Source: Oscillospiraceae bacterium (lineage in GTDB: Bacteria; Bacillota; Clostridia; Oscillospirales; Oscillospiraceae). Taken from it: DNA of 64,000 nt. Positions 1 through 64,000 of this stretch are shown here, in pieces; within the stretch, counting starts at the first letter, position 1; every line of letters begins with the position of its first letter. The position numbers and the translations under genes are program-made. A model generated the notes under the pieces. The model was given only the letters and a program-made list of their open reading frames with translations, was not told where the DNA came from and did not search any database. Location: NCBI GenBank assembly GCA_902778115.1, contig CACYWG010000015.1:1-64000 (forward strand). The letters run 5' to 3'.

Positions 1-73
1 ATCAAAACCCGAAAGACCCTGTAATACCAAGCATTTGAGAAGAAATACAAGACTTATATGGAGTTATAAAAAG

Positions 74-760
74 ATGATAAAAGTACTATTTATTTGCCAC
101 GGGGATATCTGCCGCAGCCCGATGGCTGAGTTTTATATGAAGGACCTGGCCGAGCGCGCGGGGCTTGCGGGCGAGTTTGAGATCCTCTCCGCCGCCACGA
201 GCAGCGAGGAGCTGGGCAACGGCGTCTATCCCCCGGTTCGCGCGCTGCTCGAGCGGCAGGGCATCGACTGCACGGGCAAGACCGTGCGGCTGCTGCGCGC
301 CTCCGATTATGAGGCCTTCGACCTGCTGATCGGCATGGACGAGTATAATCTCCGCCGGATGCAGCGCCTTTTCGGCGAGGACGCCGCGGGCAAGCTGCAT
401 CTGCTGCTCGAATACGCCGGGCGGCCGGGCGAGGCGGTGGCCGATCCCTGGTATACGCGCGATTTCCGCGCCGCCTGGGACGACGTGACCGCGGGCTGCC
501 GCGGCCTGCTGGAGACGCTGACCGGCACGAAGCTCATCGACTTTGCCGGCTGCGAAAGCAGAGAGGAGCTCTATGCCGTGCTGCGCCGGGAGATGGCCTG
601 GGAGGACTGGTACGGCGGCAACCTCGACGCGCTCTGGGACGTGCTGACCGGCCTGCCCCATGAGGGCGAGCGCTTTACGATCGCCCTGCCGCGCGCCGAC
701 AGCCCCGCGTATGACTACGCGGAGAAGATCCGCGCGGTGTTCCGGGAGGCGGAGCAATAA
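74..760 (+). CDS. Low-molecular-weight protein-tyrosine phosphatase fused to a C-terminal barstar domain
   Basis: The protein is 228 residues from the ATG at 74, which has GGAG ten bases upstream; an upstream ATG at 35 has no such site. Residues 1-150 are a low-molecular-weight phosphatase: the P-loop CHGDICRSP carries nucleophile Cys8 and Arg14 (usual family form is CxGNxCRSP, so Asn is Asp here), and DPWY at 124-127 supplies the general acid Asp124. Residues 153-228 match barstar, the barnase inhibitor: WYGGNLDALWDVLTG (179-193) corresponds to the barstar segment YYGENLDALWDCLTG, including both aspartates used for RNase inhibition. Expected activity is tyrosine-phosphate (possibly arginine-phosphate) hydrolysis in the cytoplasm plus RNase binding. 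No barnase-like RNase gene is seen in the window. Both domain assignments are firm; the combined role is unknown. It stands alone, followed by a terminator. Confidence 0.88.
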   Translation: MIKVLFICHGDICRSPMAEFYMKDLAERAGLAGEFEILSAATSSEELGNGVYPPVRALLERQGIDCTGKTVRLLRASDYEAFDLLIGMDEYNLRRMQRLFGEDAAGKLHLLLEYAGRPGEAVADPWYTRDFRAAWDDVTAGCRGLLETLTGTKLIDFAGCESREELYAVLRREMAWEDWYGGNLDALWDVLTGLPHEGERFTIALPRADSPAYDYAEKIRAVFREAEQ

Positions 761-780
761 ATCAATATCAAATAAGACAA

Positions 781-812
781 CCGGGAGGGCTTTTGCCCTC
801 CCGGTCATTTTT
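781..812. terminator. Bidirectional rho-independent terminator
   Basis: Perfect 10-bp stem CCGGGAGGGC / GCCCTCCCGG around a TTTT loop, followed on the plus strand by TCATTTTTGTT. It lies between the convergent phosphatase-barstar gene and the aminotransferase-like gene and can serve both. The same 10-bp stem recurs with another loop at 6313-6335. Confidence 0.85.
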
Positions 813-822
813 GTTGTTTCGG

Positions 823-2016
823 TCAGATGAACGCGTATATTTTCATCCGCTCCAGCGCTTTTTCCAGCTGGCTCTTCGGCAGGGCCAGGTTCAGGCGGAT
901 CGAGCAGGGCCAGAAGAAGTCCTCGCCGTTTTGCCAGATGACGCCGACCTCCGCGCCGCGGCGCAGCAGCTCCCCGATCGTCACGCTGTGTTCGCGGCAC
1001 CAGTCGCCGCAGTCGAGAAAGAGCATATAGGTGCCCTCGGAGCGCATGACCTTCACGCCGGGGAAGTTATCGCGGATGAATTCGCAGGCCAGGCGCATGT
1101 TTTCGTCCACGACGGCGCACATCTCCTCCAGCCATTCCTCGCCTTCGGTGAAGGCGCCGATCAGCGCGTGCATGCTCAGCACATTGGGGCTGTTGTAGTG
1201 CGTGCTTTCGCTCTGGCGGCGCAGGCGGTCGCGCAGACGCTCGTTGTAAACAATATGGTAGGAGCCGACGAGCCCGGCCAGCGAAAAGCTCTTGCTCGGC
1301 GCGTAGAAGGCCAGCGTCCGCTCCCGCGCGTCGGCGGAGACGGACTGCGTGGGGATGTGCTTGTGCCCGGGCAGGATGATGTCCGACCAGATCTCGTCGG
1401 AGATGACGAGGCAGTCGTTTTTCGAATAGACCTCCATCGCCTTCTCAATCTCCCAACGCTCCCAGACGCGGCCGGTGGGGTTGTGCGGCGAGCAGAAGAC
1501 CGCGACGTGGATGTGATGCTCCCTGAGCTTGCGGTCCATGTCCTCATAGTCCATGCGCCAGATGCCGTTTTCGTCGGGCTTGAGCTCGCTGTGCACGGCC
1601 ACGCGGCCGATGTTCTTCAGCACGTGCGTAAAGCCCACATAGGTCGGCGCGTGCAGCAAAATCTCCTCGCCGGGGGCGGTGAGCATCTGGATCGCGGCGC
1701 TCACGCCGCCGAGCACGCCGTTTTCATAGCCGATGTCCTCTTTCGTCAGCCCCTCGACGCCGTTGCGGCGGGTCTGCCAGTCGATGATGGCCTTGTAATA
1801 GTCCTCCGGCAGCGGGAAATAGCCCAGGGAGGGAAAGTCCAGCCGGCGGCGCATGGCCTCCAGGATCGCCGGCGCCGTGGGGAAGCTCATGTCCGCGACC
1901 CAGAGGGGGATCGCGTCGAAGCCCTCCTTCACGGTGACGCCGGGGATGGGGATATAGTCGGCGGCGATGGAATCACGGCCGCGCCGGTCCAGCACAGTGG
2001 TAAAATCGTATTTCAT
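823..2016 (-). CDS. patB: PatB/MalY-family PLP-dependent C-S lyase (cystathionine beta-lyase type aminotransferase)
   Basis: The product is 397 residues, the usual size for class I/II aminotransferase-fold enzymes. The start has AAGGAG just upstream on the minus strand. The N-terminus (MKYDFTTVLDRRGRDS) and WVADMSF at 39-45 are typical of the MalY/PatB subgroup, which cleaves cystathionine and cysteine-type C-S bonds to ammonia, pyruvate and a thiol. SPHNPTG (176-182), the PLP-ring aspartate in SDEIW (Asp207) and the Schiff-base lysine in APSKSFSLAGL (Lys242) are all present, so it should be active. It is transcribed alone from a divergent promoter shared in its intergenic region with the MarR operon. 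Substrate cannot be decided from sequence; a true amino-acid aminotransferase is the alternative. Confidence 0.9.
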   Translation of the reverse strand: MKYDFTTVLDRRGRDSIAADYIPIPGVTVKEGFDAIPLWVADMSFPTAPAILEAMRRRLDFPSLGYFPLPEDYYKAIIDWQTRRNGVEGLTKEDIGYENGVLGGVSAAIQMLTAPGEEILLHAPTYVGFTHVLKNIGRVAVHSELKPDENGIWRMDYEDMDRKLREHHIHVAVFCSPHNPTGRVWERWEIEKAMEVYSKNDCLVISDEIWSDIILPGHKHIPTQSVSADARERTLAFYAPSKSFSLAGLVGSYHIVYNERLRDRLRRQSESTHYNSPNVLSMHALIGAFTEGEEWLEEMCAVVDENMRLACEFIRDNFPGVKVMRSEGTYMLFLDCGDWCREHSVTIGELLRRGAEVGVIWQNGEDFFWPCSIRLNLALPKSQLEKALERMKIYAFI

Positions 2017-2049
2017 AAGCGGCTCCTTTTGTGCGTTTTCTACAGGCTT

Positions 2050-2079
2050 ATCGTATCAAAAGCCGCGTCTCTTTGTCAA
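2050..2079 (-). promoter_or_regulatory. Sigma-A promoter for the PatB-like gene
   Basis: On the minus strand TTGACA (2074-2079) and TACGAT (2050-2055) are separated by 18 bp, about 35 bases ahead of the start codon. The -35 is perfect and the -10 has two deviations from TATAAT. Confidence 0.65.
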
Positions 2080-2088
2080 TCGCCGGGC

Positions 2089-2116
2089 TTGACTTCTTGG
2101 AAAAAACCGCTATAAT
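2089..2116 (+). promoter_or_regulatory. Sigma-A promoter of the marR-ABC exporter operon
   Basis: TTGACT (2089-2094), a 16-bp spacer and a perfect TATAAT (2111-2116), ending about 58 bases before the marR start. The -10 overlaps the palindromic operator at 2114-2135. Confidence 0.8.
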
Positions 2117-2135
2117 AAGTAGCACACTACGTATT
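2114..2135. promoter_or_regulatory. Probable MarR operator (22-bp inverted repeat)
   Basis: The sequence AATAaGTAG-caca-CTACgTATT is a near-perfect dyad: all half-site positions pair except one per arm. It overlaps the last bases of the -10 and the expected transcription start, which is the usual placement for autorepression by a MarR-family protein encoded immediately downstream. Binding by this MarR is inference. Confidence 0.7.
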
Positions 2136-2174
2136 AAACGGAGACCGTCTCTGCCTGAGGAAAGGAGAGAGAGC

Positions 2175-2657
2175 ATGGAACGGAAAATGCCCATGGGGCT
2201 GCGCTTTTCGCTGCTGCACCGGGCTTTTATGAAGCAGCTCAACGAGCGCCTGCAGGAAAAGGAGCTGACGGGCGTGCAGTTCGGGGTGCTCAGCCAGCTG
2301 CGGCGCCTGCGGCGCGCCGGGCAGGAGGAGATCAACCAGCGCGATCTGGAGGAGGCCACGCACGTGACCCATCCCACCATGACGGAGATCGTCAAGCGCC
2401 TGGAAAAGCAGGGCTTTGTGAAGTGCGCGCCGAGCGAGCGCGACCGGCGCTTCAAATGCATCCTGCCTACCGAAAAGGCCGTGGCGCTGCAGCAGGAGAT
2501 GGACGAGCTGGACGGCGCGATCTTCCGCGAGCTTTGCCGCGGGCTCAGCGATGAGGAGGTCGGGCTTTTGACCGCCTCGATCGACCGTCTGCTGGATAAC
2601 GCCTATCCCTGCGCGCAGGAGCATCAGAAAGAAGGAGGAAGCAAGACCTGTGATTAA
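2175..2657 (+). CDS. MarR-family winged-helix transcriptional regulator
   Basis: The ATG at 2175 follows AAAGGAGAG; a longer frame upstream runs through the promoter and is not used. The 160-residue product has the MarR layout: an N-terminal helical dimerisation part, a winged helix with TGVQFGVLSQLRRL and THPTMTEIVKRLEKQGFV as the recognition region, then the wing SERDRRFK and a C-terminal dimer helix. Proteins of this type repress the exporter operon they head and are released by toxic ligands. The stop overlaps the next start by 8 bp, so the regulator and both ABC half-transporters are translationally coupled. The operator is probably the dyad at 2114-2135. The ligand is unknown. Confidence 0.92.
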   Translation: MERKMPMGLRFSLLHRAFMKQLNERLQEKELTGVQFGVLSQLRRLRRAGQEEINQRDLEEATHVTHPTMTEIVKRLEKQGFVKCAPSERDRRFKCILPTEKAVALQQEMDELDGAIFRELCRGLSDEEVGLLTASIDRLLDNAYPCAQEHQKEGGSKTCD

Positions 2658-4395
2658 AACCTTCATGAAATCCATCCGGGAATTCAAGACCCCGACGATC
2701 CTTACGCTGCTGTTCATCATCGGCGAGGTGTTCATCGAGGTGCTGATCCCCTTCCGTACCGCGGCGCTGGTCAACGGCGTCCAGAACGGCATGCCGATGA
2801 ACGAGCTGCTGCGCCTGGGCCTCGTCCTGGTGGCGATGGCGCTCGTGTCGCTCGGCTTCGGCGGCGGCGCGGCGGTCATGGGCTCCAAGGCCTCCGCCGG
2901 CTTTGCCCGCAACCTGCGCGGCGACGTATTCCGCCGCATCCAGGGCTTCAGCTTTGAAAATATCGACAAATTCTCCACCGCCTCTCTGGTGACCCGTCTG
3001 ACGACGGACGTCGGCTATGTGCGCATGGCCTTCATGATGACCATCCGCGCCGCGGTGCGCTCGCCGCTGATGTTCGTGTTCTCCGTCGTCATGGCCTGGC
3101 GCATGGGCGGCTCGCTCGCGATGACCTTCGTGGTCGTGATCCCGGTGCTGATCGGCGGCCTGCTGCTGATCGCCCGCAAGGCGATGCCCGCCTTCCGCGC
3201 GGTGTTTCGCAAGTACGACCGGATGAACGAGTCGGTCGAGGAAAACGTGCGCGGCATGCGCGTTGTCAAGGGCTTCGCCCGCGAGGAATATGAAAAGGAG
3301 AAGTTCGCCAAGGCGTCGAAGGACATTGCGAAGGACTTCACCAAGGCCGAGCGCATCGTGGCGCTGAACAATCCCCTCATGACCCTCTGCGTCAACTTCA
3401 ACCTCGTCTTTATCCTCTGGGTCGGCGCGAAACTGATCATCACCGGCCACGGCGAGATCATCAACGTCGGCGAGATTTCCGCGATGATCACCTACGGCAT
3501 GCAGATCCTGATGAGCCTGATGATGCTCTCGATGATCTACGTGATGATGACGATGTCCTGGGAGTCGATGAAGCGCATCTCCGAGGTGCTGAGCGAGGAG
3601 CCCTCGCTGCACAACCCGGCGGAGCCCGTGACCGAGGTTGCGGACGGCTCCGTGGACTTCGAAAACGTCAGCTTCAAGTATTCCCGCGCGGCGCAGGTTG
3701 ACGCGCTCAGCGGCGTGAACCTGCACATTCCGAGCGGCAGCACCGTGGGCATCCTCGGCGGCACTGGCGCCGGCAAGAGCACGCTCGTGCAGCTAATCCC
3801 GCGCCTCTACGACGTGACCGAGGGCTGCGTCAAAGTCGGCGGACGCGACGTGCGCGACTACGACATCGAAACGCTTCGCAACGCGGTTTCAATGGTGCTG
3901 CAGAAAAACCTGCTCTTCTCCGGCTCGGTCAGCGACAACCTGCGCTGGGGCGACCCCGACGCCACGGATGAGGAGCTGCGCGAGGCCTGCCGGCTTGCTC
4001 AGGCCGATGAATTCATCCTGGCCCACGCCGAGGGCTACGACCGCAAGCTCGAACAGGGCGGCACCAATGTCTCCGGCGGGCAGAAGCAGCGCCTGTGCAT
4101 CGCGCGCGCCCTGCTGAAAAAGCCGAAGATCCTGATCCTGGATGACTCGACCTCCGCCGTGGATACCCGCACCGATGCGGCGATCCGCGCGGGCTTCAAG
4201 GCCTACATCCCCGAGACGACCAAGATCATCATCGCTCAGCGCGTGGCCTCCGTGCAGGACGCCGACCTCATCCTGGTGATGGACGGCGGCAAGATCGCGG
4301 CCCAGGGCACGCACGAGGAATTGATGAAGAGCAGCGAGATTTACCGCGAGATCTACGAGCAGCAGACGAAGGGAGGCGAGGAGCATGAAGAATAA
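2650..4395 (+). CDS. Heterodimeric ABC exporter subunit with degenerate ATP site (BmrC/LmrC/TM287-like)
   Basis: I chose the GTG at 2650 because AGGAGG sits ten bases before it; the ATG at 2665 is too far from that site. The 581-residue protein has an N-terminal six-helix type IV exporter domain (about 15-310) and a nucleotide-binding domain. Walker A is GGTGAGKST (370-378), the signature is VSGGQ (474-478) and Walker B ends LDDS, so Asp499 replaces the catalytic Glu; the H-loop His is Gln530 (IIAQR). These replacements are typical of the degenerate-site partner of heterodimeric multidrug or lipid exporters. The partner gene overlaps its end by 11 bp. Substrate is unknown; a drug efflux role is inferred from the MarR gene in front. 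Confidence 0.93.
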   Translation: MIKTFMKSIREFKTPTILTLLFIIGEVFIEVLIPFRTAALVNGVQNGMPMNELLRLGLVLVAMALVSLGFGGGAAVMGSKASAGFARNLRGDVFRRIQGFSFENIDKFSTASLVTRLTTDVGYVRMAFMMTIRAAVRSPLMFVFSVVMAWRMGGSLAMTFVVVIPVLIGGLLLIARKAMPAFRAVFRKYDRMNESVEENVRGMRVVKGFAREEYEKEKFAKASKDIAKDFTKAERIVALNNPLMTLCVNFNLVFILWVGAKLIITGHGEIINVGEISAMITYGMQILMSLMMLSMIYVMMTMSWESMKRISEVLSEEPSLHNPAEPVTEVADGSVDFENVSFKYSRAAQVDALSGVNLHIPSGSTVGILGGTGAGKSTLVQLIPRLYDVTEGCVKVGGRDVRDYDIETLRNAVSMVLQKNLLFSGSVSDNLRWGDPDATDEELREACRLAQADEFILAHAEGYDRKLEQGGTNVSGGQKQRLCIARALLKKPKILILDDSTSAVDTRTDAAIRAGFKAYIPETTKIIIAQRVASVQDADLILVMDGGKIAAQGTHEELMKSSEIYREIYEQQTKGGEEHEE

Positions 4396-6298
4396 GCGCG
4401 GCGGCAACCTCCGCGACAACTTTGCGGCCATGGCCTGGGCGATCAAGAAATTCTTCGGCTATTACCCGGTCCTCGCGCCGCTGGCGATGGCATGCATCCT
4501 GTTTTCCTCCATCGTCGCGGCCGTTCCGAACTTCTTTATCGTCCAGAAGGTGCTCCACGGCGCGGAGCGGTGGATGCAAAGCGGCGACTGGGCCGCGGCC
4601 CGGGGCGAGATCCTGCCCTATATCTACATGCTGATCGGCGTGTATGTGCTGTCGATCTGCTCGCAGACCCTGGAAACACAGCTGATGGCCGTGATGACGC
4701 AGGGCTTCCTGGACAAAATGCGCCGCGAGATCTTCAACGGCATGCAGGACCTGCCCATCCGCTTTTTCGACAGCAACAAGACCGGCGACATCATGAGCTA
4801 TTTCACCAACGACATCGACACGATGCGCCAGCTCGTCAGCCAGTCTCTGCCCTCGCTGATCCGTTCCGGCGCCGTGGTGCTGGCGGTCTTCTTCGTGATG
4901 CTGTATTCCAGCGTCTGGATGACGCTGGTGCTGCTGCTGGGCGTGGCGGCCATGTTCTATGTGGCCAAGACCGTCGGCGGCGGCTCCGCCAAGTACTTCA
5001 TGCAGCAGCAGAAGGCCGTGGCGGCGATGGAGGGCTTCGCCCAGGAGTCGATGAACGGGCAGAAGGTCATCAAGGTCTTCTGCCATGAGGAGCAGAGCAT
5101 CCGGGACTTTGACGCGGTCAACGAGGAGCTCTACCGGGTCGGCTACAAGGCCAACGCCTATGCCAGCATGCTCGGGCCGATCATCTCCAACATCGGCAAT
5201 ATCCTTTATGTGTCCCTCGCACTGGTCGGCGGCGTGCTGATCCTCTCGGGCGTGCCCAACCTCAGCCTCTCCGGCAACGTCTTCGACGTGGCTGTGCTGG
5301 TCCCCTTCCTGAGCAAGGCGCGCCAGTTTACCGGCAACGTCAACCAGCTCTCCCAGCAGATCAACTCCATCGTCATGGCCGGCGCCGGCGCGCAGCGCAT
5401 CCTCAGCCTGGTCAACGAAAAGCCCGAGGAGGACGAGGGCTATGTGACGCTGGTCAACGTCAAGGAAAATCCGGACGGCACCCTCACGGAGACGACGGAG
5501 CACACCGGGAAATGGGCCTGGCGCCATCCGCACCAGGCCGACGGCAGCGTGACCTATACGCCGCTGCGCGGCGACGTGCGGCTGACGAACGTGGACTTTG
5601 CCTATGTGGAGGGCAAGGACGTGCTGCATGACGTGTCGGTCTATGCCGAGCCCGGCCAGAAGGTGGCCTTCGTCGGCGCGACCGGCGCGGGCAAGACGAC
5701 CATCACCAACCTCATCAACCGCTTTTACGACATTGCCGACGGCAAGATCCGCTACGACGGCATCAACATCAACAAGATCAAAAAGGACGATCTGCGCCGT
5801 TCGCTGGGCCTGGTGCTGCAGGACACCAACCTCTTCACCGGCACCGTGATGGACAATATCCGCTACGGCCGCCTCGATGCGAGCGACGCCGACTGCCGCC
5901 GGGCAGCCCGCCTCGCCGGCGCGGACGACTTCATCCGCCGTCTGCCCGAGGGTTACGACACGATGCTGCTCAATAACGGCGCCAACCTCTCCCAGGGCCA
6001 GCGCCAGCTGATCGCCATCGCCCGCGCGGCGGTGGCCGATCCCCCGGTGATGATCCTGGACGAGGCCACCTCCTCCATCGACACGCGCACCGAGGCCATC
6101 GTGCAGCGCGGCATGGACGAGCTGATGAAGGGCCGCACGGTCTTCGTCATCGCCCACCGGCTCTCAACCGTCATGAATTCGGACGTCATCATGGTGCTCG
6201 ACCACGGGCGCATCATCGAGCGCGGCAGCCACGAGGCGCTGATCGCCGCCAAGGGAACCTACTACCAGCTCTACACCGGCGCCTTCGAACTCGAATAA
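4385..6298 (+). CDS. Heterodimeric ABC exporter subunit with canonical catalytic Glu (BmrD/LmrD/TM288-like)
   Basis: The ATG at 4385 lies inside the end of the upstream subunit gene and follows GGAGGCGAGGAG. The product is 637 residues, with a six-helix transmembrane domain (about 25-335) and an ATPase domain: Walker A GATGAGKTT (431-439), catalytic Glu560 in MILDEATSS, and H-loop His591. Its signature is the non-canonical LSQGQ (535-539), which pairs with the degenerate site of the partner, as in the TM287/288 type. Between membrane and ATPase domains there is an extra 45-residue stretch (about 350-395: polar, with GKWAWRHPHQ) also known in this subfamily's longer member. The two subunits should form one asymmetric exporter in the cytoplasmic membrane. 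Confidence 0.93.
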   Translation: MKNKRGGNLRDNFAAMAWAIKKFFGYYPVLAPLAMACILFSSIVAAVPNFFIVQKVLHGAERWMQSGDWAAARGEILPYIYMLIGVYVLSICSQTLETQLMAVMTQGFLDKMRREIFNGMQDLPIRFFDSNKTGDIMSYFTNDIDTMRQLVSQSLPSLIRSGAVVLAVFFVMLYSSVWMTLVLLLGVAAMFYVAKTVGGGSAKYFMQQQKAVAAMEGFAQESMNGQKVIKVFCHEEQSIRDFDAVNEELYRVGYKANAYASMLGPIISNIGNILYVSLALVGGVLILSGVPNLSLSGNVFDVAVLVPFLSKARQFTGNVNQLSQQINSIVMAGAGAQRILSLVNEKPEEDEGYVTLVNVKENPDGTLTETTEHTGKWAWRHPHQADGSVTYTPLRGDVRLTNVDFAYVEGKDVLHDVSVYAEPGQKVAFVGATGAGKTTITNLINRFYDIADGKIRYDGININKIKKDDLRRSLGLVLQDTNLFTGTVMDNIRYGRLDASDADCRRAARLAGADDFIRRLPEGYDTMLLNNGANLSQGQRQLIAIARAAVADPPVMILDEATSSIDTRTEAIVQRGMDELMKGRTVFVIAHRLSTVMNSDVIMVLDHGRIIERGSHEALIAAKGTYYQLYTGAFELE

Positions 6299-6312
6299 GA
6301 ATCATAAATCAT

Positions 6313-6344
6313 CCGGGAGGGCATCGCCCTCCCGGAATTTTTTC
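6313..6344 (+). terminator. Rho-independent terminator of the marR-ABC operon
   Basis: CCGGGAGGGC-atc-GCCCTCCCGG followed by AATTTTTTCC. The stem is identical to the terminator at 781-804. Confidence 0.88.
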
Positions 6345-6402
6345 CGATCCCGGTGAGATATTGCTGTCAAAAAAGGTAGATATAGGGTGAGGCGGAAAGG
6401 AA

Positions 6403-6969
6403 GTGACGGCATTGGAGGACAGTCAGATCATTGCCCTGTTCTATGAGCGCTCAGAGCAGGCCATTGCGGAACTGGACCGAAAATACGGCGCGGCCGTGCG
6501 GAAAACGGCGGCCAATATCCTGCATGACCGGCAGGACGAGGAGGAATGCCTGAGCGATACATACCTCGGCGTCTGGAACAGCGTCCCGCCGCAGAATCCG
6601 CGGCCGCTGCGCACCTACGTCTGCCGCATCGCCCGGAACCTGGCCGTCAAGCGATATCACGCCAACACCGCGCAGAAGCGAAGCGGCGGTTATGAGCTGG
6701 TGCTCGACGAGCTGGCCGAATGCATCCCGTCCACGGTCGACGTGGAGTCGGATTACGCGGCCAGGGAGCTGTCCGCGGCGATCAGCCGCTTTCTGGACAC
6801 GCTCAGCTATGAGGACCGCTTCTGCTTCCTTCGGCGCTACTGGTACGCCGACCCCGTGGCGGAGATCGCCCGGATGACGCGGCTGGACGCCCACCGGATC
6901 TCCGTCCGCCTGTATCGTACCCGTGAGAAACTGCATCGTTATTTGAAAGAGGAGGGTTTGCTGGAATGA
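6403..6969 (+). CDS. ECF-type RNA polymerase sigma factor
   Basis: The 188-residue product has sigma-70 region 2 (about 20-95, with DEEECLSDTYLGVWN and the 2.4-like RPLRTYVCRIARNLAVKRY) and region 4 (about 120-185, with a helix-turn-helix ending in HRISVRLYRTREKLHRYL). The start is uncertain: the GTG at 6403 has AAGGA only two bases away, whereas the in-frame TTG at 6412 would place the same site eleven bases away; both give nearly the same protein. Its stop overlaps the start of the next gene (ATGA), which is typical of a sigma factor with its anti-sigma partner. CTGTCA at 6364-6369 could be part of an autoregulated promoter, but no consensus can be fixed from one example. Target genes are unknown. 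Confidence 0.87.
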   Translation: MTALEDSQIIALFYERSEQAIAELDRKYGAAVRKTAANILHDRQDEEECLSDTYLGVWNSVPPQNPRPLRTYVCRIARNLAVKRYHANTAQKRSGGYELVLDELAECIPSTVDVESDYAARELSAAISRFLDTLSYEDRFCFLRRYWYADPVAEIARMTRLDAHRISVRLYRTREKLHRYLKEEGLLE

Positions 6970-7949
6970 AACGGGAACAGCTTTCCGATATTATCGGCAA
7001 TCTCGACGATCGGCAGATCGCCGAGGCTTATCAGTTCGATCCCGGGCTCTGCGGACGCTCCCCGGAAAGGATCGGAAGAATGAAAATCAAACGCATCGTG
7101 ACCTTTGCCCTCGCCGCCGTGCTGATCCTGGCGCTGGGCGTGACCGGCTACGCGGTCTACCGCGGCCGGGTGCAGGACCTGGTGATGAAGAGCAGCGAGG
7201 AAGACATCGTCCTCGTTGACGAAGACTCCGACATCGTGCTCGTCGGGGAGGCGGAAGAGCAGCCCGCCGCAGAGCCGCATGCGGTGCCCTATGATCCCCT
7301 GGCCGGAGGCTCGGACATGATCTCCCTGCAGGGCTTTGCCGGCAGCCCCGAATATCAGGCGGCACTGGCCTGGGCGGAATTCCTGCACGGCTATGACCGC
7401 GACGGCAGCGTGCTCGCCTCGGTCGGCAACAATCCCACGCCCTGGGATGAGAAGTACGCGCCAGCATATAACGTCTATTCACAGGAAATGGCTGACGCTC
7501 TGGAAAGCATTGCTGCCGAGTATGGGCTGACGTTCCACACCGGCTTTGCTTCGGCAAGCATCGCGGAACTGCGCGAGCGCTTCGGCGACTTCTGCAGCGC
7601 GATCCGCGACGGCTACGGCTACTGCTATGCCGACGGCAGCTTCCAGTGCGACTGCGAAACGAACAAAGGCATGTTCCAGGTCCGCCGCTGCATGAAGGGC
7701 GTGTTGGACGCCGTGAGTCTGAATATCCGTGACGCCGAGGAGTACGAACAGTGGGAGTACACGACCACCCGCGGCGAGACGGTGCTGCTGGCGCTTGCGC
7801 CGCACCATGCGATGATCATCTCGGAGAGTGAACAGAGCTTTACAGTTGTCAACGTTATGGCCGGATCGGAGGCCAGTTCCTCCGGCGCCGTCATTTCCGC
7901 GGCTGAGCTTGAAGAACTGGCCGACAGCTTTGATTTCTCCATCCTCTGA
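6966..7949 (+). CDS. Membrane-anchored probable anti-sigma / sensor protein
   Basis: The 327-residue protein begins with a short cytoplasmic part (1-40, MKREQLSDIIGNLDDRQIAEA) of the kind found in clostridial anti-sigma-like partners of ECF factors, then one transmembrane helix (about 43-64) and a roughly 260-residue outer domain. No enzymatic motif is visible in the outer part; it contains several short Asp/Glu runs and a few cysteines (CYADGSFQCDCE). The ATGA overlap with the sigma gene implies coupled translation and complex formation. A ZAS/RsiW-type zinc motif is not seen, so anti-sigma function is inferred from position and topology only. What the outer domain senses is unknown. Confidence 0.65.
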   Translation: MKREQLSDIIGNLDDRQIAEAYQFDPGLCGRSPERIGRMKIKRIVTFALAAVLILALGVTGYAVYRGRVQDLVMKSSEEDIVLVDEDSDIVLVGEAEEQPAAEPHAVPYDPLAGGSDMISLQGFAGSPEYQAALAWAEFLHGYDRDGSVLASVGNNPTPWDEKYAPAYNVYSQEMADALESIAAEYGLTFHTGFASASIAELRERFGDFCSAIRDGYGYCYADGSFQCDCETNKGMFQVRRCMKGVLDAVSLNIRDAEEYEQWEYTTTRGETVLLALAPHHAMIISESEQSFTVVNVMAGSEASSSGAVISAAELEELADSFDFSIL

Positions 7950-7967
7950 AAACCCCGCACATACGCA

Positions 7968-8001
7968 AATCCCGCGGCTCAAGTGAGCCGCGGGATTTTT
8001 G
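7968..8001 (+). terminator. Rho-independent terminator after the sigma/anti-sigma pair
   Basis: AATCCCGCGGCTC-aagt-GAGCCGCGGGATTTTT: a 13-bp stem with a 4-base loop followed directly by T residues. Confidence 0.9.
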
Positions 8002-8017
8002 CATATTGACAGGAAGA

Positions 8018-8092
8018 CTGTAGGGGCCGGGCTAAGTGCCCTGCGGGTATGCCCGGCCCGTTATTCGGGAGGAGCAAGCTCCTCCCCTACAG
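8018..8092. repeat. Intergenic inverted-repeat element with CTGTAGGGG ends
   Basis: The 75-bp block begins CTGTAGGGG and ends CCCCTACAG (perfect 9-bp terminal inverted repeats); inside are two smaller dyads, GGCCGGGC...GCCCGGCC and GGGAGGAGC-aa-GCTCCTCCC. It is flanked at 8102-8138 by a partly related GC-rich stretch. It lies between convergent genes and has no coding capacity of its own. It resembles REP/MITE-like intergenic elements; only one copy is seen here. Confidence 0.6.
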
Positions 8093-8142
8093 AAATCGAC
8101 ACAGAAATGCGGGCCGCCGGAGCGTCGGCCCCTGCAAAATCG

Positions 8143-10713
8143 TCACAGCTTGCCGAGGAAGCACTCCTGACTCTCCATTTCGGAATAGAGGATCGCGCCG
8201 CCCTCGCCCAGATCGTAGACCTTGATGACCTCCGCCAGCTGCTCGTCCCCGGTCAGCTCCCGGTAGATATCGGGATAGCGGTCGAAGAGCGCCTCGTTGA
8301 ATTCGCAGCCGCGCTCGCCCTGATAGATGGCCGTGTAGAAGATGCCGGTCTCCACGAGATCCTGGAAGAAGTGGCTGCCGTAGCTCAGCTCCGGGCGCAG
8401 GCCGTGGGAGCTGTAGGCCAGCTCCGACATGCTGACATAGTTGTTGATCTCCGCAAAGCCTACCGGCACGCCCAGGCTCGGCGTGGTGGTGCCCCAGCGC
8501 CCCGGGCCGAGCAGGATGGCGTTTTTGCCGCGGAGCTTCCGGTTGAGCTCGCCAATCTGCCGGGCGGTCGCGTATTTCTGCTGCTCGGTCAGCGCCAGAT
8601 AGGGCGCGACCTTGACAAAGACCGCGTAGCGCACCGGCAGCGCCGCGTTGCCGCCCATGAAATTGCCCTTGATGCGCCAGAAATAGTCCGTCACGCGCGG
8701 CTTGACGCCCGCGTGGCCGAGGCCGCTGGCCTGCAGCGTGCGGCACTGCAGGAGATTGATGCCGTAATCGCCCTCCGGCGTGAAGTTGACGGCGTATTCG
8801 AGGTCCACCGGGTATTCGTATTTTTCAGCCACGATGGCCATGATGCGGGTCATGACCGCGGCAAAGTCCGTCTTGCGCAGCAGCTTCTGGAAATTGATGA
8901 TGTTGGGCGTCGGCTCGCCGACGAGACCGATCTCGCGGTAGCGCGCGGCGGTGGCGAGGTCCGGCTCCATGAAGAGCCAGCGGTCGGCGCGCAGGGTGCT
9001 CAGATCGAGCGATTCCACCGGCACGGTGGTGAAGCGGTTGTTTTTCAGGTCGATCGCGTCCACCTTGTGCTGGCTGTATTTGTACTCGTCGCCGTAGGCC
9101 ACCATCGGCGGCGCGGTGGGTGCGTCGAGGCGGATGAAGCGGGCATAGTCGTCGGCCTCGCGGTCGACGGCGCGGGTGCCCATGCCGAAGACCAGGCGCA
9201 GCATGCCCTTGTTGTCCGCACCGGAGGACGGGCCGCTGACGTAGAGATTTTTCGAGTGGCCGACGCCGGCCATGTGCGGGAAGTAATAGTCGCCGTGGCA
9301 GTCGCCGCTGACGCGCATCACCAGCAGCGCCATCTGCTCGTCGCGGTCGAGCAGGTTCCGGTCGGCGCGGTAGCGGAAGGCCGCCGGGCTGCCCGTGCTG
9401 GCATAGACGGTGCGCACCGCGTTTTCGAACTCCTCGTAGCGCTCCTCCAGGCTGCCCTGGTTCGGGCAGAAGACGCTCTCGTACTTGCCGGCGAAGGCGT
9501 TGCCGATGCCGTCCTCCAGCAGGGAGCTGGAGCGCACGATGATCGGCGACTGGCCGAAGTATTCCAGCATGGACTTGAACTGCTCGCGGATGGAGTGCAT
9601 GAATTTGCCGCCCAGCAGCCGCCGCCGCAGCTCCTCGGCCAGCGCGAGATAGTCCTCGGGCTGCTCCATCTTGGTGCGCAGCTCCCAGACGCCGTTCTGC
9701 ACGGCGTAGGTGTAGAAGACGTCCGCGCCGATGTAATAGGAGTCGTGCGGGGCGATGCGCCGGGCGTAAAGCGCGGGGTCGGTGTCGCGGATGATGTGGC
9801 GCGCCAGCAGCATGCCGACGGATTTGCCGCCGATGCAGCCGGTGCCGATTTCGCGCTTTTTGATGGCCATCAGGTCGCTGACGGAAAAGTACTTCCGGCA
9901 GAGCTCCAGGCGCAGCGGCTCCGTGCCCAGCAGGCACTTCATGATATGCTCCTTGAGCTCCCCGCCGGCCTCGTCCGTCGGCTCCGGGTGCTCGGGGTCG
10001 ACCGAGTCGAACATGCTGTCCCAGCAGTCGCGGTGCTCGCCGGTCTGGGTGAAAATGTCGAAGATGCCGGAGGTCTCGGCGCTGGAGGTGACGGTCTCGC
10101 AGTGCGTGCCGTGCACGCGAAGCGGATAATACATCGTCGGCGTGCGCCGGCCCTGCACCTTGACCGGGTGGATGTAGGTCATGCCGTTCATCGTGCGGAT
10201 GTTCAGCAGCACGCCCGTCGCCTTGCGGATGCGGGCGATCGTGTCGTAGGTGTGGCGCGCGTATTCCAGCGCCACATAGCACAGCGCGCCGCGCTCGCGG
10301 ATGAATTCGCCGGTCAGCTCGAAGAAGTTGCAGACCATCATGTCGGAAAACCAGTGCTGCTGCAGCTCCGACAGGCAGTCGAAAAGGAAGAAGCTGTCCG
10401 CCGGCTCGGAGGAGATGATGCGGTGCACCTGCACGGCGGTGGTCTCAAAGCCTACGGAGGGGTCGAGCCGGTATTGGACGATGTTGGCACCGCGCTTTTG
10501 CAGCGCTTCGGTCGGGATCAGCTCCTCGTGCTCGCCAAAGCGGAAATAGACCATGCGGCGGCCGGTGGTGGCCTCATCCGCCACAAACTGCGTCGCCACG
10601 AATATGTAGTCGCCGATGCTCTCCATCTGCCAGGCGACGATGTCGCCCGCGCGCAGGCTGTCCAGGGCTTTGTCCAGACCCTGGATGCCGGTGCTGATGA
10701 TCGAACTGCTCAT
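8143..10713 (-). CDS. KaiC/RecA-like domain fused to a PPDK/PEP-synthase N-terminal (ATP-grasp) domain
   Basis: The ATG at 10713 follows GGAGGTG. The 856-residue protein starts with a KaiC-like segment (about 1-235: STGIQGLDKALDSLRAGDIV), but where KaiC has Walker A it reads WQMESIGDY, so this half probably does not bind ATP. From about 285 it has the PEP synthase/PPDK nucleotide-binding domain: IGGKSVGM (294-301) and VRSSSLLEDGIGNAFAGKYE (393-412). The C-terminal 150 residues contain GPGRWGTTTPSLG and GSHFFQDLVE, found in a subgroup of PEP/pyruvate-binding-domain proteins. The phosphohistidine swivel domain and PEP/pyruvate TIM barrel are absent, so it cannot be a complete PEP synthase. It may phosphorylate another partner or act as a regulator. 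It is monocistronic. Confidence 0.8.
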   Translation of the reverse strand: MSSSIISTGIQGLDKALDSLRAGDIVAWQMESIGDYIFVATQFVADEATTGRRMVYFRFGEHEELIPTEALQKRGANIVQYRLDPSVGFETTAVQVHRIISSEPADSFFLFDCLSELQQHWFSDMMVCNFFELTGEFIRERGALCYVALEYARHTYDTIARIRKATGVLLNIRTMNGMTYIHPVKVQGRRTPTMYYPLRVHGTHCETVTSSAETSGIFDIFTQTGEHRDCWDSMFDSVDPEHPEPTDEAGGELKEHIMKCLLGTEPLRLELCRKYFSVSDLMAIKKREIGTGCIGGKSVGMLLARHIIRDTDPALYARRIAPHDSYYIGADVFYTYAVQNGVWELRTKMEQPEDYLALAEELRRRLLGGKFMHSIREQFKSMLEYFGQSPIIVRSSSLLEDGIGNAFAGKYESVFCPNQGSLEERYEEFENAVRTVYASTGSPAAFRYRADRNLLDRDEQMALLVMRVSGDCHGDYYFPHMAGVGHSKNLYVSGPSSGADNKGMLRLVFGMGTRAVDREADDYARFIRLDAPTAPPMVAYGDEYKYSQHKVDAIDLKNNRFTTVPVESLDLSTLRADRWLFMEPDLATAARYREIGLVGEPTPNIINFQKLLRKTDFAAVMTRIMAIVAEKYEYPVDLEYAVNFTPEGDYGINLLQCRTLQASGLGHAGVKPRVTDYFWRIKGNFMGGNAALPVRYAVFVKVAPYLALTEQQKYATARQIGELNRKLRGKNAILLGPGRWGTTTPSLGVPVGFAEINNYVSMSELAYSSHGLRPELSYGSHFFQDLVETGIFYTAIYQGERGCEFNEALFDRYPDIYRELTGDEQLAEVIKVYDLGEGGAILYSEMESQECFLGKL

Positions 10714-10740
10714 AGGACACCTCCGGAGGGAATTTTTTCT

Positions 10741-10770
10741 ATCATATCACAGCAAATCAGTGAAGCGCAA
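10741..10770 (-). promoter_or_regulatory. Probable promoter of the KaiC-like/PPDK-N gene
   Basis: Minus strand: TTGCGC (10765-10770), 18 bp, TATGAT (10741-10746), with TGA directly before the -10 giving an extended -10 (TGnTATGAT). It ends 27 bp before the start codon. Confidence 0.55.
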
Positions 10771-10832
10771 GGCCGATTTCGGTCAATAAAACAGAACTGT
10801 GAAAGGGAGGTGCTTCGTAAGGAAACAGCTTT

Positions 10833-10955
10833 CACCTCATCAGTCAGCCTTGCGGCTGACAGCTTCCCCTCGAGGGGAAGCCCTTGGTTGCTGCGATCTT
10901 CAAGCCTTCCCCTTGAGGGGAAGGTGGCCGAGCGAAACGAGGCCGGATGAGGTGG
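10833..10955. repeat. Family A paired palindromic repeat, copy 1
   Basis: This fills most of the 312-bp gap between rpoD and the PPDK-like gene. Two half-units face each other: CACCTCATC (10833-10841) with a hairpin GTCAGCC-ttgc-GGCTGAC and the palindrome CTTCCCCTCGAGGGGAAG, then CCTTCCCCTTGAGGGGAAGG with a second hairpin and GGATGAGGTGG (10945-10955). The half-unit is therefore [TTCCCCTYGAGGGGAA palindrome]-[variable hairpin]-[GATGAGGTG]. A second copy with the same plan lies at 38084-38203. Confidence 0.85.
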
Positions 10956-10977
10956 AAATGAAAGTAAAAATCAGAAA

Positions 10978-11003
10978 GGGCACCTTCCTTGCGGAGGGTG
11001 CCC
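10978..11003 (-). terminator. Rho-independent terminator of the dgt-dnaG-rpoD cluster
   Basis: On the minus strand GGGCACC-ctccgcaaggaa-GGTGCCC is followed by TTTCTGATTTTTAC, 22 bp after the rpoD stop. Inner pairing TCC/GGA extends the stem. Confidence 0.75.
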
Positions 11004-11025
11004 CATAGCAGCTCTTTTTGCCTGT

Positions 11026-12285
<1,260 letters not shown>

Positions 12286-12288
12286 GTT

Positions 12289-14031
12289 TTACCCCTCTAT
12301 CCCCATTTTTTCTCTTTGTTTTTTCAGGTAGCCCAGCAGATCGTTTTTGCTGTCTCTGATATCTTTTGCTTCCCGCATTTTAGCTATGTAGTCGTTCATC
12401 GCCCGCTCGCCGCTGGACAGACGCTCGGGCTTCTGCAGCAGCTGCACCAGCAGGCTCATCTCCTGCCCGCTGAGCTCGCCGCTCAAGGTGGCGGTGCTGA
12501 GACTGTCGCCCCGGCGGGCCTTGTCCCGCAGCACCGTGTAAATGTGCGCCAGCACCGGCGCTGAGAAATCCTCCGGCGGCGGCAGCGCCGCATTGTTTGC
12601 CAGCGACGGCTCCAAATACAGCAGGCGGATCAGCCCCTCTTCCGCGGCGGCCGAGGCGGGATCCTCGTAGCGGAAGCTCTTTTCCTCCGGCTGCAGCTGC
12701 CGTTCGGGACGGCTCTGCGCCTTCGCCTCGTTCTTTCGCGCCGCGCCCAGCATCCGCCTGCGCCGGCGCTCGACCTCGTCGGCCACGGCCTCGCCCTTCA
12801 CGCCGGCCAGCTCCGCCACGCGCATCGCGTAGACCTGCCGCTCCACCGCGCCGGGGAGCTTCGCCAGCATCCCGGTGGCTTCTTTCAAAAAATCTACCTT
12901 CTGATCCGGCTCCGTGAGCACATATTGATCGGTGATCGTCCGCAATCGGTAGTCGATTTGATCTTCCGAGCCCTCGAGCAGATTCCGGAAGGCCTCCGGC
13001 CCCTTGAGCTTGATGAATTCGTCCGGGTCCTTGGCGCCGCTCAGGCGCAGCACCCTGACCTTGAGATCCAGCTTTTCAAGGATGCCGATCGCGCGCTGGG
13101 CGGCCTTGATGCCCGCGCCGTCGTTGTCGTAGGCGATGATCACCTCGCCCGTGTAGCGCGAGATCAGCCGCGCCTGCTCCGGCGTCAGCGAAGTGCCGAG
13201 CGAGGCCACCGCCGAGTCGAAGCCCGCCTGATGCAGGGAAACTACGTCTATATTGCCCTCGGAGAGGATGATATATCCGCTTTTTGATTTTTTCGCCAGA
13301 TTCAGGGCGAATAAATTGCGGCTTTTGTTAAAAACCAGGGTTTCCGGACTGTTCATGTACTTGGGCTCGCCGTCGCCGAGGATGCGGCCGGAAAAACCGA
13401 TGACATTGCCGCGCACGTCGATGACCGGGAACATCAGGCGGCTGCGGAAGGTGTCGTAAAAGCCGCCGCTCTTTCCCTTGCGGACGAGGCCGGCGTCGAA
13501 GAGTTCGAAATCAGAATAGCCCTTTGCCTTCATGGCGCTGCGCAGCGCGTCCCAGCTGTCGGGCGCATAGCCGATGCCGAAATTCGTGGCCGTGGCTCGG
13601 CCGATCTGCCGCCGCTGCATGTAGTCCCGGGCCGGCGCACCGCCGGGCGCGGAGAGCTGCTCGTAGAAGAAGCGCGCGGCGTCTTTGTTCAGGGCGAGCA
13701 TCCGGCTGCGCTTCTTGCTCTCGCGGTCGTTTTCCTGCTCCGGCACCGGCATGTTCACCCGCCGGGCCAGGAACTCCACCGCCTCCGGGAAGGAGAGGTT
13801 TTCGATCTCCATGATGAAGTTGATGACGCCGCCGCCCTTGCCGCAGCCGAAGCAGTGGTAGATCTGCTTGTCCGGCGAGACGGAGAAGGAGGGCGTTTTT
13901 TCGCTGTGGAAGGGGCAGAGCCCGAAGAGGTTCGAGCCGCTCTTTTTTGACAGGCGCACATAGGAAGACACGACCTCCACAATGTCGTTGCGCTCGGTCA
14001 GCTCGGTCAGAAATGTTTCGGGAAAGGCCAT
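12289..14031 (-). CDS. dnaG: DNA primase DnaG
   Basis: The ATG at 14031 has AAGGAGGTGA eight bases upstream, so the longer frame to 14070 is not used; the product is 580 residues. The N-terminal CHC2 zinc domain has Cys39, His42, Cys60 and Cys63 (LCPFHSEKTPSF, YHCFGCGKGG). The catalytic core follows with the TOPRIM signature LSEGNIDVVSLHQAGF and YDNDGAGIKAA, then a DnaB-helicase-binding C-terminal domain. It synthesises RNA primers at the replication fork. It lies between dgt and rpoD, the classical macromolecular synthesis gene order in Firmicutes. The family B repeat at 14056-14190 lies just upstream of its ribosome binding site, so it is on the transcript if transcription comes through from dgt. 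Confidence 0.97.
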   Translation of the reverse strand: MAFPETFLTELTERNDIVEVVSSYVRLSKKSGSNLFGLCPFHSEKTPSFSVSPDKQIYHCFGCGKGGGVINFIMEIENLSFPEAVEFLARRVNMPVPEQENDRESKKRSRMLALNKDAARFFYEQLSAPGGAPARDYMQRRQIGRATATNFGIGYAPDSWDALRSAMKAKGYSDFELFDAGLVRKGKSGGFYDTFRSRLMFPVIDVRGNVIGFSGRILGDGEPKYMNSPETLVFNKSRNLFALNLAKKSKSGYIILSEGNIDVVSLHQAGFDSAVASLGTSLTPEQARLISRYTGEVIIAYDNDGAGIKAAQRAIGILEKLDLKVRVLRLSGAKDPDEFIKLKGPEAFRNLLEGSEDQIDYRLRTITDQYVLTEPDQKVDFLKEATGMLAKLPGAVERQVYAMRVAELAGVKGEAVADEVERRRRRMLGAARKNEAKAQSRPERQLQPEEKSFRYEDPASAAAEEGLIRLLYLEPSLANNAALPPPEDFSAPVLAHIYTVLRDKARRGDSLSTATLSGELSGQEMSLLVQLLQKPERLSSGERAMNDYIAKMREAKDIRDSKNDLLGYLKKQREKMGIEG

Positions 14032-14055
14032 CGCAGAAGTCACCTCCTTGAATGA

Positions 14056-14190
14056 GGCTCCCTTTCTCAAAAGGGAGCTGTCGCGTCAGCGACTGAGGAT
14101 TTCCCTGCAAGCAAGGGAAAAGAAACCCTCTGTCGTCCGGCTCGCGGAAGATCGCCGGACGACACCTCCCTTCTGCGGAAGGGAGGCTTT
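14056..14190. repeat. Family B paired palindromic repeat, copy 1 (between dgt and dnaG)
   Basis: It starts with GGCTCCCTTT-ctcaa-AAGGGAGCT, has a hairpin GTCGC-gtca-GCGAC and CTGAGG, then in mirror order ACCCTC, a hairpin with GTCGTCCGGC...GCCGGACGAC, and CCTCCCTT-ctgcgg-AAGGGAGG. The plan is [CT-rich palindrome]-[hairpin]-[GAGGG box], twice and inverted. It occupies nearly all of the 169-bp gap between the two genes. A second copy with different hairpins lies at 51794-51912. Confidence 0.85.
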
Positions 14191-14200
14191 CGCATCGAAA

Positions 14201-15205
14201 TTATTTCACGGTCCAGGCGAAGGGGATGAACAGTTCGCCGTATTTCTCCATCGCATAGCTGTCGGTCATGCCGGAGATATAGTCGCAGGCGGCGCGCTCG
14301 CGGCCGTCGCGCTCAACCACCGGGGCGAAGTCCTCCGGCAGCGCCTCTGGGTGCGCGGTGTAGTAGTCGTAGAGGGCGCTGAGGATGCCGTCCACCTTGC
14401 TCTCCTCGCTCTTGGCGATGGGGTTGACGTAGATATCGGAATACATGTAATTGTGGAAATATGTAAAGGTATCCTGCATGGCGGGCGACATTTTCAGTTC
14501 GCCTGCTGTGCTGTTTTCCACCAGATCGGTGATAAAGGCGTTGATGCGCTCGCTGTTGCGCTCGCCGCATTCGCGGCGGATGCGCTCGGGCACCTCGGCG
14601 GCGGTGAGGATGCCGGCGCGGATCGAGTCGTCCAGGTCGTGGTTGATGTAGGCGATGCGGTCGCACAGGCGCACGGCCACGGCCTCCGGGATATCGTCCG
14701 GCGCGCCGTGCGTGTGGTGCAGGATGCCCATGCGGGTCTCATAGCAGAGGTTCAGGCCGCGGCCGTCGCGCTCGAGCACGTCCACCACGCGCAGGCTCTG
14801 CTCGTAGTGATGGAAGCCGCCGGGATGGATGCGCCGCAGCGCCCGCTCGCCCGCGTGGCCGAAGGGCGTATGCCCCAGATCATGGCCGAGGGCGATGGCT
14901 TCGATCAGGTCCTCGTTGAGCTCCAGAGCCCGGCCCACGGTGCGGGCAAGCCGGCTGACCTCCAGCGTGTGGGTCAGGCGGGTGCGGTAGTGGTCGCCCT
15001 CCGGCTGGAGAAAGACCTGGGTCTTGTGCTTCAGGCGGCGAAAGGACTTCGAGTGCGTGATGCGGTCGATGTCCCGCTGAAAGCAGGTGCGGATCGGATC
15101 CTCCGCCTCGGGCGTGAGCCGTCCGCGGGAATCCTTCGACAGCAGACCGTAGGGGCCGATGATGAAGCGTTCGGCTTCCTCCCGGCGTTCTCTGGGACAG
15201 GACAT
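14201..15205 (-). CDS. dgt: Deoxyguanosinetriphosphate triphosphohydrolase-like HD protein
   Basis: The ATG at 15205 follows AAAGGCGG; a GTG/ATG further out (15226) lies before that site and is not needed. The 334-residue protein contains the HD-domain metal residues: RLTHTLEVSRLAR, then GHDLGHTPFGHAGE (the HD pair) and later CDRIAYINHDLDD. Members hydrolyse dGTP (or other dNTPs) to the nucleoside and triphosphate and so adjust dNTP pools. It precedes dnaG and rpoD, which is a common Firmicutes arrangement linking nucleotide pools with replication. It is shorter than E. coli Dgt and belongs to the dgt-like type 2 group; exact substrate preference is not visible. Confidence 0.93.
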   Translation of the reverse strand: MSCPRERREEAERFIIGPYGLLSKDSRGRLTPEAEDPIRTCFQRDIDRITHSKSFRRLKHKTQVFLQPEGDHYRTRLTHTLEVSRLARTVGRALELNEDLIEAIALGHDLGHTPFGHAGERALRRIHPGGFHHYEQSLRVVDVLERDGRGLNLCYETRMGILHHTHGAPDDIPEAVAVRLCDRIAYINHDLDDSIRAGILTAAEVPERIRRECGERNSERINAFITDLVENSTAGELKMSPAMQDTFTYFHNYMYSDIYVNPIAKSEESKVDGILSALYDYYTAHPEALPEDFAPVVERDGRERAACDYISGMTDSYAMEKYGELFIPFAWTVK

Positions 15206-15224
15206 GCGACCACCGCCTTTGATC

Positions 15225-15256
15225 AATTCGGAATTCGAAATTCGGAGTTCGGAATG
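15225..15256. repeat. GGAATTCG-type oligonucleotide repeat (family C), copy 1
   Basis: AATTCGGAATTCGAAATTCGG followed by AGTTCGGAATG: a run of imperfect 8-9-mers built on TTCGGAAT. Closely related runs lie at 33411, 45699, 54258 and (inverted, degenerate) 63633. Confidence 0.8.
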
Positions 15257-15291
15257 AAAAAGAGTCTCGGAAAAACCCTTCCAAGACTCTT
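15257..15291 (-). terminator. Rho-independent terminator of the TerB-like/AAA+ gene
   Basis: On the minus strand AAGAGTCT-tggaagggtttttccg-AGACTCTT is followed by TTTTC, with a secondary GGAA/TTCC pairing in the loop. It separates the AAA+ gene from dgt, so dgt should have its own promoter, which I could not identify with confidence. Confidence 0.7.
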
Positions 15292-15342
15292 ATACGACGC
15301 AAATTTTGATTTCCCTTTATTTTCAGCGAAAAATTTTTAGAA

Positions 15343-16794
15343 TTATTCCTCTTCTTTTTCCTCTTTGCTTTCCTCGTCCTCGTCGAGGAAGTCTTCGGGC
15401 AGGACGGCCATCAGATCGTCCTTGGTGGGCGCCTCCATCGCGGCCACGCGGTTGGACTGGCGCACGACCATGTCCTCAAAGCGGTTGCGCACGTCGCGGC
15501 CGTTGCCGAAGTTCTCGTCGCGCTCCTCGTACATCTCGTCGAAGAGCTTCTTGGCCGCCGCCTCGCCCTCCTCGGTGAGCTTGTAGCCGTTCTTGTCGCA
15601 GCGCATGCGGAACATGGTCAGCAGCTGCTCGCCGTTGTAGTCGGGGAAGAAGAAATACTTGTTGAAGCGGGACTGCAGGCCGGGGTTGGAGCTGATGAAC
15701 TTTTCCATCGGCCCGCTGTAGCCGGCCACGATCACGATCAGGTCGTCGCGGTGATCTTCCATGGCCTTGAGAAGGGTCTCAATGGCCTCGCGGCCGAAGT
15801 CGTTCTCGCCGCCGGAGGCGAGGGAGTAGGCCTCGTCGATGAACAGCACGCCGCCCAGGGCGGACTTGATGACCTCCTGGGTCTTCAGCGCGGTCTGGCC
15901 GACGTAGCCGGCCACCAGGCCGGAGCGGTCGACCTCGATGAGCTGGCCCTTGGACAGCACGCCGATCGCGGCGTAGAGGCCGCCCACCAGGCGGGCCACC
16001 GTGGTCTTGCCGGTGCCGGGGTTGCCCATGAAGACCATGTGCAGGCTCATCGGCGGCACGGGCAGATCGTTTTGCTGGCGGAGCTTTCGCACCTTGATGA
16101 GGTTGATGAGGCTCTTGACGTCCTTTTTCACCTCGTCGAGGCCGACAAGCTCGTCCAGCTGCTCCATCAGCTCGTCGAGGCTCGGCTTTTTCTCCTCGCT
16201 CTCTTCGGCCTTGAGCTCGGCCTTCGCCTCGCCGCCGGAGGTCTGGGTCTGGGGCGGGTGCTTGTCGACAAAGCTCAGCTCGGCGCTGGTGACGTAGTCG
16301 AGGGGATTGAGCGCCTCGCGGCTCTTGCGCACGCCGTTGGTGTCGCAGACGGCGGTCAGCCGGTCGGCGCACTCGGTGATGTACTCGGCCTCGGCCATCG
16401 TCACGTCGTCGTCCACCGCCGCCAGATACAGCAGGATGTTCGTCAGCATGCGGATGAAGGTGCGCGAGGTCTCGGTGCCGCGCTTGGCGTCGCTCTCGGC
16501 GAGGTTCCAGTAGAACACCGGGGGCAGGAACACGTCGTTTTCGCAGACGGAGCTGGTGAGCGTCCACAGCAGCCACTGCGGCTGCTTCTGGCCGCGGGAA
16601 TAGATCTGGTTGGCCATGTCCACGTGGCGCTGGCTGATGCCGCCGGAGCGGCTCCAGAGCCCGAGGGCGCATTTGGTCATGAATTCGTCCATCTCGGGGG
16701 CGAGCTCGGCGCGGCCGAGGCGGTAAAAGGCCTCGGTGTTGGCCACATAGATCTTGTGAAACTCCTCCGGGGAGCGGTTCCAGGTCGTGGGCAT
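15343..16794 (-). CDS. CbbX/SpoVK-type AAA+ ATPase with an N-terminal TerB-like helical domain
   Basis: The 483-residue protein starts at the ATG at 16794 behind AGAGGAGAG. Residues about 30-155 form an all-helical segment with LLYLAAVDDDVTMAEAEYIT, resembling the TerB tellurite-resistance-like fold. After a charged linker (185-210) comes an AAA+ module of the CbbX/SpoVK class: Walker A GNPGTGKT (257-264), Walker B VLFIDEA (316-322) and arginine finger NPGLQSRF (370-377). SpoVK and CbbX remodel other proteins with ATP. The gene is transcribed alone from a good promoter. Its client is unknown; a stress or sporulation role would be speculation. The C-terminus is a run of Glu/Lys (EESKEEKEEE). 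Confidence 0.82.
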   Translation of the reverse strand: MPTTWNRSPEEFHKIYVANTEAFYRLGRAELAPEMDEFMTKCALGLWSRSGGISQRHVDMANQIYSRGQKQPQWLLWTLTSSVCENDVFLPPVFYWNLAESDAKRGTETSRTFIRMLTNILLYLAAVDDDVTMAEAEYITECADRLTAVCDTNGVRKSREALNPLDYVTSAELSFVDKHPPQTQTSGGEAKAELKAEESEEKKPSLDELMEQLDELVGLDEVKKDVKSLINLIKVRKLRQQNDLPVPPMSLHMVFMGNPGTGKTTVARLVGGLYAAIGVLSKGQLIEVDRSGLVAGYVGQTALKTQEVIKSALGGVLFIDEAYSLASGGENDFGREAIETLLKAMEDHRDDLIVIVAGYSGPMEKFISSNPGLQSRFNKYFFFPDYNGEQLLTMFRMRCDKNGYKLTEEGEAAAKKLFDEMYEERDENFGNGRDVRNRFEDMVVRQSNRVAAMEAPTKDDLMAVLPEDFLDEDEESKEEKEEE

Positions 16795-16840
16795 GGTATG
16801 TCTCTCTCCTCTGCGCAGTAATCAGATATGCAACATCTCT

Positions 16841-16868
16841 ATTATAGCCCAAAAAGTCGGGGGGTCAA
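16841..16868 (-). promoter_or_regulatory. Sigma-A promoter of the TerB-like/AAA+ gene
   Basis: Minus strand TTGACC (16863-16868), 16 bp, perfect TATAAT (16841-16846), about 46 bp before the start codon. Confidence 0.75.
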
Positions 16869-16881
16869 GAAGATTTCGGAA

Positions 16882-19800
16882 TCAAACGCGGACGGATACG
16901 GCTTTGCCGGCCGCGAGGAAGTACAGTATACCCTCGCGCACGGGCTTTCCGAAAATGCGGCGCAGCGCCGCGGCGTAGGCCCGCAGCTGCCCGGCATAGT
17001 ACGCGGCGCGCGCGGCGATCTCGTCCTCCGTTCGCACGGCGTCGGTCTTGTAATCAATGACGGTAAGCGCGCCGTCCTCCTCGATGCAGCAGTCCACCAC
17101 GCCCTGCAGCAGCACCTGCTCGCCCTCCGCACCGGGGAAGAAGTCCCCCGCACCGCACAGGAGGGAGAATTTGAACTCGCGTTCGCGGTGCTCGGCGTTC
17201 AGCATCCGCTGCCCGAGCGGCGAGGCGAAGAGTTTCACGATCGCCCCGGCATCCACCGCTTCCGCTTCCTTGTCAGAGAGCAGCCGCTTTTGCCGCAGGC
17301 GCTCGATCTCCGCGCGCACGCTTTCGAGGCTGGAGGCTTCGGCAAAATCCATGTACTGCAGTACCAGATGCGTGGCCGTGCCGCGCTGTGCGCCGGTGAG
17401 CGGGCGGTCCTTGCGGGTAAAGTCCGGCATCCGAAATACACCCGTGCGGCGCTTCGGCGCGAGTTCCTGCGCGTCCCCGTCGGCCTCCAGGCGGCCCTTG
17501 AGCTCGGTGGCGGTCAGCTTGGAGGGCAGGCTTTCCGCGGCGGCATGGGGATAGCGGAAGGAGAGATTCCTCTCCAGCTCCCGCAGCGCGTCTTCGTCGA
17601 CTTCCCCGGAAGCAGCGGCAGGAGGCGCGGCCTCCTCCGCGCCGATCTCATCCGCCGTGCGCAGCTTCAGGTGCTGCTGCCCGTCGTCGAGCGCGGCGAG
17701 AATCAGCCACTCGGCAAAGCAGCTCTGCCCGGCGAGCAGTTCAGGCGGCAGCGGGCTCGACATGGCGCTTTGCAGCTTCTCCAACGTTTTGTCCGGGTCC
17801 TTGAAGGAGGCGGTGATATACAGCCGCTCCTTGGCGCGCGTCATCGCCACGTACAGCAGGCGCATCTGCTCGCTCAGCAGCTCCCGCTCGAGCCGGCGGC
17901 GGATCGCCTGGCGGGCGAGCGTCGGGTACTCCACGCGCCGCTCCAGATCGGTCAGCTTCGGCCCGAGACCAAGCTCCGGATGCACCAGCACCGTGCCGTT
18001 GAGCTCGGTCTTGTTGAAGCGCCGCGCCGTGTCGCAGAGAAAGACCACCGGAAATTCCAGACCCTTGGATTTGTGGATCGTGAGGATCTGTACGGCGCCG
18101 CCGCCCGGACCGGCGGCGGGCTCCTCCCCGCGCTCGGCCAGGCGCCGCAGCCAGAGCACAAAACGGTGCAGGCCCTTGTAGCCGCTGGCCTCATAGCGCT
18201 GCGCGAGCGCGGCCAGCTCCATCAGATTGGCGCGCCGCTGGGCGCCGTCGGCCATGGCGCTGAATACGCTCAGCAGGTCGAGCCCGTCCAGCAGCTCCCA
18301 AACCAGCTCCTCGGCGGAGAGATCGGCGGCGAGGGCGCGCAGCGCCTCGATGCGAGACAGAAAGCTGCGGCACTTTTCGTCCGTTTCGGCTGCCGCGCAC
18401 AGCGCGGCATAGAAGTCGCGGTCGCGGTCGGCGCCGCGTACGGCGGACAGCTCGTCGGCAGAAAAGCCGAAGACCGGCGAACGCAGTGCGGCGATCAGCG
18501 GGATGTCCTGGTGGGGATTATCCAGCACCGCCAGCAGGGAGAGCGCGGTGCTGATCTCCGGCGAGCGGAAATAGCCCAGGCCCTGTCCGGCGGCCACAGG
18601 CACGCCGTGCGCCGTCAGCACGCGGCGGTAGACGGGGCCGGTGCTGTTGGCGGCGCTCATCAAAATGGCCACGTCGCCGTAGTCCATCGGGCGCAGGCCG
18701 TCTTTGCCCTGCACGGGCGTGTCGGATTCGACCAGGGTGCGGATCTTCTCCGCGACGAAGGCGGCTTCCGCGGCGGTCTTGTCCGGCGCCTCGTCCGCGT
18801 CGTCGCCGCCCCCGGCCGAGAGCAGATACAGCTCCGGTACAGGGACAGAACCCTCGTAATAGTCCGCGCCGCAGATCAGCGCGGCTTCTTCGTCATAATC
18901 CAGATCGCCGAGGCGGCGGCTCATGCAGCGGGAAAAGACGCTGTTGACCGCGTCGATGATCTCCCGCCGTGAGCGGAAATTCTCCCGCAGCAGGATTTTT
19001 CGCGCTTGTCCTGCGGAGGCCTCGGTATAGAGGGGAAAACGATCGTATTTGTCGGTGAAAATACCGGGATCGGCCAGGCGGAAGCGGTAGATGGACTGCT
19101 TCACGTCGCCCACGAGGAAGCGGTTGGCGTCGTCGCGGGAGATCGCGCGGAAGATGAGCTCCTGCACGGGACTTACGTCCTGGTATTCGTCCACCATGAT
19201 CTCGTCAAAGCGGCCCGCGACCTCGCGGGCCAGCGCCGTGGGACTGCCGTCCGGCTCGGTCAGGAGCTGCGCGGCCAGGTGCTCGAGATCGGCGTAGTCG
19301 AGCAGCGACTGGCGGCGCTTGTCACGCGTGTAGCGCTCGTCGAAGGCCAGACACAGCCGCAGCAGCGCCTGCATGGCGGGCGCGGTCTGCCGCAGCTCGG
19401 CAAGCAGGGAGGCGGAATCGTCGGCCAGCGCCTCCTGCAGCTTTTCCACGGCCTTTTTGCAGGCGTCCCGGCGCGCCTTGACGTGCGCGGTGAGCGCGGG
19501 ATCCGGGCTCTTGCCCATGTTTGTGAATTTCGGGAATTCGATGGCGTGGGCGGCCGCGGCTGCGGCGTCCCAGCCGAGAGGGACACAGCGCAGCAGCTCG
19601 CGCAGCGCATCGCCCACCGGGGCGAGGCGCTGATCGTAATAATTCAGCAGTTTTTCCTTGTGCCGCACGGCTTCCATCAGCCGGTCGATCTCGCAGGCCC
19701 AGTATTCGGCCGTCGCAGCGGCGTCGGCCAGCAGCTCGCGGCCCCAGGGCGTCTCGCCCGCGTCGGCGAAGGGCTGATTCAGCATTTCGGCCTGCTGTTC

Positions 19801-20385
19801 GGCCCAGAGCGCGGGGCGCGCATGGCTCTGCATCTTGCCGTGCAGGTCCAGCACCAGCGCGCCGAGGCGGCGGTCGTCCCGGCCTGCGCCGGCGGTGTCG
19901 GCCAGCAGCAGGAAGCCGGGGTGCTCCTCCGGCTTTTCGTACCAGTCCTCCAGCACGCGCTCAAGCGCCGCGGCCTTCATGCTCTCGGCGCGCTCCTCGT
20001 CCAGGATCCTGAAGTCCGGCGAAAGGGAGAGCGCCGCGCTGTTTTCCCGCAGGAGCGAGCTGCAGAAGCTGTGAATGGTGCCGATGGGCGCCTTGCGGCA
20101 GAGAGCACTCTGGCGGCGCAGACGGCGGTTGTCCGGATCAGCGGCGAGCGCCTTGTTCAGCTCGTCGGTGATGCGGCTTTTCAGTTCGCCCGCTGCGGCG
20201 CGGGTGAAGGTGTTGATCAGGAAGCGGTCGAGCTCGGCGGGGTGTTCCCCGTCGGTCAGGCGCTGCAGCAGGCGCTGCGTGAGCACGCGGGTCTTGCCGC
20301 TGCCCGCGCCGGCGGACACCAGCAGCGTGGCGCCGCGAAGCGCCATGGCGGCGGCCTGCGAGGGGGTCGCTTTGAATTCAGCCAT
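16882..20385 (-). CDS. addA: ATP-dependent helicase/nuclease subunit A (AddA)
   Basis: The 1167-residue product is a UvrD-superfamily helicase fused to a RecB-type nuclease, the AddA plan. Near the N-terminus ATPSQAAAMA and SAGAGSGKTRVLTQRLL give the Q motif and Walker A; VDEYQDVSPVQE is motif II; LTIHKSKGLEFPVVFL and LLYVAMTRAKERLYI are motifs V and VI. The C-terminal nuclease core reads GVVDCCIEEDG...VIDYKTD, with the D and DxK catalytic residues. With AddB it resects double-strand breaks up to Chi-like sites for RecA loading. It overlaps the addB stop by 8 bp (start behind GAGGAGGTG), so it is coupled to addB. Length is close to the family norm of about 1200. Confidence 0.96.
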   Translation of the reverse strand: MAEFKATPSQAAAMALRGATLLVSAGAGSGKTRVLTQRLLQRLTDGEHPAELDRFLINTFTRAAAGELKSRITDELNKALAADPDNRRLRRQSALCRKAPIGTIHSFCSSLLRENSAALSLSPDFRILDEERAESMKAAALERVLEDWYEKPEEHPGFLLLADTAGAGRDDRRLGALVLDLHGKMQSHARPALWAEQQAEMLNQPFADAGETPWGRELLADAAATAEYWACEIDRLMEAVRHKEKLLNYYDQRLAPVGDALRELLRCVPLGWDAAAAAAHAIEFPKFTNMGKSPDPALTAHVKARRDACKKAVEKLQEALADDSASLLAELRQTAPAMQALLRLCLAFDERYTRDKRRQSLLDYADLEHLAAQLLTEPDGSPTALAREVAGRFDEIMVDEYQDVSPVQELIFRAISRDDANRFLVGDVKQSIYRFRLADPGIFTDKYDRFPLYTEASAGQARKILLRENFRSRREIIDAVNSVFSRCMSRRLGDLDYDEEAALICGADYYEGSVPVPELYLLSAGGGDDADEAPDKTAAEAAFVAEKIRTLVESDTPVQGKDGLRPMDYGDVAILMSAANSTGPVYRRVLTAHGVPVAAGQGLGYFRSPEISTALSLLAVLDNPHQDIPLIAALRSPVFGFSADELSAVRGADRDRDFYAALCAAAETDEKCRSFLSRIEALRALAADLSAEELVWELLDGLDLLSVFSAMADGAQRRANLMELAALAQRYEASGYKGLHRFVLWLRRLAERGEEPAAGPGGGAVQILTIHKSKGLEFPVVFLCDTARRFNKTELNGTVLVHPELGLGPKLTDLERRVEYPTLARQAIRRRLERELLSEQMRLLYVAMTRAKERLYITASFKDPDKTLEKLQSAMSSPLPPELLAGQSCFAEWLILAALDDGQQHLKLRTADEIGAEEAAPPAAASGEVDEDALRELERNLSFRYPHAAAESLPSKLTATELKGRLEADGDAQELAPKRRTGVFRMPDFTRKDRPLTGAQRGTATHLVLQYMDFAEASSLESVRAEIERLRQKRLLSDKEAEAVDAGAIVKLFASPLGQRMLNAEHREREFKFSLLCGAGDFFPGAEGEQVLLQGVVDCCIEEDGALTVIDYKTDAVRTEDEIAARAAYYAGQLRAYAAALRRIFGKPVREGILYFLAAGKAVSVRV

Positions 20386-23300
20386 CTCCGGACACCTCCT
20401 CGTCGATCTTTTCCCAGACCTCGCCGTCCTTCAGGCGGGGCAGATAGCGGCAGCGTTCGCCGTTTTCCCCGTCGCAGAACTGGCAGGCGTCGTAGAATTC
20501 GCAGAACTGGCAGGCGTTGTCTATGCCGCTGCGGAAGTAGGGGTCGGCGGCGATGCTGCCCTGCCGCAGTTCCTTTGCCATCTCACCCAGACGCTTTTGG
20601 ATGTGGCGCGACAACCGGCCGAGCTGCTCGGCGCTGGCCAGGCCGCTCACGGCCTTGCCGGAGCGGAAGGAGACCGGGATATAGCGCTTGTCCTCGCCTT
20701 TTTCCCAGGCTTCGATCAGCGCGTCGTCGCCCAGCACCAGGCCGCTGCGCCGCAGGGCCCTGGCCCGCTGGTCGGCAAGCTCCTCGTCGCCGGGCCTCCG
20801 GTCGGCGGACAGCAGCGCGTCGCGCGCCGGCAGATACATGACTCCGGCGGGCACGATCTCGTTGCCGTAGCGCTGCTCGCCGCCCTCGCCGAGGGCAAAG
20901 AGATACAGCAGCATCTGCAGGCCTATGCCGTACCACACGTCGGACAGGGAGAATTTCTTGACGCCGGTCTTATAGTCGACCACGCGCAGATAGAGCTTGC
21001 CCTCATGCAGCCAGCCGTCCACACGGTCGGCCACGCCCGTCAGCGTCAGGCGGCCCTGCCCCTGCCCCAGCTCCACCGGCGGCAAGTCGCGGGCTTTTGA
21101 AAAGTCCAGCTCAAAGTCCAGCGGCTCGAAATCGGAGCGCCGCAGCTCGCGCGCCGTGTCCAGCACGATGCGCTCGGCGTCGCGGCTGAGGCGCCGGAAA
21201 AGGTGGACGAAACGTGCGCTCTTTTCCTGAAAATCGCTGAGCTCGCGGTGCACGTAATCGGAAACGGCCTCCTGAACGAGAGACTTGAGTTCTTCGTCCG
21301 TCACGGCGCGAAAACCGCCGCGCTTCTTCGCTTCGCGGGCGCAGCGCTCCAGCACATAGTGCAGGAAGGTGCCGATCTCGGGCGGCGTGAAGCCCGCGGG
21401 CTCATAGGGCTGCGCCTTGAGTCCGTACTGGCAGAAATAGGCATAGCGGCAGGAGGAAAACTTGTCAATGCGCGAGGCGGTCAGCCGCAGCTTCTGCCCG
21501 TAGAGCGTCTCCACCGCGGCAGGGGAGAGCCGCCCGCGGCTCATGGCGGCGGCAGCCTCCAGCGGCGCCATGCGCTCCGGCATATGCTCGCGCGCGTAGG
21601 CAGCGGCGGCGCGCTGCAGCGCGTCTCCGCCGCGCAGCGCGTTGGCGGCCAGAGTCAGCGCCGGGGCGGGCGCGGCGAGACGGCAGCGCTCCGGCTGCAC
21701 GTCTTCGACAGGCAGACCGAACAGCGCCGCGGCGCGGTTGACAACGATGGACGGGCGCAGCGCGGCGCCGTCCGCGCCGGTCGCGGAAAAACAGAGATCG
21801 AGCGTATCGGAGGGGAGCGTCAGCACGTGATAGATCAGCGCGAATTCCCGCCAAAGCTCCTCCTCGCCCGCGCCGCCGAGGTCGATGCCGAGGGCGAGCA
21901 GGCGCTCGCGCTCCTCCTCGGAGAAAAGGCCGCCCTGCTCCTGTGCCAGCGGCAGACGGTCGTCGGAGGCGCCCAGCACGATCAGGTGCCGGATGCTGCG
22001 GCGGCGCATGCGGTCGAAGTCGCCGGCGGAGACCCGGTCGAGCGCGACCGGGATGGTGCCCACGTCGTACTGGGAGAGCATCTGTAAAAAGAGGCGGCCG
22101 AAGCTGGAAAAATCCATCTCCGTATCGCCGAGGATGGCCTCGCTCTGCTCGAGCGCAGAGACGATCAGCTCCCAAAGCTGGCGGTACTCCGCCGCAAGAC
22201 GCTCCTGCCCGGCCTGGATGAGCGCGTCGGCGCGCGCCTCGAGCGTCTCCGGCAGATGCAGATCCTCAAAAAAACGGGCGAGGGCCGCAGCCTGTCCGGC
22301 GGCGGTGGCGGCCTCCTTGCCGCGCCGCTCCAGATTCTGCAGCGGCAGCGCCACGCGGCGGCGCAGGGCATTGACCTCCTGCAGCCGCGCCTCGGATTCC
22401 TCCGTCACCTGCGCGCCGCAGCCGTCCGGGTGCTGTTTCCAGTCGCCCCGGCGCTGCCAGGCGGGCGCGCGCAGCTGCCATTTGAAGATGTAGTTCTCCA
22501 GCGCGTCGCACTCCGCCAAAGTCAGACCCGTGAGTCCGGTGCGCAGATAGCTCACCGTATCGTCCACGTCCCAGCCATTTTCCAGGATCTCATAAGCGCC
22601 GGCGATCAGCGCGGGCAGCGGCTTTTGCAGCAGTTCGCTGCGACGCGTCAGATACAGCGGTACGCCGTAGTGCCGGAAGGCGTTTTCCAGCAGCGGGCGG
22701 TAATCCTCGAAGCCGCGCACGGCCACGGCAATGTCGCGCCAGCGGCAGCCGGCGCGCACCAGCTCCAGCGCCCGCGCGGCGGCGTATTCACATTCGGCGG
22801 CCATGCTCTCGGCCCGCCGCAGGCGGAGCGCTTCAGCCCGGCCCTCGAAGCGTTCGGGCGAGAAACGGAACAGCCGCCCGGTGAAAAAGCGCAGCGCCGG
22901 GTCTTTGCCCCCGGCGGGCGTGAAAGTGCGGATCTCCGTCTCCTGCCCGAGCTCTTCGGCGCAGGCGCGCAGCGAGCGCGCCGCCCGCCGGGACAGGGCA
23001 AAGACCTCGTCGCCGCCGTCCAGGGCGTCCAGCGTCAGGCAGACGGTGAGGGTTGCGCCGCTTTGCAGCATGGCGCGCAGGATCTCCCGCTCCTGGCCGG
23101 TAAAATCGATAAAGCCGTCAATGACGATATGGTGTTCCGGCCCGATGCAGCCGGGGAGGAGCTGCGCGAGCAGCTGCAGGCGGTCGGCCGGATCGGCGCG
23201 GCCGTTGGAAACGACGGCCTCATAAGCCTCCAGCACCAGCGCCGCGTCCTGCAGCTTGTCGCCGAGGCGCGCATCGCAGTCCGCGACCGCCTCCTCCAGC

Positions 23301-23707
23301 ATTTCGGCGCTCACGCCGGCAGTTTTCAGCTCGTCGGCGGCGGAGAGCATCAGCGCGGGGAATTCCGGCCGCCGCCGCGCCGCCTTGTAGGCGCGCAGCC
23401 GCTCGCCCACACCGGCGAGCGCCAGCGACATGCACAGCAGCCGCCCGCCCTTGTCGAGCACGGGCAGAGCAGCGCCGCCCTGCTCGCTCAGCACGCGCCG
23501 CGCAAGGCCCGAGAAGCTGAACACCTCGGCATAGCGGCTCATCGTGTCGCCGCAGCGCAGGCAGAGCTCGCGCTCGGCCTCGTGGCTGTACTGCTCCGGA
23601 ACGATCAGCCAGTTGTCCGGCGCCTGCGCCAGCACCCGGCGGCGGATCTCGTCCATCACCGCCGCGGTCTTGCCGCTGCCCGCCGGGCCGATATAGAGCT
23701 TGAGCAT
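20378..23707 (-). CDS. addB: ATP-dependent nuclease subunit B (AddB)
   Basis: The ATG at 23707 follows GAGAGGAGG and begins MLKLYIGPAGSGKT, the standard AddB N-terminus with its Walker A; the extension to 23824 runs through a terminator and is not coding. The 1109-residue protein has an inactivated-helicase-like body (Chi recognition) and a C-terminal RecB-type nuclease with GVADRVDGW and VVDYKTG. The iron-sulphur cysteines are visible: one in SSCRYAYF upstream of the nuclease and CQFCEFYDAC near the end, matching the four-Cys cluster known for AddB. It is the first gene of the addBA pair. A perfect 18-bp palindrome lies at 23744-23761 in front of it. Confidence 0.95.
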   Translation of the reverse strand: MLKLYIGPAGSGKTAAVMDEIRRRVLAQAPDNWLIVPEQYSHEAERELCLRCGDTMSRYAEVFSFSGLARRVLSEQGGAALPVLDKGGRLLCMSLALAGVGERLRAYKAARRRPEFPALMLSAADELKTAGVSAEMLEEAVADCDARLGDKLQDAALVLEAYEAVVSNGRADPADRLQLLAQLLPGCIGPEHHIVIDGFIDFTGQEREILRAMLQSGATLTVCLTLDALDGGDEVFALSRRAARSLRACAEELGQETEIRTFTPAGGKDPALRFFTGRLFRFSPERFEGRAEALRLRRAESMAAECEYAAARALELVRAGCRWRDIAVAVRGFEDYRPLLENAFRHYGVPLYLTRRSELLQKPLPALIAGAYEILENGWDVDDTVSYLRTGLTGLTLAECDALENYIFKWQLRAPAWQRRGDWKQHPDGCGAQVTEESEARLQEVNALRRRVALPLQNLERRGKEAATAAGQAAALARFFEDLHLPETLEARADALIQAGQERLAAEYRQLWELIVSALEQSEAILGDTEMDFSSFGRLFLQMLSQYDVGTIPVALDRVSAGDFDRMRRRSIRHLIVLGASDDRLPLAQEQGGLFSEEERERLLALGIDLGGAGEEELWREFALIYHVLTLPSDTLDLCFSATGADGAALRPSIVVNRAAALFGLPVEDVQPERCRLAAPAPALTLAANALRGGDALQRAAAAYAREHMPERMAPLEAAAAMSRGRLSPAAVETLYGQKLRLTASRIDKFSSCRYAYFCQYGLKAQPYEPAGFTPPEIGTFLHYVLERCAREAKKRGGFRAVTDEELKSLVQEAVSDYVHRELSDFQEKSARFVHLFRRLSRDAERIVLDTARELRRSDFEPLDFELDFSKARDLPPVELGQGQGRLTLTGVADRVDGWLHEGKLYLRVVDYKTGVKKFSLSDVWYGIGLQMLLYLFALGEGGEQRYGNEIVPAGVMYLPARDALLSADRRPGDEELADQRARALRRSGLVLGDDALIEAWEKGEDKRYIPVSFRSGKAVSGLASAEQLGRLSRHIQKRLGEMAKELRQGSIAADPYFRSGIDNACQFCEFYDACQFCDGENGERCRYLPRLKDGEVWEKIDEEVSGDG

Positions 23708-23743
23708 GGCTCGCGCCTCCTCTCTGTCTGTCAATGAGTCAAC

Positions 23744-23761
23744 TGCGAAACTTGTTTCGCA
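23744..23761. promoter_or_regulatory. Perfect 18-bp palindrome upstream of addB
   Basis: TGCGAAAC-TT-GTTTCGCA, located 37 bp before the addB start and after the carboxypeptidase terminator. The core CGAAACTTGTTTCG resembles, but does not fully match, the Gram-positive LexA box CGAAC-N4-GTTCG. A regulatory role is inferred from symmetry and position. Confidence 0.5.
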
Positions 23762-23785
23762 ATCTAATAGTCTGTAAACAGGAAA

Positions 23786-23815
23786 GAGGAGCCAGGGGAT
23801 TCTTCCCCGCTCCTC
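23786..23815 (-). terminator. Probable terminator of the D,D-carboxypeptidase gene
   Basis: GAGGAGC / GCTCCTC with an inner GGGGA / TCCCC stem; on the minus strand it is followed by TTTCCTGTTTAC, a moderately U-rich tract. Confidence 0.65.
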
Positions 23816-23826
23816 ATTCCTCAAGA

Positions 23827-25311
23827 TTATGTTTTCCCGTCTTCGTCAAAGAAGCGGGCCAGGTCGATGGTGTCGGCGTCGCGCTCGGAGGGATCCACAG
23901 CGGTAAAGCGCAGAGTGGGTTCCTCTGCGGCGCTCTGCTGCCTTCTGAGCTCCTGCGCGGCCTTCCGCCGCTTCTCCGCCTGCTGCACCTCCCGGAGATG
24001 CTTCCGGCGCAGCGCCCGATAGCGCAGCACCAGCGCGAAGTAGAGCACCAGGATCAGCGCCAGCACGACGATCACGAGGCGCACGCCTCGGGCGGCAAAG
24101 AAGCTGTCCACCTGCATGCGGATGAACTCACGCTTGGCGATCTTCACCTCGGCGGCATTCACCAGGTCGTAGGGACCGTAGCTCTCCCCGTTGATCTTCA
24201 GCTTCACGCTTCCGAGAATGGTGCCGGCGGGAATGGGTGCAACAAAGCGGTCCTTCAGCAGCGTAATCTCCAGCTCCCGGCTCTCCGGCGGCGCGTCGGA
24301 GGGCAGAAGCAGGCGCAGGTCCTCGGTGGGACGGAGGCTGACAAAGCCCTCGCCCTCGGCCTGCTCCACCGGCTCCCGGCGGATGACCTCGGCGCTGCTG
24401 AGCACCTGTCCGTAGGAGAAGTTTTCAAATACCCAGTTATACAGACGGATGCTGTCGTTGAAGCTCTCGGGCTGTTCGGAATCTCCGGTCAGTGGGCCGG
24501 GGCAGCCCATCACGACGGTCAGCACGCGCAGATCGTCCTTTTCAGCCACAGAGGCCAGGCAGTAGCCCGCCGCGCGGGTAAAGCCGGTCTTGCCGCCGAT
24601 GGCGGGCTCATAGTAGAAGTCGCCGTACTGGGAATAATAGGAATCGTGTGTGGTGAGCGCGTCGGTGCTCTTGAGCTCGCGCGGCTCGTTGTAATTGGTT
24701 TTGGAGACCGTGTAGGTCGAGGTGGTGAAGGCCTCCAGGAAGTCCTCGTGCTGCAGCGCCTCCTGCAGGATGACGCTCAGCTCACGAGCGGTGGTCTGGT
24801 TGTCGTAGGACAGGCCGTTCGGGTCGGCAAAATGGGTGCTTTTCAGGCCAAGCTCCTCCGCACGGCGGTTCATCAGCTCCACAAAGCCGCCGATGCTGCC
24901 GCCGATCCTGCTGCCGAGCACGTTGCAGGCCTCGTTGGCGGAGACGACCATGGCGCAGTAGAAATAATCCCGGAAGCTCATCTGCTCGCCGGCCACGATG
25001 CTGGCGTTGCTGCTGGAGGAATCCAGGCCCGTCTGGCAGTCCAGACCGGCTGTGACGGTCTCGTCCATGCCCACGTCGCCGCGCTCCGCGGCCTCCACGG
25101 ACAGCAGTCCGGTCATGATCTTCGTCAGGCTGGCGGGGGAGCGCTGCTCATCCGCGTTGTGTTCGTCGATGACCTTGCCGGTGTTCAGATCGACGATGAT
25201 CCAGGATTTCGCCGTAACCTCCGGCGCATCCAGGGCCAGGGCCGAAGGCGCCGCGGCGGAGACGAGCAGGCAGAATATGATCAAGATACTTAAGATTCGG
25301 AATTTTTTCAT
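23827..25311 (-). CDS. D-alanyl-D-alanine carboxypeptidase (S11 family, DacF/PBP5-like)
   Basis: The start MKKFRILSILIIF at 25311 follows GGGAGAG. The 494-residue precursor has a signal peptide (about 1-27), then the S11 serine peptidase domain with SLTK (Ser61, Lys64), SAN (124-126) and KTG (241-243). A PBP5-like beta-rich C-terminal domain follows, and then, unusually late, a transmembrane helix (VRLVIVVLALILVLYFALVL) and an Arg/Lys/Glu-rich cytoplasmic tail with coiled-coil character. It trims the terminal D-Ala of peptidoglycan pentapeptides. Whether it is the vegetative DacA or sporulation DacF type cannot be told from sequence. It has a strong promoter of its own. Confidence 0.93.
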   Translation of the reverse strand: MKKFRILSILIIFCLLVSAAAPSALALDAPEVTAKSWIIVDLNTGKVIDEHNADEQRSPASLTKIMTGLLSVEAAERGDVGMDETVTAGLDCQTGLDSSSSNASIVAGEQMSFRDYFYCAMVVSANEACNVLGSRIGGSIGGFVELMNRRAEELGLKSTHFADPNGLSYDNQTTARELSVILQEALQHEDFLEAFTTSTYTVSKTNYNEPRELKSTDALTTHDSYYSQYGDFYYEPAIGGKTGFTRAAGYCLASVAEKDDLRVLTVVMGCPGPLTGDSEQPESFNDSIRLYNWVFENFSYGQVLSSAEVIRREPVEQAEGEGFVSLRPTEDLRLLLPSDAPPESRELEITLLKDRFVAPIPAGTILGSVKLKINGESYGPYDLVNAAEVKIAKREFIRMQVDSFFAARGVRLVIVVLALILVLYFALVLRYRALRRKHLREVQQAEKRRKAAQELRRQQSAAEEPTLRFTAVDPSERDADTIDLARFFDEDGKT

Positions 25312-25362
25312 TTTTCTCTCCCGATTTGCCAGGAAACATGGTATAGTAAAGACGTGCATGCT

Positions 25363-25391
25363 ATTATATAATCTGAGGACGAAAAAAGCAA
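25363..25391 (-). promoter_or_regulatory. Sigma-A promoter of the D,D-carboxypeptidase gene
   Basis: Minus strand TTGCTT (25386-25391), 17 bp, perfect TATAAT (25363-25368), 52 bp before the start codon. The divergent two-component operon starts 50 bp to the right; no clear promoter was found for it. Confidence 0.75.
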
Positions 25392-25441
25392 CTTAATTTC
25401 GCCGACACGCTTCGAGCCGGATCGGGAAAGCGGGGGAAATC

Positions 25442-26128
25442 ATGAAAATACTGGTGGTCGACGACGAGCGCCTGCTTGTCAAGGGAATCAAATTCAACCT
25501 TGAAAACGAGGGATATACCGTGGACGCCGGCTACGACGGCGAGGAGGCCGTGGAGCTGGCCCGCACGGGCGGCTACGACCTGATCGTGCTGGATCTGATG
25601 ATGCCGAAAAAGGACGGCCTGCAGGCCTGCCAGGAGATCCGCAGCTTCTCCACCGTGCCGATCATCATGCTCACGGCCCGCAGCGAGGGCGCAGACCTGC
25701 TGATGGGCTTTGAGTCCGGCGCGGACGACTATGTGACCAAGCCCTTCAACATTTTGGAGCTCAAGGCGCGCATCCGCGCGCTGCTGCGCCGCTCCAGCAT
25801 GGCCGCCGCGCCGCAGGAGAACACGGTGCTCCGGCGCGGGCATATCTGCATCGATCCCGAGCGCCGCAGCGCCAGCAAGGACGGGCAGAACGTGGAGCTG
25901 ACGATGAAGGAGTTCGACCTGATCGAGTTTTTGATGCGCAACCCCGGCCGCGTTTACAGCCGCGAAAGCCTGCTGGATCTGGTCTGGGGCTACGATTATC
26001 AGGGCGATACGCGCACCGTGGACGTGCATATCCGCCGCCTGCGCGAAAAGCTGGAGCTCGACCCCGGTCATCCGACCTACATCATCACCAAGTGGGGCGT
26101 CGGCTACTACTTCGCGGACGAGGGCTGA
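25442..26128 (+). CDS. OmpR/PhoB-family response regulator
   Basis: The 228-residue product has a receiver domain with acidic pair DDE at 7-9, phosphoacceptor Asp51 in IVLDLMMPKKDG, Thr in MLTAR and Lys in YVTKPFN, followed by a winged-helix DNA-binding domain (about 125-225; MKEFDLIEFLMRNPGRVYSR, RTVDVHIRRLREKL). It is the partner of the histidine kinase three bases downstream. The receiver/kinase pair has the look of the PhoPR/WalRK class common in Firmicutes, but the target genes are not apparent. The ATG at 25442 follows GGGGGAA. Confidence 0.93.
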   Translation: MKILVVDDERLLVKGIKFNLENEGYTVDAGYDGEEAVELARTGGYDLIVLDLMMPKKDGLQACQEIRSFSTVPIIMLTARSEGADLLMGFESGADDYVTKPFNILELKARIRALLRRSSMAAAPQENTVLRRGHICIDPERRSASKDGQNVELTMKEFDLIEFLMRNPGRVYSRESLLDLVWGYDYQGDTRTVDVHIRRLREKLELDPGHPTYIITKWGVGYYFADEG

Positions 26129-26131
26129 GCG

Positions 26132-27517
26132 ATGCGCAGTATCCGCCTACAGTTTTTCAGCATCATCCTTGCGATCCTGCTGATCCTGCTGGTGCTGCTC
26201 AACACCTATCCGCTGATTTCCTCGCGCGACCTGGTGTTTCAGGAAAAAGAGAGCGGCATGCTCAGCCAGGCCTCGGTGATCGCCTCCTCCCTCTCGGGGC
26301 TGGACAGCATCAGCCGCGCCGGCATCGAAGAGGTGCTGCGCCTGATGGACGTCAGCGGCTACGGGCGCATCGCCGTGGCCAACGAGCTGGGCGAGCTGAT
26401 GTACGACAACGGCGGAGGCTCTGCGCCGGAGGAGCTGCAGCGCGCACTGGAAGGGAAAAGCGTGTTTCGATCCGCCTTTGACGAAACCGCCTTTACCAGC
26501 GCCTGCGCCGTGCCCTTCGTCGCGCAGAACGGCGGCCGCGGCGCGGTGTATCTCTTCGAGCGGGACGCCGAGCGCGCGGACCTGATCATGACGGTGCAGG
26601 GCCGCATCCGCGTGGCTTCGTTCACCATTGCGGGCCTGGCCATCGTGCTGGTGCTGGGCTTTTCGGAGCTGCTGCTCAGCCGCATCCGGGAGCTCGTCAA
26701 ATCCATGCGCATCGTCGCCGGCGGTGACTATGACCACCGCCTGGCCGTGAAAGGGAAGGACGAGATCGCGGAGCTCGGCGAGGAGTTCAACCTGCTCACC
26801 GAGCGCCTGGACGAGACGGAAAAGCAGCGCCGCCGCTTCGTGTCAGACGCCTCGCACGAGCTGAAAACGCCGCTGGCCTCGATCCGCCTGCTGGCCGACA
26901 GCGTGGTGGAAAATGAAAACGTGGACATGGGCACGGTGCGCGAGTTTGCCGCCGATATCAGCAGCGAGGCCAAACGCCTGCAGCGCACGACGGAGGAGCT
27001 GCTCGATCTGAGCCGCCTGGACGACGGCGTGCAGCGCCTGCCGGAGCCGGTGGACCTCAAGCAGGTGACGCTGGACGCGCTGGTGCTGCTGCGGCCGCTG
27101 GCCGCGGAGCGCAGCGTGCGGCTGCATCTGGATCTCAGCGAGGGCTGCGTCATCATGGCCAACACCGATGACCTGTTTCACGTGATCTTCAATCTGACGG
27201 AAAATGCCATCAAATACAACGTCCCGGAGGGCGAAGTGTGGCTGCATCTTTCGGCGGACGAGGAGAATGTGACCTTCACCGTGGAGGACAGCGGCATCGG
27301 CATTCCGGAGGAGGATCGGCTGAATATCTTCTCTCGCTTCTACCGCGTGGACAAGGCGCGCTCCCGCGCCTCCGGCGGCACTGGTCTCGGCCTGAGCATC
27401 GTGCACGACGCGGTGCTGGCCCACGGCGGCAGCATCGCCGTCGGCGCCAACAAGCCGCAGGGCTCGGTGTTCGTCGTCAAATTCCCCCGGCCGAATGAGG
27501 ACGAAACGGGGATCTGA
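26132..27517 (+). CDS. Membrane sensor histidine kinase
   Basis: The 461-residue protein starts three bases after the response regulator stop. Two transmembrane helices (about 8-28 and 163-183) enclose a roughly 130-residue outer sensor domain; a HAMP linker (184-230) follows. The phosphoacceptor His242 lies in SHELKTPLASIR; the ATPase part has N-box NLTENAIKYN, G1 VEDSGIGIP, F-box FSRFYR and G2 GGTGLGLSIV. All catalytic elements are intact. The architecture fits the PhoR/BaeS type; the outer domain resembles no specific sensor I can name. A strong terminator ends this two-gene operon. Confidence 0.93.
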   Translation: MRSIRLQFFSIILAILLILLVLLNTYPLISSRDLVFQEKESGMLSQASVIASSLSGLDSISRAGIEEVLRLMDVSGYGRIAVANELGELMYDNGGGSAPEELQRALEGKSVFRSAFDETAFTSACAVPFVAQNGGRGAVYLFERDAERADLIMTVQGRIRVASFTIAGLAIVLVLGFSELLLSRIRELVKSMRIVAGGDYDHRLAVKGKDEIAELGEEFNLLTERLDETEKQRRRFVSDASHELKTPLASIRLLADSVVENENVDMGTVREFAADISSEAKRLQRTTEELLDLSRLDDGVQRLPEPVDLKQVTLDALVLLRPLAAERSVRLHLDLSEGCVIMANTDDLFHVIFNLTENAIKYNVPEGEVWLHLSADEENVTFTVEDSGIGIPEEDRLNIFSRFYRVDKARSRASGGTGLGLSIVHDAVLAHGGSIAVGANKPQGSVFVVKFPRPNEDETGI

Positions 27518-27536
27518 GTGCTTAGGAGAAACGAAA

Positions 27537-27575
27537 ACAGCGGAGACGCTTAACTGCGTCTCCGCTGTTTTTCTA
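27537..27575. terminator. Bidirectional terminator between the kinase and fakA genes
   Basis: ACAGCGGAGACGC-ttaact-GCGTCTCCGCTGT with A residues before and TTTTT after, so it can end both convergent transcripts. It is framed by the short repeats AGTGCTTAGG (27517-27526) and CTAAGCACTAAGCACT (27574-27589). Confidence 0.9.
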
Positions 27576-27593
27576 AGCACTAAGCACTGTTTC

Positions 27594-29291
27594 TCACTCC
27601 ACGGCGATCATGTAGTAGTAGACCGGCTGGCCGCCGCTGACGACGCTGATCTCCGCATCGGGGAAGCGACCGGAGAAGAAGGCACCGGTCTTTTCGGCGA
27701 CCTCGGCGCTGACGTCGGCGCCGTAATAGACGGTGATGAACTCGGGGTTCATCGGCTGCACGGCGCGGCTGAGCGAGCTGAAAAGCTCTTCGGTCTCGGC
27801 GCAGTTTTCGATCAGCGCGCCGTCGAGCAGCGCCAGGTATTCGCCGGCGTGAATGCTGTGGCCGTCGAACTCGCTGTCGCGGGCGGCGTAGGTGATCATG
27901 GCGGTGTGGACGTGGCTGATGGCCTCGTTCATATCGGAGACGATCTGAGCCTCCGGCTCGTCGATGTTCAGGTTCAGCAGCGCGGCTACGCCCTGCGGCA
28001 CGGTGCGGGTCGGCATGACGATGACCTTCTTCTCGGTCATCGGAACGCACTGCTGGGCGGCCATGATGATGTTTTTGTTGTTGGGGAAGACAAAGACCGT
28101 GGAGGCCGGGGTGCGGTTGATCTGACGGAGGATATCGTCGGTGGAGGGGTTCATGGTCTGGCCGCCGGTGACGATGCCGTCGGCGCCGAGGTCGCGGAAC
28201 AGATCCTCCATGCCCTTGCCGGCGCAGACGGTGACCACGCCGTACTGCTTTTCGGGTTCGGCGAACTCGGGCTCGGAAGCGCCGTCCTCCATCCGCTCCA
28301 GCTCCTGCTCGACCTGCTCCAGGTCGTCGGTGCTCTGCGCCTTGCGGCCGGCGAGCATGTCCAGCGCCTGGGTGCGCATGTTCTCGATCTTCGCCAGCTC
28401 CAGCGTACCGTACTTCTGGCTCTCGGTCAGGGCCTGGCCGGGAATGTCGGTGTGCACGTGCACCTTGAAGATCTCGTCATCGTCGCTGATGACGAGCGAA
28501 TCGCCGATGCTGTCCAGATAGAGCCGCAGCGGCATCAGATCCACGTCCGGATTTTCCTTGCGGACGATGTATACGGTGTCGAAGACGTTGAGCTCCGGCA
28601 CATCCACCTTGCCCTCTTCAAAGGCGGTCTCCTCGGTGACGGCGGAGGCCGAAGCCTCCTCCTCAGAGGAGCTGATCTCGCCGCGCAGGGAGGCGAGCAT
28701 CGCGTGGAGGATGACCATGTAGCCCTTGCCGCCCGCGTCGATGACGCCGGCCTTTTTCAGCACGGGATTCTGGTTGACGGTGTTCTCCAGAGCCTCGTCG
28801 CCGGCCTGCAGGGCGCACTGCAGCGCCTCCTCCAGGCTCTTTTCGGCCTTGGCGGCGTCCTTCGCCGCGGCGGAGGCCAGGCGGGAGACGGTCAGGATGG
28901 TGCCCTCGGCGGGCTTCATGACGGCCTTGTAGGCGGCATCCACACCGTCGACCATGGCGGCGGAAAATTCATAGGCGCCGGCGGTGTCCAGATCCTTCAG
29001 CCGCTTGGCGATCCCGCGAAACAGCAGGCTGAGGATGACGCCGGAGTTGCCGCGCGCGCCGCGCAGCAGCGCGGAGGACACGCAGGCGGAAACCTCGGCG
29101 ACGGTATTGAAGTCACGCTTTTTCAGTTCGTCGGCGGCGTTGCCGAGGGTCAGGCCCATATTGGTGCCGGTGTCGCCGTCCGGCACGGGAAAGACGTTCA
29201 GCTCGTTGATGGACTGAACATTACGGTGAAGCGCCGCGTTGGCACACAGGATCATTTCCTTGAAGGCGGCGGCGTCGATATAATCTCTCAA
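27594..29291 (-). CDS. fakA: DAK2/YloV-family protein (fatty acid kinase FakA type), TTG start
   Basis: The frame opens with TTG (29291) reading MRDYIDAAAFKEMI, which matches the family's usual N-terminus; GAGG lies 12 bases upstream, and the next ATG would remove conserved residues. The 565-residue protein has a DhaL-like nucleotide-binding domain with NVFPVPDGDTGTNM, whose aspartates hold Mg-ATP, and GARGNSGVILS, then a middle domain and a DegV-like C-terminal half. FakA phosphorylates fatty acids presented by a FakB (DegV) protein, feeding exogenous fatty acids into phospholipid synthesis. No fakB is in the window. It is preceded 19 bp upstream by the Asp23-family gene, the conserved yloU-yloV pair. 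Confidence 0.88.
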   Translation of the reverse strand: MRDYIDAAAFKEMILCANAALHRNVQSINELNVFPVPDGDTGTNMGLTLGNAADELKKRDFNTVAEVSACVSSALLRGARGNSGVILSLLFRGIAKRLKDLDTAGAYEFSAAMVDGVDAAYKAVMKPAEGTILTVSRLASAAAKDAAKAEKSLEEALQCALQAGDEALENTVNQNPVLKKAGVIDAGGKGYMVILHAMLASLRGEISSSEEEASASAVTEETAFEEGKVDVPELNVFDTVYIVRKENPDVDLMPLRLYLDSIGDSLVISDDDEIFKVHVHTDIPGQALTESQKYGTLELAKIENMRTQALDMLAGRKAQSTDDLEQVEQELERMEDGASEPEFAEPEKQYGVVTVCAGKGMEDLFRDLGADGIVTGGQTMNPSTDDILRQINRTPASTVFVFPNNKNIIMAAQQCVPMTEKKVIVMPTRTVPQGVAALLNLNIDEPEAQIVSDMNEAISHVHTAMITYAARDSEFDGHSIHAGEYLALLDGALIENCAETEELFSSLSRAVQPMNPEFITVYYGADVSAEVAEKTGAFFSGRFPDAEISVVSGGQPVYYYMIAVE

Positions 29292-29310
29292 GTTCTTCTA
29301 CCTCACAGGC

Positions 29311-29658
29311 TTATCCGATAATCGTATCTATATATACGTCCACGTTCTTCACCGGGACGCCGGTGGAGCGCTGCAGCTTGTAGCTGACTTCCTTGATGAT
29401 GCTGCGGGAGACGGCGGCCATGTTGACCCCGTGGTCGACGCCGATGTGCAGCTCCAGGGAGAGACTGCCGTCGTCGTTGTAATTCACGACCACGCCCTTG
29501 GACATATCCACCCGGCGCAGCAGCTGCAGGCCGCCCTTTTCGCTGCGGCCGGCCATGCCCTTGACGCCGAAGCAGCTGGTGGCGGCGTCGCCGGCCAGAT
29601 AGGTGAAGACCTCGCTGGTGATGCTGATCTGCCCGTTGTCGTTTTTGATATTCACCAT
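29311..29658 (-). CDS. Asp23/Gls24 (YloU) family protein
   Basis: The ATG at 29658 follows AAAGGAG and gives 115 residues; upstream codons to 29757 cross the promoter. The protein (ISITSEVFTYLAGDAATSCFGVKGM; LHIGVDHGVNMAAVSRSIIKEV; NVDVYIDTIIG) is a complete Asp23-type domain. The family includes alkaline-shock and envelope-stress proteins; the YloU branch is found next to yloV/fakA across Firmicutes, as here. No enzymatic residues are known. The pair shares one promoter. Confidence 0.9.
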   Translation of the reverse strand: MVNIKNDNGQISITSEVFTYLAGDAATSCFGVKGMAGRSEKGGLQLLRRVDMSKGVVVNYNDDGSLSLELHIGVDHGVNMAAVSRSIIKEVSYKLQRSTGVPVKNVDVYIDTIIG

Positions 29659-29724
29659 AATCCAGGATCTCCTTTCACGGTGATGCTCCGCCGCGCGGCG
29701 AAAGCCGCTATGACGGACTGTACA

Positions 29725-29753
29725 ATTATATACTATCCGAAGCAAAAGCACAA
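29725..29753 (-). promoter_or_regulatory. Sigma-A promoter of the asp23-fakA operon
   Basis: Minus strand TTGTGC (29748-29753), 17 bp, perfect TATAAT (29725-29730), 66 bp upstream of the Asp23-family start. Confidence 0.65.
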
Positions 29754-29837
29754 GCACAATTTAATAAAGAGGAAGAAGTAAGCGAAAAACACCGCCGGCA
29801 CAGGCGCGAAAAAGGCAATTTTTGTTTGTCTTTTCTG

Positions 29838-29866
29838 TTTACAAGCGAAAGAAAAAATGATAAACT
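29838..29866 (+). promoter_or_regulatory. Possible promoter of nifJ
   Basis: TTTACA (29838-29843), 17 bp, TAAACT (29861-29866) with TGA immediately before. The surrounding 100 bp are conspicuously A/T-rich compared with the window. The remainder of this 273-bp gap, apart from this and the divergent promoter, shows nothing recognisable. Confidence 0.45.
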
Positions 29867-29913
29867 GTAGACTGCGAAAAAGGGGGTATTCACACCCGTC
29901 TTTTGAGAAATAA

Positions 29914-33410
<3,497 letters not shown>

Positions 33411-33412
<2 letters not shown>

Positions 33413-33435
33413 TTCGGAATTCGGAGTTCGGAATT
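33411..33435. repeat. GGAATTCG-type repeat (family C), copy 2, overlapping the nifJ stop codon
   Basis: AATTCGGAATTCGG followed by AGTTCGGAATT. It begins with the last two bases of the nifJ TAA. Confidence 0.85.
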
Positions 33436-33461
33436 ATCCGGAATCAAACCAATATGCAGAC

Positions 33462-33491
33462 AGCCCCGGGAGAAATCCCGGGGCTGTTTTT
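33462..33491 (+). terminator. Rho-independent terminator of nifJ
   Basis: AGCCCCGGGA-gaaa-TCCCGGGGCT followed by GTTTTTC, 50 bp after the stop. Confidence 0.88.
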
Positions 33492-33557
33492 CGTTGCGCG
33501 GACGCGGGCGGTGTGGTAGACTGATGACGACAATATGGGAGTAAGGGTGTTGACAGC

Positions 33558-34052
33558 ATGGGATTAAGATCGGCTTTGAAGACAGTTGAAAACAAATCAT
33601 GGTCTAATGCAAGGGTTCACATCAAGCCGCTGGAAACGGAAGCTGATCTGATATACGCTGCCTGTGAATGTGAACTTGCCGAGGAGCAAAAAGAGCTTGT
33701 CAATCCGGCGTGGTTTTCAATCGGAAGAGCATATTTATTCAGAGAAGATAACTACCCGTGTATCATCTATAACGAGCGGTTGTCGCCGATCGGCTTTATG
33801 AACTTCTGTAAATGGCTGGGCGAAGGAGACGCTTATTCGTGGAGTTACTTTATTGATCAAGGGTATCAGGGGAAAGGATATGGAAAAGCCGCCGCCACAT
33901 TGGCTGTTCAAATACTAAAGACTGCGGATGACACGAAACCAATTAAGCTTGCAGCCGAAAAATACAACGAGAGAGCAAAACGCCTGTATTTCTCGCTCGG
34001 CTTTACCCTCCTGCCGGAGCTTGATGGAGATGATCTTGTCTTCGGATTATAA
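33558..34052 (+). CDS. GNAT-family N-acetyltransferase
   Basis: The 164-residue protein has the GNAT acetyl-CoA-binding motif A as FIDQGYQGKGYGKAAATLAV (Q-x-x-G-x-G), followed by the KYNERAKRLYFSLGF motif B typical of SpeG/RimI-like acetyltransferases. The N-terminal half (YAACECELAEEQKELVNPAWFSIGRAY) resembles spermine/spermidine acetyltransferase-like members, but the substrate is not determinable. The coding sequence is noticeably richer in A/T and uses codons (ATA, AAT, AAA, TTA) avoided by its neighbours, suggesting recent acquisition. The ATG at 33558 has only a weak AGGGTG site upstream. It sits alone between two terminators. Confidence 0.82.
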   Translation: MGLRSALKTVENKSWSNARVHIKPLETEADLIYAACECELAEEQKELVNPAWFSIGRAYLFREDNYPCIIYNERLSPIGFMNFCKWLGEGDAYSWSYFIDQGYQGKGYGKAAATLAVQILKTADDTKPIKLAAEKYNERAKRLYFSLGFTLLPELDGDDLVFGL

Positions 34053-34123
34053 ATCCTGGTTTTTCGGAATCAACAGACTGCCCGAAACGCATCCCGCTGC
34101 GGCAAACTACGCTCCGCCTACAA

Positions 34124-34161
34124 CAAAAAAACACCGTCGTTTCATACGACGGTGTTTTTTA
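34124..34161. terminator. Bidirectional terminator between the GNAT gene and rplA
   Basis: ACACCGTCGT-ttcat-ACGACGGTGT flanked by AAAAAA on the left and TTTTTTAT on the right; it can end both convergent transcripts. Confidence 0.9.
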
Positions 34162-34172
34162 TCAGGCAATGA

Positions 34173-34865
34173 TTACAGCTGCTTCTGGGCGTTGATCTTC
34201 ACGCCGGGGCCCATGGTGGAGGCGGTGACGCAAGAGCGGATGTACTGGCCCTTGGCAGACGCGGGCTTGGCCTTGATGATGGCGTTGAGCAGAGCGGCGT
34301 AGTTCTCGTAGAGCTTGTCGGCGCCGAAGCTGACCTTGCCGATGGGGCAGTGGATGATGTTGGTCTTGTCCAGACGGTACTCGACCTTACCGGCCTTGGC
34401 TTCCTTGACGGCCTGGGCCACGTTCGGGGTGACGGTGCCGGCCTTCGGGGAAGGCATCAGGCCCTTGGGTCCGAGGATCTTACCGAGACGGCCGACAGTG
34501 CCCATCATTTTGGGGTTGGCGATCACGGTGTCGAACTCAAACCAGTTTTCCTTCTGGATCTTTTCCACGTAGTCCATGCCGCCGGCATAGTCGGCGCCGG
34601 CCGCGATGGCTTCCTCGACCTGCTCGGGCGGGCAGAACACCAGGACGCGGACGGTCTTGCCGGTGCCGTTGGGCAGCACGATGGCGCCGCGGACCTGCTG
34701 GTCGGCGTGACGGCCGTCGACACCCAGCTTCACGTGCAGCTCGACGGTCTCGTCGAACTTCGCCTTGCTGGCGCTGATGACCAGATTCAGGGCCTCCATG
34801 GGATCATAGAGTGCCTGCTTATCAATGAGCTTGGAGCTCTCTTTATAATTTTTACCTCTAAACAA
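34173..34865 (-). CDS. rplA: 50S ribosomal protein L1 (TTG start)
   Basis: The start is TTG at 34865, eight bases after a perfect AGGAGG, giving [22 protein letters not shown], the expected L1 N-terminus. An upstream in-frame ATG (34916) would put the ribosome binding site inside the gene. The 230-residue protein shows the L1 landmarks [52 protein letters not shown] and [16 protein letters not shown]1 forms the E-site stalk and represses its own operon by binding the mRNA. It is the last gene of the rpmG-secE-nusG-rplK-rplA operon, separated from rplK by an unusually long gap. Confidence 0.95.
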
Positions 34866-35113
34866 TGTTGTTTCCTCCTGTAATGTGGTTCGTGTCGGAT
34901 GGATAAATCCTCCCACTTTTGTGACGGAAGGATCCGTCGGGTAAACGGTGATTCAATCCGCGAGAGTGATTTGCGAGGATTATTTCGTCGCGATGAAGTC
35001 GAGAAATCGCCGGAATACTTTGTGTATTTCAAGATTTCAAGACAAAATCACGGCGGAACAAGACCGCAAAGCGCCGAAGCGGTATTGGATCGGCGTTTAC
35101 CAAAAAGGAGCTG
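34866..35113 (-). other. 248-bp gap inside the rplK-rplA transcript
   Basis: rplK and rplA normally lie close together, so this length is unusual. On the minus strand no terminator or convincing promoter is seen; there is a hairpin GACGGATCC-ttcc-GTC-like segment near 34921-34940 and GTGGGAGG at 34910-34917, which could be part of an L1-type mRNA target near the rplA start. It does not encode a recognisable peptide. Function is a guess. Confidence 0.35.
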
Positions 35114-35539
35114 TCAGTCGCCGACGATGACGCCCATGGAGCGGCAGGTGCCAGCGATCATGCTCATGGCGGACTCGATGTCGGTGCAGTTGAGATCTCT
35201 CATCTTCTGCTCGGCGATCTTGCGCACGTCTTCCTTGCTGATGGTGGCAACCTTGTCCTTCTGGGGCACACCGGAGCCGGACTCGATGCCGCAGGCCTTC
35301 TTGATCAGGAGGGCGGCGGGAGGAGTCTTGCAGATGAAGGTGAAGCTGCGGTCGGAGTAGACGGTGATGACGACAGGGATCATCAGACCCATATCGCCCT
35401 TGGTCCGCTCGTTGAAGTCCTTGGTGAACTGACCGATGTTAACACCGTACTGGCCCAGAGCGGGGCCGACGGGGGGAGCCGGAGTCGCCTTGCCGGCGGG
35501 AACCTGGAATCTTACGTATCCAACTACTTTCTGTGCCAA
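35114..35539 (-). CDS. rplK: 50S ribosomal protein L11 (TTG start)
   Basis: The 141-residue protein begins at TTG (35539), read [22 protein letters not shown]-like, with AGAGGTG upstream. The family signature is complete: [17 protein letters not shown], then the RNA-binding C-terminal domain with [17 protein letters not shown] and a final [11 protein letters not shown]11 is part of the GTPase-associated centre. The TTG replaces the usual ATG, as it also does in rplA of the same operon. Confidence 0.97.
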
Positions 35540-35559
35540 CTTGGAGCACCTCTTTCTTA

Positions 35560-36084
35560 TTATTCTTTAATGGTTTCGACCTGATCGAGCTCCAGATCCA
35601 CCGGAGTCTCTCTGCCGAACATCGAGACGACCACACGGACCCGATCCTTCTCGGGTTCGAGCTCGTCCACCGTGCCGATGAAGCCGGACAGCGGGCCGTC
35701 AATGACCTTAACGCTGTCGCCCACGGCGTAGCCGACGACGATCTCTCTGCGCTCGACGCCCAGGTCGAGGATTTCCTGCTCGGTCAGGGGGACGGCCTTG
35801 CCGTCAGACCCGACGAAGCCGGTCGCGCCGCGAACGTTGTGCACCAGGTGCCAGCTGTCGTCGGTCAGGATCATCTTGACCAGGACGTAGCCGGGGAACA
35901 CCTTGCGTTCGACGGTCTTCTCACCGTTGTCGGTGAGTTCGGTGACGGTTTCCATGGGGATGTTGACCTCACGGATCAGATCCGTCATTTTGCGGTTTTC
36001 CGCTGCTTTCATCACAGCGGCCGCAACCGCGTTTTCATACCCGGAATAGGTATGAACCACGTACCATTTTGCTTCCTCAGCCAT
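35560..36084 (-). CDS. nusG: Transcription termination/antitermination factor NusG
   Basis: The 174-residue protein starts [21 protein letters not shown], the NGN-domain opening of NusG, includes [21 protein letters not shown] and GFVG, and ends with a KOW domain ([22 protein letters not shown]). It binds RNA polymerase and modulates pausing. It lies six bases after secE, with only a weak ribosome binding site, so translation is probably coupled to secE. Confidence 0.97.
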
Positions 36085-36090
36085 GCTGAT

Positions 36091-36363
36091 TTAACCCTTC
36101 AGTCCGAGCAGGCCCTGAACCAGCAGTCTTGCGATCTGGTCGAAGCCCCACACGCCCAGTGCAGAGATCAGCATCACGACGACGGAAACGACCGTGTTGT
36201 TGACAAGCTGCTTGCGAGTCGGCCATACGACCTTCTTCAGCTCGCTTCTCATCTCACGGAACCACTTGCCCACTCTCTTGAAGAAACCGGGCTTCGTGTC
36301 GTCCTTCTTCACGGCGGTGACGGCTTTTACGGGAGCGGCATTGGTTTTCTTTTCTTCAGCCAT
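36091..36363 (-). CDS. secE: Preprotein translocase subunit SecE
   Basis: The ATG at 36363 lies nine bases after AAAGGA; a GTG two codons earlier is less well placed. The 90-residue protein has a charged N-terminal part rich in Lys, the amphipathic helix GKWFREMRSELKKVVWPTR that is diagnostic of SecE, and one transmembrane helix (NTVVSVVVMLISALGVWGF). It holds SecY in the translocon. It sits between rpmG and nusG as in most Firmicutes. Confidence 0.95.
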   Translation of the reverse strand: MAEEKKTNAAPVKAVTAVKKDDTKPGFFKRVGKWFREMRSELKKVVWPTRKQLVNNTVVSVVVMLISALGVWGFDQIARLLVQGLLGLKG

Positions 36364-36385
36364 GTTCACGCATCCTTTCCGAAGC

Positions 36386-36547
36386 TTACTTGGACTCTAC
36401 ATGCTTGGTGTGCTTTCTGCAGAAGGGGCAATATTTGCTGCGCTCCAAACGGTCGGACGTATTCTTCTTGTTCTTGACCGTGTTGTAGTTCCTCTGCTTG
36501 CATTCTTCGCATCTGAGTGTAATTTTAACTCTTGCGCCTGCAGCCAT
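36386..36547 (-). CDS. rpmG: 50S ribosomal protein L33 (zinc-binding type)
   Basis: The ATG at 36547 follows AGGAGG; the longer frame upstream is not coding. The 53-residue protein reads [17 protein letters not shown]...[17 protein letters not shown], with the two CxxC pairs of the zinc-containing (C+) L33 form. It heads the rpmG-secE-nusG-rplK-rplA operon. Confidence 0.96.
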
Positions 36548-36675
36548 TCTTTCGGCACCTCCTATTTTATTTACCCGCGTCAGTCGCGGGCATTGCCTCC
36601 CTGTATGGCACGGAAGACCACTCTGCGGCAAAAAATGCGCGCAAAAAGAAACCTCTCATGCGACAGGTAAGACAC

Positions 36676-36704
36676 ACTATACCATAAGTCCCGTGACAGG
36701 TCAA
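36676..36704 (-). promoter_or_regulatory. Promoter of the rpmG-secE-nusG-rplK-rplA operon
   Basis: Minus strand TTGACC (36699-36704), 17 bp, TATAGT (36676-36681), leaving an untranslated leader of about 120 bases before rpmG. Confidence 0.82.
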
Positions 36705-36739
36705 GCATTTTTTCCTTGAAAATTCAGACTTTTTTGCCC

Positions 36740-36768
36740 TTGCGGGACGCAAATTCGCGTGCTATCAT
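36740..36768 (+). promoter_or_regulatory. Promoter of folC
   Basis: TTGCGG (36740-36745), 17 bp, TATCAT (36763-36768). The expected transcription start near 36775 is only about ten bases before the folC ATG. Confidence 0.5.
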
Positions 36769-36783
36769 GTTGCCGAACAGGAG

Positions 36784-38061
36784 ATGATGAACACTGTGAC
36801 CTATCAGGAAGCGATCGAATATATCAACGGCGTGCGCTGGCTGGGCTCCAAGCCCGGGCTCGAGCGCATCACGGAGCTGCTGGGCCGTCTGGGCGACCCG
36901 CAGAAAAAGCTGAAATTTGTCCACATCGCCGGCACCAACGGCAAGGGCAGCTGCGCGGCCATGACGGCCTCGGTGCTGCGCGCCGCGGGCTACCGCACCG
37001 GACTTTTCACCTCGCCCTACCTCTGGCGCTTCAACGAGCGCATGCAGCTCAACGGCCGTCCCATCGAGGACGACGTATTGGCGGCGATCACCGAAACAAT
37101 CAAGCCGCATGCAGAGGCGATGGAGGACCACCCCACTGAGTTTGAGATGATGACCGCCGCGGCGCTGCTGTGGTACGCGGAGGAAAAATGCGATGTCGTC
37201 GTGCTGGAGGTCGGCCTCGGCGGCCGCTTCGACGCGACGAACGTGATCGAAGCGCCGGAAGTGAGCGTCATCATGAACATCGGCCTCGACCACACCGAGA
37301 TCCTCGGCGACACGCTTGCGAAAATCGCCTTTGAGAAGGCCGGGATCATCAAGCCCGGTTTTCCGTGTGTGCTGTATCAGCAAACGGAAGAGGTAACAGA
37401 CGTCGTGCGGACGATCTGCGCCGAGCGCGGCAGCGAGCTGCGCATCGCGGATTTTTCGGCGATCAAGCCCGAATTCGACAGCCTCGAAGGCCAGGTCTTT
37501 ACCTATAAAAATGAGCCGTATGCCATCCCGCTGCTCGGCGCACACCAGATGAAAAACGCCGCCGTCGTGATCGAGGCGGTCGGCGTGCTGCGCGAAAAGG
37601 GCTGGCGCATCGAACAGGACGCGCTGGAGCACGGGCTCTACGCCGTCTCCTGGCCGGCGCGCTTCGAGCTGCTGCGCGAGGAGCCGCCCTTCGTGGTCGA
37701 CGGCGGGCACAACGTGCAGTGCGCCGAGACCGTGGCGGACAATCTCCGCCGCTATTTCCCGGACACGCGCCGTGTGCTGCTGATCGGTGTGCTGCGCGAC
37801 AAGGACTATGAGGGCATGCTCTCCGTGCTCGCACCGGCGGCGGACGCCTTCGTCTGCGTCACGCCGGACAGCCCGCGCGCACTTCCCGCGGAGGAGCTGG
37901 CGGCGTATCTCGAGCGTTATGGCAAGCCTGTCACCGCCTGCGGCAGCATCCGCGAGGGCGTGAGCGAGGCGCAGGATCAGGCCGGGGACGACGCGATGGT
38001 CTGCGCGGTCGGCTCGCTGTACATGGCGGGCGAGATCCGGTATTGCATGGGTATGTATTGA
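36784..38061 (+). CDS. folC: Bifunctional folylpolyglutamate synthase / dihydrofolate synthase
   Basis: The 425-residue protein opens with YQEAIEYINGVRWLGSKPGLERI and the ATP-binding P-loop HIAGTNGKGSCAAMTASVL, followed by GLFTSPYLWRFNERM, GGRFDATNV and LDHTEILGDTL, all FolC landmarks; the C-terminal Mur-ligase domain carries DGGHNVQCA. It adds glutamate to dihydropteroate and folates. The start is uncertain: AGGAG (36779-36783) abuts the ATGs at 36784 and 36787, while a GTG at 36796 has better spacing. Other folate genes are not in the window. It is followed by a family A repeat and ruvX. Confidence 0.93.
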   Translation: MMNTVTYQEAIEYINGVRWLGSKPGLERITELLGRLGDPQKKLKFVHIAGTNGKGSCAAMTASVLRAAGYRTGLFTSPYLWRFNERMQLNGRPIEDDVLAAITETIKPHAEAMEDHPTEFEMMTAAALLWYAEEKCDVVVLEVGLGGRFDATNVIEAPEVSVIMNIGLDHTEILGDTLAKIAFEKAGIIKPGFPCVLYQQTEEVTDVVRTICAERGSELRIADFSAIKPEFDSLEGQVFTYKNEPYAIPLLGAHQMKNAAVVIEAVGVLREKGWRIEQDALEHGLYAVSWPARFELLREEPPFVVDGGHNVQCAETVADNLRRYFPDTRRVLLIGVLRDKDYEGMLSVLAPAADAFVCVTPDSPRALPAEELAAYLERYGKPVTACGSIREGVSEAQDQAGDDAMVCAVGSLYMAGEIRYCMGMY

Positions 38062-38083
38062 GTCTTTTCGGATAGAGGTCTTG

Positions 38084-38203
38084 GCTTCCCCTTGAGGGGA
38101 AGCTGTCGCGAAGCGACTGATGAGGTGTTTCGAGGATAGCTGACCGACGCCACCTCATCCGCCCCGGTGTGCGCACCGGGGCACCTTCCCCTCGAGGGGA
38201 AGG
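38084..38203. repeat. Family A paired palindromic repeat, copy 2
   Basis: CTTCCCCTTGAGGGGAAG, hairpin GTCGC-gaa-GCGAC and GATGAGGTG (to 38127) face CACCTCATC (38150), hairpin GCCCCGGTG-tgcg-CACCGGGGC and CCTTCCCCTCGAGGGGAAGG. The palindromes and GATGAGGTG boxes match copy 1 at 10833-10955 while the hairpins between them differ completely. It lies between folC and ruvX, both on the plus strand. Confidence 0.85.
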
Positions 38204-38260
38204 CAAAGATGTGTGCCTTTGGTGAGAAGCTGCAAAGGAGTATATCGGAGGAGAAACAAT

Positions 38261-38668
38261 ATGCGAACGATGGCGATCGATTACGGCGACGCGCGGATCG
38301 GCCTGGCGGTGTCCGACCTGCTGGGCATGTTCTGCGGCGAGGCTTGGACGATGGAGGAGTGGAATATGGAGCGCGCCGCCGTGCGCATCGCCGAGGAGGC
38401 GAAAAAGCGCGACGTGGGCACGCTGGTGCTCGGGCTGCCGAAGAACATGGACGGCACGGAAGGACCGCGCGCCGAAAAAAGCCGCGCCTTCCGCGAGCTG
38501 CTGATCGCGCAGACCGGTCTGCCGGTCGTGCTCTGGGACGAGCGGCGCAGCAGCATCGAGGCGCACGCCATCCTCCACGCCAACGGCAAAAAGGAAAAGG
38601 TCCACCGCCGCAGCGTCGACGCCGTGGCCGCAAGTTTGATCCTCGAGGGCTATCTTGGAAGCGTTTGA
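38261..38668 (+). CDS. ruvX: Holliday junction resolvase-like RuvX/YqgF
   Basis: The ATG at 38261 follows GGAGGAG; the 135-residue protein begins RTMAIDYGDARIGLAVSD, the family's first catalytic-Asp motif, with VLGLPKNMDGT and WDERRSS further on and a final DAVAASLILEGYL. It has the RNase H-like fold and is implicated in 16S/23S rRNA processing and in DNA junction cleavage. Upstream is a family A repeat, downstream a separate mscS promoter. Confidence 0.94.
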   Translation: MRTMAIDYGDARIGLAVSDLLGMFCGEAWTMEEWNMERAAVRIAEEAKKRDVGTLVLGLPKNMDGTEGPRAEKSRAFRELLIAQTGLPVVLWDERRSSIEAHAILHANGKKEKVHRRSVDAVAASLILEGYLGSV

Positions 38669-38674
38669 AAAGTA

Positions 38675-38703
38675 TTGCAAAATAGACCGCATACATTTAT
38701 AAT
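38675..38703 (+). promoter_or_regulatory. Sigma-A promoter of mscS
   Basis: TTGCAA (38675-38680), 17 bp, perfect TATAAT (38698-38703), 31 bp before the start codon. Confidence 0.78.
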
Positions 38704-38734
38704 TATTCCATCAAGAACTAAGGAGGGATTTCCC

Positions 38735-39535
38735 ATGGATGAACTGCTTCAGAAAATCGGCATCAACTCCCTGTCTTCGCTGCTTTCCGCGATCCTGATC
38801 TTCCTGGTCTGCTGGATCGTCATCAAGATCGTCATGAAGGCGGTGGACAGGCTGCTTGTCAAGTCCAAGAAGATCGACGGCGCGCTGACGAACCTCGTCC
38901 GCAACGCCATCAACATCCTGCTCTGGATCATTGCGATCATCATTATCGCCAACGCCCTGGGCATCAACACGGCCTCTCTGGTCGCCCTGGTCAGCGTAGC
39001 CGGCCTGGCTCTGTCCCTGGCCGTGCAGAACATCATGTCCAACCTCTTCTCCGGCATCACCCTGCTGATCACCAAGCCCTTTGCCGCCGGTGATTTCGTG
39101 GAAGTCGCGGGCAAGATCGGCACGATCAAGTCCGTCGGTCTGTTCTACACCGAGATGGACACCCTGGACAACATCGCCGTCAGCATCCCGAACGGCGACG
39201 TGACCGCTTCCGTCATCAACAACTACAGCCACGAGCCGCTGCGCCGCGTTGACCAGTACTTCTGCGCCGCTTACACCGAGGACACCGAGAAGGTCAAGGC
39301 CGCGATCCTCGAGGCCGCTGCCGAGGACGAGAAGATCCTGCAGGATCCCGCGCCCTTCGTGCGCCTGTTTGAGTACGACGGCAGCATGATCAAGTACGTT
39401 TCCCGCGTCTGGTGCAAGAACGCCGATTACTGGGACGTCTACTTTGGCATGAACGAGCGCGTACGCGAGAGCTTCGAGCGCAACGGCGTCAAGATGAGCT
39501 TCCAGAACGTCAACGTCCGCATCGTGGAAAAATAA
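38735..39535 (+). CDS. mscS: Small-conductance mechanosensitive channel, MscS family
   Basis: The ATG at 38735 follows AAGGAGGG. The 266-residue protein has three transmembrane helices (about 12-32, 55-78 and 82-110), the last being the pore helix with the Ala/Gly-rich LVALVSVAGLALSLAVQNIMSN and GITLLITKPF. A beta-domain and a cytoplasmic cage domain (about 130-266, with IPNGDVTASVINNYS) follow, as in E. coli MscS (286 residues). It releases solutes on hypo-osmotic shock. It is monocistronic with its own promoter and terminator. Confidence 0.94.
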   Translation: MDELLQKIGINSLSSLLSAILIFLVCWIVIKIVMKAVDRLLVKSKKIDGALTNLVRNAINILLWIIAIIIIANALGINTASLVALVSVAGLALSLAVQNIMSNLFSGITLLITKPFAAGDFVEVAGKIGTIKSVGLFYTEMDTLDNIAVSIPNGDVTASVINNYSHEPLRRVDQYFCAAYTEDTEKVKAAILEAAAEDEKILQDPAPFVRLFEYDGSMIKYVSRVWCKNADYWDVYFGMNERVRESFERNGVKMSFQNVNVRIVEK

Positions 39536-39556
39536 AACAAAACAAACAGCTTTTGC

Positions 39557-39598
39557 AAAAACGGTCTTTGTTTTCGGGCAAAGACCGTTTTTTCTGCC
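39557..39598 (+). terminator. Rho-independent terminator of mscS
   Basis: AAAACGGTCTTTG-ttttcggg-CAAAGACCGTTTTTTC, 22 bp after the stop. Confidence 0.9.
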
Positions 39599-39703
39599 TG
39601 AATTTGCCGGTATACAAGATTTATCCGCCGTTATTTTTCCCGACGCGGCGCATATTAAATCTGCAAAATTCTTTGCAATTTTTGCGCGGAAGGGGAAAAG
39701 GGC

Positions 39704-40699
39704 ATGAAAAGAATCATAAGCGCGTTGTGCGCGCTTGTTTTGACGGCTGCGCTGCCTGTCGCAGCCAGCGCGCAGGAGCTGATGCTCGGTGGGCAGCCGG
39801 TGGGGATCGAGCTGCAGACCGACGGCGTGGTCGTGGCGGGCTTTGCAGAGGTGGAGACGGAGACGGGGATCTGTTCGCCGGCCAAAGAAGCCGGATTGCG
39901 CGAGGGAGACCGCATCGTGCAGATCGGCGATACGCCGGTCACGGCGGCGGAGGATCTGGTCCGGGCCGTGGGCGAGCTGCAGGGCGAAACGGCGGAGATC
40001 ACCGTGCGGCGTGGCGAGACGAGCCAAACGCTGCCTGTGCAGTCGGTCCGCTCGGCGGACGGACAGTGGATGCTGGGGCTCTGGCTGCGGGACGAGAGCT
40101 CCGGCATCGGCACATTGACCTTTTACGACCCGTCCAGCGGCCGCTACGGGGCGCTGGGGCACGGCGTCACCGACGAGACCAGCGGCGAGACGCTGCCGAT
40201 CCGCGGCGGCCGGATCACCGAGGCTCAGATCGTGAGCGTGACGCCCGGCAGTCCGGGCACGCCGGGCGAACTGACCGGCTGCGCCGAGCGAAGCAGCGCG
40301 CTGGGCAGCATTGAAAAGAACTGCGAAAAAGGGATCTACGGCGAGGCGGGCGCCGTCCTCGGCGAAGGCAGCGCCGAGGTGGGAACGCCGACGCCCGGCC
40401 CGGCCAGCATGCTGACGACCCTGGAGGGCCGCCGGGTGAAGGCCTACGCGGTGGAGATCAGCCGGGTCTATACCGAGGAGGGCGTGCAGCGCATGCTGCT
40501 GACGGTCACCGACCCGCTGCTGCGGGAGCTGGCGGGCGGCATCGTGCAGGGCATGAGCGGCAGCCCGATTCTGCAGGACGGCAGGATCGTCGGCGCGGTG
40601 ACGCATGTGCTGGTCAGCGATCCCTGCCGGGGCTTCGGCATCGGCATCGCGGATATGCTGGCCGAGGCCGGGATCGCGCCGCAGGATCTGGCGGCGTAG
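39704..40699 (+). CDS. spoIVB: SpoIVB-type S55 serine peptidase with PDZ domain
   Basis: The 331-residue protein has a signal peptide (about 1-23), a PDZ domain (about 38-105: SPAKEAGLREGDRIVQIGDTPV) and the S55 peptidase domain with His153 in GALGHGV and Ser285 in GMSGSPI, followed by HVLVSDPCRGFGIGI. In Bacillus, SpoIVB is secreted from the forespore into the intermembrane space and cleaves SpoIVFA to activate pro-sigma-K processing. The catalytic residues are intact. B. subtilis spoIVB (about 425 residues) is longer at the N-terminus. Its usual neighbour spo0A is not next to it here. I could not identify a sporulation promoter with confidence (CATATTA at 39651 fits a sigma-G -10, without a matching -35). 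Confidence 0.88.
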   Translation: MKRIISALCALVLTAALPVAASAQELMLGGQPVGIELQTDGVVVAGFAEVETETGICSPAKEAGLREGDRIVQIGDTPVTAAEDLVRAVGELQGETAEITVRRGETSQTLPVQSVRSADGQWMLGLWLRDESSGIGTLTFYDPSSGRYGALGHGVTDETSGETLPIRGGRITEAQIVSVTPGSPGTPGELTGCAERSSALGSIEKNCEKGIYGEAGAVLGEGSAEVGTPTPGPASMLTTLEGRRVKAYAVEISRVYTEEGVQRMLLTVTDPLLRELAGGIVQGMSGSPILQDGRIVGAVTHVLVSDPCRGFGIGIADMLAEAGIAPQDLAA

Positions 40700-40788
40700 T
40701 TTCCCATTTTTCCCGCCCCGCCTTTCGCCGGGATTCTTGCGGCAGGCCGTGTATGCTTGGCTCATCCACATTCACGAGGAGGACGCCC

Positions 40789-41613
40789 ATGCAAGCACTG
40801 CGAAGCCGCCCCGGCCTGAGACGGAGCGGGATCTTATATTTATCCACGGACGAGCTGCTGCCCAATCCCGTCCAGCCGCGCCGGAATTTTGACGGCGAGA
40901 GCCTGGCCGAGCTGAGTGAGAGCATCAAAAGCTACGGCATTTTGAACCCGCTGACCGTGCGGCTGCGCGGCGGGCGCTATGAGCTGGTGGCCGGGGAGCG
41001 ACGCCTGCGCGCTGCAAAGCTGGCGGGACTGACAGAGGTGCCCTGCCTGCTCGTCGACGTCAACATGGAGGACGCAAGCCTCCTGGCGCTGGTGGAAAAC
41101 CTGCAGCGGCAGGATCTGGATTTCATCGAGGAGGCGGCGGGCATCCGCCAGCTCATCCTGCTGTTCGGCATGAGCCAGGAGGAGGCGGCCCGGCGCCTGG
41201 GCAAATCCCAGTCCGCGGTGGCCAACAAGCTGCGCCTGCTGCGCCTGCCGCCGGACGTGCTGGACGCGCTGAAGGAGCACGGGCTCTCCGAGCGCCACGG
41301 CCGCGCGCTGCTGCGCCTGCCGGACGCGGATCTCCAGCGCGCCGCGCTCCGCCACATCATAGAAAAGGAACTGAGCGTGGCCGCGACCGACGCCTATATT
41401 GAAACGCTGCTGAATAACGCCGAAAAGAGCCCGGAAAAGCCGGACGCCCGCCGCACCTTCATCCTGAAGGACGTGCGCGTGTTCCTCAACACGGTCAGCC
41501 GCAGCCTGGAGCTGATGAAGCAGGGCGGCATCGAGGCCGGCATGCAGCGCGAGGAGACGGAGGATGCGCTGATCCTGACGATCTCCATCCCAAAATCCCG
41601 CGAACATACATAA
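40789..41613 (+). CDS. ParB/Spo0J/Noc-family DNA-binding CTPase
   Basis: The ATG at 40789 follows GAGGAGG. The 274-residue protein has the ParB N-domain (LLPNPVQPRRNFDGESLAELSESIKSYG and GERRLRAAK, the CTP-binding box), ALVENLQRQDLDFIEEA, and a central helix-turn-helix (MSQEEAARRLGKSQSAVANKLRLLRL). No ParA, rsmG, mnmG or rnpA gene, and no origin motifs, accompany it, so it is not the classical oriC-linked parB. A Noc-like or second ParB paralogue is likely; the DNA target is unknown. Confidence 0.85.
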   Translation: MQALRSRPGLRRSGILYLSTDELLPNPVQPRRNFDGESLAELSESIKSYGILNPLTVRLRGGRYELVAGERRLRAAKLAGLTEVPCLLVDVNMEDASLLALVENLQRQDLDFIEEAAGIRQLILLFGMSQEEAARRLGKSQSAVANKLRLLRLPPDVLDALKEHGLSERHGRALLRLPDADLQRAALRHIIEKELSVAATDAYIETLLNNAEKSPEKPDARRTFILKDVRVFLNTVSRSLELMKQGGIEAGMQREETEDALILTISIPKSREHT

Positions 41614-41650
41614 TCCGCCGCTTTCCGCCATAAGATACAGGGAGGCGGTG

Positions 41651-41932
41651 ATGGATATGATCGGTTTCTTTTCCGACCTGCGCTACAAGGAGGTCATCGA
41701 CGTGCACAGCGGGCTGCGTCTGGGCTACGTCTGCGACGCAGAATTCGACGACCAGGAGGGGAGGCTCTGCTCGCTGATCACGCCCGGACGGGCCAAATGG
41801 TTCGGCCTGCTCGGCCGCGAAGACGACTATGTGCTGCCCTGGCAGAGCATCGTGCGCATCGGCGGAGACATCATCCTCGTCGAGGCCGAGACCCTGCAGC
41901 GCCGCAAGCGGCCGCGTCACGGACCGCTGTAA
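41651..41932 (+). CDS. YlmC/YmxH-family sporulation-associated PRC-barrel protein
   Basis: The 93-residue protein (MIGFFSDLRYKEVIDVHSGLRLGYV; AKWFGLLGREDDYVLPWQSIVRIGGDIILVE) is a single PRC-barrel domain of the YlmC/YmxH group, widespread in endospore formers. Several starts are possible: GTG 41648, ATG 41651 and ATG 41657; AGGGAGGCGG upstream favours one of the ATGs. Its function is not known. It is last in the spoIVB/parB-like/ymxH row and is followed by a strong terminator. Confidence 0.83.
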   Translation: MDMIGFFSDLRYKEVIDVHSGLRLGYVCDAEFDDQEGRLCSLITPGRAKWFGLLGREDDYVLPWQSIVRIGGDIILVEAETLQRRKRPRHGPL

Positions 41933-41941
41933 CCAAAGATG

Positions 41942-41969
41942 AAAAAGCACCGCCCCGCGGTGCTTTTTT
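41942..41969 (+). terminator. Rho-independent terminator after the ymxH-like gene
   Basis: AAAAAGCACCGC-ccc-GCGGTGCTTTTTT, ten bases after the stop. Confidence 0.92.
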
Positions 41970-42037
41970 GCTGTCCTCCCGCCGCGGGAACTTCGTGAAT
42001 CAATTGTGAATTTTCCTGCCCTCTTCCGGCGAAACTA

Positions 42038-42066
42038 TTGACAAAAGCTGGGGCGGATGCTATATT
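42038..42066 (+). promoter_or_regulatory. Sigma-A promoter of the hrcA-grpE-dnaK-dnaJ operon
   Basis: Perfect TTGACA (42038-42043), 17 bp, TATATT (42061-42066). The CIRCE operator begins inside the -10. Confidence 0.9.
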
Positions 42067-42091
42067 AGCACTCGAAAGGCGAGAGTGCCAA
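42065..42091. promoter_or_regulatory. CIRCE element (HrcA operator)
   Basis: TTAGCACTC-N9-GAGTGCCAA matches the CIRCE consensus (TTAGCACTC-N9-GAGTGCTAA) with one mismatch. It overlaps the -10 and transcription start, so HrcA bound here represses the whole chaperone operon until heat stress. Confidence 0.96.
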
Positions 42092-42106
42092 CAGTCAGGG
42101 ACACGG

Positions 42107-42115
42107 AGTGCTAAT
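42107..42115 (+). promoter_or_regulatory. Extra CIRCE half-site
   Basis: A perfect GAGTGCTAA half-site, 15 bp after the CIRCE element and 17 bp before the hrcA start codon. It is in the same orientation as the right arm of CIRCE and has the consensus T that the CIRCE right arm lacks. Confidence 0.7.
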
Positions 42116-42132
42116 CCGGACGAGGCGTGATC

Positions 42133-43227
42133 ATGAGCACGATAAGCGATCGAAAAAAGAAGATTTTGGCCGCCGTGGTGGACGAATACATCCGCACGGC
42201 CGAGCCGGTGGGCAGCAAAGCCATCGCGCAGACCGCGCACCTCGGCTGCTCCCCCGCCACGATCCGCAACGAGCTGGCGGAGCTTGTGAACATGGGCTAC
42301 CTCGAGCAGCCGCACACCTCGGCCGGGCGCGTGCCCACGCCAATGGGCTACCGGATGTATGTCAACGAGCTGATGGACCGACAGAAGCTCTCGCTGGAGG
42401 AGACGGAGGACATCAACCGCCGCCTCAACCAAAAGCTGCAGGAGCTGGACGATACGATCGACAACGTCAGCCGCCTGGCCTCGCAGCTGACCGACTATCC
42501 GGCCCTCGCGCTCACGACGCAGAGCGCCGTGACGATCAAGCGCTTCGACATCATCTACGTCGACGCCAACACCTTTATCCTCGTGGTGATGCTCTCGAAC
42601 AACAGCGTGCGCAACAAGCTGGTGCGGCTGCCGATCTCGGTGGACCAGAAAATGATCCAGCGCCTGAGCAGCCTCTTCAACGCGAGCTTCACCGGCATCA
42701 CCGAGGATCAGATCACGCCGCTGCTCATCAACAGCACCGAGCGCGCCGCGGACGACAGCATGGGCCTGAGTTCTGTGATCGCCGCCTTCGCCATCGAGGT
42801 GCTCACCGACAGCAGCACGCCGACCGCCTCCGTCAGCGGTGAAAACCGCCTGCTGGGACAGCCGGAGTTCCGCGACCCGGACAAGGCGCACCGCCTGATG
42901 AGCTATCTGTCCGGCGGCGGGCACATCCTCCCGGCGGACGACAGCTTCGGCGGCACCGATGAGGTGCGGGTGCTGATCGGCCCGGAAAACGTGGCCGAGG
43001 AGCTGAAGGACTCGAGCGTTGTGATCGCCAGCTACGACGCGGGCGACAACACCCGCGGCCTGATCGGCGTGGTCGGGCCGACGCGCATGGACTATTCCGC
43101 TGTGGCCGCGAAGCTCAGCTTCCTGGCAGCCGGGCTCAGCCGCCGTCTGGGAGGCGGAGAGGCGCCGCCGGAAGGCATGCATAACAAACTGATCATCAAG
43201 GGAGATAACAGTGATGGCAGCAGATAA
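42133..43227 (+). CDS. hrcA: Heat-inducible transcription repressor HrcA
   Basis: The ATG at 42133 lies seven bases after GAGG; a GTG two codons earlier is too close to it. The 364-residue protein has the N-terminal winged helix (RKKKILAAVVDEYIRTAEPVGSK, SPATIRNELAELVNMGYLEQPHTSAGR) and the GAF-like dimerisation domain, ending with RGLIGVVGPTRMDY near the C-terminus. It represses its own operon through CIRCE and needs GroEL to stay active. It overlaps grpE by 14 bp. Confidence 0.97.
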   Translation: MSTISDRKKKILAAVVDEYIRTAEPVGSKAIAQTAHLGCSPATIRNELAELVNMGYLEQPHTSAGRVPTPMGYRMYVNELMDRQKLSLEETEDINRRLNQKLQELDDTIDNVSRLASQLTDYPALALTTQSAVTIKRFDIIYVDANTFILVVMLSNNSVRNKLVRLPISVDQKMIQRLSSLFNASFTGITEDQITPLLINSTERAADDSMGLSSVIAAFAIEVLTDSSTPTASVSGENRLLGQPEFRDPDKAHRLMSYLSGGGHILPADDSFGGTDEVRVLIGPENVAEELKDSSVVIASYDAGDNTRGLIGVVGPTRMDYSAVAAKLSFLAAGLSRRLGGGEAPPEGMHNKLIIKGDNSDGSR

Positions 43228-43801
43228 GGAAAAGAACGAGACTTCCCCCGCTGCGGAGGAAGAGCAGAAGGCCGAGGCGCCGCAGCCGGAGGCCGAAGCC
43301 GAAAAGGAAGGCAAAAAGGAAGAGAAAAAAGAGGAGAAAAAGGCCAAGAAGGAGAAGAAGGAAGAGCCGAAGGAGCCCGATTACAAGGCCGAGCTCAGCG
43401 GCGCCAACGACCGTTATCTCCGGCTGCTGGCCGAGTATGACAACTACCGCAAGCGCAGCCAGAAGGAAAAGGACAACCTCTACGGAGACATCAAGGCCGA
43501 GACGGTGACGAAGTTCCTGCCGGTGTACGACAATCTGGTGCGCGCGCTGGCGCAGGCCACCGAGGACGAGGCCTTCCGCAAGGGCGTGGAGATGATCATG
43601 ACGCAGTTTTGCGGAACGCTCGAGAAGCTCGGCGTCACGAAGATCGAGAGCCTCGGCAAGACCTTTGATCCGAAGCTCCACAACGCGGTGATGCACGTGG
43701 ACGATGAGGAAAAGGGCGAAAACGAGATCGTCGAGGTCTTCCAGGACGGCTTCATGATAGGTGAAAAGGTGATCCGCTTCGCCATGGTCAAAGTCGCCAA
43801 T

Positions 43802-43804
<3 letters not shown>
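43214..43804 (+). CDS. grpE: Nucleotide exchange factor GrpE
   Basis: The ATG at 43214 has GGAG nine bases upstream. The 196-residue protein has a very charged, disordered N-terminus (Glu/Lys runs, about 1-60), the long dimerisation coiled coil (YLRLLAEYDNYRKRSQKEK) and the beta-wing that opens DnaK (GVTKIESLGKTFDPKLHNAVMHV-type segment; DGFMIGEKVIRFAMVKV at the end). The stop TAG runs straight into an AGTTTTTAG-like repeat. Confidence 0.96.
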
Positions 43805-45698
<1,894 letters not shown>

Positions 45699-45699
<1 letters not shown>

Positions 45700-45730
45700 A
45701 TTCGGAATTCGGAGTTCGGAATTCGGAATT
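45699..45730. repeat. GGAATTCG-type repeat (family C), copy 3, at the dnaK stop
   Basis: AATTCGGAATTCGG, AGTTCGGAATTCGG, AATT: it begins on the last A of the dnaK TAA. A 14-bp palindrome GCCGCATATGCGGC follows at 45735-45748. Confidence 0.85.
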
Positions 45731-45769
45731 GAGCGCCGCATATGCGGCAGAGAATGAGAGCTTAGAAAC

Positions 45770-45810
45770 GCGCAATTGAGGCGGGGCAATCCTCCGCCTC
45801 AATCGTGCGC
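45770..45810. other. Strong hairpin between dnaK and dnaJ
   Basis: ATTGAGGCGG (45775-45784) pairs perfectly with CCGCCTCAAT (45794-45803), extended by GCGC/GCGC outside an internal loop. No T-run follows, so it is not a standard terminator; it ends six bases before the dnaJ ribosome binding site GGGAG (45816-45820). It could stabilise dnaK mRNA after processing or lower dnaJ translation; both are guesses. Confidence 0.6.
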
Positions 45811-45828
45811 ATTATGGGAGTTACGCCT

Positions 45829-46974
45829 ATGAGCGAAAAACGCGATTATTACGAGGTGCTGGGCCTGCAGAAAGGCGCGACGGCGGAGGACATCAAGAAG
45901 GCCTACCGCAAGCTGGCCAAGGCCAATCACCCCGATCTGCACCCCGGCGACAAGGCGGCCGAGGAGCGCTTCAAGGAGATCAACGAGGCCTATGAGGTGC
46001 TCTCCGACGACGACAAGCGCGCCAAGTACGACCAGTACGGCCACGCGGCCTTTGACCCCAGCCAGGGCTTCGACGCGGGCGGCTTCGGCGGTTTCGGCGG
46101 CTTCAGCGACCTGGGCGATATTTTCGGTGACATTTTCGGCGGCTTCGGCGGCTTCGGCAGCACGCGCAGCAATCCCAACGCGCCGCGCCGCGGCGACAAC
46201 ATCCGTGCCACCGTGAACATAAGCTTTGAGGAGGCGGCCTTCGGCTGCAAGAAGGACGTGGCCGTCGGCCGCGTCGAGACCTGCAGCGACTGCAAGGGCA
46301 CGGGCTGCGCGCCCGGCACGACCCCGGAGGTCTGCCCGGACTGCAAGGGCAGCGGCACCGTGCGCACCACCCAGCGCACCCCCTTCGGCATGGCGCAGTC
46401 CACCGGCCCGTGCAGCAAATGCCGCGGGACCGGCAAGATCATCCACCAGCCCTGCCCGACCTGCCGCGGCATGGGCCAGGTTCGCCGCCAGCACAAGATC
46501 AACGTTTCGGTGCCCGCCGGCATCGACGACGGCCAGACCATTTCCCTGCGCGGCCAGGGCAGCTCCGGCGTCAACGGCGGCCCTGCCGGCGACCTGATGG
46601 TGACGGTGATCGTCCGCCCGCATGCGCGCTTTGAGCGCGACGGAAGCTCTGTGCTGCTCGAGCAGGAGCTGAGCTACGCCCAGGCGGTGCTCGGCGCGGA
46701 GATCGAGGTGCCGACGCTCGACGGGCCGGTGCGCCTGACGATCCCGGAGGGCACGCAGCCCGGCGCGGTGTTCCGTCTGCGGGGCAAGGGCATCCCCTTC
46801 CTGCGCGGCGGCGGACGCGGCGACCAGTTCGTGTCGGTCAGTGTGAAGGTGCCGAAGAACCTGACGGGCAGCCAGAAGGAGCTGCTGCGGCAGTTCGCGG
46901 CCTCGATGGGCGACCTCGACGGCAGCGGCATCAAGCCGGAGCACGGCGGCATCTTCGGAAAGAAGAGAAAATAA
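45829..46974 (+). CDS. dnaJ: Molecular chaperone DnaJ (Hsp40)
   Basis: The ATG at 45829 lies eight bases after GGAG; an earlier ATG at 45814 overlaps that site. The 381-residue protein has the J domain with HPD ([26 protein letters not shown]), a Gly/Phe-rich region, four CxxCxGxG zinc repeats ([32 protein letters not shown]) and the C-terminal substrate domains. It stimulates DnaK ATP hydrolysis. It is the last gene of the hrcA operon. Confidence 0.98.
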
Positions 46975-46975
46975 A

Positions 46976-47007
46976 AAACGGAGTGTGAAAACACTCCGTT
47001 TTTTTAT
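46976..47007 (+). terminator. Rho-independent terminator of the hrcA-dnaJ operon
   Basis: AACGGAGTGT-gaaa-ACACTCCGTT followed by TTTTTA, directly after dnaJ. Confidence 0.92.
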
Positions 47008-47027
47008 TATCAGTTTTGCGGGGATAC

Positions 47028-47056
47028 TTGTCTCACAAAAACTTCTATGCTAAAAT
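47028..47056 (+). promoter_or_regulatory. Promoter of the PlsC-like / DUF1846 operon
   Basis: TTGTCT (47028-47033), 17 bp, TAAAAT (47051-47056), 36 bp before the start codon. Confidence 0.65.
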
Positions 47057-47091
47057 AAAATGTCGAAAAATTTGGGAAACGGGGTGTCGAC

Positions 47092-48336
47092 ATGCTTCGT
47101 TCACCGAACCCGGTGCTCTGGGCGATCCTGCGTCCGCTGCTCCGGCTGATCCTGCGTCTCAAACTGCATTTCCAACCCCGGCGCGCCAAACTGAACGGGC
47201 CCTTCGTGCTGCTGTGCAACCACGCGAGCTACTACGACCCGCTGCTGGCCGCCGTGTGCGTCGACCGGCCGCTCTGTTTTGCCGGCGCCGATCCCGCTCC
47301 GCGCGCCGGATTTCTGCTCAGCCTCGCCCGCCGTCTGTGCCAGCCGGAAGATCTGTCCTGGCAGGATGCGCTGAACGAGGCCGCCGTCAGCGGCCGCTGC
47401 GTCGGCATCTTTCCCGAGGGGCGGCGCTGCCCGGACGGCGTGACCGGCCCGATCCCGGTGGAGCTGGCCGCCCGGATCCAGGCCAGCGGCCTCGGCCTCA
47501 TGGTGCTGCGCCTCGAGGGCGCCTATCTCACCGCGCCGCGCTGGGCCGAGCGCATCCCGCGCCCCGGCCGGCTGCGCGCCCGCGTGATGCGAACCCTCAC
47601 GCCCGGCGTGCTGCAGGCCATGGAGACCGACGAGCTGCAGACCCTGCTCGAGCAGGATCTGCGTGAGGACGCCTTTGAGACCGTCCGTCGCCGCCCAGGC
47701 CCCTACCGCGGCGAGCACACGGCCGAGCGGCTGGAAAAGCTGCTGTGCGTCTGCCCCAAATGCGGCGCCGTCGGTACGATGGAGAGCCGGGACAACGAGT
47801 TTTTCTGCCGCGGCTGCGGCTTTACGACCGTGTATACGCTCAGCGGCGGCTTTCGCGGCGGCAACGTCCCCTTTGAAAATCCCGGCCAGTGGGCGCGCTG
47901 GCAGCGCGGGCGCATCCGCCTGGCCTGCGAGAAGGCCGGCGACGGCCCGATCTTCGAGGACGGCGGTTATGAGATCTACGACCTGCGCCACGGCGGCGAT
48001 CGCATCGGCACCGGCGGACTGCACCTCTACCGCGATCGGCTGGAGCTGCCCACCGGCATCGCCATCCCGGCGGCGGACGTCGTCTCCCTGCGCCTGGTCG
48101 GCGGCAGCGGGCTGCGGCTCGAGACCCGGCGGGGCAGCCGCTTTGAATTGAAAACGATCCGCCCGGTCTGTGCGGAAAAATATTTATCCGCCCTAGCTAT
48201 ACTGAAAGAGATTAGGGAAAATGCAGCTGCGGACGAGCCGGAAGAGGCGCCGCAGCCGCAAAGCGCGGAGACCGAAGAGACAGAAACTTCAGATAATACA
48301 AATAATAAAGAGGATACAGAGGAGGCAGAAGAATGA
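47092..48336 (+). CDS. PlsC-like acyltransferase with a C-terminal zinc-ribbon extension
   Basis: The 414-residue protein starts with an acyltransferase domain of the 1-acyl-glycerol-3-phosphate type: HX4D as NHASYYD (His44, Asp49) and GIFPEGRRCPDG as the substrate motif. That accounts for about 215 residues. The second half is not part of normal PlsC: it has a zinc ribbon with CVCPKCG...FFCRGCG, then a beta-rich segment (GGYEIYDLRHGGDRIGTGG; LYRDRLELPTGIAIPAADV) resembling a PH-like or GRAM-like domain, and a Glu/Thr-rich tail. It probably acylates a lipid at the membrane. It overlaps the next gene by four bases (ATGA). Confidence 0.78.
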   Translation: MLRSPNPVLWAILRPLLRLILRLKLHFQPRRAKLNGPFVLLCNHASYYDPLLAAVCVDRPLCFAGADPAPRAGFLLSLARRLCQPEDLSWQDALNEAAVSGRCVGIFPEGRRCPDGVTGPIPVELAARIQASGLGLMVLRLEGAYLTAPRWAERIPRPGRLRARVMRTLTPGVLQAMETDELQTLLEQDLREDAFETVRRRPGPYRGEHTAERLEKLLCVCPKCGAVGTMESRDNEFFCRGCGFTTVYTLSGGFRGGNVPFENPGQWARWQRGRIRLACEKAGDGPIFEDGGYEIYDLRHGGDRIGTGGLHLYRDRLELPTGIAIPAADVVSLRLVGGSGLRLETRRGSRFELKTIRPVCAEKYLSALAILKEIRENAAADEPEEAPQPQSAETEETETSDNTNNKEDTEEAEE

Positions 48337-49817
48337 ACAGAATCGGATTCGACCACGAACAGTACGTCAAGCTCCAGAGCCAGAAGATCCGCGACCGCAT
48401 CAGCCAGTTCGGCGGCAAGCTGTATCTGGAATTCGGCGGCAAGCTCTTTGACGACTATCACGCCTCCCGCGTGCTGCCGGGCTTCCAGCCGGACAGCAAG
48501 GTGAAGATGCTGCTGGAGATGAAGGACGAAGCGGAGATCGTCATCGCCATCTCGGCCGACGATATCGAGCGCAGCAAGCGCCGCGGCGACCTCGGCATCA
48601 CCTATGACGACGACACTCTGCGCCTGATCGACGCCTTCCGCGGCATCGGGCTCTATATCGGCAGCGTCGTCATCACGCACTACCGCGAGCAGGCCATCGC
48701 CGACAAGTTCATTCACCGCCTGCAGGCGCTGGGCATCCGCGTCTACAAGCATTACATCATCCCCGACTACCCCGCCAATATCCCGCTGATCGTCTCGGAC
48801 GAGGGCTTCGGACGCAACGACTATATTGAGACCGAGCGCAGCCTCGTCGTCGTCACCGCGCCCGGCCCCGGCAGCGGCAAGATGGCCACCTGCCTGAGCC
48901 AGCTGTATCACGAATACAAACGCGGCGTGCGCGCCGGCTACGCCAAGTTCGAGACCTTCCCGGTCTGGAACCTGCCGCTCAAGCATCCGGTGAACCTGGC
49001 CTACGAGGCTGCCACCGCAGATCTGGACGACGTGAACATGATCGACCCCTTCCACCTGGAGGCCTATGGCGTCAGCACCGTCAACTACAACCGCGACGTG
49101 GAGATCTTCCCCGTCCTGGAGGCGATGTTCCGCCGGATCTACGGCGAGAGCCCCTACAAGAGCCCCACGGACATGGGCGTCAACGTCATCGCCCAGTGCA
49201 TCACGGACGACGAAGCCTGCCGCGAAGCCTCGCGCCAGGAGATCCTGCGCCGCTGGTATGATACGGCCGTCTCCGTCCGCCAGGGCCTGTCCCAGCCGGA
49301 AGAGCTGCGCAAGCTGGAGCTCATCATGAACTCCCTCGACATCACGCCGGAGGATCGGCCGGTCGTCGCCGCGGCGCTCAAGCGCGCGGAGGAGACCGGC
49401 GGCCCGGCCATGGCGCTTGAGCTGCCGGACGGCAGCATCGTCACCGGCAAAACGAGCTCTTTGCTGGGCGCGGCCTCTGCCTGCCTGCTCAATGCGCTCA
49501 AAAAGCTCGCCGGCATCGACAAGAAGCTGCTGCTGATCGCGCCGGGCATCATCCAGCCCATCCAGCACCTGAAGGTGGAGCACCTGGGCAACCACAACCC
49601 GCGCCTGCACACCGACGAGCTGCTGATCGCCCTGTCGATCTGCGCGGTGACTAACCCGATGGCGGAAATCACGATCGACCAGCTCAATTTCCTGCGCGGC
49701 TGTGAGGCGCACTCCTCGGTCATCCTCTCCCACGTGGACGCCGATCTCTTCAAAAAGCTGGGCGTGAACCTCACCACCGAAGCGAAATACCAGGCCAAGA
49801 AGCTGTACCATAAATAA
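48333..49817 (+). CDS. DUF1846 (UPF0371) family protein
   Basis: The 494-residue product is full length for the DUF1846 family (NRIGFDHEQYVKLQSQKI; RVLPGFQPDSKVKMLL; VVVTAPGPGSGKMATCLSQLYHEY, which looks like a P-loop; SNAD-like NLAYEAATADLDDVN). Crystal structures of the family show a multi-domain protein of undecided function; nucleotide binding is plausible from GPGSGKMAT. Its start overlaps the acyltransferase stop, so the pair is translated together. The operon ends in a terminator. Confidence 0.9.
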   Translation: MNRIGFDHEQYVKLQSQKIRDRISQFGGKLYLEFGGKLFDDYHASRVLPGFQPDSKVKMLLEMKDEAEIVIAISADDIERSKRRGDLGITYDDDTLRLIDAFRGIGLYIGSVVITHYREQAIADKFIHRLQALGIRVYKHYIIPDYPANIPLIVSDEGFGRNDYIETERSLVVVTAPGPGSGKMATCLSQLYHEYKRGVRAGYAKFETFPVWNLPLKHPVNLAYEAATADLDDVNMIDPFHLEAYGVSTVNYNRDVEIFPVLEAMFRRIYGESPYKSPTDMGVNVIAQCITDDEACREASRQEILRRWYDTAVSVRQGLSQPEELRKLELIMNSLDITPEDRPVVAAALKRAEETGGPAMALELPDGSIVTGKTSSLLGAASACLLNALKKLAGIDKKLLLIAPGIIQPIQHLKVEHLGNHNPRLHTDELLIALSICAVTNPMAEITIDQLNFLRGCEAHSSVILSHVDADLFKKLGVNLTTEAKYQAKKLYHK

Positions 49818-49832
49818 AGAACTTCAAATAGA

Positions 49833-49870
49833 AAAAAACCACGGGAAAGCAGAACTTTTCCGTGGTTTTT
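49833..49870 (+). terminator. Rho-independent terminator after the DUF1846 gene
   Basis: AAACCACGG-gaaa-gcagaac-ttttc-CGTGGTTTTT: outer 8-bp stem and an inner AAA/TTT pairing. Confidence 0.85.
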
Positions 49871-49943
49871 CTGTTCTTTTGGCGAAGGCCTTGACGGGAA
49901 ACGGGAAATCCCATAGCCTGTCTCTCGGAGGTGGTCATCGGGA

Positions 49944-50489
49944 ATGAAAAAAGGGATTTGCATGATCCTGGCGCTGCTGCTGACGGCGTCCGCCAACCTG
50001 CACGTCTGTGCCCGTCTGAGCGCGGACAGCGGCGCGGTTTCGGAGCTGTTCAGCATGGGCGCCGTTGTGCGCGGCCTCCGGGCGGCCGAGGCCGCGGCGG
50101 CGGAGCTGTCAGACGGACTGGGTGCTCCGCCCGGGCTGAAAGCAAGTCTGGTCCTGTCCTTGCCGCCGCCCTCGGACGCAGCGGGCGGAGTCAGTGATTT
50201 CCTGCTGCGGCAGACGCCGGGCGTGGCGCTGCGGGCGGCCTGCCGCGTCAACGGACTGTACATAGGATGCACTGCCGAGGAGGACAAGCTCCGTGAGGCG
50301 CTGCGGCGGCATATCTTCGGCACGCGGCCGCCGGGCGCGGTCAGCGGCCGGTATACGGAGGAGATCGAGATCCGCCCGGTTTACACCCGCCCGGGGCGGG
50401 AGAGCACGGCGGAGGATCTGTGCATGCTCGTCACCGGCCTTGTCCCGGTGATGTACACCGACGGCGAGGGAAAAGTCATCGCGGGTTAA
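49944..50489 (+). CDS. Small secreted protein related to the leader domain of LysM/M23-type wall proteins
   Basis: The 181-residue protein has a signal peptide (MKKGICMILALLLTASANLH, cleavage near residue 23). After a low-complexity Ala/Leu-rich part it contains VNGLYIGCTAEEDKLREALRRHI and RYTEEIEIRPVYTRPG, a pattern I recognise from the segment in front of LysM and G5 domains in clostridial M23 peptidases (an 'own-name plus VEFVDEVEV' repeat). The LysM, G5 and peptidase domains are absent. It may be a degraded remnant or a stand-alone protein. The start follows GGAGG at a long spacing. Its last four bases overlap those of the convergent membrane protein gene. Confidence 0.55.
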   Translation: MKKGICMILALLLTASANLHVCARLSADSGAVSELFSMGAVVRGLRAAEAAAAELSDGLGAPPGLKASLVLSLPPPSDAAGGVSDFLLRQTPGVALRAACRVNGLYIGCTAEEDKLREALRRHIFGTRPPGAVSGRYTEEIEIRPVYTRPGRESTAEDLCMLVTGLVPVMYTDGEGKVIAG

Positions 50490-51772
50490 ACCAGGCACAG
50501 CAGCGAGAGCGTTGCCGCGCCGAAGTACATCCAGGCGCGAAAGCTCTTTTTTCCGGTGAACAGGGTGGTCAGCGCGCAGACGCAGCCGGCAGCGAGCACG
50601 CAGACCAGCCAGAACGACTGCAGACGCAGGGGCGTGAAGCCGAAGCAGTCGATGTACAGGCCCAGTTTGGAGGCCGCGATCACCGCGAACAGCAGGCTTT
50701 CGCCCAGCAGCACCGCGGCGAGGACGCGCAGCAGCGTCTGCTCCCGCAGCGAGAGCGAAGGCAGCCGCGAGGCCAGCCACAGCAGCGCAAAGTTTACCGC
50801 CATCACCCGGCACAGCTCGAAAAAGCCCTGCCGAGCGTATTCGGCCACCACAAAGCCTTCGGGCAGCGTGCGGGTGAAGGCGCCGAACAGATAGCGTGCC
50901 TGCAGGATGAAAAAGGCGAGGTAGAGCAGCGCAAAGGCCGCCATCAGCACGGCAAAAACCGGCGCGGGCACCCGGCGCAGGGTCGCCAGCCAGGTCTTGA
51001 GCCGGCTGCCGCGAGCCCGGATCAGCTCTGCATCCTCCCGCGCGGCGCCGGCCAGCAGACCGAAGACGTACGCGCCGACGGGCAGGGAGAAGAGCAGGCG
51101 GATCCCGTCAAAATCAAAGGAAAACCAGCTGGCAAAGTCCTTGAGCAGCGCGCCGAAGCCCTCGTCCGCCCGCATCAGCAGCTGCACGGCCTTGGCAAAA
51201 AGCAGCACGGCGGCGAGCACCGCCGCGGCGCTCCAGACGAGCGTTTCGGTCTTCACGCGCTTTTCGCCGCGGCCGAGGTGCTTCAGGCCGTACCAAAGGC
51301 TGCGGACGCGCAGGAAAAAGTGCTTGAAGGGGAAGATAATGAAACCATTGAGCGCGTCGAGCGGCAGCAGATGCCCGCTTTCGCCCTCACTGAGCCGTCC
51401 GCTGCGGCTGAGTACCCACCAGACGGCGAAAATGTGGAGGAAAAACAGCGGGAAAAAGGCCTCTTCCCAGGCATTGTAACGGTCAAAGACCACCGAGGCG
51501 GTGAGAACCAGCATGCAGCCGAGCCAGACCCAGCTTTCGCGCGGCCGCGGGGTCTCGCGGTGCAGCAGCTCCGCGAGACCGATGAAGGCGGCCACAAAGA
51601 CCAGCAGCCATCCGGGCTGCTCCAGATCGAACCAGATCCAGCCCAGCACATAGCAGGCGAGCGCCGCGGCGATTTCCACCCAGGAGGCGGAAAAGCGCGG
51701 TTTTTCCGGCAAAATGGGTGCAGGCATTTCTCCGGCGGAGAGCTCCTCCCCCGGCAGTTTCGTATCGTTCAT
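50486..51772 (-). CDS. Multi-pass membrane protein (DUF4153/DUF4173 type)
   Basis: The ATG at 51772 follows AAAGGAG; the frame to 51871 crosses the family B repeat. The 428-residue protein has about ten hydrophobic helices and the segment LPLDALNGFIIFPFKHFF, typical of DUF4153/DUF4173-like clostridial proteins of unknown function. In related genomes these genes sit beside an XRE regulator and a DUF2975 protein, as here (51915-52578, same strand), which suggests one operon. The family B repeat lies between this gene and the regulator. No catalytic residues are evident. Confidence 0.75.
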   Translation of the reverse strand: MNDTKLPGEELSAGEMPAPILPEKPRFSASWVEIAAALACYVLGWIWFDLEQPGWLLVFVAAFIGLAELLHRETPRPRESWVWLGCMLVLTASVVFDRYNAWEEAFFPLFFLHIFAVWWVLSRSGRLSEGESGHLLPLDALNGFIIFPFKHFFLRVRSLWYGLKHLGRGEKRVKTETLVWSAAAVLAAVLLFAKAVQLLMRADEGFGALLKDFASWFSFDFDGIRLLFSLPVGAYVFGLLAGAAREDAELIRARGSRLKTWLATLRRVPAPVFAVLMAAFALLYLAFFILQARYLFGAFTRTLPEGFVVAEYARQGFFELCRVMAVNFALLWLASRLPSLSLREQTLLRVLAAVLLGESLLFAVIAASKLGLYIDCFGFTPLRLQSFWLVCVLAAGCVCALTTLFTGKKSFRAWMYFGAATLSLLCLV

Positions 51773-51793
51773 ATGATGCTCCTTTCGTTTGCA

Positions 51794-51912
51794 GGCTCCC
51801 TTTCGCAAAAAGGGAGCTGGCGCAAAGCGCCTGAGGGTTTTCCACTCATCAGGGTTGAAGAAACCCTCCACCGCGCGGGCGCGGTCCCCCTCCCTTCTGC
51901 GGAAGGGAGGCT
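51794..51912. repeat. Family B paired palindromic repeat, copy 2
   Basis: GGCTCCCTTT-cgcaa-AAAGGGAGCT, hairpin GGCGC-aaa-GCGCC and TGAGGG, then AACCCTC, hairpin CCGCG-cggg-CGCGG and CTCCCTT-ctgcgg-AAGGGAGGCTTC. The end palindromes are almost identical to copy 1 at 14056-14190, the inner hairpins are unrelated. It lies between two minus-strand genes. Confidence 0.85.
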
Positions 51913-51914
51913 TC

Positions 51915-52118
51915 TTACGGCTTATACTCCAAGATATCCCCGGGCTGGCAGTCCAGGGCGCTGCAGAGGGCCATCAGCGTGGAAAATCGGATGGCCTTGG
52001 CCTTGCCGGTCTTTAAAATGGAAAGATTCGCCGGGGTGATGCCGATGCGCTCGGCCAGCTCTCCGCTCGAGATCTTCCGTTTGGCCATCATGACGTCCAG
52101 ATTGACTAAAATCTCCAT
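51915..52118 (-). CDS. Small XRE-family (Cro/cI) transcriptional regulator
   Basis: The 67-residue protein is a single helix-turn-helix: LDVMMAKRKISSGELAERIG, ITPANLSILKTGKAKAIRF, and LDCQPGDILEYKP at the end, as in the YozG group. It is ten bases downstream of the DUF2975 gene on the minus strand and probably regulates that operon, with the tandem 21-bp repeats at 52626-52667 as candidate target. It lacks any effector domain. Confidence 0.9.
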   Translation of the reverse strand: MEILVNLDVMMAKRKISSGELAERIGITPANLSILKTGKAKAIRFSTLMALCSALDCQPGDILEYKP

Positions 52119-52128
52119 CGCCGCGCCC

Positions 52129-52578
52129 TCAGATGGTCAGATCCAGCTCGGATTTCATGGCGATCGCCTGCTGGAACACGTTTTTGACGACGCGGACGAT
52201 CAGGCACATAAAGCCGGCCGCGGCGGTAATGAGCAGGAAGGACGGGTAATACAGCGCGCTGACGAGGCACAGCAGCGCCGCGCCCACGCAGCACCAGCTG
52301 ACGATGCGAAGCCGGCGGACGTTCTCTGCGGTGAAGATCTCGCCGCGCTTGATGCTGCCCAGAAGCCCCCAGAGCTTCCACAGCAGCAGCCAGGCAAACA
52401 CGCTGCAGGCATAGACTGTCGCGGTGAAATACCAGACGCTGCCGCGGTCGAGCCCGCGCAGCAGCACAAACCAGCTCGCCGCCCAGTAGCAGCCGATATC
52501 CAACGCCAGCAGCAGCGCGGCAAAAACCGCCGTGCAGATCTGCGTCAGCAGAATGCTCTGATCTTTATCCCAGTTCAT
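52129..52578 (-). CDS. DUF2975 membrane protein
   Basis: The 149-residue protein has four transmembrane helices (about 10-32, 50-70, 95-112 and 115-130) with the loop SIKRGEIFTAENVRRLR, characteristic of DUF2975. These proteins are nearly always encoded immediately before a YozG-type XRE regulator, as here. Function is unknown; a membrane sensor or regulator-tethering role has been suggested by that linkage. The ATG at 52578 follows GAGGAGG. Confidence 0.9.
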   Translation of the reverse strand: MNWDKDQSILLTQICTAVFAALLLALDIGCYWAASWFVLLRGLDRGSVWYFTATVYACSVFAWLLLWKLWGLLGSIKRGEIFTAENVRRLRIVSWCCVGAALLCLVSALYYPSFLLITAAAGFMCLIVRVVKNVFQQAIAMKSELDLTI

Positions 52579-52610
52579 GAGCCCTTCCTCCTCTGGCTTT
52601 CTATGGCAGT

Positions 52611-52639
52611 ATCATAACATTCAACTTATCGCTTGTCAA
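52611..52639 (-). promoter_or_regulatory. Sigma-A promoter of the DUF2975/XRE module
   Basis: Minus strand TTGACA (52634-52639), 17 bp, TATGAT (52611-52616), 32 bp before the start codon. The -35 lies inside the first of two tandem 21-bp repeats. Confidence 0.85.
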
Positions 52640-52667
52640 TGAAAAATTATCGTTTTTCAATAAAACC
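52626..52667. promoter_or_regulatory. Two tandem 21-bp direct repeats over the -35, probable regulator sites
   Basis: Plus strand: TTATCGcTTgTCAATgAAAAa (52626-52646) and TTATCGtTTtTCAATaAAAcc (52647-52667). About 16 of the first 19 positions agree. A 21-bp period places both copies on the same face of the helix, two turns apart, over the -35 and its upstream flank. Confidence 0.7.
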
Positions 52668-52707
52668 ACGATGGCAAAAAAGGATGGCGCTTTCGCTCCA
52701 CCCTTTT

Positions 52708-52732
52708 CTGAAAACTAAAAACTGAAAACTAA
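52708..52732. repeat. AGTTTTTAG-type repeat (family D), copy 2, at the divIVA-like stop
   Basis: CTGAAAACTAAAAACTGAAAACTAA, i.e. on the minus strand TTAGTTTTCAGTTTTTAGTTT-type iterations that start at the stop codon of the divIVA-like gene (TAG at 52729-52731). Confidence 0.8.
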
Positions 52733-53274
52733 TCCTCCGTGCCGATGGCCTCCAGCTCGCGGGCGATGGCGTCCACCTTGTCGCTGAGGTCGTCGGGCGC
52801 GGCCTCGTCGGCGGGCGCTTCGGCTTCGGAGAAGCTGCGCAGCTCGCCGCTGAGATCCTCCATCATGCCCAGCAACTGCACGCGCAGCCGCTGTTCCAGC
52901 TCGCCCAGGCGCTGCGGCATCTCACGCCGCTGCGCTTCGGCTTCGGCGTTGGCCTCGCGGCAGTTGCGCTCGGCCTCGGCGGTCATCTCCCGGCTGAGGC
53001 GTTTCGCCTCGGTGAGGATCTTTTCGGCCTGGGTCTGCGCGTCCGCGATGATCTGCTGGGCGATGGCCTTGGCGGACAGCAGCGTGTCGCCGATCTCGTC
53101 CTTCTGGCCGTGCAGGGCGTAGAGCTGGCGGCCCAGGAGCTCGTTTTCGCGGTTCAAGAGCAGAGCCTGCCGCTTGATATCATCCAGCACAGCCTCCACC
53201 TTGTTGGCGTTATAGTATTTTTTCTTGACGAGGTCAATGTTGATCGCGTCGAAATAGGCCTGATCGAGCGCCAT
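52729..53274 (-). CDS. DivIVA-like coiled-coil protein
   Basis: The ATG at 53274 follows AGGAGGTG; the frame beyond it runs through a promoter. The 181-residue protein opens with ALDQAYFDAINIDLVKKKYYNANKVEAVLDDI, a diverged DivIVA-type membrane-targeting and crossed-loop region, then a long coiled coil (about 35-150: KAIAQQIIADAQTQAEKILTEAKRL, typical of SepIVA/YlmH-neighbour DivIVA-like proteins) and an acidic C-terminus. DivIVA proteins recognise negative membrane curvature and organise division or wall synthesis. The diverged N-terminus makes the exact subgroup uncertain. Confidence 0.75.
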   Translation of the reverse strand: MALDQAYFDAINIDLVKKKYYNANKVEAVLDDIKRQALLLNRENELLGRQLYALHGQKDEIGDTLLSAKAIAQQIIADAQTQAEKILTEAKRLSREMTAEAERNCREANAEAEAQRREMPQRLGELEQRLRVQLLGMMEDLSGELRSFSEAEAPADEAAPDDLSDKVDAIARELEAIGTED

Positions 53275-53316
53275 ACCGCACCTCCTGTCCAAAGCGGGAT
53301 CCTTGAAATTATAGAA

Positions 53317-53345
53317 AGTATAGCAGATTTTTCCGGCCAAATCAA
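53317..53345 (-). promoter_or_regulatory. Promoter of the divIVA-like gene
   Basis: Minus strand TTGATT (53340-53345), 17 bp, TATACT (53317-53322), 43 bp before the start codon. Confidence 0.7.
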
Positions 53346-53372
53346 CTGCCCGCGCGCGAAAGAGCGGGGAAT

Positions 53373-53402
53373 TTGACAAGCGGGCGGAAGACTTGTTATA
53401 AT
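53373..53402 (+). promoter_or_regulatory. Sigma-A promoter of the HAD phosphatase gene
   Basis: Perfect TTGACA (53373-53378), 18 bp, perfect TATAAT (53397-53402), 29 bp before the ATG. Confidence 0.88.
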
Positions 53403-53431
53403 CCCCTCATCAAACACAGAGGGGCAAGCCA

Positions 53432-54259
53432 ATGACAAGAAAACCGAAACTGATCGCCTTTGACCTGGACGGCACGCTGCTCGACAGCCGCAAGGGTCTT
53501 TCCGAGCGCAATCGCCGCGCGCTGATCGCCGCGGGCGAGGCAGGGATCTGGCTCGTGCCGGCCACGGGGCGCATCCCGGCGGGCCTGCCGGAGGAGCTTC
53601 GCGGCATGCCGGGCCTTCGCTGGGGCATCCTCTCCAATGGCGCGGAGATCTATGACTTTGAGACGCAGCGGATCGTGCACCGCGAGGAGATCCCGCTCGA
53701 CACGGCGCTGGACGTGCTGGACTACGCCGAGTCCCTCGGCCTGCCCTATGACTGCTATCAGGACAACTGGGGCTATATTTCGGAGGCGGTCAAGGCCCGC
53801 GCGCCGGAGTTCATCCCCGATCCCGGCATCCTCGATCTGATGGAGCGGCTGCGCACGCCGGTGCCGGAGCTGCGCGCGTATCTGCGCGGCAAGGGCGAGG
53901 CGCTGCAGAAGCTGCAGCTGTATTTCACCGATCTGGCTCTGCGCGAGCGTCTGCTACGCGAGCTGCCGGAAAAGTACCCGATGCTCGCCGTCACGACTTC
54001 GATCCCCTTCAACATCGAGATCAACAGCGCCCTGTCCACCAAGGGCCGTGCGCTGGAAAGCCTCTGCAAAATGCTGGGCATCGATCCGGCCGAGACGATC
54101 GCCTTCGGCGACGGCAGCAATGATATTTCGCTGCTGCGCGCGGCAGGCTGCGGTGTCGCGATGGAAAACGCGGAGCCCGCGGTCAAGGCGGCGGCCGACC
54201 GCGTCACGCTCACGAACGACGCGTCCGGCGTGGCAATGGTGCTGGAAGAATATCTGTGA
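53432..54259 (+). CDS. Cof-type HAD-superfamily hydrolase
   Basis: The 275-residue protein has HAD motif I FDLDGTLLDS (Asp10, Asp12), motif II near LVPATGR, a C2-type cap domain in the middle, and motifs III/IV at KGRALESLCKMLGI and AFGDGSNDISLLRAAG. It belongs to the Cof/YbiV/YidA group, which dephosphorylates sugar phosphates, FMN, PLP precursors or related metabolites with overlapping specificity. The substrate cannot be told. The ATG follows GAGGGG. The stop codon runs into a family C repeat. Confidence 0.92.
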   Translation: MTRKPKLIAFDLDGTLLDSRKGLSERNRRALIAAGEAGIWLVPATGRIPAGLPEELRGMPGLRWGILSNGAEIYDFETQRIVHREEIPLDTALDVLDYAESLGLPYDCYQDNWGYISEAVKARAPEFIPDPGILDLMERLRTPVPELRAYLRGKGEALQKLQLYFTDLALRERLLRELPEKYPMLAVTTSIPFNIEINSALSTKGRALESLCKMLGIDPAETIAFGDGSNDISLLRAAGCGVAMENAEPAVKAAADRVTLTNDASGVAMVLEEYL

Positions 54260-54290
54260 ATTCGGAATTCGGAGTTCGGAATTCGGAATA
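54258..54290. repeat. GGAATTCG-type repeat (family C), copy 4, at the HAD gene stop
   Basis: GAATTCGGAATTCGG, AGTTCGGAATTCGG, AATA, starting with the last two bases of the TGA stop. Confidence 0.85.
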
Positions 54291-54296
54291 AACAGC

Positions 54297-54340
54297 CCGA
54301 GGGCGGATGCAAGATCGCATCCGCCCTCGGCTTGCTTTTG
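54297..54340. terminator. Terminator hairpin between the HAD and M3 peptidase genes
   Basis: CCGAGGGCGGATGC-aagatc-GCATCCGCCCTCGG, a perfect 14-bp stem followed by CTTGCTTTTGG on the plus strand. It ends six bases before the convergent peptidase stop and can serve both. Confidence 0.78.
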
Positions 54341-54345
54341 GATGA

Positions 54346-56028
54346 TTACCGCAGGGTCTCGAGCAGCGCTTCGACCTGTTCGGCCAGGGCTTTCAGAGAA
54401 CCCGGCGTGAAAGGAGAGGGGAAGCCCGCCTCTTCCAGCAGGTCGGTCCAGACCTTTTCGCCGCCCTGCTTCGACAGACGCAGGTAGCGCGCGAAGGCGT
54501 CGGCATAGTCCTTGCGGCTGGCCAGCAGGAAGTGGAAGGCGGCCGTCTGCGCCAGGCAGTAGTCAATGTAGTAGAAGGGGCTTTCGTAGATGTGCATCTG
54601 GTACTGCCAGCGGGTGCCCTTGTCGAGATAGGGCATGCCCTCAAAGGAGATGTGCGGGCGGAACTGCTTTTCCAGCTTGAGCCACTCGGCGTCGCGCTCG
54701 TCGGGCGTGAGCTCGGGGTGCTCGTAGACGATGTGCTGGAAGGCGTCGACCATGGTGCCGTAGGGGATGAAGGAGAAGCTCTCGAGCGCGTGCATGTATT
54801 TGTACTTCTCCGCGTCCGCGCCGAAGAACTTTTCCATGTAGGGCCAGGCAAAGAACTCCATGCTCATCGAGTGGGTCTCGGCGGTCTCCATGCCGCCGCA
54901 GCCGAGCTCGAGCGCAAAGCGGTTATCGACGATGAGGTAGGCGTTGAGCGCGTGGCCGGCCTCATGGGTCACGACGTCCACGTCGCCGGCGGTGCCGTTG
55001 AAGTTGGCGAGGATGAAGGGCTGCTTGTACTTGGCAAATTCGGTGCAGTAGCCGCCGCCCCACTTGTTCTTGCGGGACTCGACGTCGAAGGCGTCGTTTT
55101 CGAGCATCATGTCGATGAAGGCGCCGGTCTCCTCGCCCATGGCGTGGTACATCTCCTTCGCCGCGGCGAAGATCTCCTCCTTGCCGCGCGGCGCGGGATC
55201 GCCGCCGGGGATGATCACGCCGTCGTCGTAGAAGTGGTAGTCCTCGATGCCGAGGCGCCTGGCGTTCTCCGTGCGCAGACGGGCCACGACAGGCACGATG
55301 TCGCGCAGGACGTTTTCGCGGAAGGTTTTGACCTTCTCCTGGTCGTAGCAGAGGCGGCCCATGCGGTAGTAGCCGAGTTCGACGAAGTTGACGTAGCCCA
55401 TCTTCTTCGCCATGCGGTCGCGGACCTTCACCAGCAGGTCGAAGATCTCGTCCAGCTCCGCCTTGTGCGCCTCCAGACCGCGGCCGAGCACCTCATAGCA
55501 TTCTTTGCGGGTGGCGCGGTCGGCGTCCTTGGCGTATTTCATCAGCGAGGCGCGGGGCAGGGTCTCGCCGCGGAACTCAAATTCCATCGCACTCATCAGG
55601 TCGGAATAGCGGCGCACGAGCTTGTTTTCTTCGACCATATCCTCGATCACGGCCTCGGACATGGACTTTCTGGCCACCTCCATCGACTGGAACAGCACCG
55701 GAGACAGAGCCTTTTCCAGCTCGGCGCGGAAGGGCGAATCCAGCAGGGCAGAGGCATACTGGATCGTGTAATTGCTGACCGCGGGGCCGATCTCGTCGTA
55801 GTATTCGTTTTCGGCCACGTAGAACTCGTCCACGGTGTTGATCGTATAACGCATGGAGGCGAGGCTTGCATTGGTGGAGAACTCCAGTTCGATCTTCAGA
55901 TAATCCTCGCGGGCTTTCAGGATCTCCTCGACGCTCGTCGCATTCTGGATGCGGGGGATCACGTCTTCCATCACGGCGGCGACTTCCTCGAGCGTAACGC
56001 GGCGATAGGGCAGTTCGGGCACTTTCAT
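54346..56028 (-). CDS. M3-family oligoendopeptidase (PepF-like)
   Basis: The ATG at 56028 lies eight bases after AAAGGA; seven codons upstream are not needed. The 560-residue protein has the zinc site HEAGHALNAY with the third ligand Glu in GGMETAETHSMSMEF, and the all-helical M3 fold. Oligoendopeptidases of this type cleave cytoplasmic oligopeptides of about 6-20 residues. Length is close to that of Firmicutes PepF-type enzymes. It is monocistronic; the gene next to it, an M18 aminopeptidase, is divergent and may finish peptide breakdown. Confidence 0.93.
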   Translation of the reverse strand: MKVPELPYRRVTLEEVAAVMEDVIPRIQNATSVEEILKAREDYLKIELEFSTNASLASMRYTINTVDEFYVAENEYYDEIGPAVSNYTIQYASALLDSPFRAELEKALSPVLFQSMEVARKSMSEAVIEDMVEENKLVRRYSDLMSAMEFEFRGETLPRASLMKYAKDADRATRKECYEVLGRGLEAHKAELDEIFDLLVKVRDRMAKKMGYVNFVELGYYRMGRLCYDQEKVKTFRENVLRDIVPVVARLRTENARRLGIEDYHFYDDGVIIPGGDPAPRGKEEIFAAAKEMYHAMGEETGAFIDMMLENDAFDVESRKNKWGGGYCTEFAKYKQPFILANFNGTAGDVDVVTHEAGHALNAYLIVDNRFALELGCGGMETAETHSMSMEFFAWPYMEKFFGADAEKYKYMHALESFSFIPYGTMVDAFQHIVYEHPELTPDERDAEWLKLEKQFRPHISFEGMPYLDKGTRWQYQMHIYESPFYYIDYCLAQTAAFHFLLASRKDYADAFARYLRLSKQGGEKVWTDLLEEAGFPSPFTPGSLKALAEQVEALLETLR

Positions 56029-56077
56029 GGCGTTTTTCCTTTCTGACAATCAGTAAATGGGGCATTTTTCTGCTTTC

Positions 56078-56106
56078 ACTATACAGGAGATTCTAAATTT
56101 TTTCAA
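56078..56106 (-). promoter_or_regulatory. Promoter of the M3 peptidase gene
   Basis: Minus strand TTGAAA (56101-56106), 17 bp, TATAGT (56078-56083), 50 bp before the start. A divergent promoter for the M18 gene may include TATATT (56136-56141), but its -35 is poor. Confidence 0.68.
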
Positions 56107-56181
56107 TCCTTATATGCAAAGCGGGAAAACTGTGGTATATTGATACATACCAAAATTGACCGCAGTAAAGGAGGATCCGGG

Positions 56182-57483
56182 ATGGAAAGCATCAACCGTG
56201 AACTTCTGGACTTTATTGACAAAAGCCCCACCGCCTGGCACGCCGCGGCGAACATCGCCGCCGAGCTCGAGCGGGCGGGCTATACCCGCCTCTATGAGGA
56301 AGAGGACTGGCAGCTGCGCGCGCCCGGTAAATATTACGCCGTGCGAAACGGCTCCGCCCTCATCGCCCTGAACCTGCCGGAGGAGGCCGACGGCTTTCTC
56401 ATCATGGCCGCGCACGGCGATTCCCCCGCCTTCCGCGTCAAGGACGGGGGCGAGGAAAAGACTCTCGGGCTTTACAGCCGCCTCGCCGTGGAAAAATACG
56501 GCGGCATGCTCTGCAGCACCTGGCTGGACCGCCCGCTGTCCCTCGCCGGCCGCGTCGCCGTGCGGGAAAAGGGCGGCATCACGATGAAGCTGGTGAATAT
56601 CGACCGCGACCTGCTCGTGATCCCGAACCTCGCCATCCACATGGACCGCTCGGCCAACGAGGGCAAGAGCTTCAACGTCAACGTCGACATGATCCCGCTG
56701 ATCGGCAGCGCCGAGAGCAAGACCGGCCTGAACGCCCTGATCGCCGGGGAGCTCGGCGTGAAGGAGGAGGATATCGTCAGCCGCGAGCTGAACCTCTATC
56801 CGCGCACGCCCGGCACGGTCTGGGGCGCCGAGAACGAATTTATCTCTGCGCCGCGGCTGGACGATCTGCAGTGCGCCTTCGGATGCCTGAAGGGCTTTCT
56901 GCAGGCGGAAAAGCCGAAAAAGGCCACCGTTCTGTGCGTCTTCGACAACGAGGAGGTCGGCAGCGGCACCCGCCAGGGCGCGGATTCCGGCTTCCTGGAC
57001 GATATGCTCAGCCGCGCCTGGGCTTCCCTCGGCCGCACGGACGCGCAGTACCGCGCGGCGCTCGCGGGCAGCTTCATGGTCTCGGCCGACAACGCCCACG
57101 CCATCCACCCCAACCATCCGGAATTTGCCGACCGCAGCGAGCGCCCGGTCATGAACGGCGGCATCGCCATCAAGTTCAACGCCTCCATGAGCTATACGAC
57201 CGACGGCCTCTCCGCCGCCGTGTTCTCCGAACTCTGCCGCGCGGCCGAAGTGCCTGTGCAGCGCTATGCCAACCGCCCCGACCTGCGCGGCGGCAGCACG
57301 CTGGGGCATATCAGCCTCGCGCACGTGTCGGTGCCGACGCTGGATATCGGCCTTGCGCAGCTGGCGATGCACTCGAGCTATGAGACCGCCGGCGCGAAGG
57401 ACACCGAATATCTGGTGCGCGCCGCCCGCGCCTTCTATGAAAGCGGCTACCGGGTCAATGGAGAGCGGATCGCGCTCAGCTAA
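56182..57483 (+). CDS. M18-family aminopeptidase
   Basis: The ATG at 56182 follows AAAGGAGG. The 433-residue protein has the M18 metal ligands: AAHGDSPAFRVK, FDNEEVGSGTRQGADS and, near the end, the histidine-containing LGHISLAHVSVPTLDIG. M18 enzymes are dodecameric zinc aminopeptidases acting on acidic or other N-terminal residues; B. subtilis and clostridial members are often called probable M18 aminopeptidase 2. It is followed after 12 bp by the solute-binding lipoprotein gene, so the two are probably cotranscribed. Confidence 0.95.
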   Translation: MESINRELLDFIDKSPTAWHAAANIAAELERAGYTRLYEEEDWQLRAPGKYYAVRNGSALIALNLPEEADGFLIMAAHGDSPAFRVKDGGEEKTLGLYSRLAVEKYGGMLCSTWLDRPLSLAGRVAVREKGGITMKLVNIDRDLLVIPNLAIHMDRSANEGKSFNVNVDMIPLIGSAESKTGLNALIAGELGVKEEDIVSRELNLYPRTPGTVWGAENEFISAPRLDDLQCAFGCLKGFLQAEKPKKATVLCVFDNEEVGSGTRQGADSGFLDDMLSRAWASLGRTDAQYRAALAGSFMVSADNAHAIHPNHPEFADRSERPVMNGGIAIKFNASMSYTTDGLSAAVFSELCRAAEVPVQRYANRPDLRGGSTLGHISLAHVSVPTLDIGLAQLAMHSSYETAGAKDTEYLVRAARAFYESGYRVNGERIALS

Positions 57484-57495
57484 GGAGAATCATCC

Positions 57496-58305
57496 ATGAA
57501 ATGCAAGAAAATCCTCTGCGCGGCGCTGGCGCTGCTGATGCTGCTGGCACTGACCGCCTGCGGGGAAAACATGTCCTATAAGGTGCGCAGCGTGACCACA
57601 CTGGTGGAGCAGGAATACTCCCTGGCCTTCCGCAACGACGATCCGCTGCGGGACTATGTGGTGGCTGCGATCGAGGAGCTCAACGCCGAGGGGCGCGTCG
57701 AGGAACTCAGCCGCAAGTGGTTTGGCCGCAATGCCGTCGACTTCGGCAAAAAGGCGGACGCGCTGTCCGCGCTCGAGCCGCCGGAGCCGCATACCCTGCT
57801 GCTGGGCGTGGACATCAACTCCTTCCCGATGGCCTATATGCAGGACGGCAACTTCTGGGGCTTCGACGTGGAGCTGGCCGGTTTCGTCTGCGACCGGCTG
57901 GGCTGGACGCTGCAGGTGCTCTCCATCGACAAGGAAAACGTCTATGTCGAGCTGTACTCCGGCAATATCGACGTGGCCTGGGGCGGCGTCGCGCTGGACC
58001 AGAAGGAGCTTGACGCGGGCCGGTACACGCAGTACGGACCCTATATCGAAAACGACATCGTCGTCGTCACCCGCGACGGCTCGCGCATTTCCGGCGCGGG
58101 TGGCCTGAAGGGGAAGACGATGGCCATGCCCACCACGCCGGAGGCCACCGCCGCGCTGGAGACGCAGCCGAAGCTGATGGAGAAGCTCGGCCAGATCAGC
58201 CGCATGCCCGGCGGCACCACCGACTGCTTCGCCGCGCTCTATGCCGGCGACTGCGACGCCGTGCTGACCGATTCCACCGCGATGCTGTACTACAACTCGC
58301 ACTGA
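57496..58305 (+). CDS. Amino-acid-binding-type (SBP_bac_3) lipoprotein with apparently permuted domain order
   Basis: The 269-residue precursor has a lipoprotein signal (LLALTACGE, lipidated Cys22). Residues 38-77 (EYSLAFRNDDPLRDYVVAAI...LSRKWFG) match what is normally the last part of an SBP_bac_3 domain. From about 100 the start of that domain follows (LLLGVDINSFPMAY, GFDVELAGFVCDRLG, VELYSGNIDVAWGGV), and the protein ends at DAVLTDSTAMLYYN, exactly where the usual C-terminal segment would begin. It thus looks like a circular permutation or a tandem-domain gene that lost its ends. No permease or ATPase gene is adjacent. Ligand, probably an amino acid, is unknown. It is followed by a terminator. 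Confidence 0.8.
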   Translation: MKCKKILCAALALLMLLALTACGENMSYKVRSVTTLVEQEYSLAFRNDDPLRDYVVAAIEELNAEGRVEELSRKWFGRNAVDFGKKADALSALEPPEPHTLLLGVDINSFPMAYMQDGNFWGFDVELAGFVCDRLGWTLQVLSIDKENVYVELYSGNIDVAWGGVALDQKELDAGRYTQYGPYIENDIVVVTRDGSRISGAGGLKGKTMAMPTTPEATAALETQPKLMEKLGQISRMPGGTTDCFAALYAGDCDAVLTDSTAMLYYNSH

Positions 58306-58323
58306 TTTCTGTTTAAAAATGTA

Positions 58324-58362
58324 CGGAGGATCTTAGGAATCTCTAAGATCCTCCGCTTTTTT
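58324..58362 (+). terminator. Rho-independent terminator after the lipoprotein gene
   Basis: CGGAGGATCTTAG-gaatct-CTAAGATCCTCCG followed by CTTTTTTG. Confidence 0.92.
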
Positions 58363-58363
58363 G

Positions 58364-58392
58364 TTGACCGCGCGGCGCTTTGGTGATAAAAT
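58364..58392 (+). promoter_or_regulatory. Promoter of the methyltransferase gene
   Basis: TTGACC (58364-58369), 17 bp, TAAAAT (58387-58392), 33 bp before the chosen ATG. Confidence 0.7.
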
Positions 58393-58425
58393 ATCATGAA
58401 TTATTATCTGCATGGAGAACATTCA

Positions 58426-59286
58426 ATGTTTATTGCCGATCAGTGGAAAGATTTTGAGCTGCTGGACTGCTCGCGCGGGGAAAAGCTGGAGCGCTGGGGC
58501 AGCTATTATCTGGTGCGGCCCGATCCGCAGGCCATCTGGGACACGCCGCGGCGCAATCCCCATTGGAACGACCGCGACGCGCGCTATCGCCGCAGCGAGA
58601 CCGGCGGCGGCAGCTGGGACAAGGGAAAACTGCCCGAGAGCTGGAAGATCCGCTACGGGGAGCTGACTTTCCACGTAAAGCCCATGAACTTCAAGCACAC
58701 CGGCTTATTCCCGGAGCAGGCCGCCAACTGGGACTGGGCCATGAAGAAGATCCGCGCAGCCGGACGGCCGATCCGCGTGCTGAACCTCTTCGGCTACACC
58801 GGCGCGGCCACGGTGGCCTGCGCGAAGGCGGGCGCCGAGGTCTGCCACGTGGACGCGGCCAAGGGCATGGTGGCCTGGGGCAAGGACAATGCCTTCGCCT
58901 CCGGCGTAGGCGAGGCGCCGATCCGCTGGATCGTGGACGACTGCGCGAAATTCGTCGAGCGGGAGATCCGCCGCGGCAAGCGCTACGACGCCATCATCAT
59001 GGACCCGCCCTCCTACGGGCGCGGCCCCGGCGGCGAAGTGTGGAAGCTGGAGACGAATCTCTGGCCCTTCGTGTCGCTCTGCGCGGGCGTTTTGAGCGAG
59101 GACCCGCTGTTCGTGCTCATCAATTCCTATACTACGGGTCTGTCCGCCTCGGTGCTGAGCTATGTGACCGAGAGCATCTTCACCAAAAAGTTCGGCGGCC
59201 GCAGCGACAGCCAGGAGCTCGGCCTGCCCGTGACAGACACCGGCCTCGTGCTGCCCTGCGGCGCGACGTGCCGGTGGGAAAGATGA
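58426..59286 (+). CDS. Class I SAM-dependent methyltransferase (RlmI/RlmK-like catalytic domain)
   Basis: The ATG at 58426 lies eight bases after GGAG; an ATG at 58396 overlaps the promoter region. The 286-residue protein has the SAM-binding motif LNLFGYTGAATVACAKAGA, the acidic loop HVDAAKGM and the catalytic DPPSYGRGPGGEVW, as in RlmI/RlmK-type 23S rRNA cytosine-5 or guanine methyltransferases, but the N-terminal PUA domain of RlmI is missing. Its substrate is therefore uncertain, rRNA being most likely. Its last codons and stop run into a 117-bp tandem duplication. Confidence 0.85.
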   Translation: MFIADQWKDFELLDCSRGEKLERWGSYYLVRPDPQAIWDTPRRNPHWNDRDARYRRSETGGGSWDKGKLPESWKIRYGELTFHVKPMNFKHTGLFPEQAANWDWAMKKIRAAGRPIRVLNLFGYTGAATVACAKAGAEVCHVDAAKGMVAWGKDNAFASGVGEAPIRWIVDDCAKFVEREIRRGKRYDAIIMDPPSYGRGPGGEVWKLETNLWPFVSLCAGVLSEDPLFVLINSYTTGLSASVLSYVTESIFTKKFGGRSDSQELGLPVTDTGLVLPCGATCRWER

Positions 59287-59514
59287 TTTCCGCTGCCGGC
59301 GGCAGATGAAGGAAATCATCTTTCACCGCAGCCGCGCCGTTGGCGGGCCGAGGCGATCAAGCCCGGCCCGGGAACAGCAAACGCGGCAAGGCGGAAAAGA
59401 TGATTTCCGCTGCCGGCGGCAGATGAAGGAAATCATCTTTCACCGCAGCCGCGCCGTTGGCGGGCCGAGGCGATCAAGCCCGGCCCGGGAACGGCAAACG
59501 CGGCAAGGCGGAAA
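59281..59514 (+). repeat. Tandem duplication of a 117-bp unit, plus a partial third copy
   Basis: Units at 59281-59397 and 59398-59514 differ by a single base (A/G at 59376 versus the equivalent position near 59493); a third copy starts at 59515 but keeps only AGATGA. Each unit begins AGATGATTTCC, forms the nested hairpin GATGATTTCC-g-CTGCC-ggc-GGCAG-atgaa-GGAAATCATC, and contains a second dyad GGGCCG...CCCGGCCC. The first copy begins within the methyltransferase stop. Since 117 is divisible by three, a frame stays open through both copies, but it has no ribosome binding site. Confidence 0.92.
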
Positions 59515-59560
59515 AGATGACCGCCGCACAGTTAAGAGAGCATATCAGGAAGAATGATTT

Positions 59561-60397
59561 ATGACCGTCATTGAATTTGAACAGGTGCATTTCACCTATC
59601 CCGGCGGCGAGCGGGAGATCCTGTGCGGGATCGACCTCAGGATCGAATCCGGGAGCTTTGTGGCCGTGCTGGGGCACAACGGCTCCGGCAAGTCGACGCT
59701 TGCCAAGCATATGAACGCCATCCTGACCCCGACGGAGGGGCGCGTGCTGGTGCACGGCATCGACACCGCCGATGAAAGCCGCCTGCTGGACGTGCGGCGC
59801 AAGGTGGGCATGGTGTTCCAGAACCCCGACAACCAGATCGTCGCCAACGTCGTCGAGGACGACGTGGCTTTCGCACCGGAAAACCTCGGCGTGCCGCCGG
59901 AGGAGATCCGGCAGCGGGTGGACACGGCGCTCAGGCAGGTCGGCATGTATGAATTCCGCCAGCACGCGCCGCACCTGCTGTCCGGCGGACAGAAGCAGCG
60001 CGTGGCCATTGCGGGCGTGATCGCCATGCAGCCGGACATCATCGTGCTCGACGAGCCGACCGCCATGCTCGACCCCCAGGGCCGGCAGGAGGTCGTCAGC
60101 ACCGTCACCCGCCTCTGCCGCGAGAACGGCATGACCGTGGTGCTCATCACGCACCACATGGACGAGTGCGTCGGGGCCGACCGCCTCGTCGTCATGTCCG
60201 AGGGACGGATCGTGGCCGACGGAAGCCCTGCCGCCGTCTTTTCGCAGGTGGAGCTGATGGAGCGCGAGGGCCTGACCGTGCCGGAGACGACCCGCCTGCT
60301 CTTTGACCTGCGCGCCGAGGGCTTCGACCTGCCGCTGGACGCGCTGGACACCGAGGCCTGCGCCGACGCGATCGCCGGCAGCTTGAAAAGATCCTGA
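59561..60397 (+). CDS. ecfA1: Energy-coupling factor transporter ATPase EcfA1
   Basis: The 278-residue ATPase has Walker A GHNGSGKST, Q-loop VFQNPDNQ, signature LSGGQKQR, Walker B IIVLDEPTAMLD and H-loop ITHHMD. The Q-loop PDNQ and the C-terminal extension with TRLLFDLRAEGFDLP are typical of the EcfA (CbiO) A1 subunit. With EcfA2 and EcfT it forms the energising module that is shared by several vitamin-specific S components. No S component is encoded nearby, so this is a group II (shared) module. Weak AGGAAG lies upstream of the ATG. Confidence 0.95.
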   Translation: MTVIEFEQVHFTYPGGEREILCGIDLRIESGSFVAVLGHNGSGKSTLAKHMNAILTPTEGRVLVHGIDTADESRLLDVRRKVGMVFQNPDNQIVANVVEDDVAFAPENLGVPPEEIRQRVDTALRQVGMYEFRQHAPHLLSGGQKQRVAIAGVIAMQPDIIVLDEPTAMLDPQGRQEVVSTVTRLCRENGMTVVLITHHMDECVGADRLVVMSEGRIVADGSPAAVFSQVELMEREGLTVPETTRLLFDLRAEGFDLPLDALDTEACADAIAGSLKRS

Positions 60398-60417
60398 ATA
60401 TCCGTTGGAGAAGAAAT

Positions 60418-61278
60418 ATGCCAGAACTTCGTGTTGAGGCCCTGACGCACGTCTACAGCGCAGGGACCCCGTTTCAGAAAACCGCGATCGAGAATATCAC
60501 GCTGAGCATCCCGCAGGGGCAGATGGTCGGCCTGCTGGGCCATACCGGCTCCGGCAAGTCCACCTTTATCCAGCATCTCAACGCCCTGCTGCAGCCCACG
60601 TCCGGCAAGGTGACTTATGACGGCAGGGACATCAACGCCGACAAGTACACCCGCCGCGACATCAAGGGACAGGTGGGGCTGGTGTTCCAGTATCCGGAGT
60701 ATCAGCTGTTTGAAGAGACCGTATACAAAGACATTGCCTTCGGCCCGAAGAACCAGAGGCTGAGCGAGGCGGAGGTCGACGAGCGCGTGCGCGAGGCGGC
60801 CGACTTTGTCGGCGTGAAGGAAAAGTATTTCACGCGCTCTCCGCTGGAGATCTCCGGCGGGCAGAAGCGCCGCGTGGCCATTGCGGGCGTGATCGCGATG
60901 CGTCCGGGCGTGCTGATCCTGGACGAGCCCACCGCGGGCCTCGACCCGGCCGGCTGCCGCCAGATCCTGGATAACATCCGCAATTACCGCGACAAGACCG
61001 GCTCCACGGTGATCCTTGTCAGCCACAACATGGACGACGCGGCCCGTATGGCCGAGCGCCTGATCGTTTTCGACCACGGCCATGTGGCCATGGATGGCAC
61101 GCCGGAGGAGGTCTTCTCCCGCCCGGAGGAGCTGATCGCCATCGGCCTCAACGTGCCGCACGCCGCCGCCATCGCCATGGCGCTGCGCAAGCGCGGGGTG
61201 CAGCTCGAGGGCTCGATCTACACCCACGAACAGCTCAAGGCCGCTGTCTGCAGGGCAAAGGAGGCGGGCGTATGCTGA
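60418..61278 (+). CDS. ecfA2: Energy-coupling factor transporter ATPase EcfA2
   Basis: The 286-residue ATPase has Walker A GHTGSGKST, Q-loop VFQYPEYQLFEETVY (the EYQLFEETV form marks A2), signature ISGGQKRR, Walker B VLILDEPTAGLDP and H-loop VSHNMDDAA. It pairs with EcfA1 from the gene 20 bp upstream and overlaps ecfT by seven bases, giving the standard A1-A2-T order. Confidence 0.96.
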   Translation: MPELRVEALTHVYSAGTPFQKTAIENITLSIPQGQMVGLLGHTGSGKSTFIQHLNALLQPTSGKVTYDGRDINADKYTRRDIKGQVGLVFQYPEYQLFEETVYKDIAFGPKNQRLSEAEVDERVREAADFVGVKEKYFTRSPLEISGGQKRRVAIAGVIAMRPGVLILDEPTAGLDPAGCRQILDNIRNYRDKTGSTVILVSHNMDDAARMAERLIVFDHGHVAMDGTPEEVFSRPEELIAIGLNVPHAAAIAMALRKRGVQLEGSIYTHEQLKAAVCRAKEAGVC

Positions 61279-62069
61279 AAGACATCACGCTGGGCCAGTA
61301 CTTCCCCGGCGATACCGTCGTCCACCGCCTCGATCCGCGCACGAAGATCGTGCTGCTGATCGTGTATATCGTGGCGCTGTTCCAGGCGGTCAGCTGGTGG
61401 AGCTATGCTCTCGTGGCCTTCGTCACCGTGCTGGCCATGATCCTGGGGCATATCACGCCGAAAAACATCTTCAAGGGCCTCAAGCCCATGCTGTTCATCA
61501 TCGCGCTCACGGCGCTGCTGAACGTCTTTTACACCAAGGGCACGCCCGTCGTCGAGGGCTGGATCATCACCTGGGAGGGCATCGGCCGCTCGGCGCAGAT
61601 GATTTTGCGCATCGTGCTGCTCATCGCCGGCACCTTCCTGCTGACCTACACCACCAGCCCCATCGCCCTGACGGACGGCCTGGAAAAGCTGCTCAATCCG
61701 CTCAAGAAGCTCAAGGTCCCCGTGCACGAGATGACGCTGATGATGAGCATGGCGCTGCGCTTCATCCCCACGCTCATCGAGGAGACGGACAAGATCATGT
61801 CCGCCCAGAAGGCCCGCGGCGCGGACTTTGAGACCGGCAGCCTGATGCAGCGCGCCAAGGCGCTGCTGCCGATCCTGGTGCCGCTGTTCGTGTCGGCCTT
61901 CCGGCGCGCCGACGAGCTGGCCGTTGCCATGGAGAGCCGCTGCTACCACGGCGGCGAGGGCCGCACGCGCATGAAGCAGATGAAGCTGCAGGGCATCGAC
62001 TACGCCGCCTTCGCGCTGGGCGCGCTGTTTCTGGCGGCGGTCATCGTGCTGAGGCATTTTGGATTATGA
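61272..62069 (+). CDS. ecfT: Energy-coupling factor transporter transmembrane protein EcfT
   Basis: The 265-residue membrane protein has about five hydrophobic helices and ends in the coupling helices with the two A-R-G type motifs: QKARGADFETGS and MESRCYHGGEGRTR, which contact the ATPases. The N-terminal HRLDPRTKIV is also conserved. It connects EcfA1A2 with substrate-binding S proteins in the membrane. Its stop overlaps the truA start (ATGA), the usual arrangement in Firmicutes (ecfA1-ecfA2-ecfT-truA). Confidence 0.95.
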   Translation: MLKDITLGQYFPGDTVVHRLDPRTKIVLLIVYIVALFQAVSWWSYALVAFVTVLAMILGHITPKNIFKGLKPMLFIIALTALLNVFYTKGTPVVEGWIITWEGIGRSAQMILRIVLLIAGTFLLTYTTSPIALTDGLEKLLNPLKKLKVPVHEMTLMMSMALRFIPTLIEETDKIMSAQKARGADFETGSLMQRAKALLPILVPLFVSAFRRADELAVAMESRCYHGGEGRTRMKQMKLQGIDYAAFALGALFLAAVIVLRHFGL

Positions 62070-62833
62070 GAAACATCGCTTTGCGGCTGAGCTATGACGG
62101 GACGAGCTACCACGGCTGGCAGGTGCAGAAAAGCGAGGTCAGTGTGGCAGAAACCCTGGAGACGGCGCTGACGAAGATCTGCGGCCATCCGGTGAAAACC
62201 GTCGGCTGCGGCCGCACGGACGCGGGCGTGCATGCCCTGCGCTACTGCGCCAATTTCCGCACGGATTCCACGATCCCGATCGGGCGCTTCCCGCTGGCGG
62301 TCAATTCCCGTCTGCCGGCGGATATCGCCGTGACGGACGCGGTCGAAGCGCCGGAGGACTTCAACGCCATCGGCTCGTGCATAAAAAAGGAATATATCTA
62401 TAAAATACTCAACAGGAACATCCGCGATCCCTTCCTGGAAAACCGGGTCTGCTTCTATCCGCAGCACCTGGATCTGGAGCGGATGCAGGCTGCGGCGCGC
62501 GCCTTTGAAGGCAGGCACGATTTTCGCGCCGTGCGCTCCCTCGGCACCGAGACGAAGACCACCGTGCGCACCGTGCACTGGTGCCGCGCGGAGAAGGACG
62601 GGGACCTCATCACCGTCTCCATCTGCGCCGACGGCTTTTTGTACAACATGTGCCGCGCCATGGTGGGCACGATGGTCTACGCCTCCTACGGCAAGCTCGA
62701 GCCGGAGGACATCCCGGCGCTGCTGGCCGCCGGCGACCGGCGTCTGACCGGACCGACCATGCCGCCCCAGGGCCTGTACCTCAACAGGATCTGGTATGAG
62801 GGCGCTGTTGGGGAAATGATGGAAAAAGACTAA
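62066..62833 (+). CDS. truA: tRNA pseudouridine synthase A
   Basis: The 255-residue protein begins RNIALRLSYDGTSYHGWQVQ and has the catalytic Asp52 in GCGRTDAGVHALRY, then DFRAVRS and FLYNMCRAMVGTMV. It converts uridines 38-40 of the tRNA anticodon arm into pseudouridine. It is coupled to ecfT by the ATGA overlap. Confidence 0.97.
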   Translation: MRNIALRLSYDGTSYHGWQVQKSEVSVAETLETALTKICGHPVKTVGCGRTDAGVHALRYCANFRTDSTIPIGRFPLAVNSRLPADIAVTDAVEAPEDFNAIGSCIKKEYIYKILNRNIRDPFLENRVCFYPQHLDLERMQAAARAFEGRHDFRAVRSLGTETKTTVRTVHWCRAEKDGDLITVSICADGFLYNMCRAMVGTMVYASYGKLEPEDIPALLAAGDRRLTGPTMPPQGLYLNRIWYEGAVGEMMEKD

Positions 62834-62912
62834 GCAAGATTTGTTCACAATTGGCTGATATACTGTTTTGTGAGATCAAAAAGGGATCTCCGGGAGAAAA
62901 GAGGACCTACAT

Positions 62913-63632
62913 ATGACACTGATAATCAACATTGTATTGCTGGTCATTATTGCTCTGTGCACCTGGGGCGGCTTCAAGCGCGGCCTGGTGGGCGGCATCG
63001 CGGGGCTGCTGGCCATCGTGATCGCTCTTTTCGGCGGGAGCCTCCTCTCCGCCACTTATTCCGGCGAGGTGATCCCCGCCCTCAAGCCCTTTGTCGGCGG
63101 CATCATCGACACGCCGTCCACCCGGGACTCGATCCTGGAGGAGATGGGCTACGGCGGCAGCGACAAATCCCTCAACGATATCCTGGCAGAGGATCCGTCC
63201 CTCAGCTATGACTACGCCTACGGATGCATGGAGTTTGTGGGCTTCTCCGCCGATCGCTGCACGGAGCTGGCCAACCGCGCCTCCGCGCTGCGGGAGGAGA
63301 ACGCCGGGATGAGCATGACGGAGGCGGTGGTCGACGTGCTGTGCGACACGGTCACCTATGTGGGCGGTCTGCTGCTGGCTTTCCTGATGATCCTGATCAT
63401 CCTGGTCGCGCTGGCCAACGTCGGCAATCTCTCCTTTCGGCTGCCCAACATGGAGAGCCTGGATGAGATCGGCGGCGCGGTACTGGGCTTTATCCGCGGC
63501 TTCCTCTACTGCGTGCTGCTGTGCTGGGTGCTGAGCTTCTTCGGCGCCGTCATCGGCCGCGACACGCTGGAGAGCACGGCGCTGGCCCGCTTCTTCCTCT
63601 CCTTTGACTTTATCACCCGCGGACTGCTGTAA
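62913..63632 (+). CDS. CvpA-family membrane protein
   Basis: The 239-residue protein has a CvpA-like start (LVVIIALCTWGGFKRGLVGGIAGLLAI-type, with GGFKRGLVGG) and four or so transmembrane helices (about 3-20, 25-45, 150-172 and 188-215). Between the first and second pair is a roughly 100-residue soluble loop (SILEEMGYGGSDKSLNDILAED; YAYGCMEFVGFSADRCTELA) longer than in E. coli CvpA. Members have been tied to colicin V export and stress resistance, but the Firmicutes role is unclear. The ATG at 62913 follows GGAGAAAAGAGG. The stop is followed by a degenerate inverted family C repeat. Confidence 0.78.
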   Translation: MTLIINIVLLVIIALCTWGGFKRGLVGGIAGLLAIVIALFGGSLLSATYSGEVIPALKPFVGGIIDTPSTRDSILEEMGYGGSDKSLNDILAEDPSLSYDYAYGCMEFVGFSADRCTELANRASALREENAGMSMTEAVVDVLCDTVTYVGGLLLAFLMILIILVALANVGNLSFRLPNMESLDEIGGAVLGFIRGFLYCVLLCWVLSFFGAVIGRDTLESTALARFFLSFDFITRGLL

Positions 63633-63655
63633 GTCCGCATTCCGAACTCCGCATC
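63633..63655. repeat. Degenerate, inverted GGAATTCG-type repeat (family C), copy 5
   Basis: GTCCGCATTCCGAACTCCGCATC starts at the first base after the CvpA-family stop; its reverse complement (GATGCGGAGTTCGGAATGCGG) is a diverged form of the runs at 33411, 45699 and 54258. Confidence 0.55.
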
Positions 63656-63671
63656 TTCTTTGGAGGTATTT

Positions 63672-64000
63672 ATGCAGCCTAGCCTTTGCTCCCGCTGCGG
63701 CAAAAACCCGGCGGTGGTATTCATCACAAAACTCGAAGCAGGCCAGACAAAGAACGAAGGCCTGTGTCTCAAGTGCGCCCGCGAGCTGCACATCAAGCCC
63801 GTGGACGACATGATCCAGAAGCTCGGTCTGACCGACGAGGATCTCGACAGCTTTTCCGGCAACATGCTCAATGCCATGAACGGCGTGGAGGAGCTGATGA
63901 GCGCCTCCGAGGGCGATGAGGAAAACGAGGACGACGAGGGCAAAACCGCCACCTTCCCCTTCCTCAACCGTCTCTTCGGCGGCCCCAACGCGCCGCAGAA
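63672..64000 (+). CDS. N-terminus of a zinc-finger protein, probably a Clp/Hsp100 ATPase (partial, runs off the window)
   Basis: The ATG at 63672 follows TTTGGAGG. The visible 109 residues start with a zinc-finger-like domain with Cys6, Cys9, Cys32 and Cys35 (CSRCGKN...EGLCLKCARELHI), similar to the N-terminus of McsA and of some clostridial Clp ATPases that carry such a finger before the AAA modules. An acidic linker follows (SEGDEENEDDEGK) and then FPFLNRLFGGPNAPQ. The frame is still open at the end of the window. An McsA-like adaptor is the alternative; the Clp ATPase reading fits the linker better but cannot be verified here. Confidence 0.55.
   Translation, partial: MQPSLCSRCGKNPAVVFITKLEAGQTKNEGLCLKCARELHIKPVDDMIQKLGLTDEDLDSFSGNMLNAMNGVEELMSASEGDEENEDDEGKTATFPFLNRLFGGPNAPQ

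Follow-up and report, generated by a model that had tools for sequence, protein, structure and literature searches.

The window, i.e., the whole stretch of 64,000 nucleotides that was analyzed, contains on its forward strand, at 57496–58302 (followed by a stop codon), a genuine open reading frame coding for a lipoprotein of 269 amino acids. The ribosome-binding site AAGGAG (57482–57487, +), as read from the sequence, overlaps the stop codon of the upstream gene (56140–57483, +), which codes for an M18 aminopeptidase (Pfam PF02127, 386.9 bits). The two genes are separated by 12 nt and are probably co-transcribed. A strong terminator-like hairpin of the intrinsic type, comprising 14 base pairs and followed by a T run, lies at 58324–58355 (+). 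A functional tie to the downstream EcfA1-A2-T genes was considered but set aside; their adjacency is taken as coincidence, because RlmI-EcfA1-A2-T-TruA recurs as a block and because no ECF importer is known to employ solute-binding proteins (SBPs).

The 5' end of the lipoprotein gene (57496–57561, +) codes for a signal peptide with the lipobox LTAC, whose cysteine to be lipidated, Cys22, corresponds to 57559–57561. C22 and G23 are invariant in an alignment of 53 sequences. Downstream of Cys22, the protein continues with YKVRSVTTLVEQEYSLAFRNDDP...KWFG and a linker, and the normal start of an amino-acid-binding protein is found at residue 99. Residues 28–80 (57577–57735, +) constitute a moved element which normally forms the C-terminus of such proteins, comprising the cross-over strand, the last strand, and the helices up to KWFG. 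Residues 81–98 (57736–57789, +) form a new, confidently modelled linker which bridges the former C- and N-termini; its residue L90 is almost invariant in the 53-row alignment. The normal N-terminal half (lobe 1) with the pocket positions D106, K146, and E171 follows as residues 99–192 (57790–58071, +), and lobe 2 with the pocket positions E216 and D259 as residues 193–269 (58072–58302, +). The protein ends at residue 269, at the point where the C-terminal element would ordinarily come next, in agreement with the preliminary description, according to which the chain starts normally at about residue 100 and stops before that element.

Several independent searches reproduced the swapped order. 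In the Pfam profile search, the protein matched SBP_bac_3 (PF00497) with 68.8 bits (curated cut-off, 26.4 bits), the main match aligning residues 103–220 with profile positions 3–98; a second, separate stretch matched as well. Residues 34–79 align to positions 217–263 of the 266 positions of the NCBIfam model PRK11260, i.e., to its normal C-terminus. Sequence matches in the PDB are split in two, with the order swapped; for 8hnj, residues 102–266 and 35–82 correspond to positions 3–161 and 176–224, respectively. A profile of the C-terminal element made exclusively from relatives with canonical order scored 30.6 bits against residues 23–99 (match 35–77), while 2000 shuffles reached 9.6 bits at most, and it gave no match to the true C-terminus of the protein. 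The proposal that residues 38–77 represent the normal C-terminal end of SBP_bac_3 proteins is thus upheld by PRK11260, the PDB matches, and the canonical-relative profile, albeit for a slightly longer segment of about residues 28–80. The canonical order, lobe 1 – lobe 2 – C-terminal element, is absent from the protein as encoded and emerged only when the parts were rejoined accordingly. The rejoined sequence yielded a single GlnH match (26–246 of 248), the score increasing from 64.3 to 75.7 bits, and a single ArtJ match from end to end, with an increase from 61.7 to 74.1 bits. The product of 57496–58302 is almost certainly a circular permutant of an SBP_bac_3 (cluster F, amino-acid type) solute-binding protein.

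Conservation, operon context and ligand pocket

Full-length orthologs with the same order, sought as proposed in the preliminary description, turned out to be abundant. They are present in 56 of the 61 genomes of the genus, to which Candidatus Limivicinus belongs and whose genomes are all draft or MAG assemblies, and share 51–94% identity. Among their bearers are Candidatus Limivicinus faecipullorum and numerous Oscillospiraceae MAGs from rumen and gut, and each of the five genomes without an ortholog has a completeness of ≤84%. All 56 orthologs are single-domain proteins. Among the window protein and its two closest relatives, dN/dS amounts to 0.15–0.16; in wider pairs, it is 0.39 for the moved segment as compared to 0.37 for the whole mature protein. 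The protein is under purifying selection, the moved segment being constrained like the rest.

The M18 gene is a conserved neighbor in part of the genus, as judged from synteny. The neighborhoods that were mapped (80 recovered) showed no ABC permease or ATPase genes at the locus. In 56 of these 80 loci (L123 and 55 others), a gene for a membrane-anchored, beta-lactamase-like PF13354 protein is located upstream of the permuted SBP gene, often between the latter and the M18 gene; it is absent from the window. The protein encoded by L123:2851–4986 has a long acidic tail.

Proteins with the order of the window protein, C-terminal element – lobe 1 – lobe 2 (type A), are common in other genera of the family and occur there in ABC operons. 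Type A proteins can be the sole SBP of an SBP-permease-ATPase operon. Many complete operons have a permuted protein as their only SBP, hence the permutation is compatible with transport. Type A proteins also occur as second SBP (SBP2) closing polar-amino-acid ABC operons of the type SBP1-permease-ATPase-(racemase)-SBP2, in which SBP2 often follows the racemase gene; sister-genus operons ending in SBP2 are L181, L184–L190, L192–L196, L199, and others. When a tree was built from rejoined sequences, the window protein fell into a supported clade (98/93) comprising 38 proteins of type A; where the operon of a clade member was available, that member was its second SBP. The SBP1-permease-ATPase-racemase operon is kept elsewhere in 29 of the 61 genomes of the genus, its permease sharing about 80% identity with the L186 permease. 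In all four mapped loci (L282–L285), this surviving operon lacks SBP2, which, together with the occurrence of SBP2 at the M18 locus, indicates that the gene has become detached from that operon. In this genus, the permuted SBP2 left the importer and was kept as a stand-alone lipoprotein beside the M18 aminopeptidase.

The racemase of these operons (L186:5919–6746, L185:2994–3809; also L181, L184, L189, and L282–L285) is HisR/CntK/DapF-like; it is akin to the histidine racemases HisR and CntK, scoring under their curated cut-offs. The conservation of this racemase gene within polar-amino-acid ABC operons suggests that uptake is coupled to amino-acid racemization.

The positions of the ligand pocket were tentatively assigned by sequence alignment to the ligand-site numbering of GlnBP. 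The α-amino-acid fingerprint is incomplete in the window protein: D10 and D157 are kept, but F50 is replaced by K, T70 by A, and R75 by E. Loss of the aromatic residue, Thr, and Arg of the fingerprint is common to the SBP2 clade. In the remaining type A proteins, as in type B (lobe 2 – C-terminal element – lobe 1; cut between the lobes) and canonical ones, the aromatic residue, Thr, and the final Asp are mostly retained, and Arg often is. In the alignment, which is dominated by the genus, K146, E216, D106, and A166 are almost invariant and D259 is invariant. A pocket that is conserved yet different argues for a ligand that is conserved yet different; with the α-carboxylate-binding Arg and the aromatic residue replaced, the ligand would most likely be other than a plain α-amino acid.

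Eight genomes of the genus, among them G023 (95% complete) and G030 (92%), lack an HEQR permease scoring over the curated cut-off, although incompleteness of these draft or MAG assemblies could explain any single case. The permuted gene is the only SBP_bac_3 match in G023, G030, G019, G047, G006, G040, and G021. The genome that harbors the window has just one further SBP_bac_3 gene, which codes for a three-module fusion with a permease, the modules having the type B order; this fusion is G000:C30 (L062:3104–6160).

We consider it probable that the gene product is a permutant which was detached from its importer operon and now is a stand-alone receptor, binding or presenting a changed ligand. 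As to its role, a ligand-binding lipoprotein which is anchored via lobe 2 and independent of the polar-amino-acid importer is the best-supported account and one we are inclined to accept; it would act as a ligand-binding or presenting receptor without need of a polar-amino-acid ABC permease. The main rival is an ordinary transport component, i.e., an orphan second SBP serving an ABC permease encoded elsewhere, with a neutral permutation. It would be in line with the closest relatives in other genera, which close SBP1-permease-ATPase operons, with the persistence of such an operon in 29 genomes of the genus, and with the use of permuted proteins as sole SBP of complete operons. However, nearly all genomes of the genus have the gene but only about half have the operon, eight genomes harbor the gene but no HEQR permease over the cut-off, and the amino-acid fingerprint is lost. 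We therefore regard a remote permease as rather unlikely.

Predicted fold and membrane tether

The AlphaFold2 model of the receptor candidate, calculated as a monomer from the 53-row alignment, has a pLDDT of 93.2 and a pTM of 0.84; the pLDDT values are 96–98 for residues 31–80 and about 96 for the linker. The predicted structure is a two-lobed type II fold, as had been anticipated for a true circular permutation, and it strongly predicts that the moved segment completes lobe 1 within the same chain. The best matches in a Foldseek search of the PDB are amino-acid SBPs, with TmArgBP among the nearest structures; the alignments are limited to about 170 columns due to the order dependence of the aligner. 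Among the best 60 PDB matches, there is no solved chain in which one single domain covers the whole permuted profile; the two wide matches, 6h30 (tandem SBD) and 4q0c (BvgS tandem), cross a tandem junction.

The C-terminal strand and helices which ordinarily complete lobe 1 are synthesized first, the ordered linker of about 20 residues joins them to the old N-terminus, and the element is predicted to dock in cis. Since the chain is opened just past lobe 2, both the lipidated N-terminus and the new C-terminus would be located at lobe 2, and the protein would be anchored to the membrane via lobe 2 rather than lobe 1.

Docking of the N-terminal C-element in trans would instead give a domain-swapped dimer. 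In Thermotoga ArgBP, the C-terminal helix is domain-swapped, which has been attributed to a shortened loop with a proline residue (PMC4022495). Terminal elements attached by a linker lend themselves to swapping, and TmArgBP is among the nearest structures; the confident monomer model and its ordered linker speak weakly against a swap, as AlphaFold2 was run as a monomer only. We deem such a dimer improbable.

The preliminary description had also considered a remnant of a double-domain protein, and the same genome does encode, at another place, a tandem SBP array of three modules fused to a permease (L062, G000:C30). At the locus itself, no two-domain homologue was seen in the 80 neighborhoods recovered. 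A non-functional remnant of a tandem SBP is contradicted by the intact, single-domain, same-order orthologs in 56 of 61 genomes and by purifying selection, and a complete fold is confidently predicted; we give this reading hardly any credence and retain circular permutation. An artifact of assembly or annotation fusing two genes, conceivable in a genus represented by draft assemblies throughout, is ruled out for practical purposes by the identical junction in 56 assemblies at 51–94% identity and by the occurrence of this protein type in another genus, in a genome assembled as one contig (G174, L244).

Other chain orders and known binding proteins

At least three cut points were observed among the relatives of the window protein, resulting in three orders besides the canonical one. 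Type B lipoproteins (L182:4713–5495, L197:7134–7937, L063:2778–3566, L246–L257) serve as the only or the first SBP in amino-acid ABC operons; the model of the L182 protein has a pLDDT of 90.4 and a pTM of 0.78. In apparently equivalent operons, the first SBP is, depending on the genus, canonical (L229, L199, L195) or of type B (L182, L183), with 62–65% identity. A third cut, inside lobe 2, is found in L307:3035–3898 and L308:2796–3617, which code for lipoproteins and lie in SBP-permease-ATPase operons of more distantly related bacteria of the phylum. SBP-permease fusions with one to four tandem SBP modules of type B order are encoded by L062, L066, L067, L068, and L259, and tandem SBP proteins are a possible kind of evolutionary intermediate.

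On a tree of 93 proteins (232 columns of rejoined sequence), the labels type A, type B, and canonical require 11 changes (9–12 in 300 bootstrap trees; mean of 34 for shuffled labels), and at least six changes for type A are forced by well-supported branches alone. The frequencies of the orders are unrepresentative, as the sample was gathered via homology to type A. Canonical and permuted proteins which are neighbors in the tree resemble each other in all three segments, indicating permutation of whole proteins rather than swapping of single segments. A phylum-wide scan of 220 genomes revealed one more full-length type A match outside the family (G450), the other top matches covering the lobe 1–lobe 2 part only or being otherwise partial. 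Permuted binding proteins are thus widespread among gut Clostridia related to the genus and have arisen repeatedly. It is conceivable, and we propose it tentatively, that permutation is recurrently tolerated in clostridial SBPs and that one copy in this genus now acts independently of a transporter, as a receptor or enzyme which is anchored via lobe 2 and whose pocket has been rewired.

SBP_bac_3 binding proteins are two-lobed, have a fixed topology, and are very well studied, and recurrent permutation is unusual for such a family. Canonical and permuted forms, 45–65% identical, fill equivalent places in similar operons; natural homologues may thus be used for a direct comparison of how binding and delivery depend on the order of the chain and on the lobe that is tethered. 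The window protein would be a case of a permuted binding protein outliving its importer. As profile searches cut permuted SBPs into two matches, such proteins can look fragmentary. A description of permuted SBP_bac_3 proteins was not found in the literature searched, the coverage of which excluded most subscription journals.

With GlnH/GlnBP, ArtJ, HisJ, and TmArgBP, the window protein shares homology over the whole chain once rejoined, the lipoprotein nature, the predicted two-lobed type II fold, and relatives located in polar-amino-acid ABC operons. It differs from them in the order C-terminal element – lobe 1 – lobe 2, the predicted tether via lobe 2, the replacement of the pocket Arg, Thr, and aromatic residue, and a locus devoid of a permease gene. 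The type B (L182, L197, L063) and third-cut proteins (L307, L308) are permuted lipoproteins of the same family, encoded in SBP-permease-ATPase operons, but are cut between the lobes and inside lobe 2, respectively, whereas the window protein is cut past lobe 2.

Permutation of SBPs in nature is already known in principle from type I sugar-binding, betaine-binding, and molybdate-binding proteins, and the permuted SBP_bac_3 proteins represent a new variant. Glycine-betaine-binding (OpuAC/ProX group) and molybdate-binding proteins were recognized as a circular-permutation family by structural comparison with CPSARST, at identities under 24% (PMC2395249), whereas the permutants and canonical forms described here are close homologues with 45–65% identity. 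The type B model aligns with OpuAC in order and nearly end to end, albeit loosely (274–281 columns, rmsd 8–9 Å). TpMglB-2 (Tp0684) of Treponema pallidum, designated 'Type Ic / Cluster Bc', is a lipidated, naturally circularly permuted SBP with two lobes, has homologues in Gram-positive gut bacteria, and was proposed by its authors to owe its permutation possibly to membrane anchoring; it has a type I sugar-binding fold whose three initial N-lobe strands have moved to the C-terminus, and its glucose binding was demonstrated experimentally (PMC4990184). The window protein resembles TpMglB-2 in being lipidated and in combining a rotated chain order with a canonical two-lobed fold, here deduced from the sequence order and the model. 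However, its best matches are SBP_bac_3 and type II amino-acid SBPs, setting it apart from the type I sugar family.
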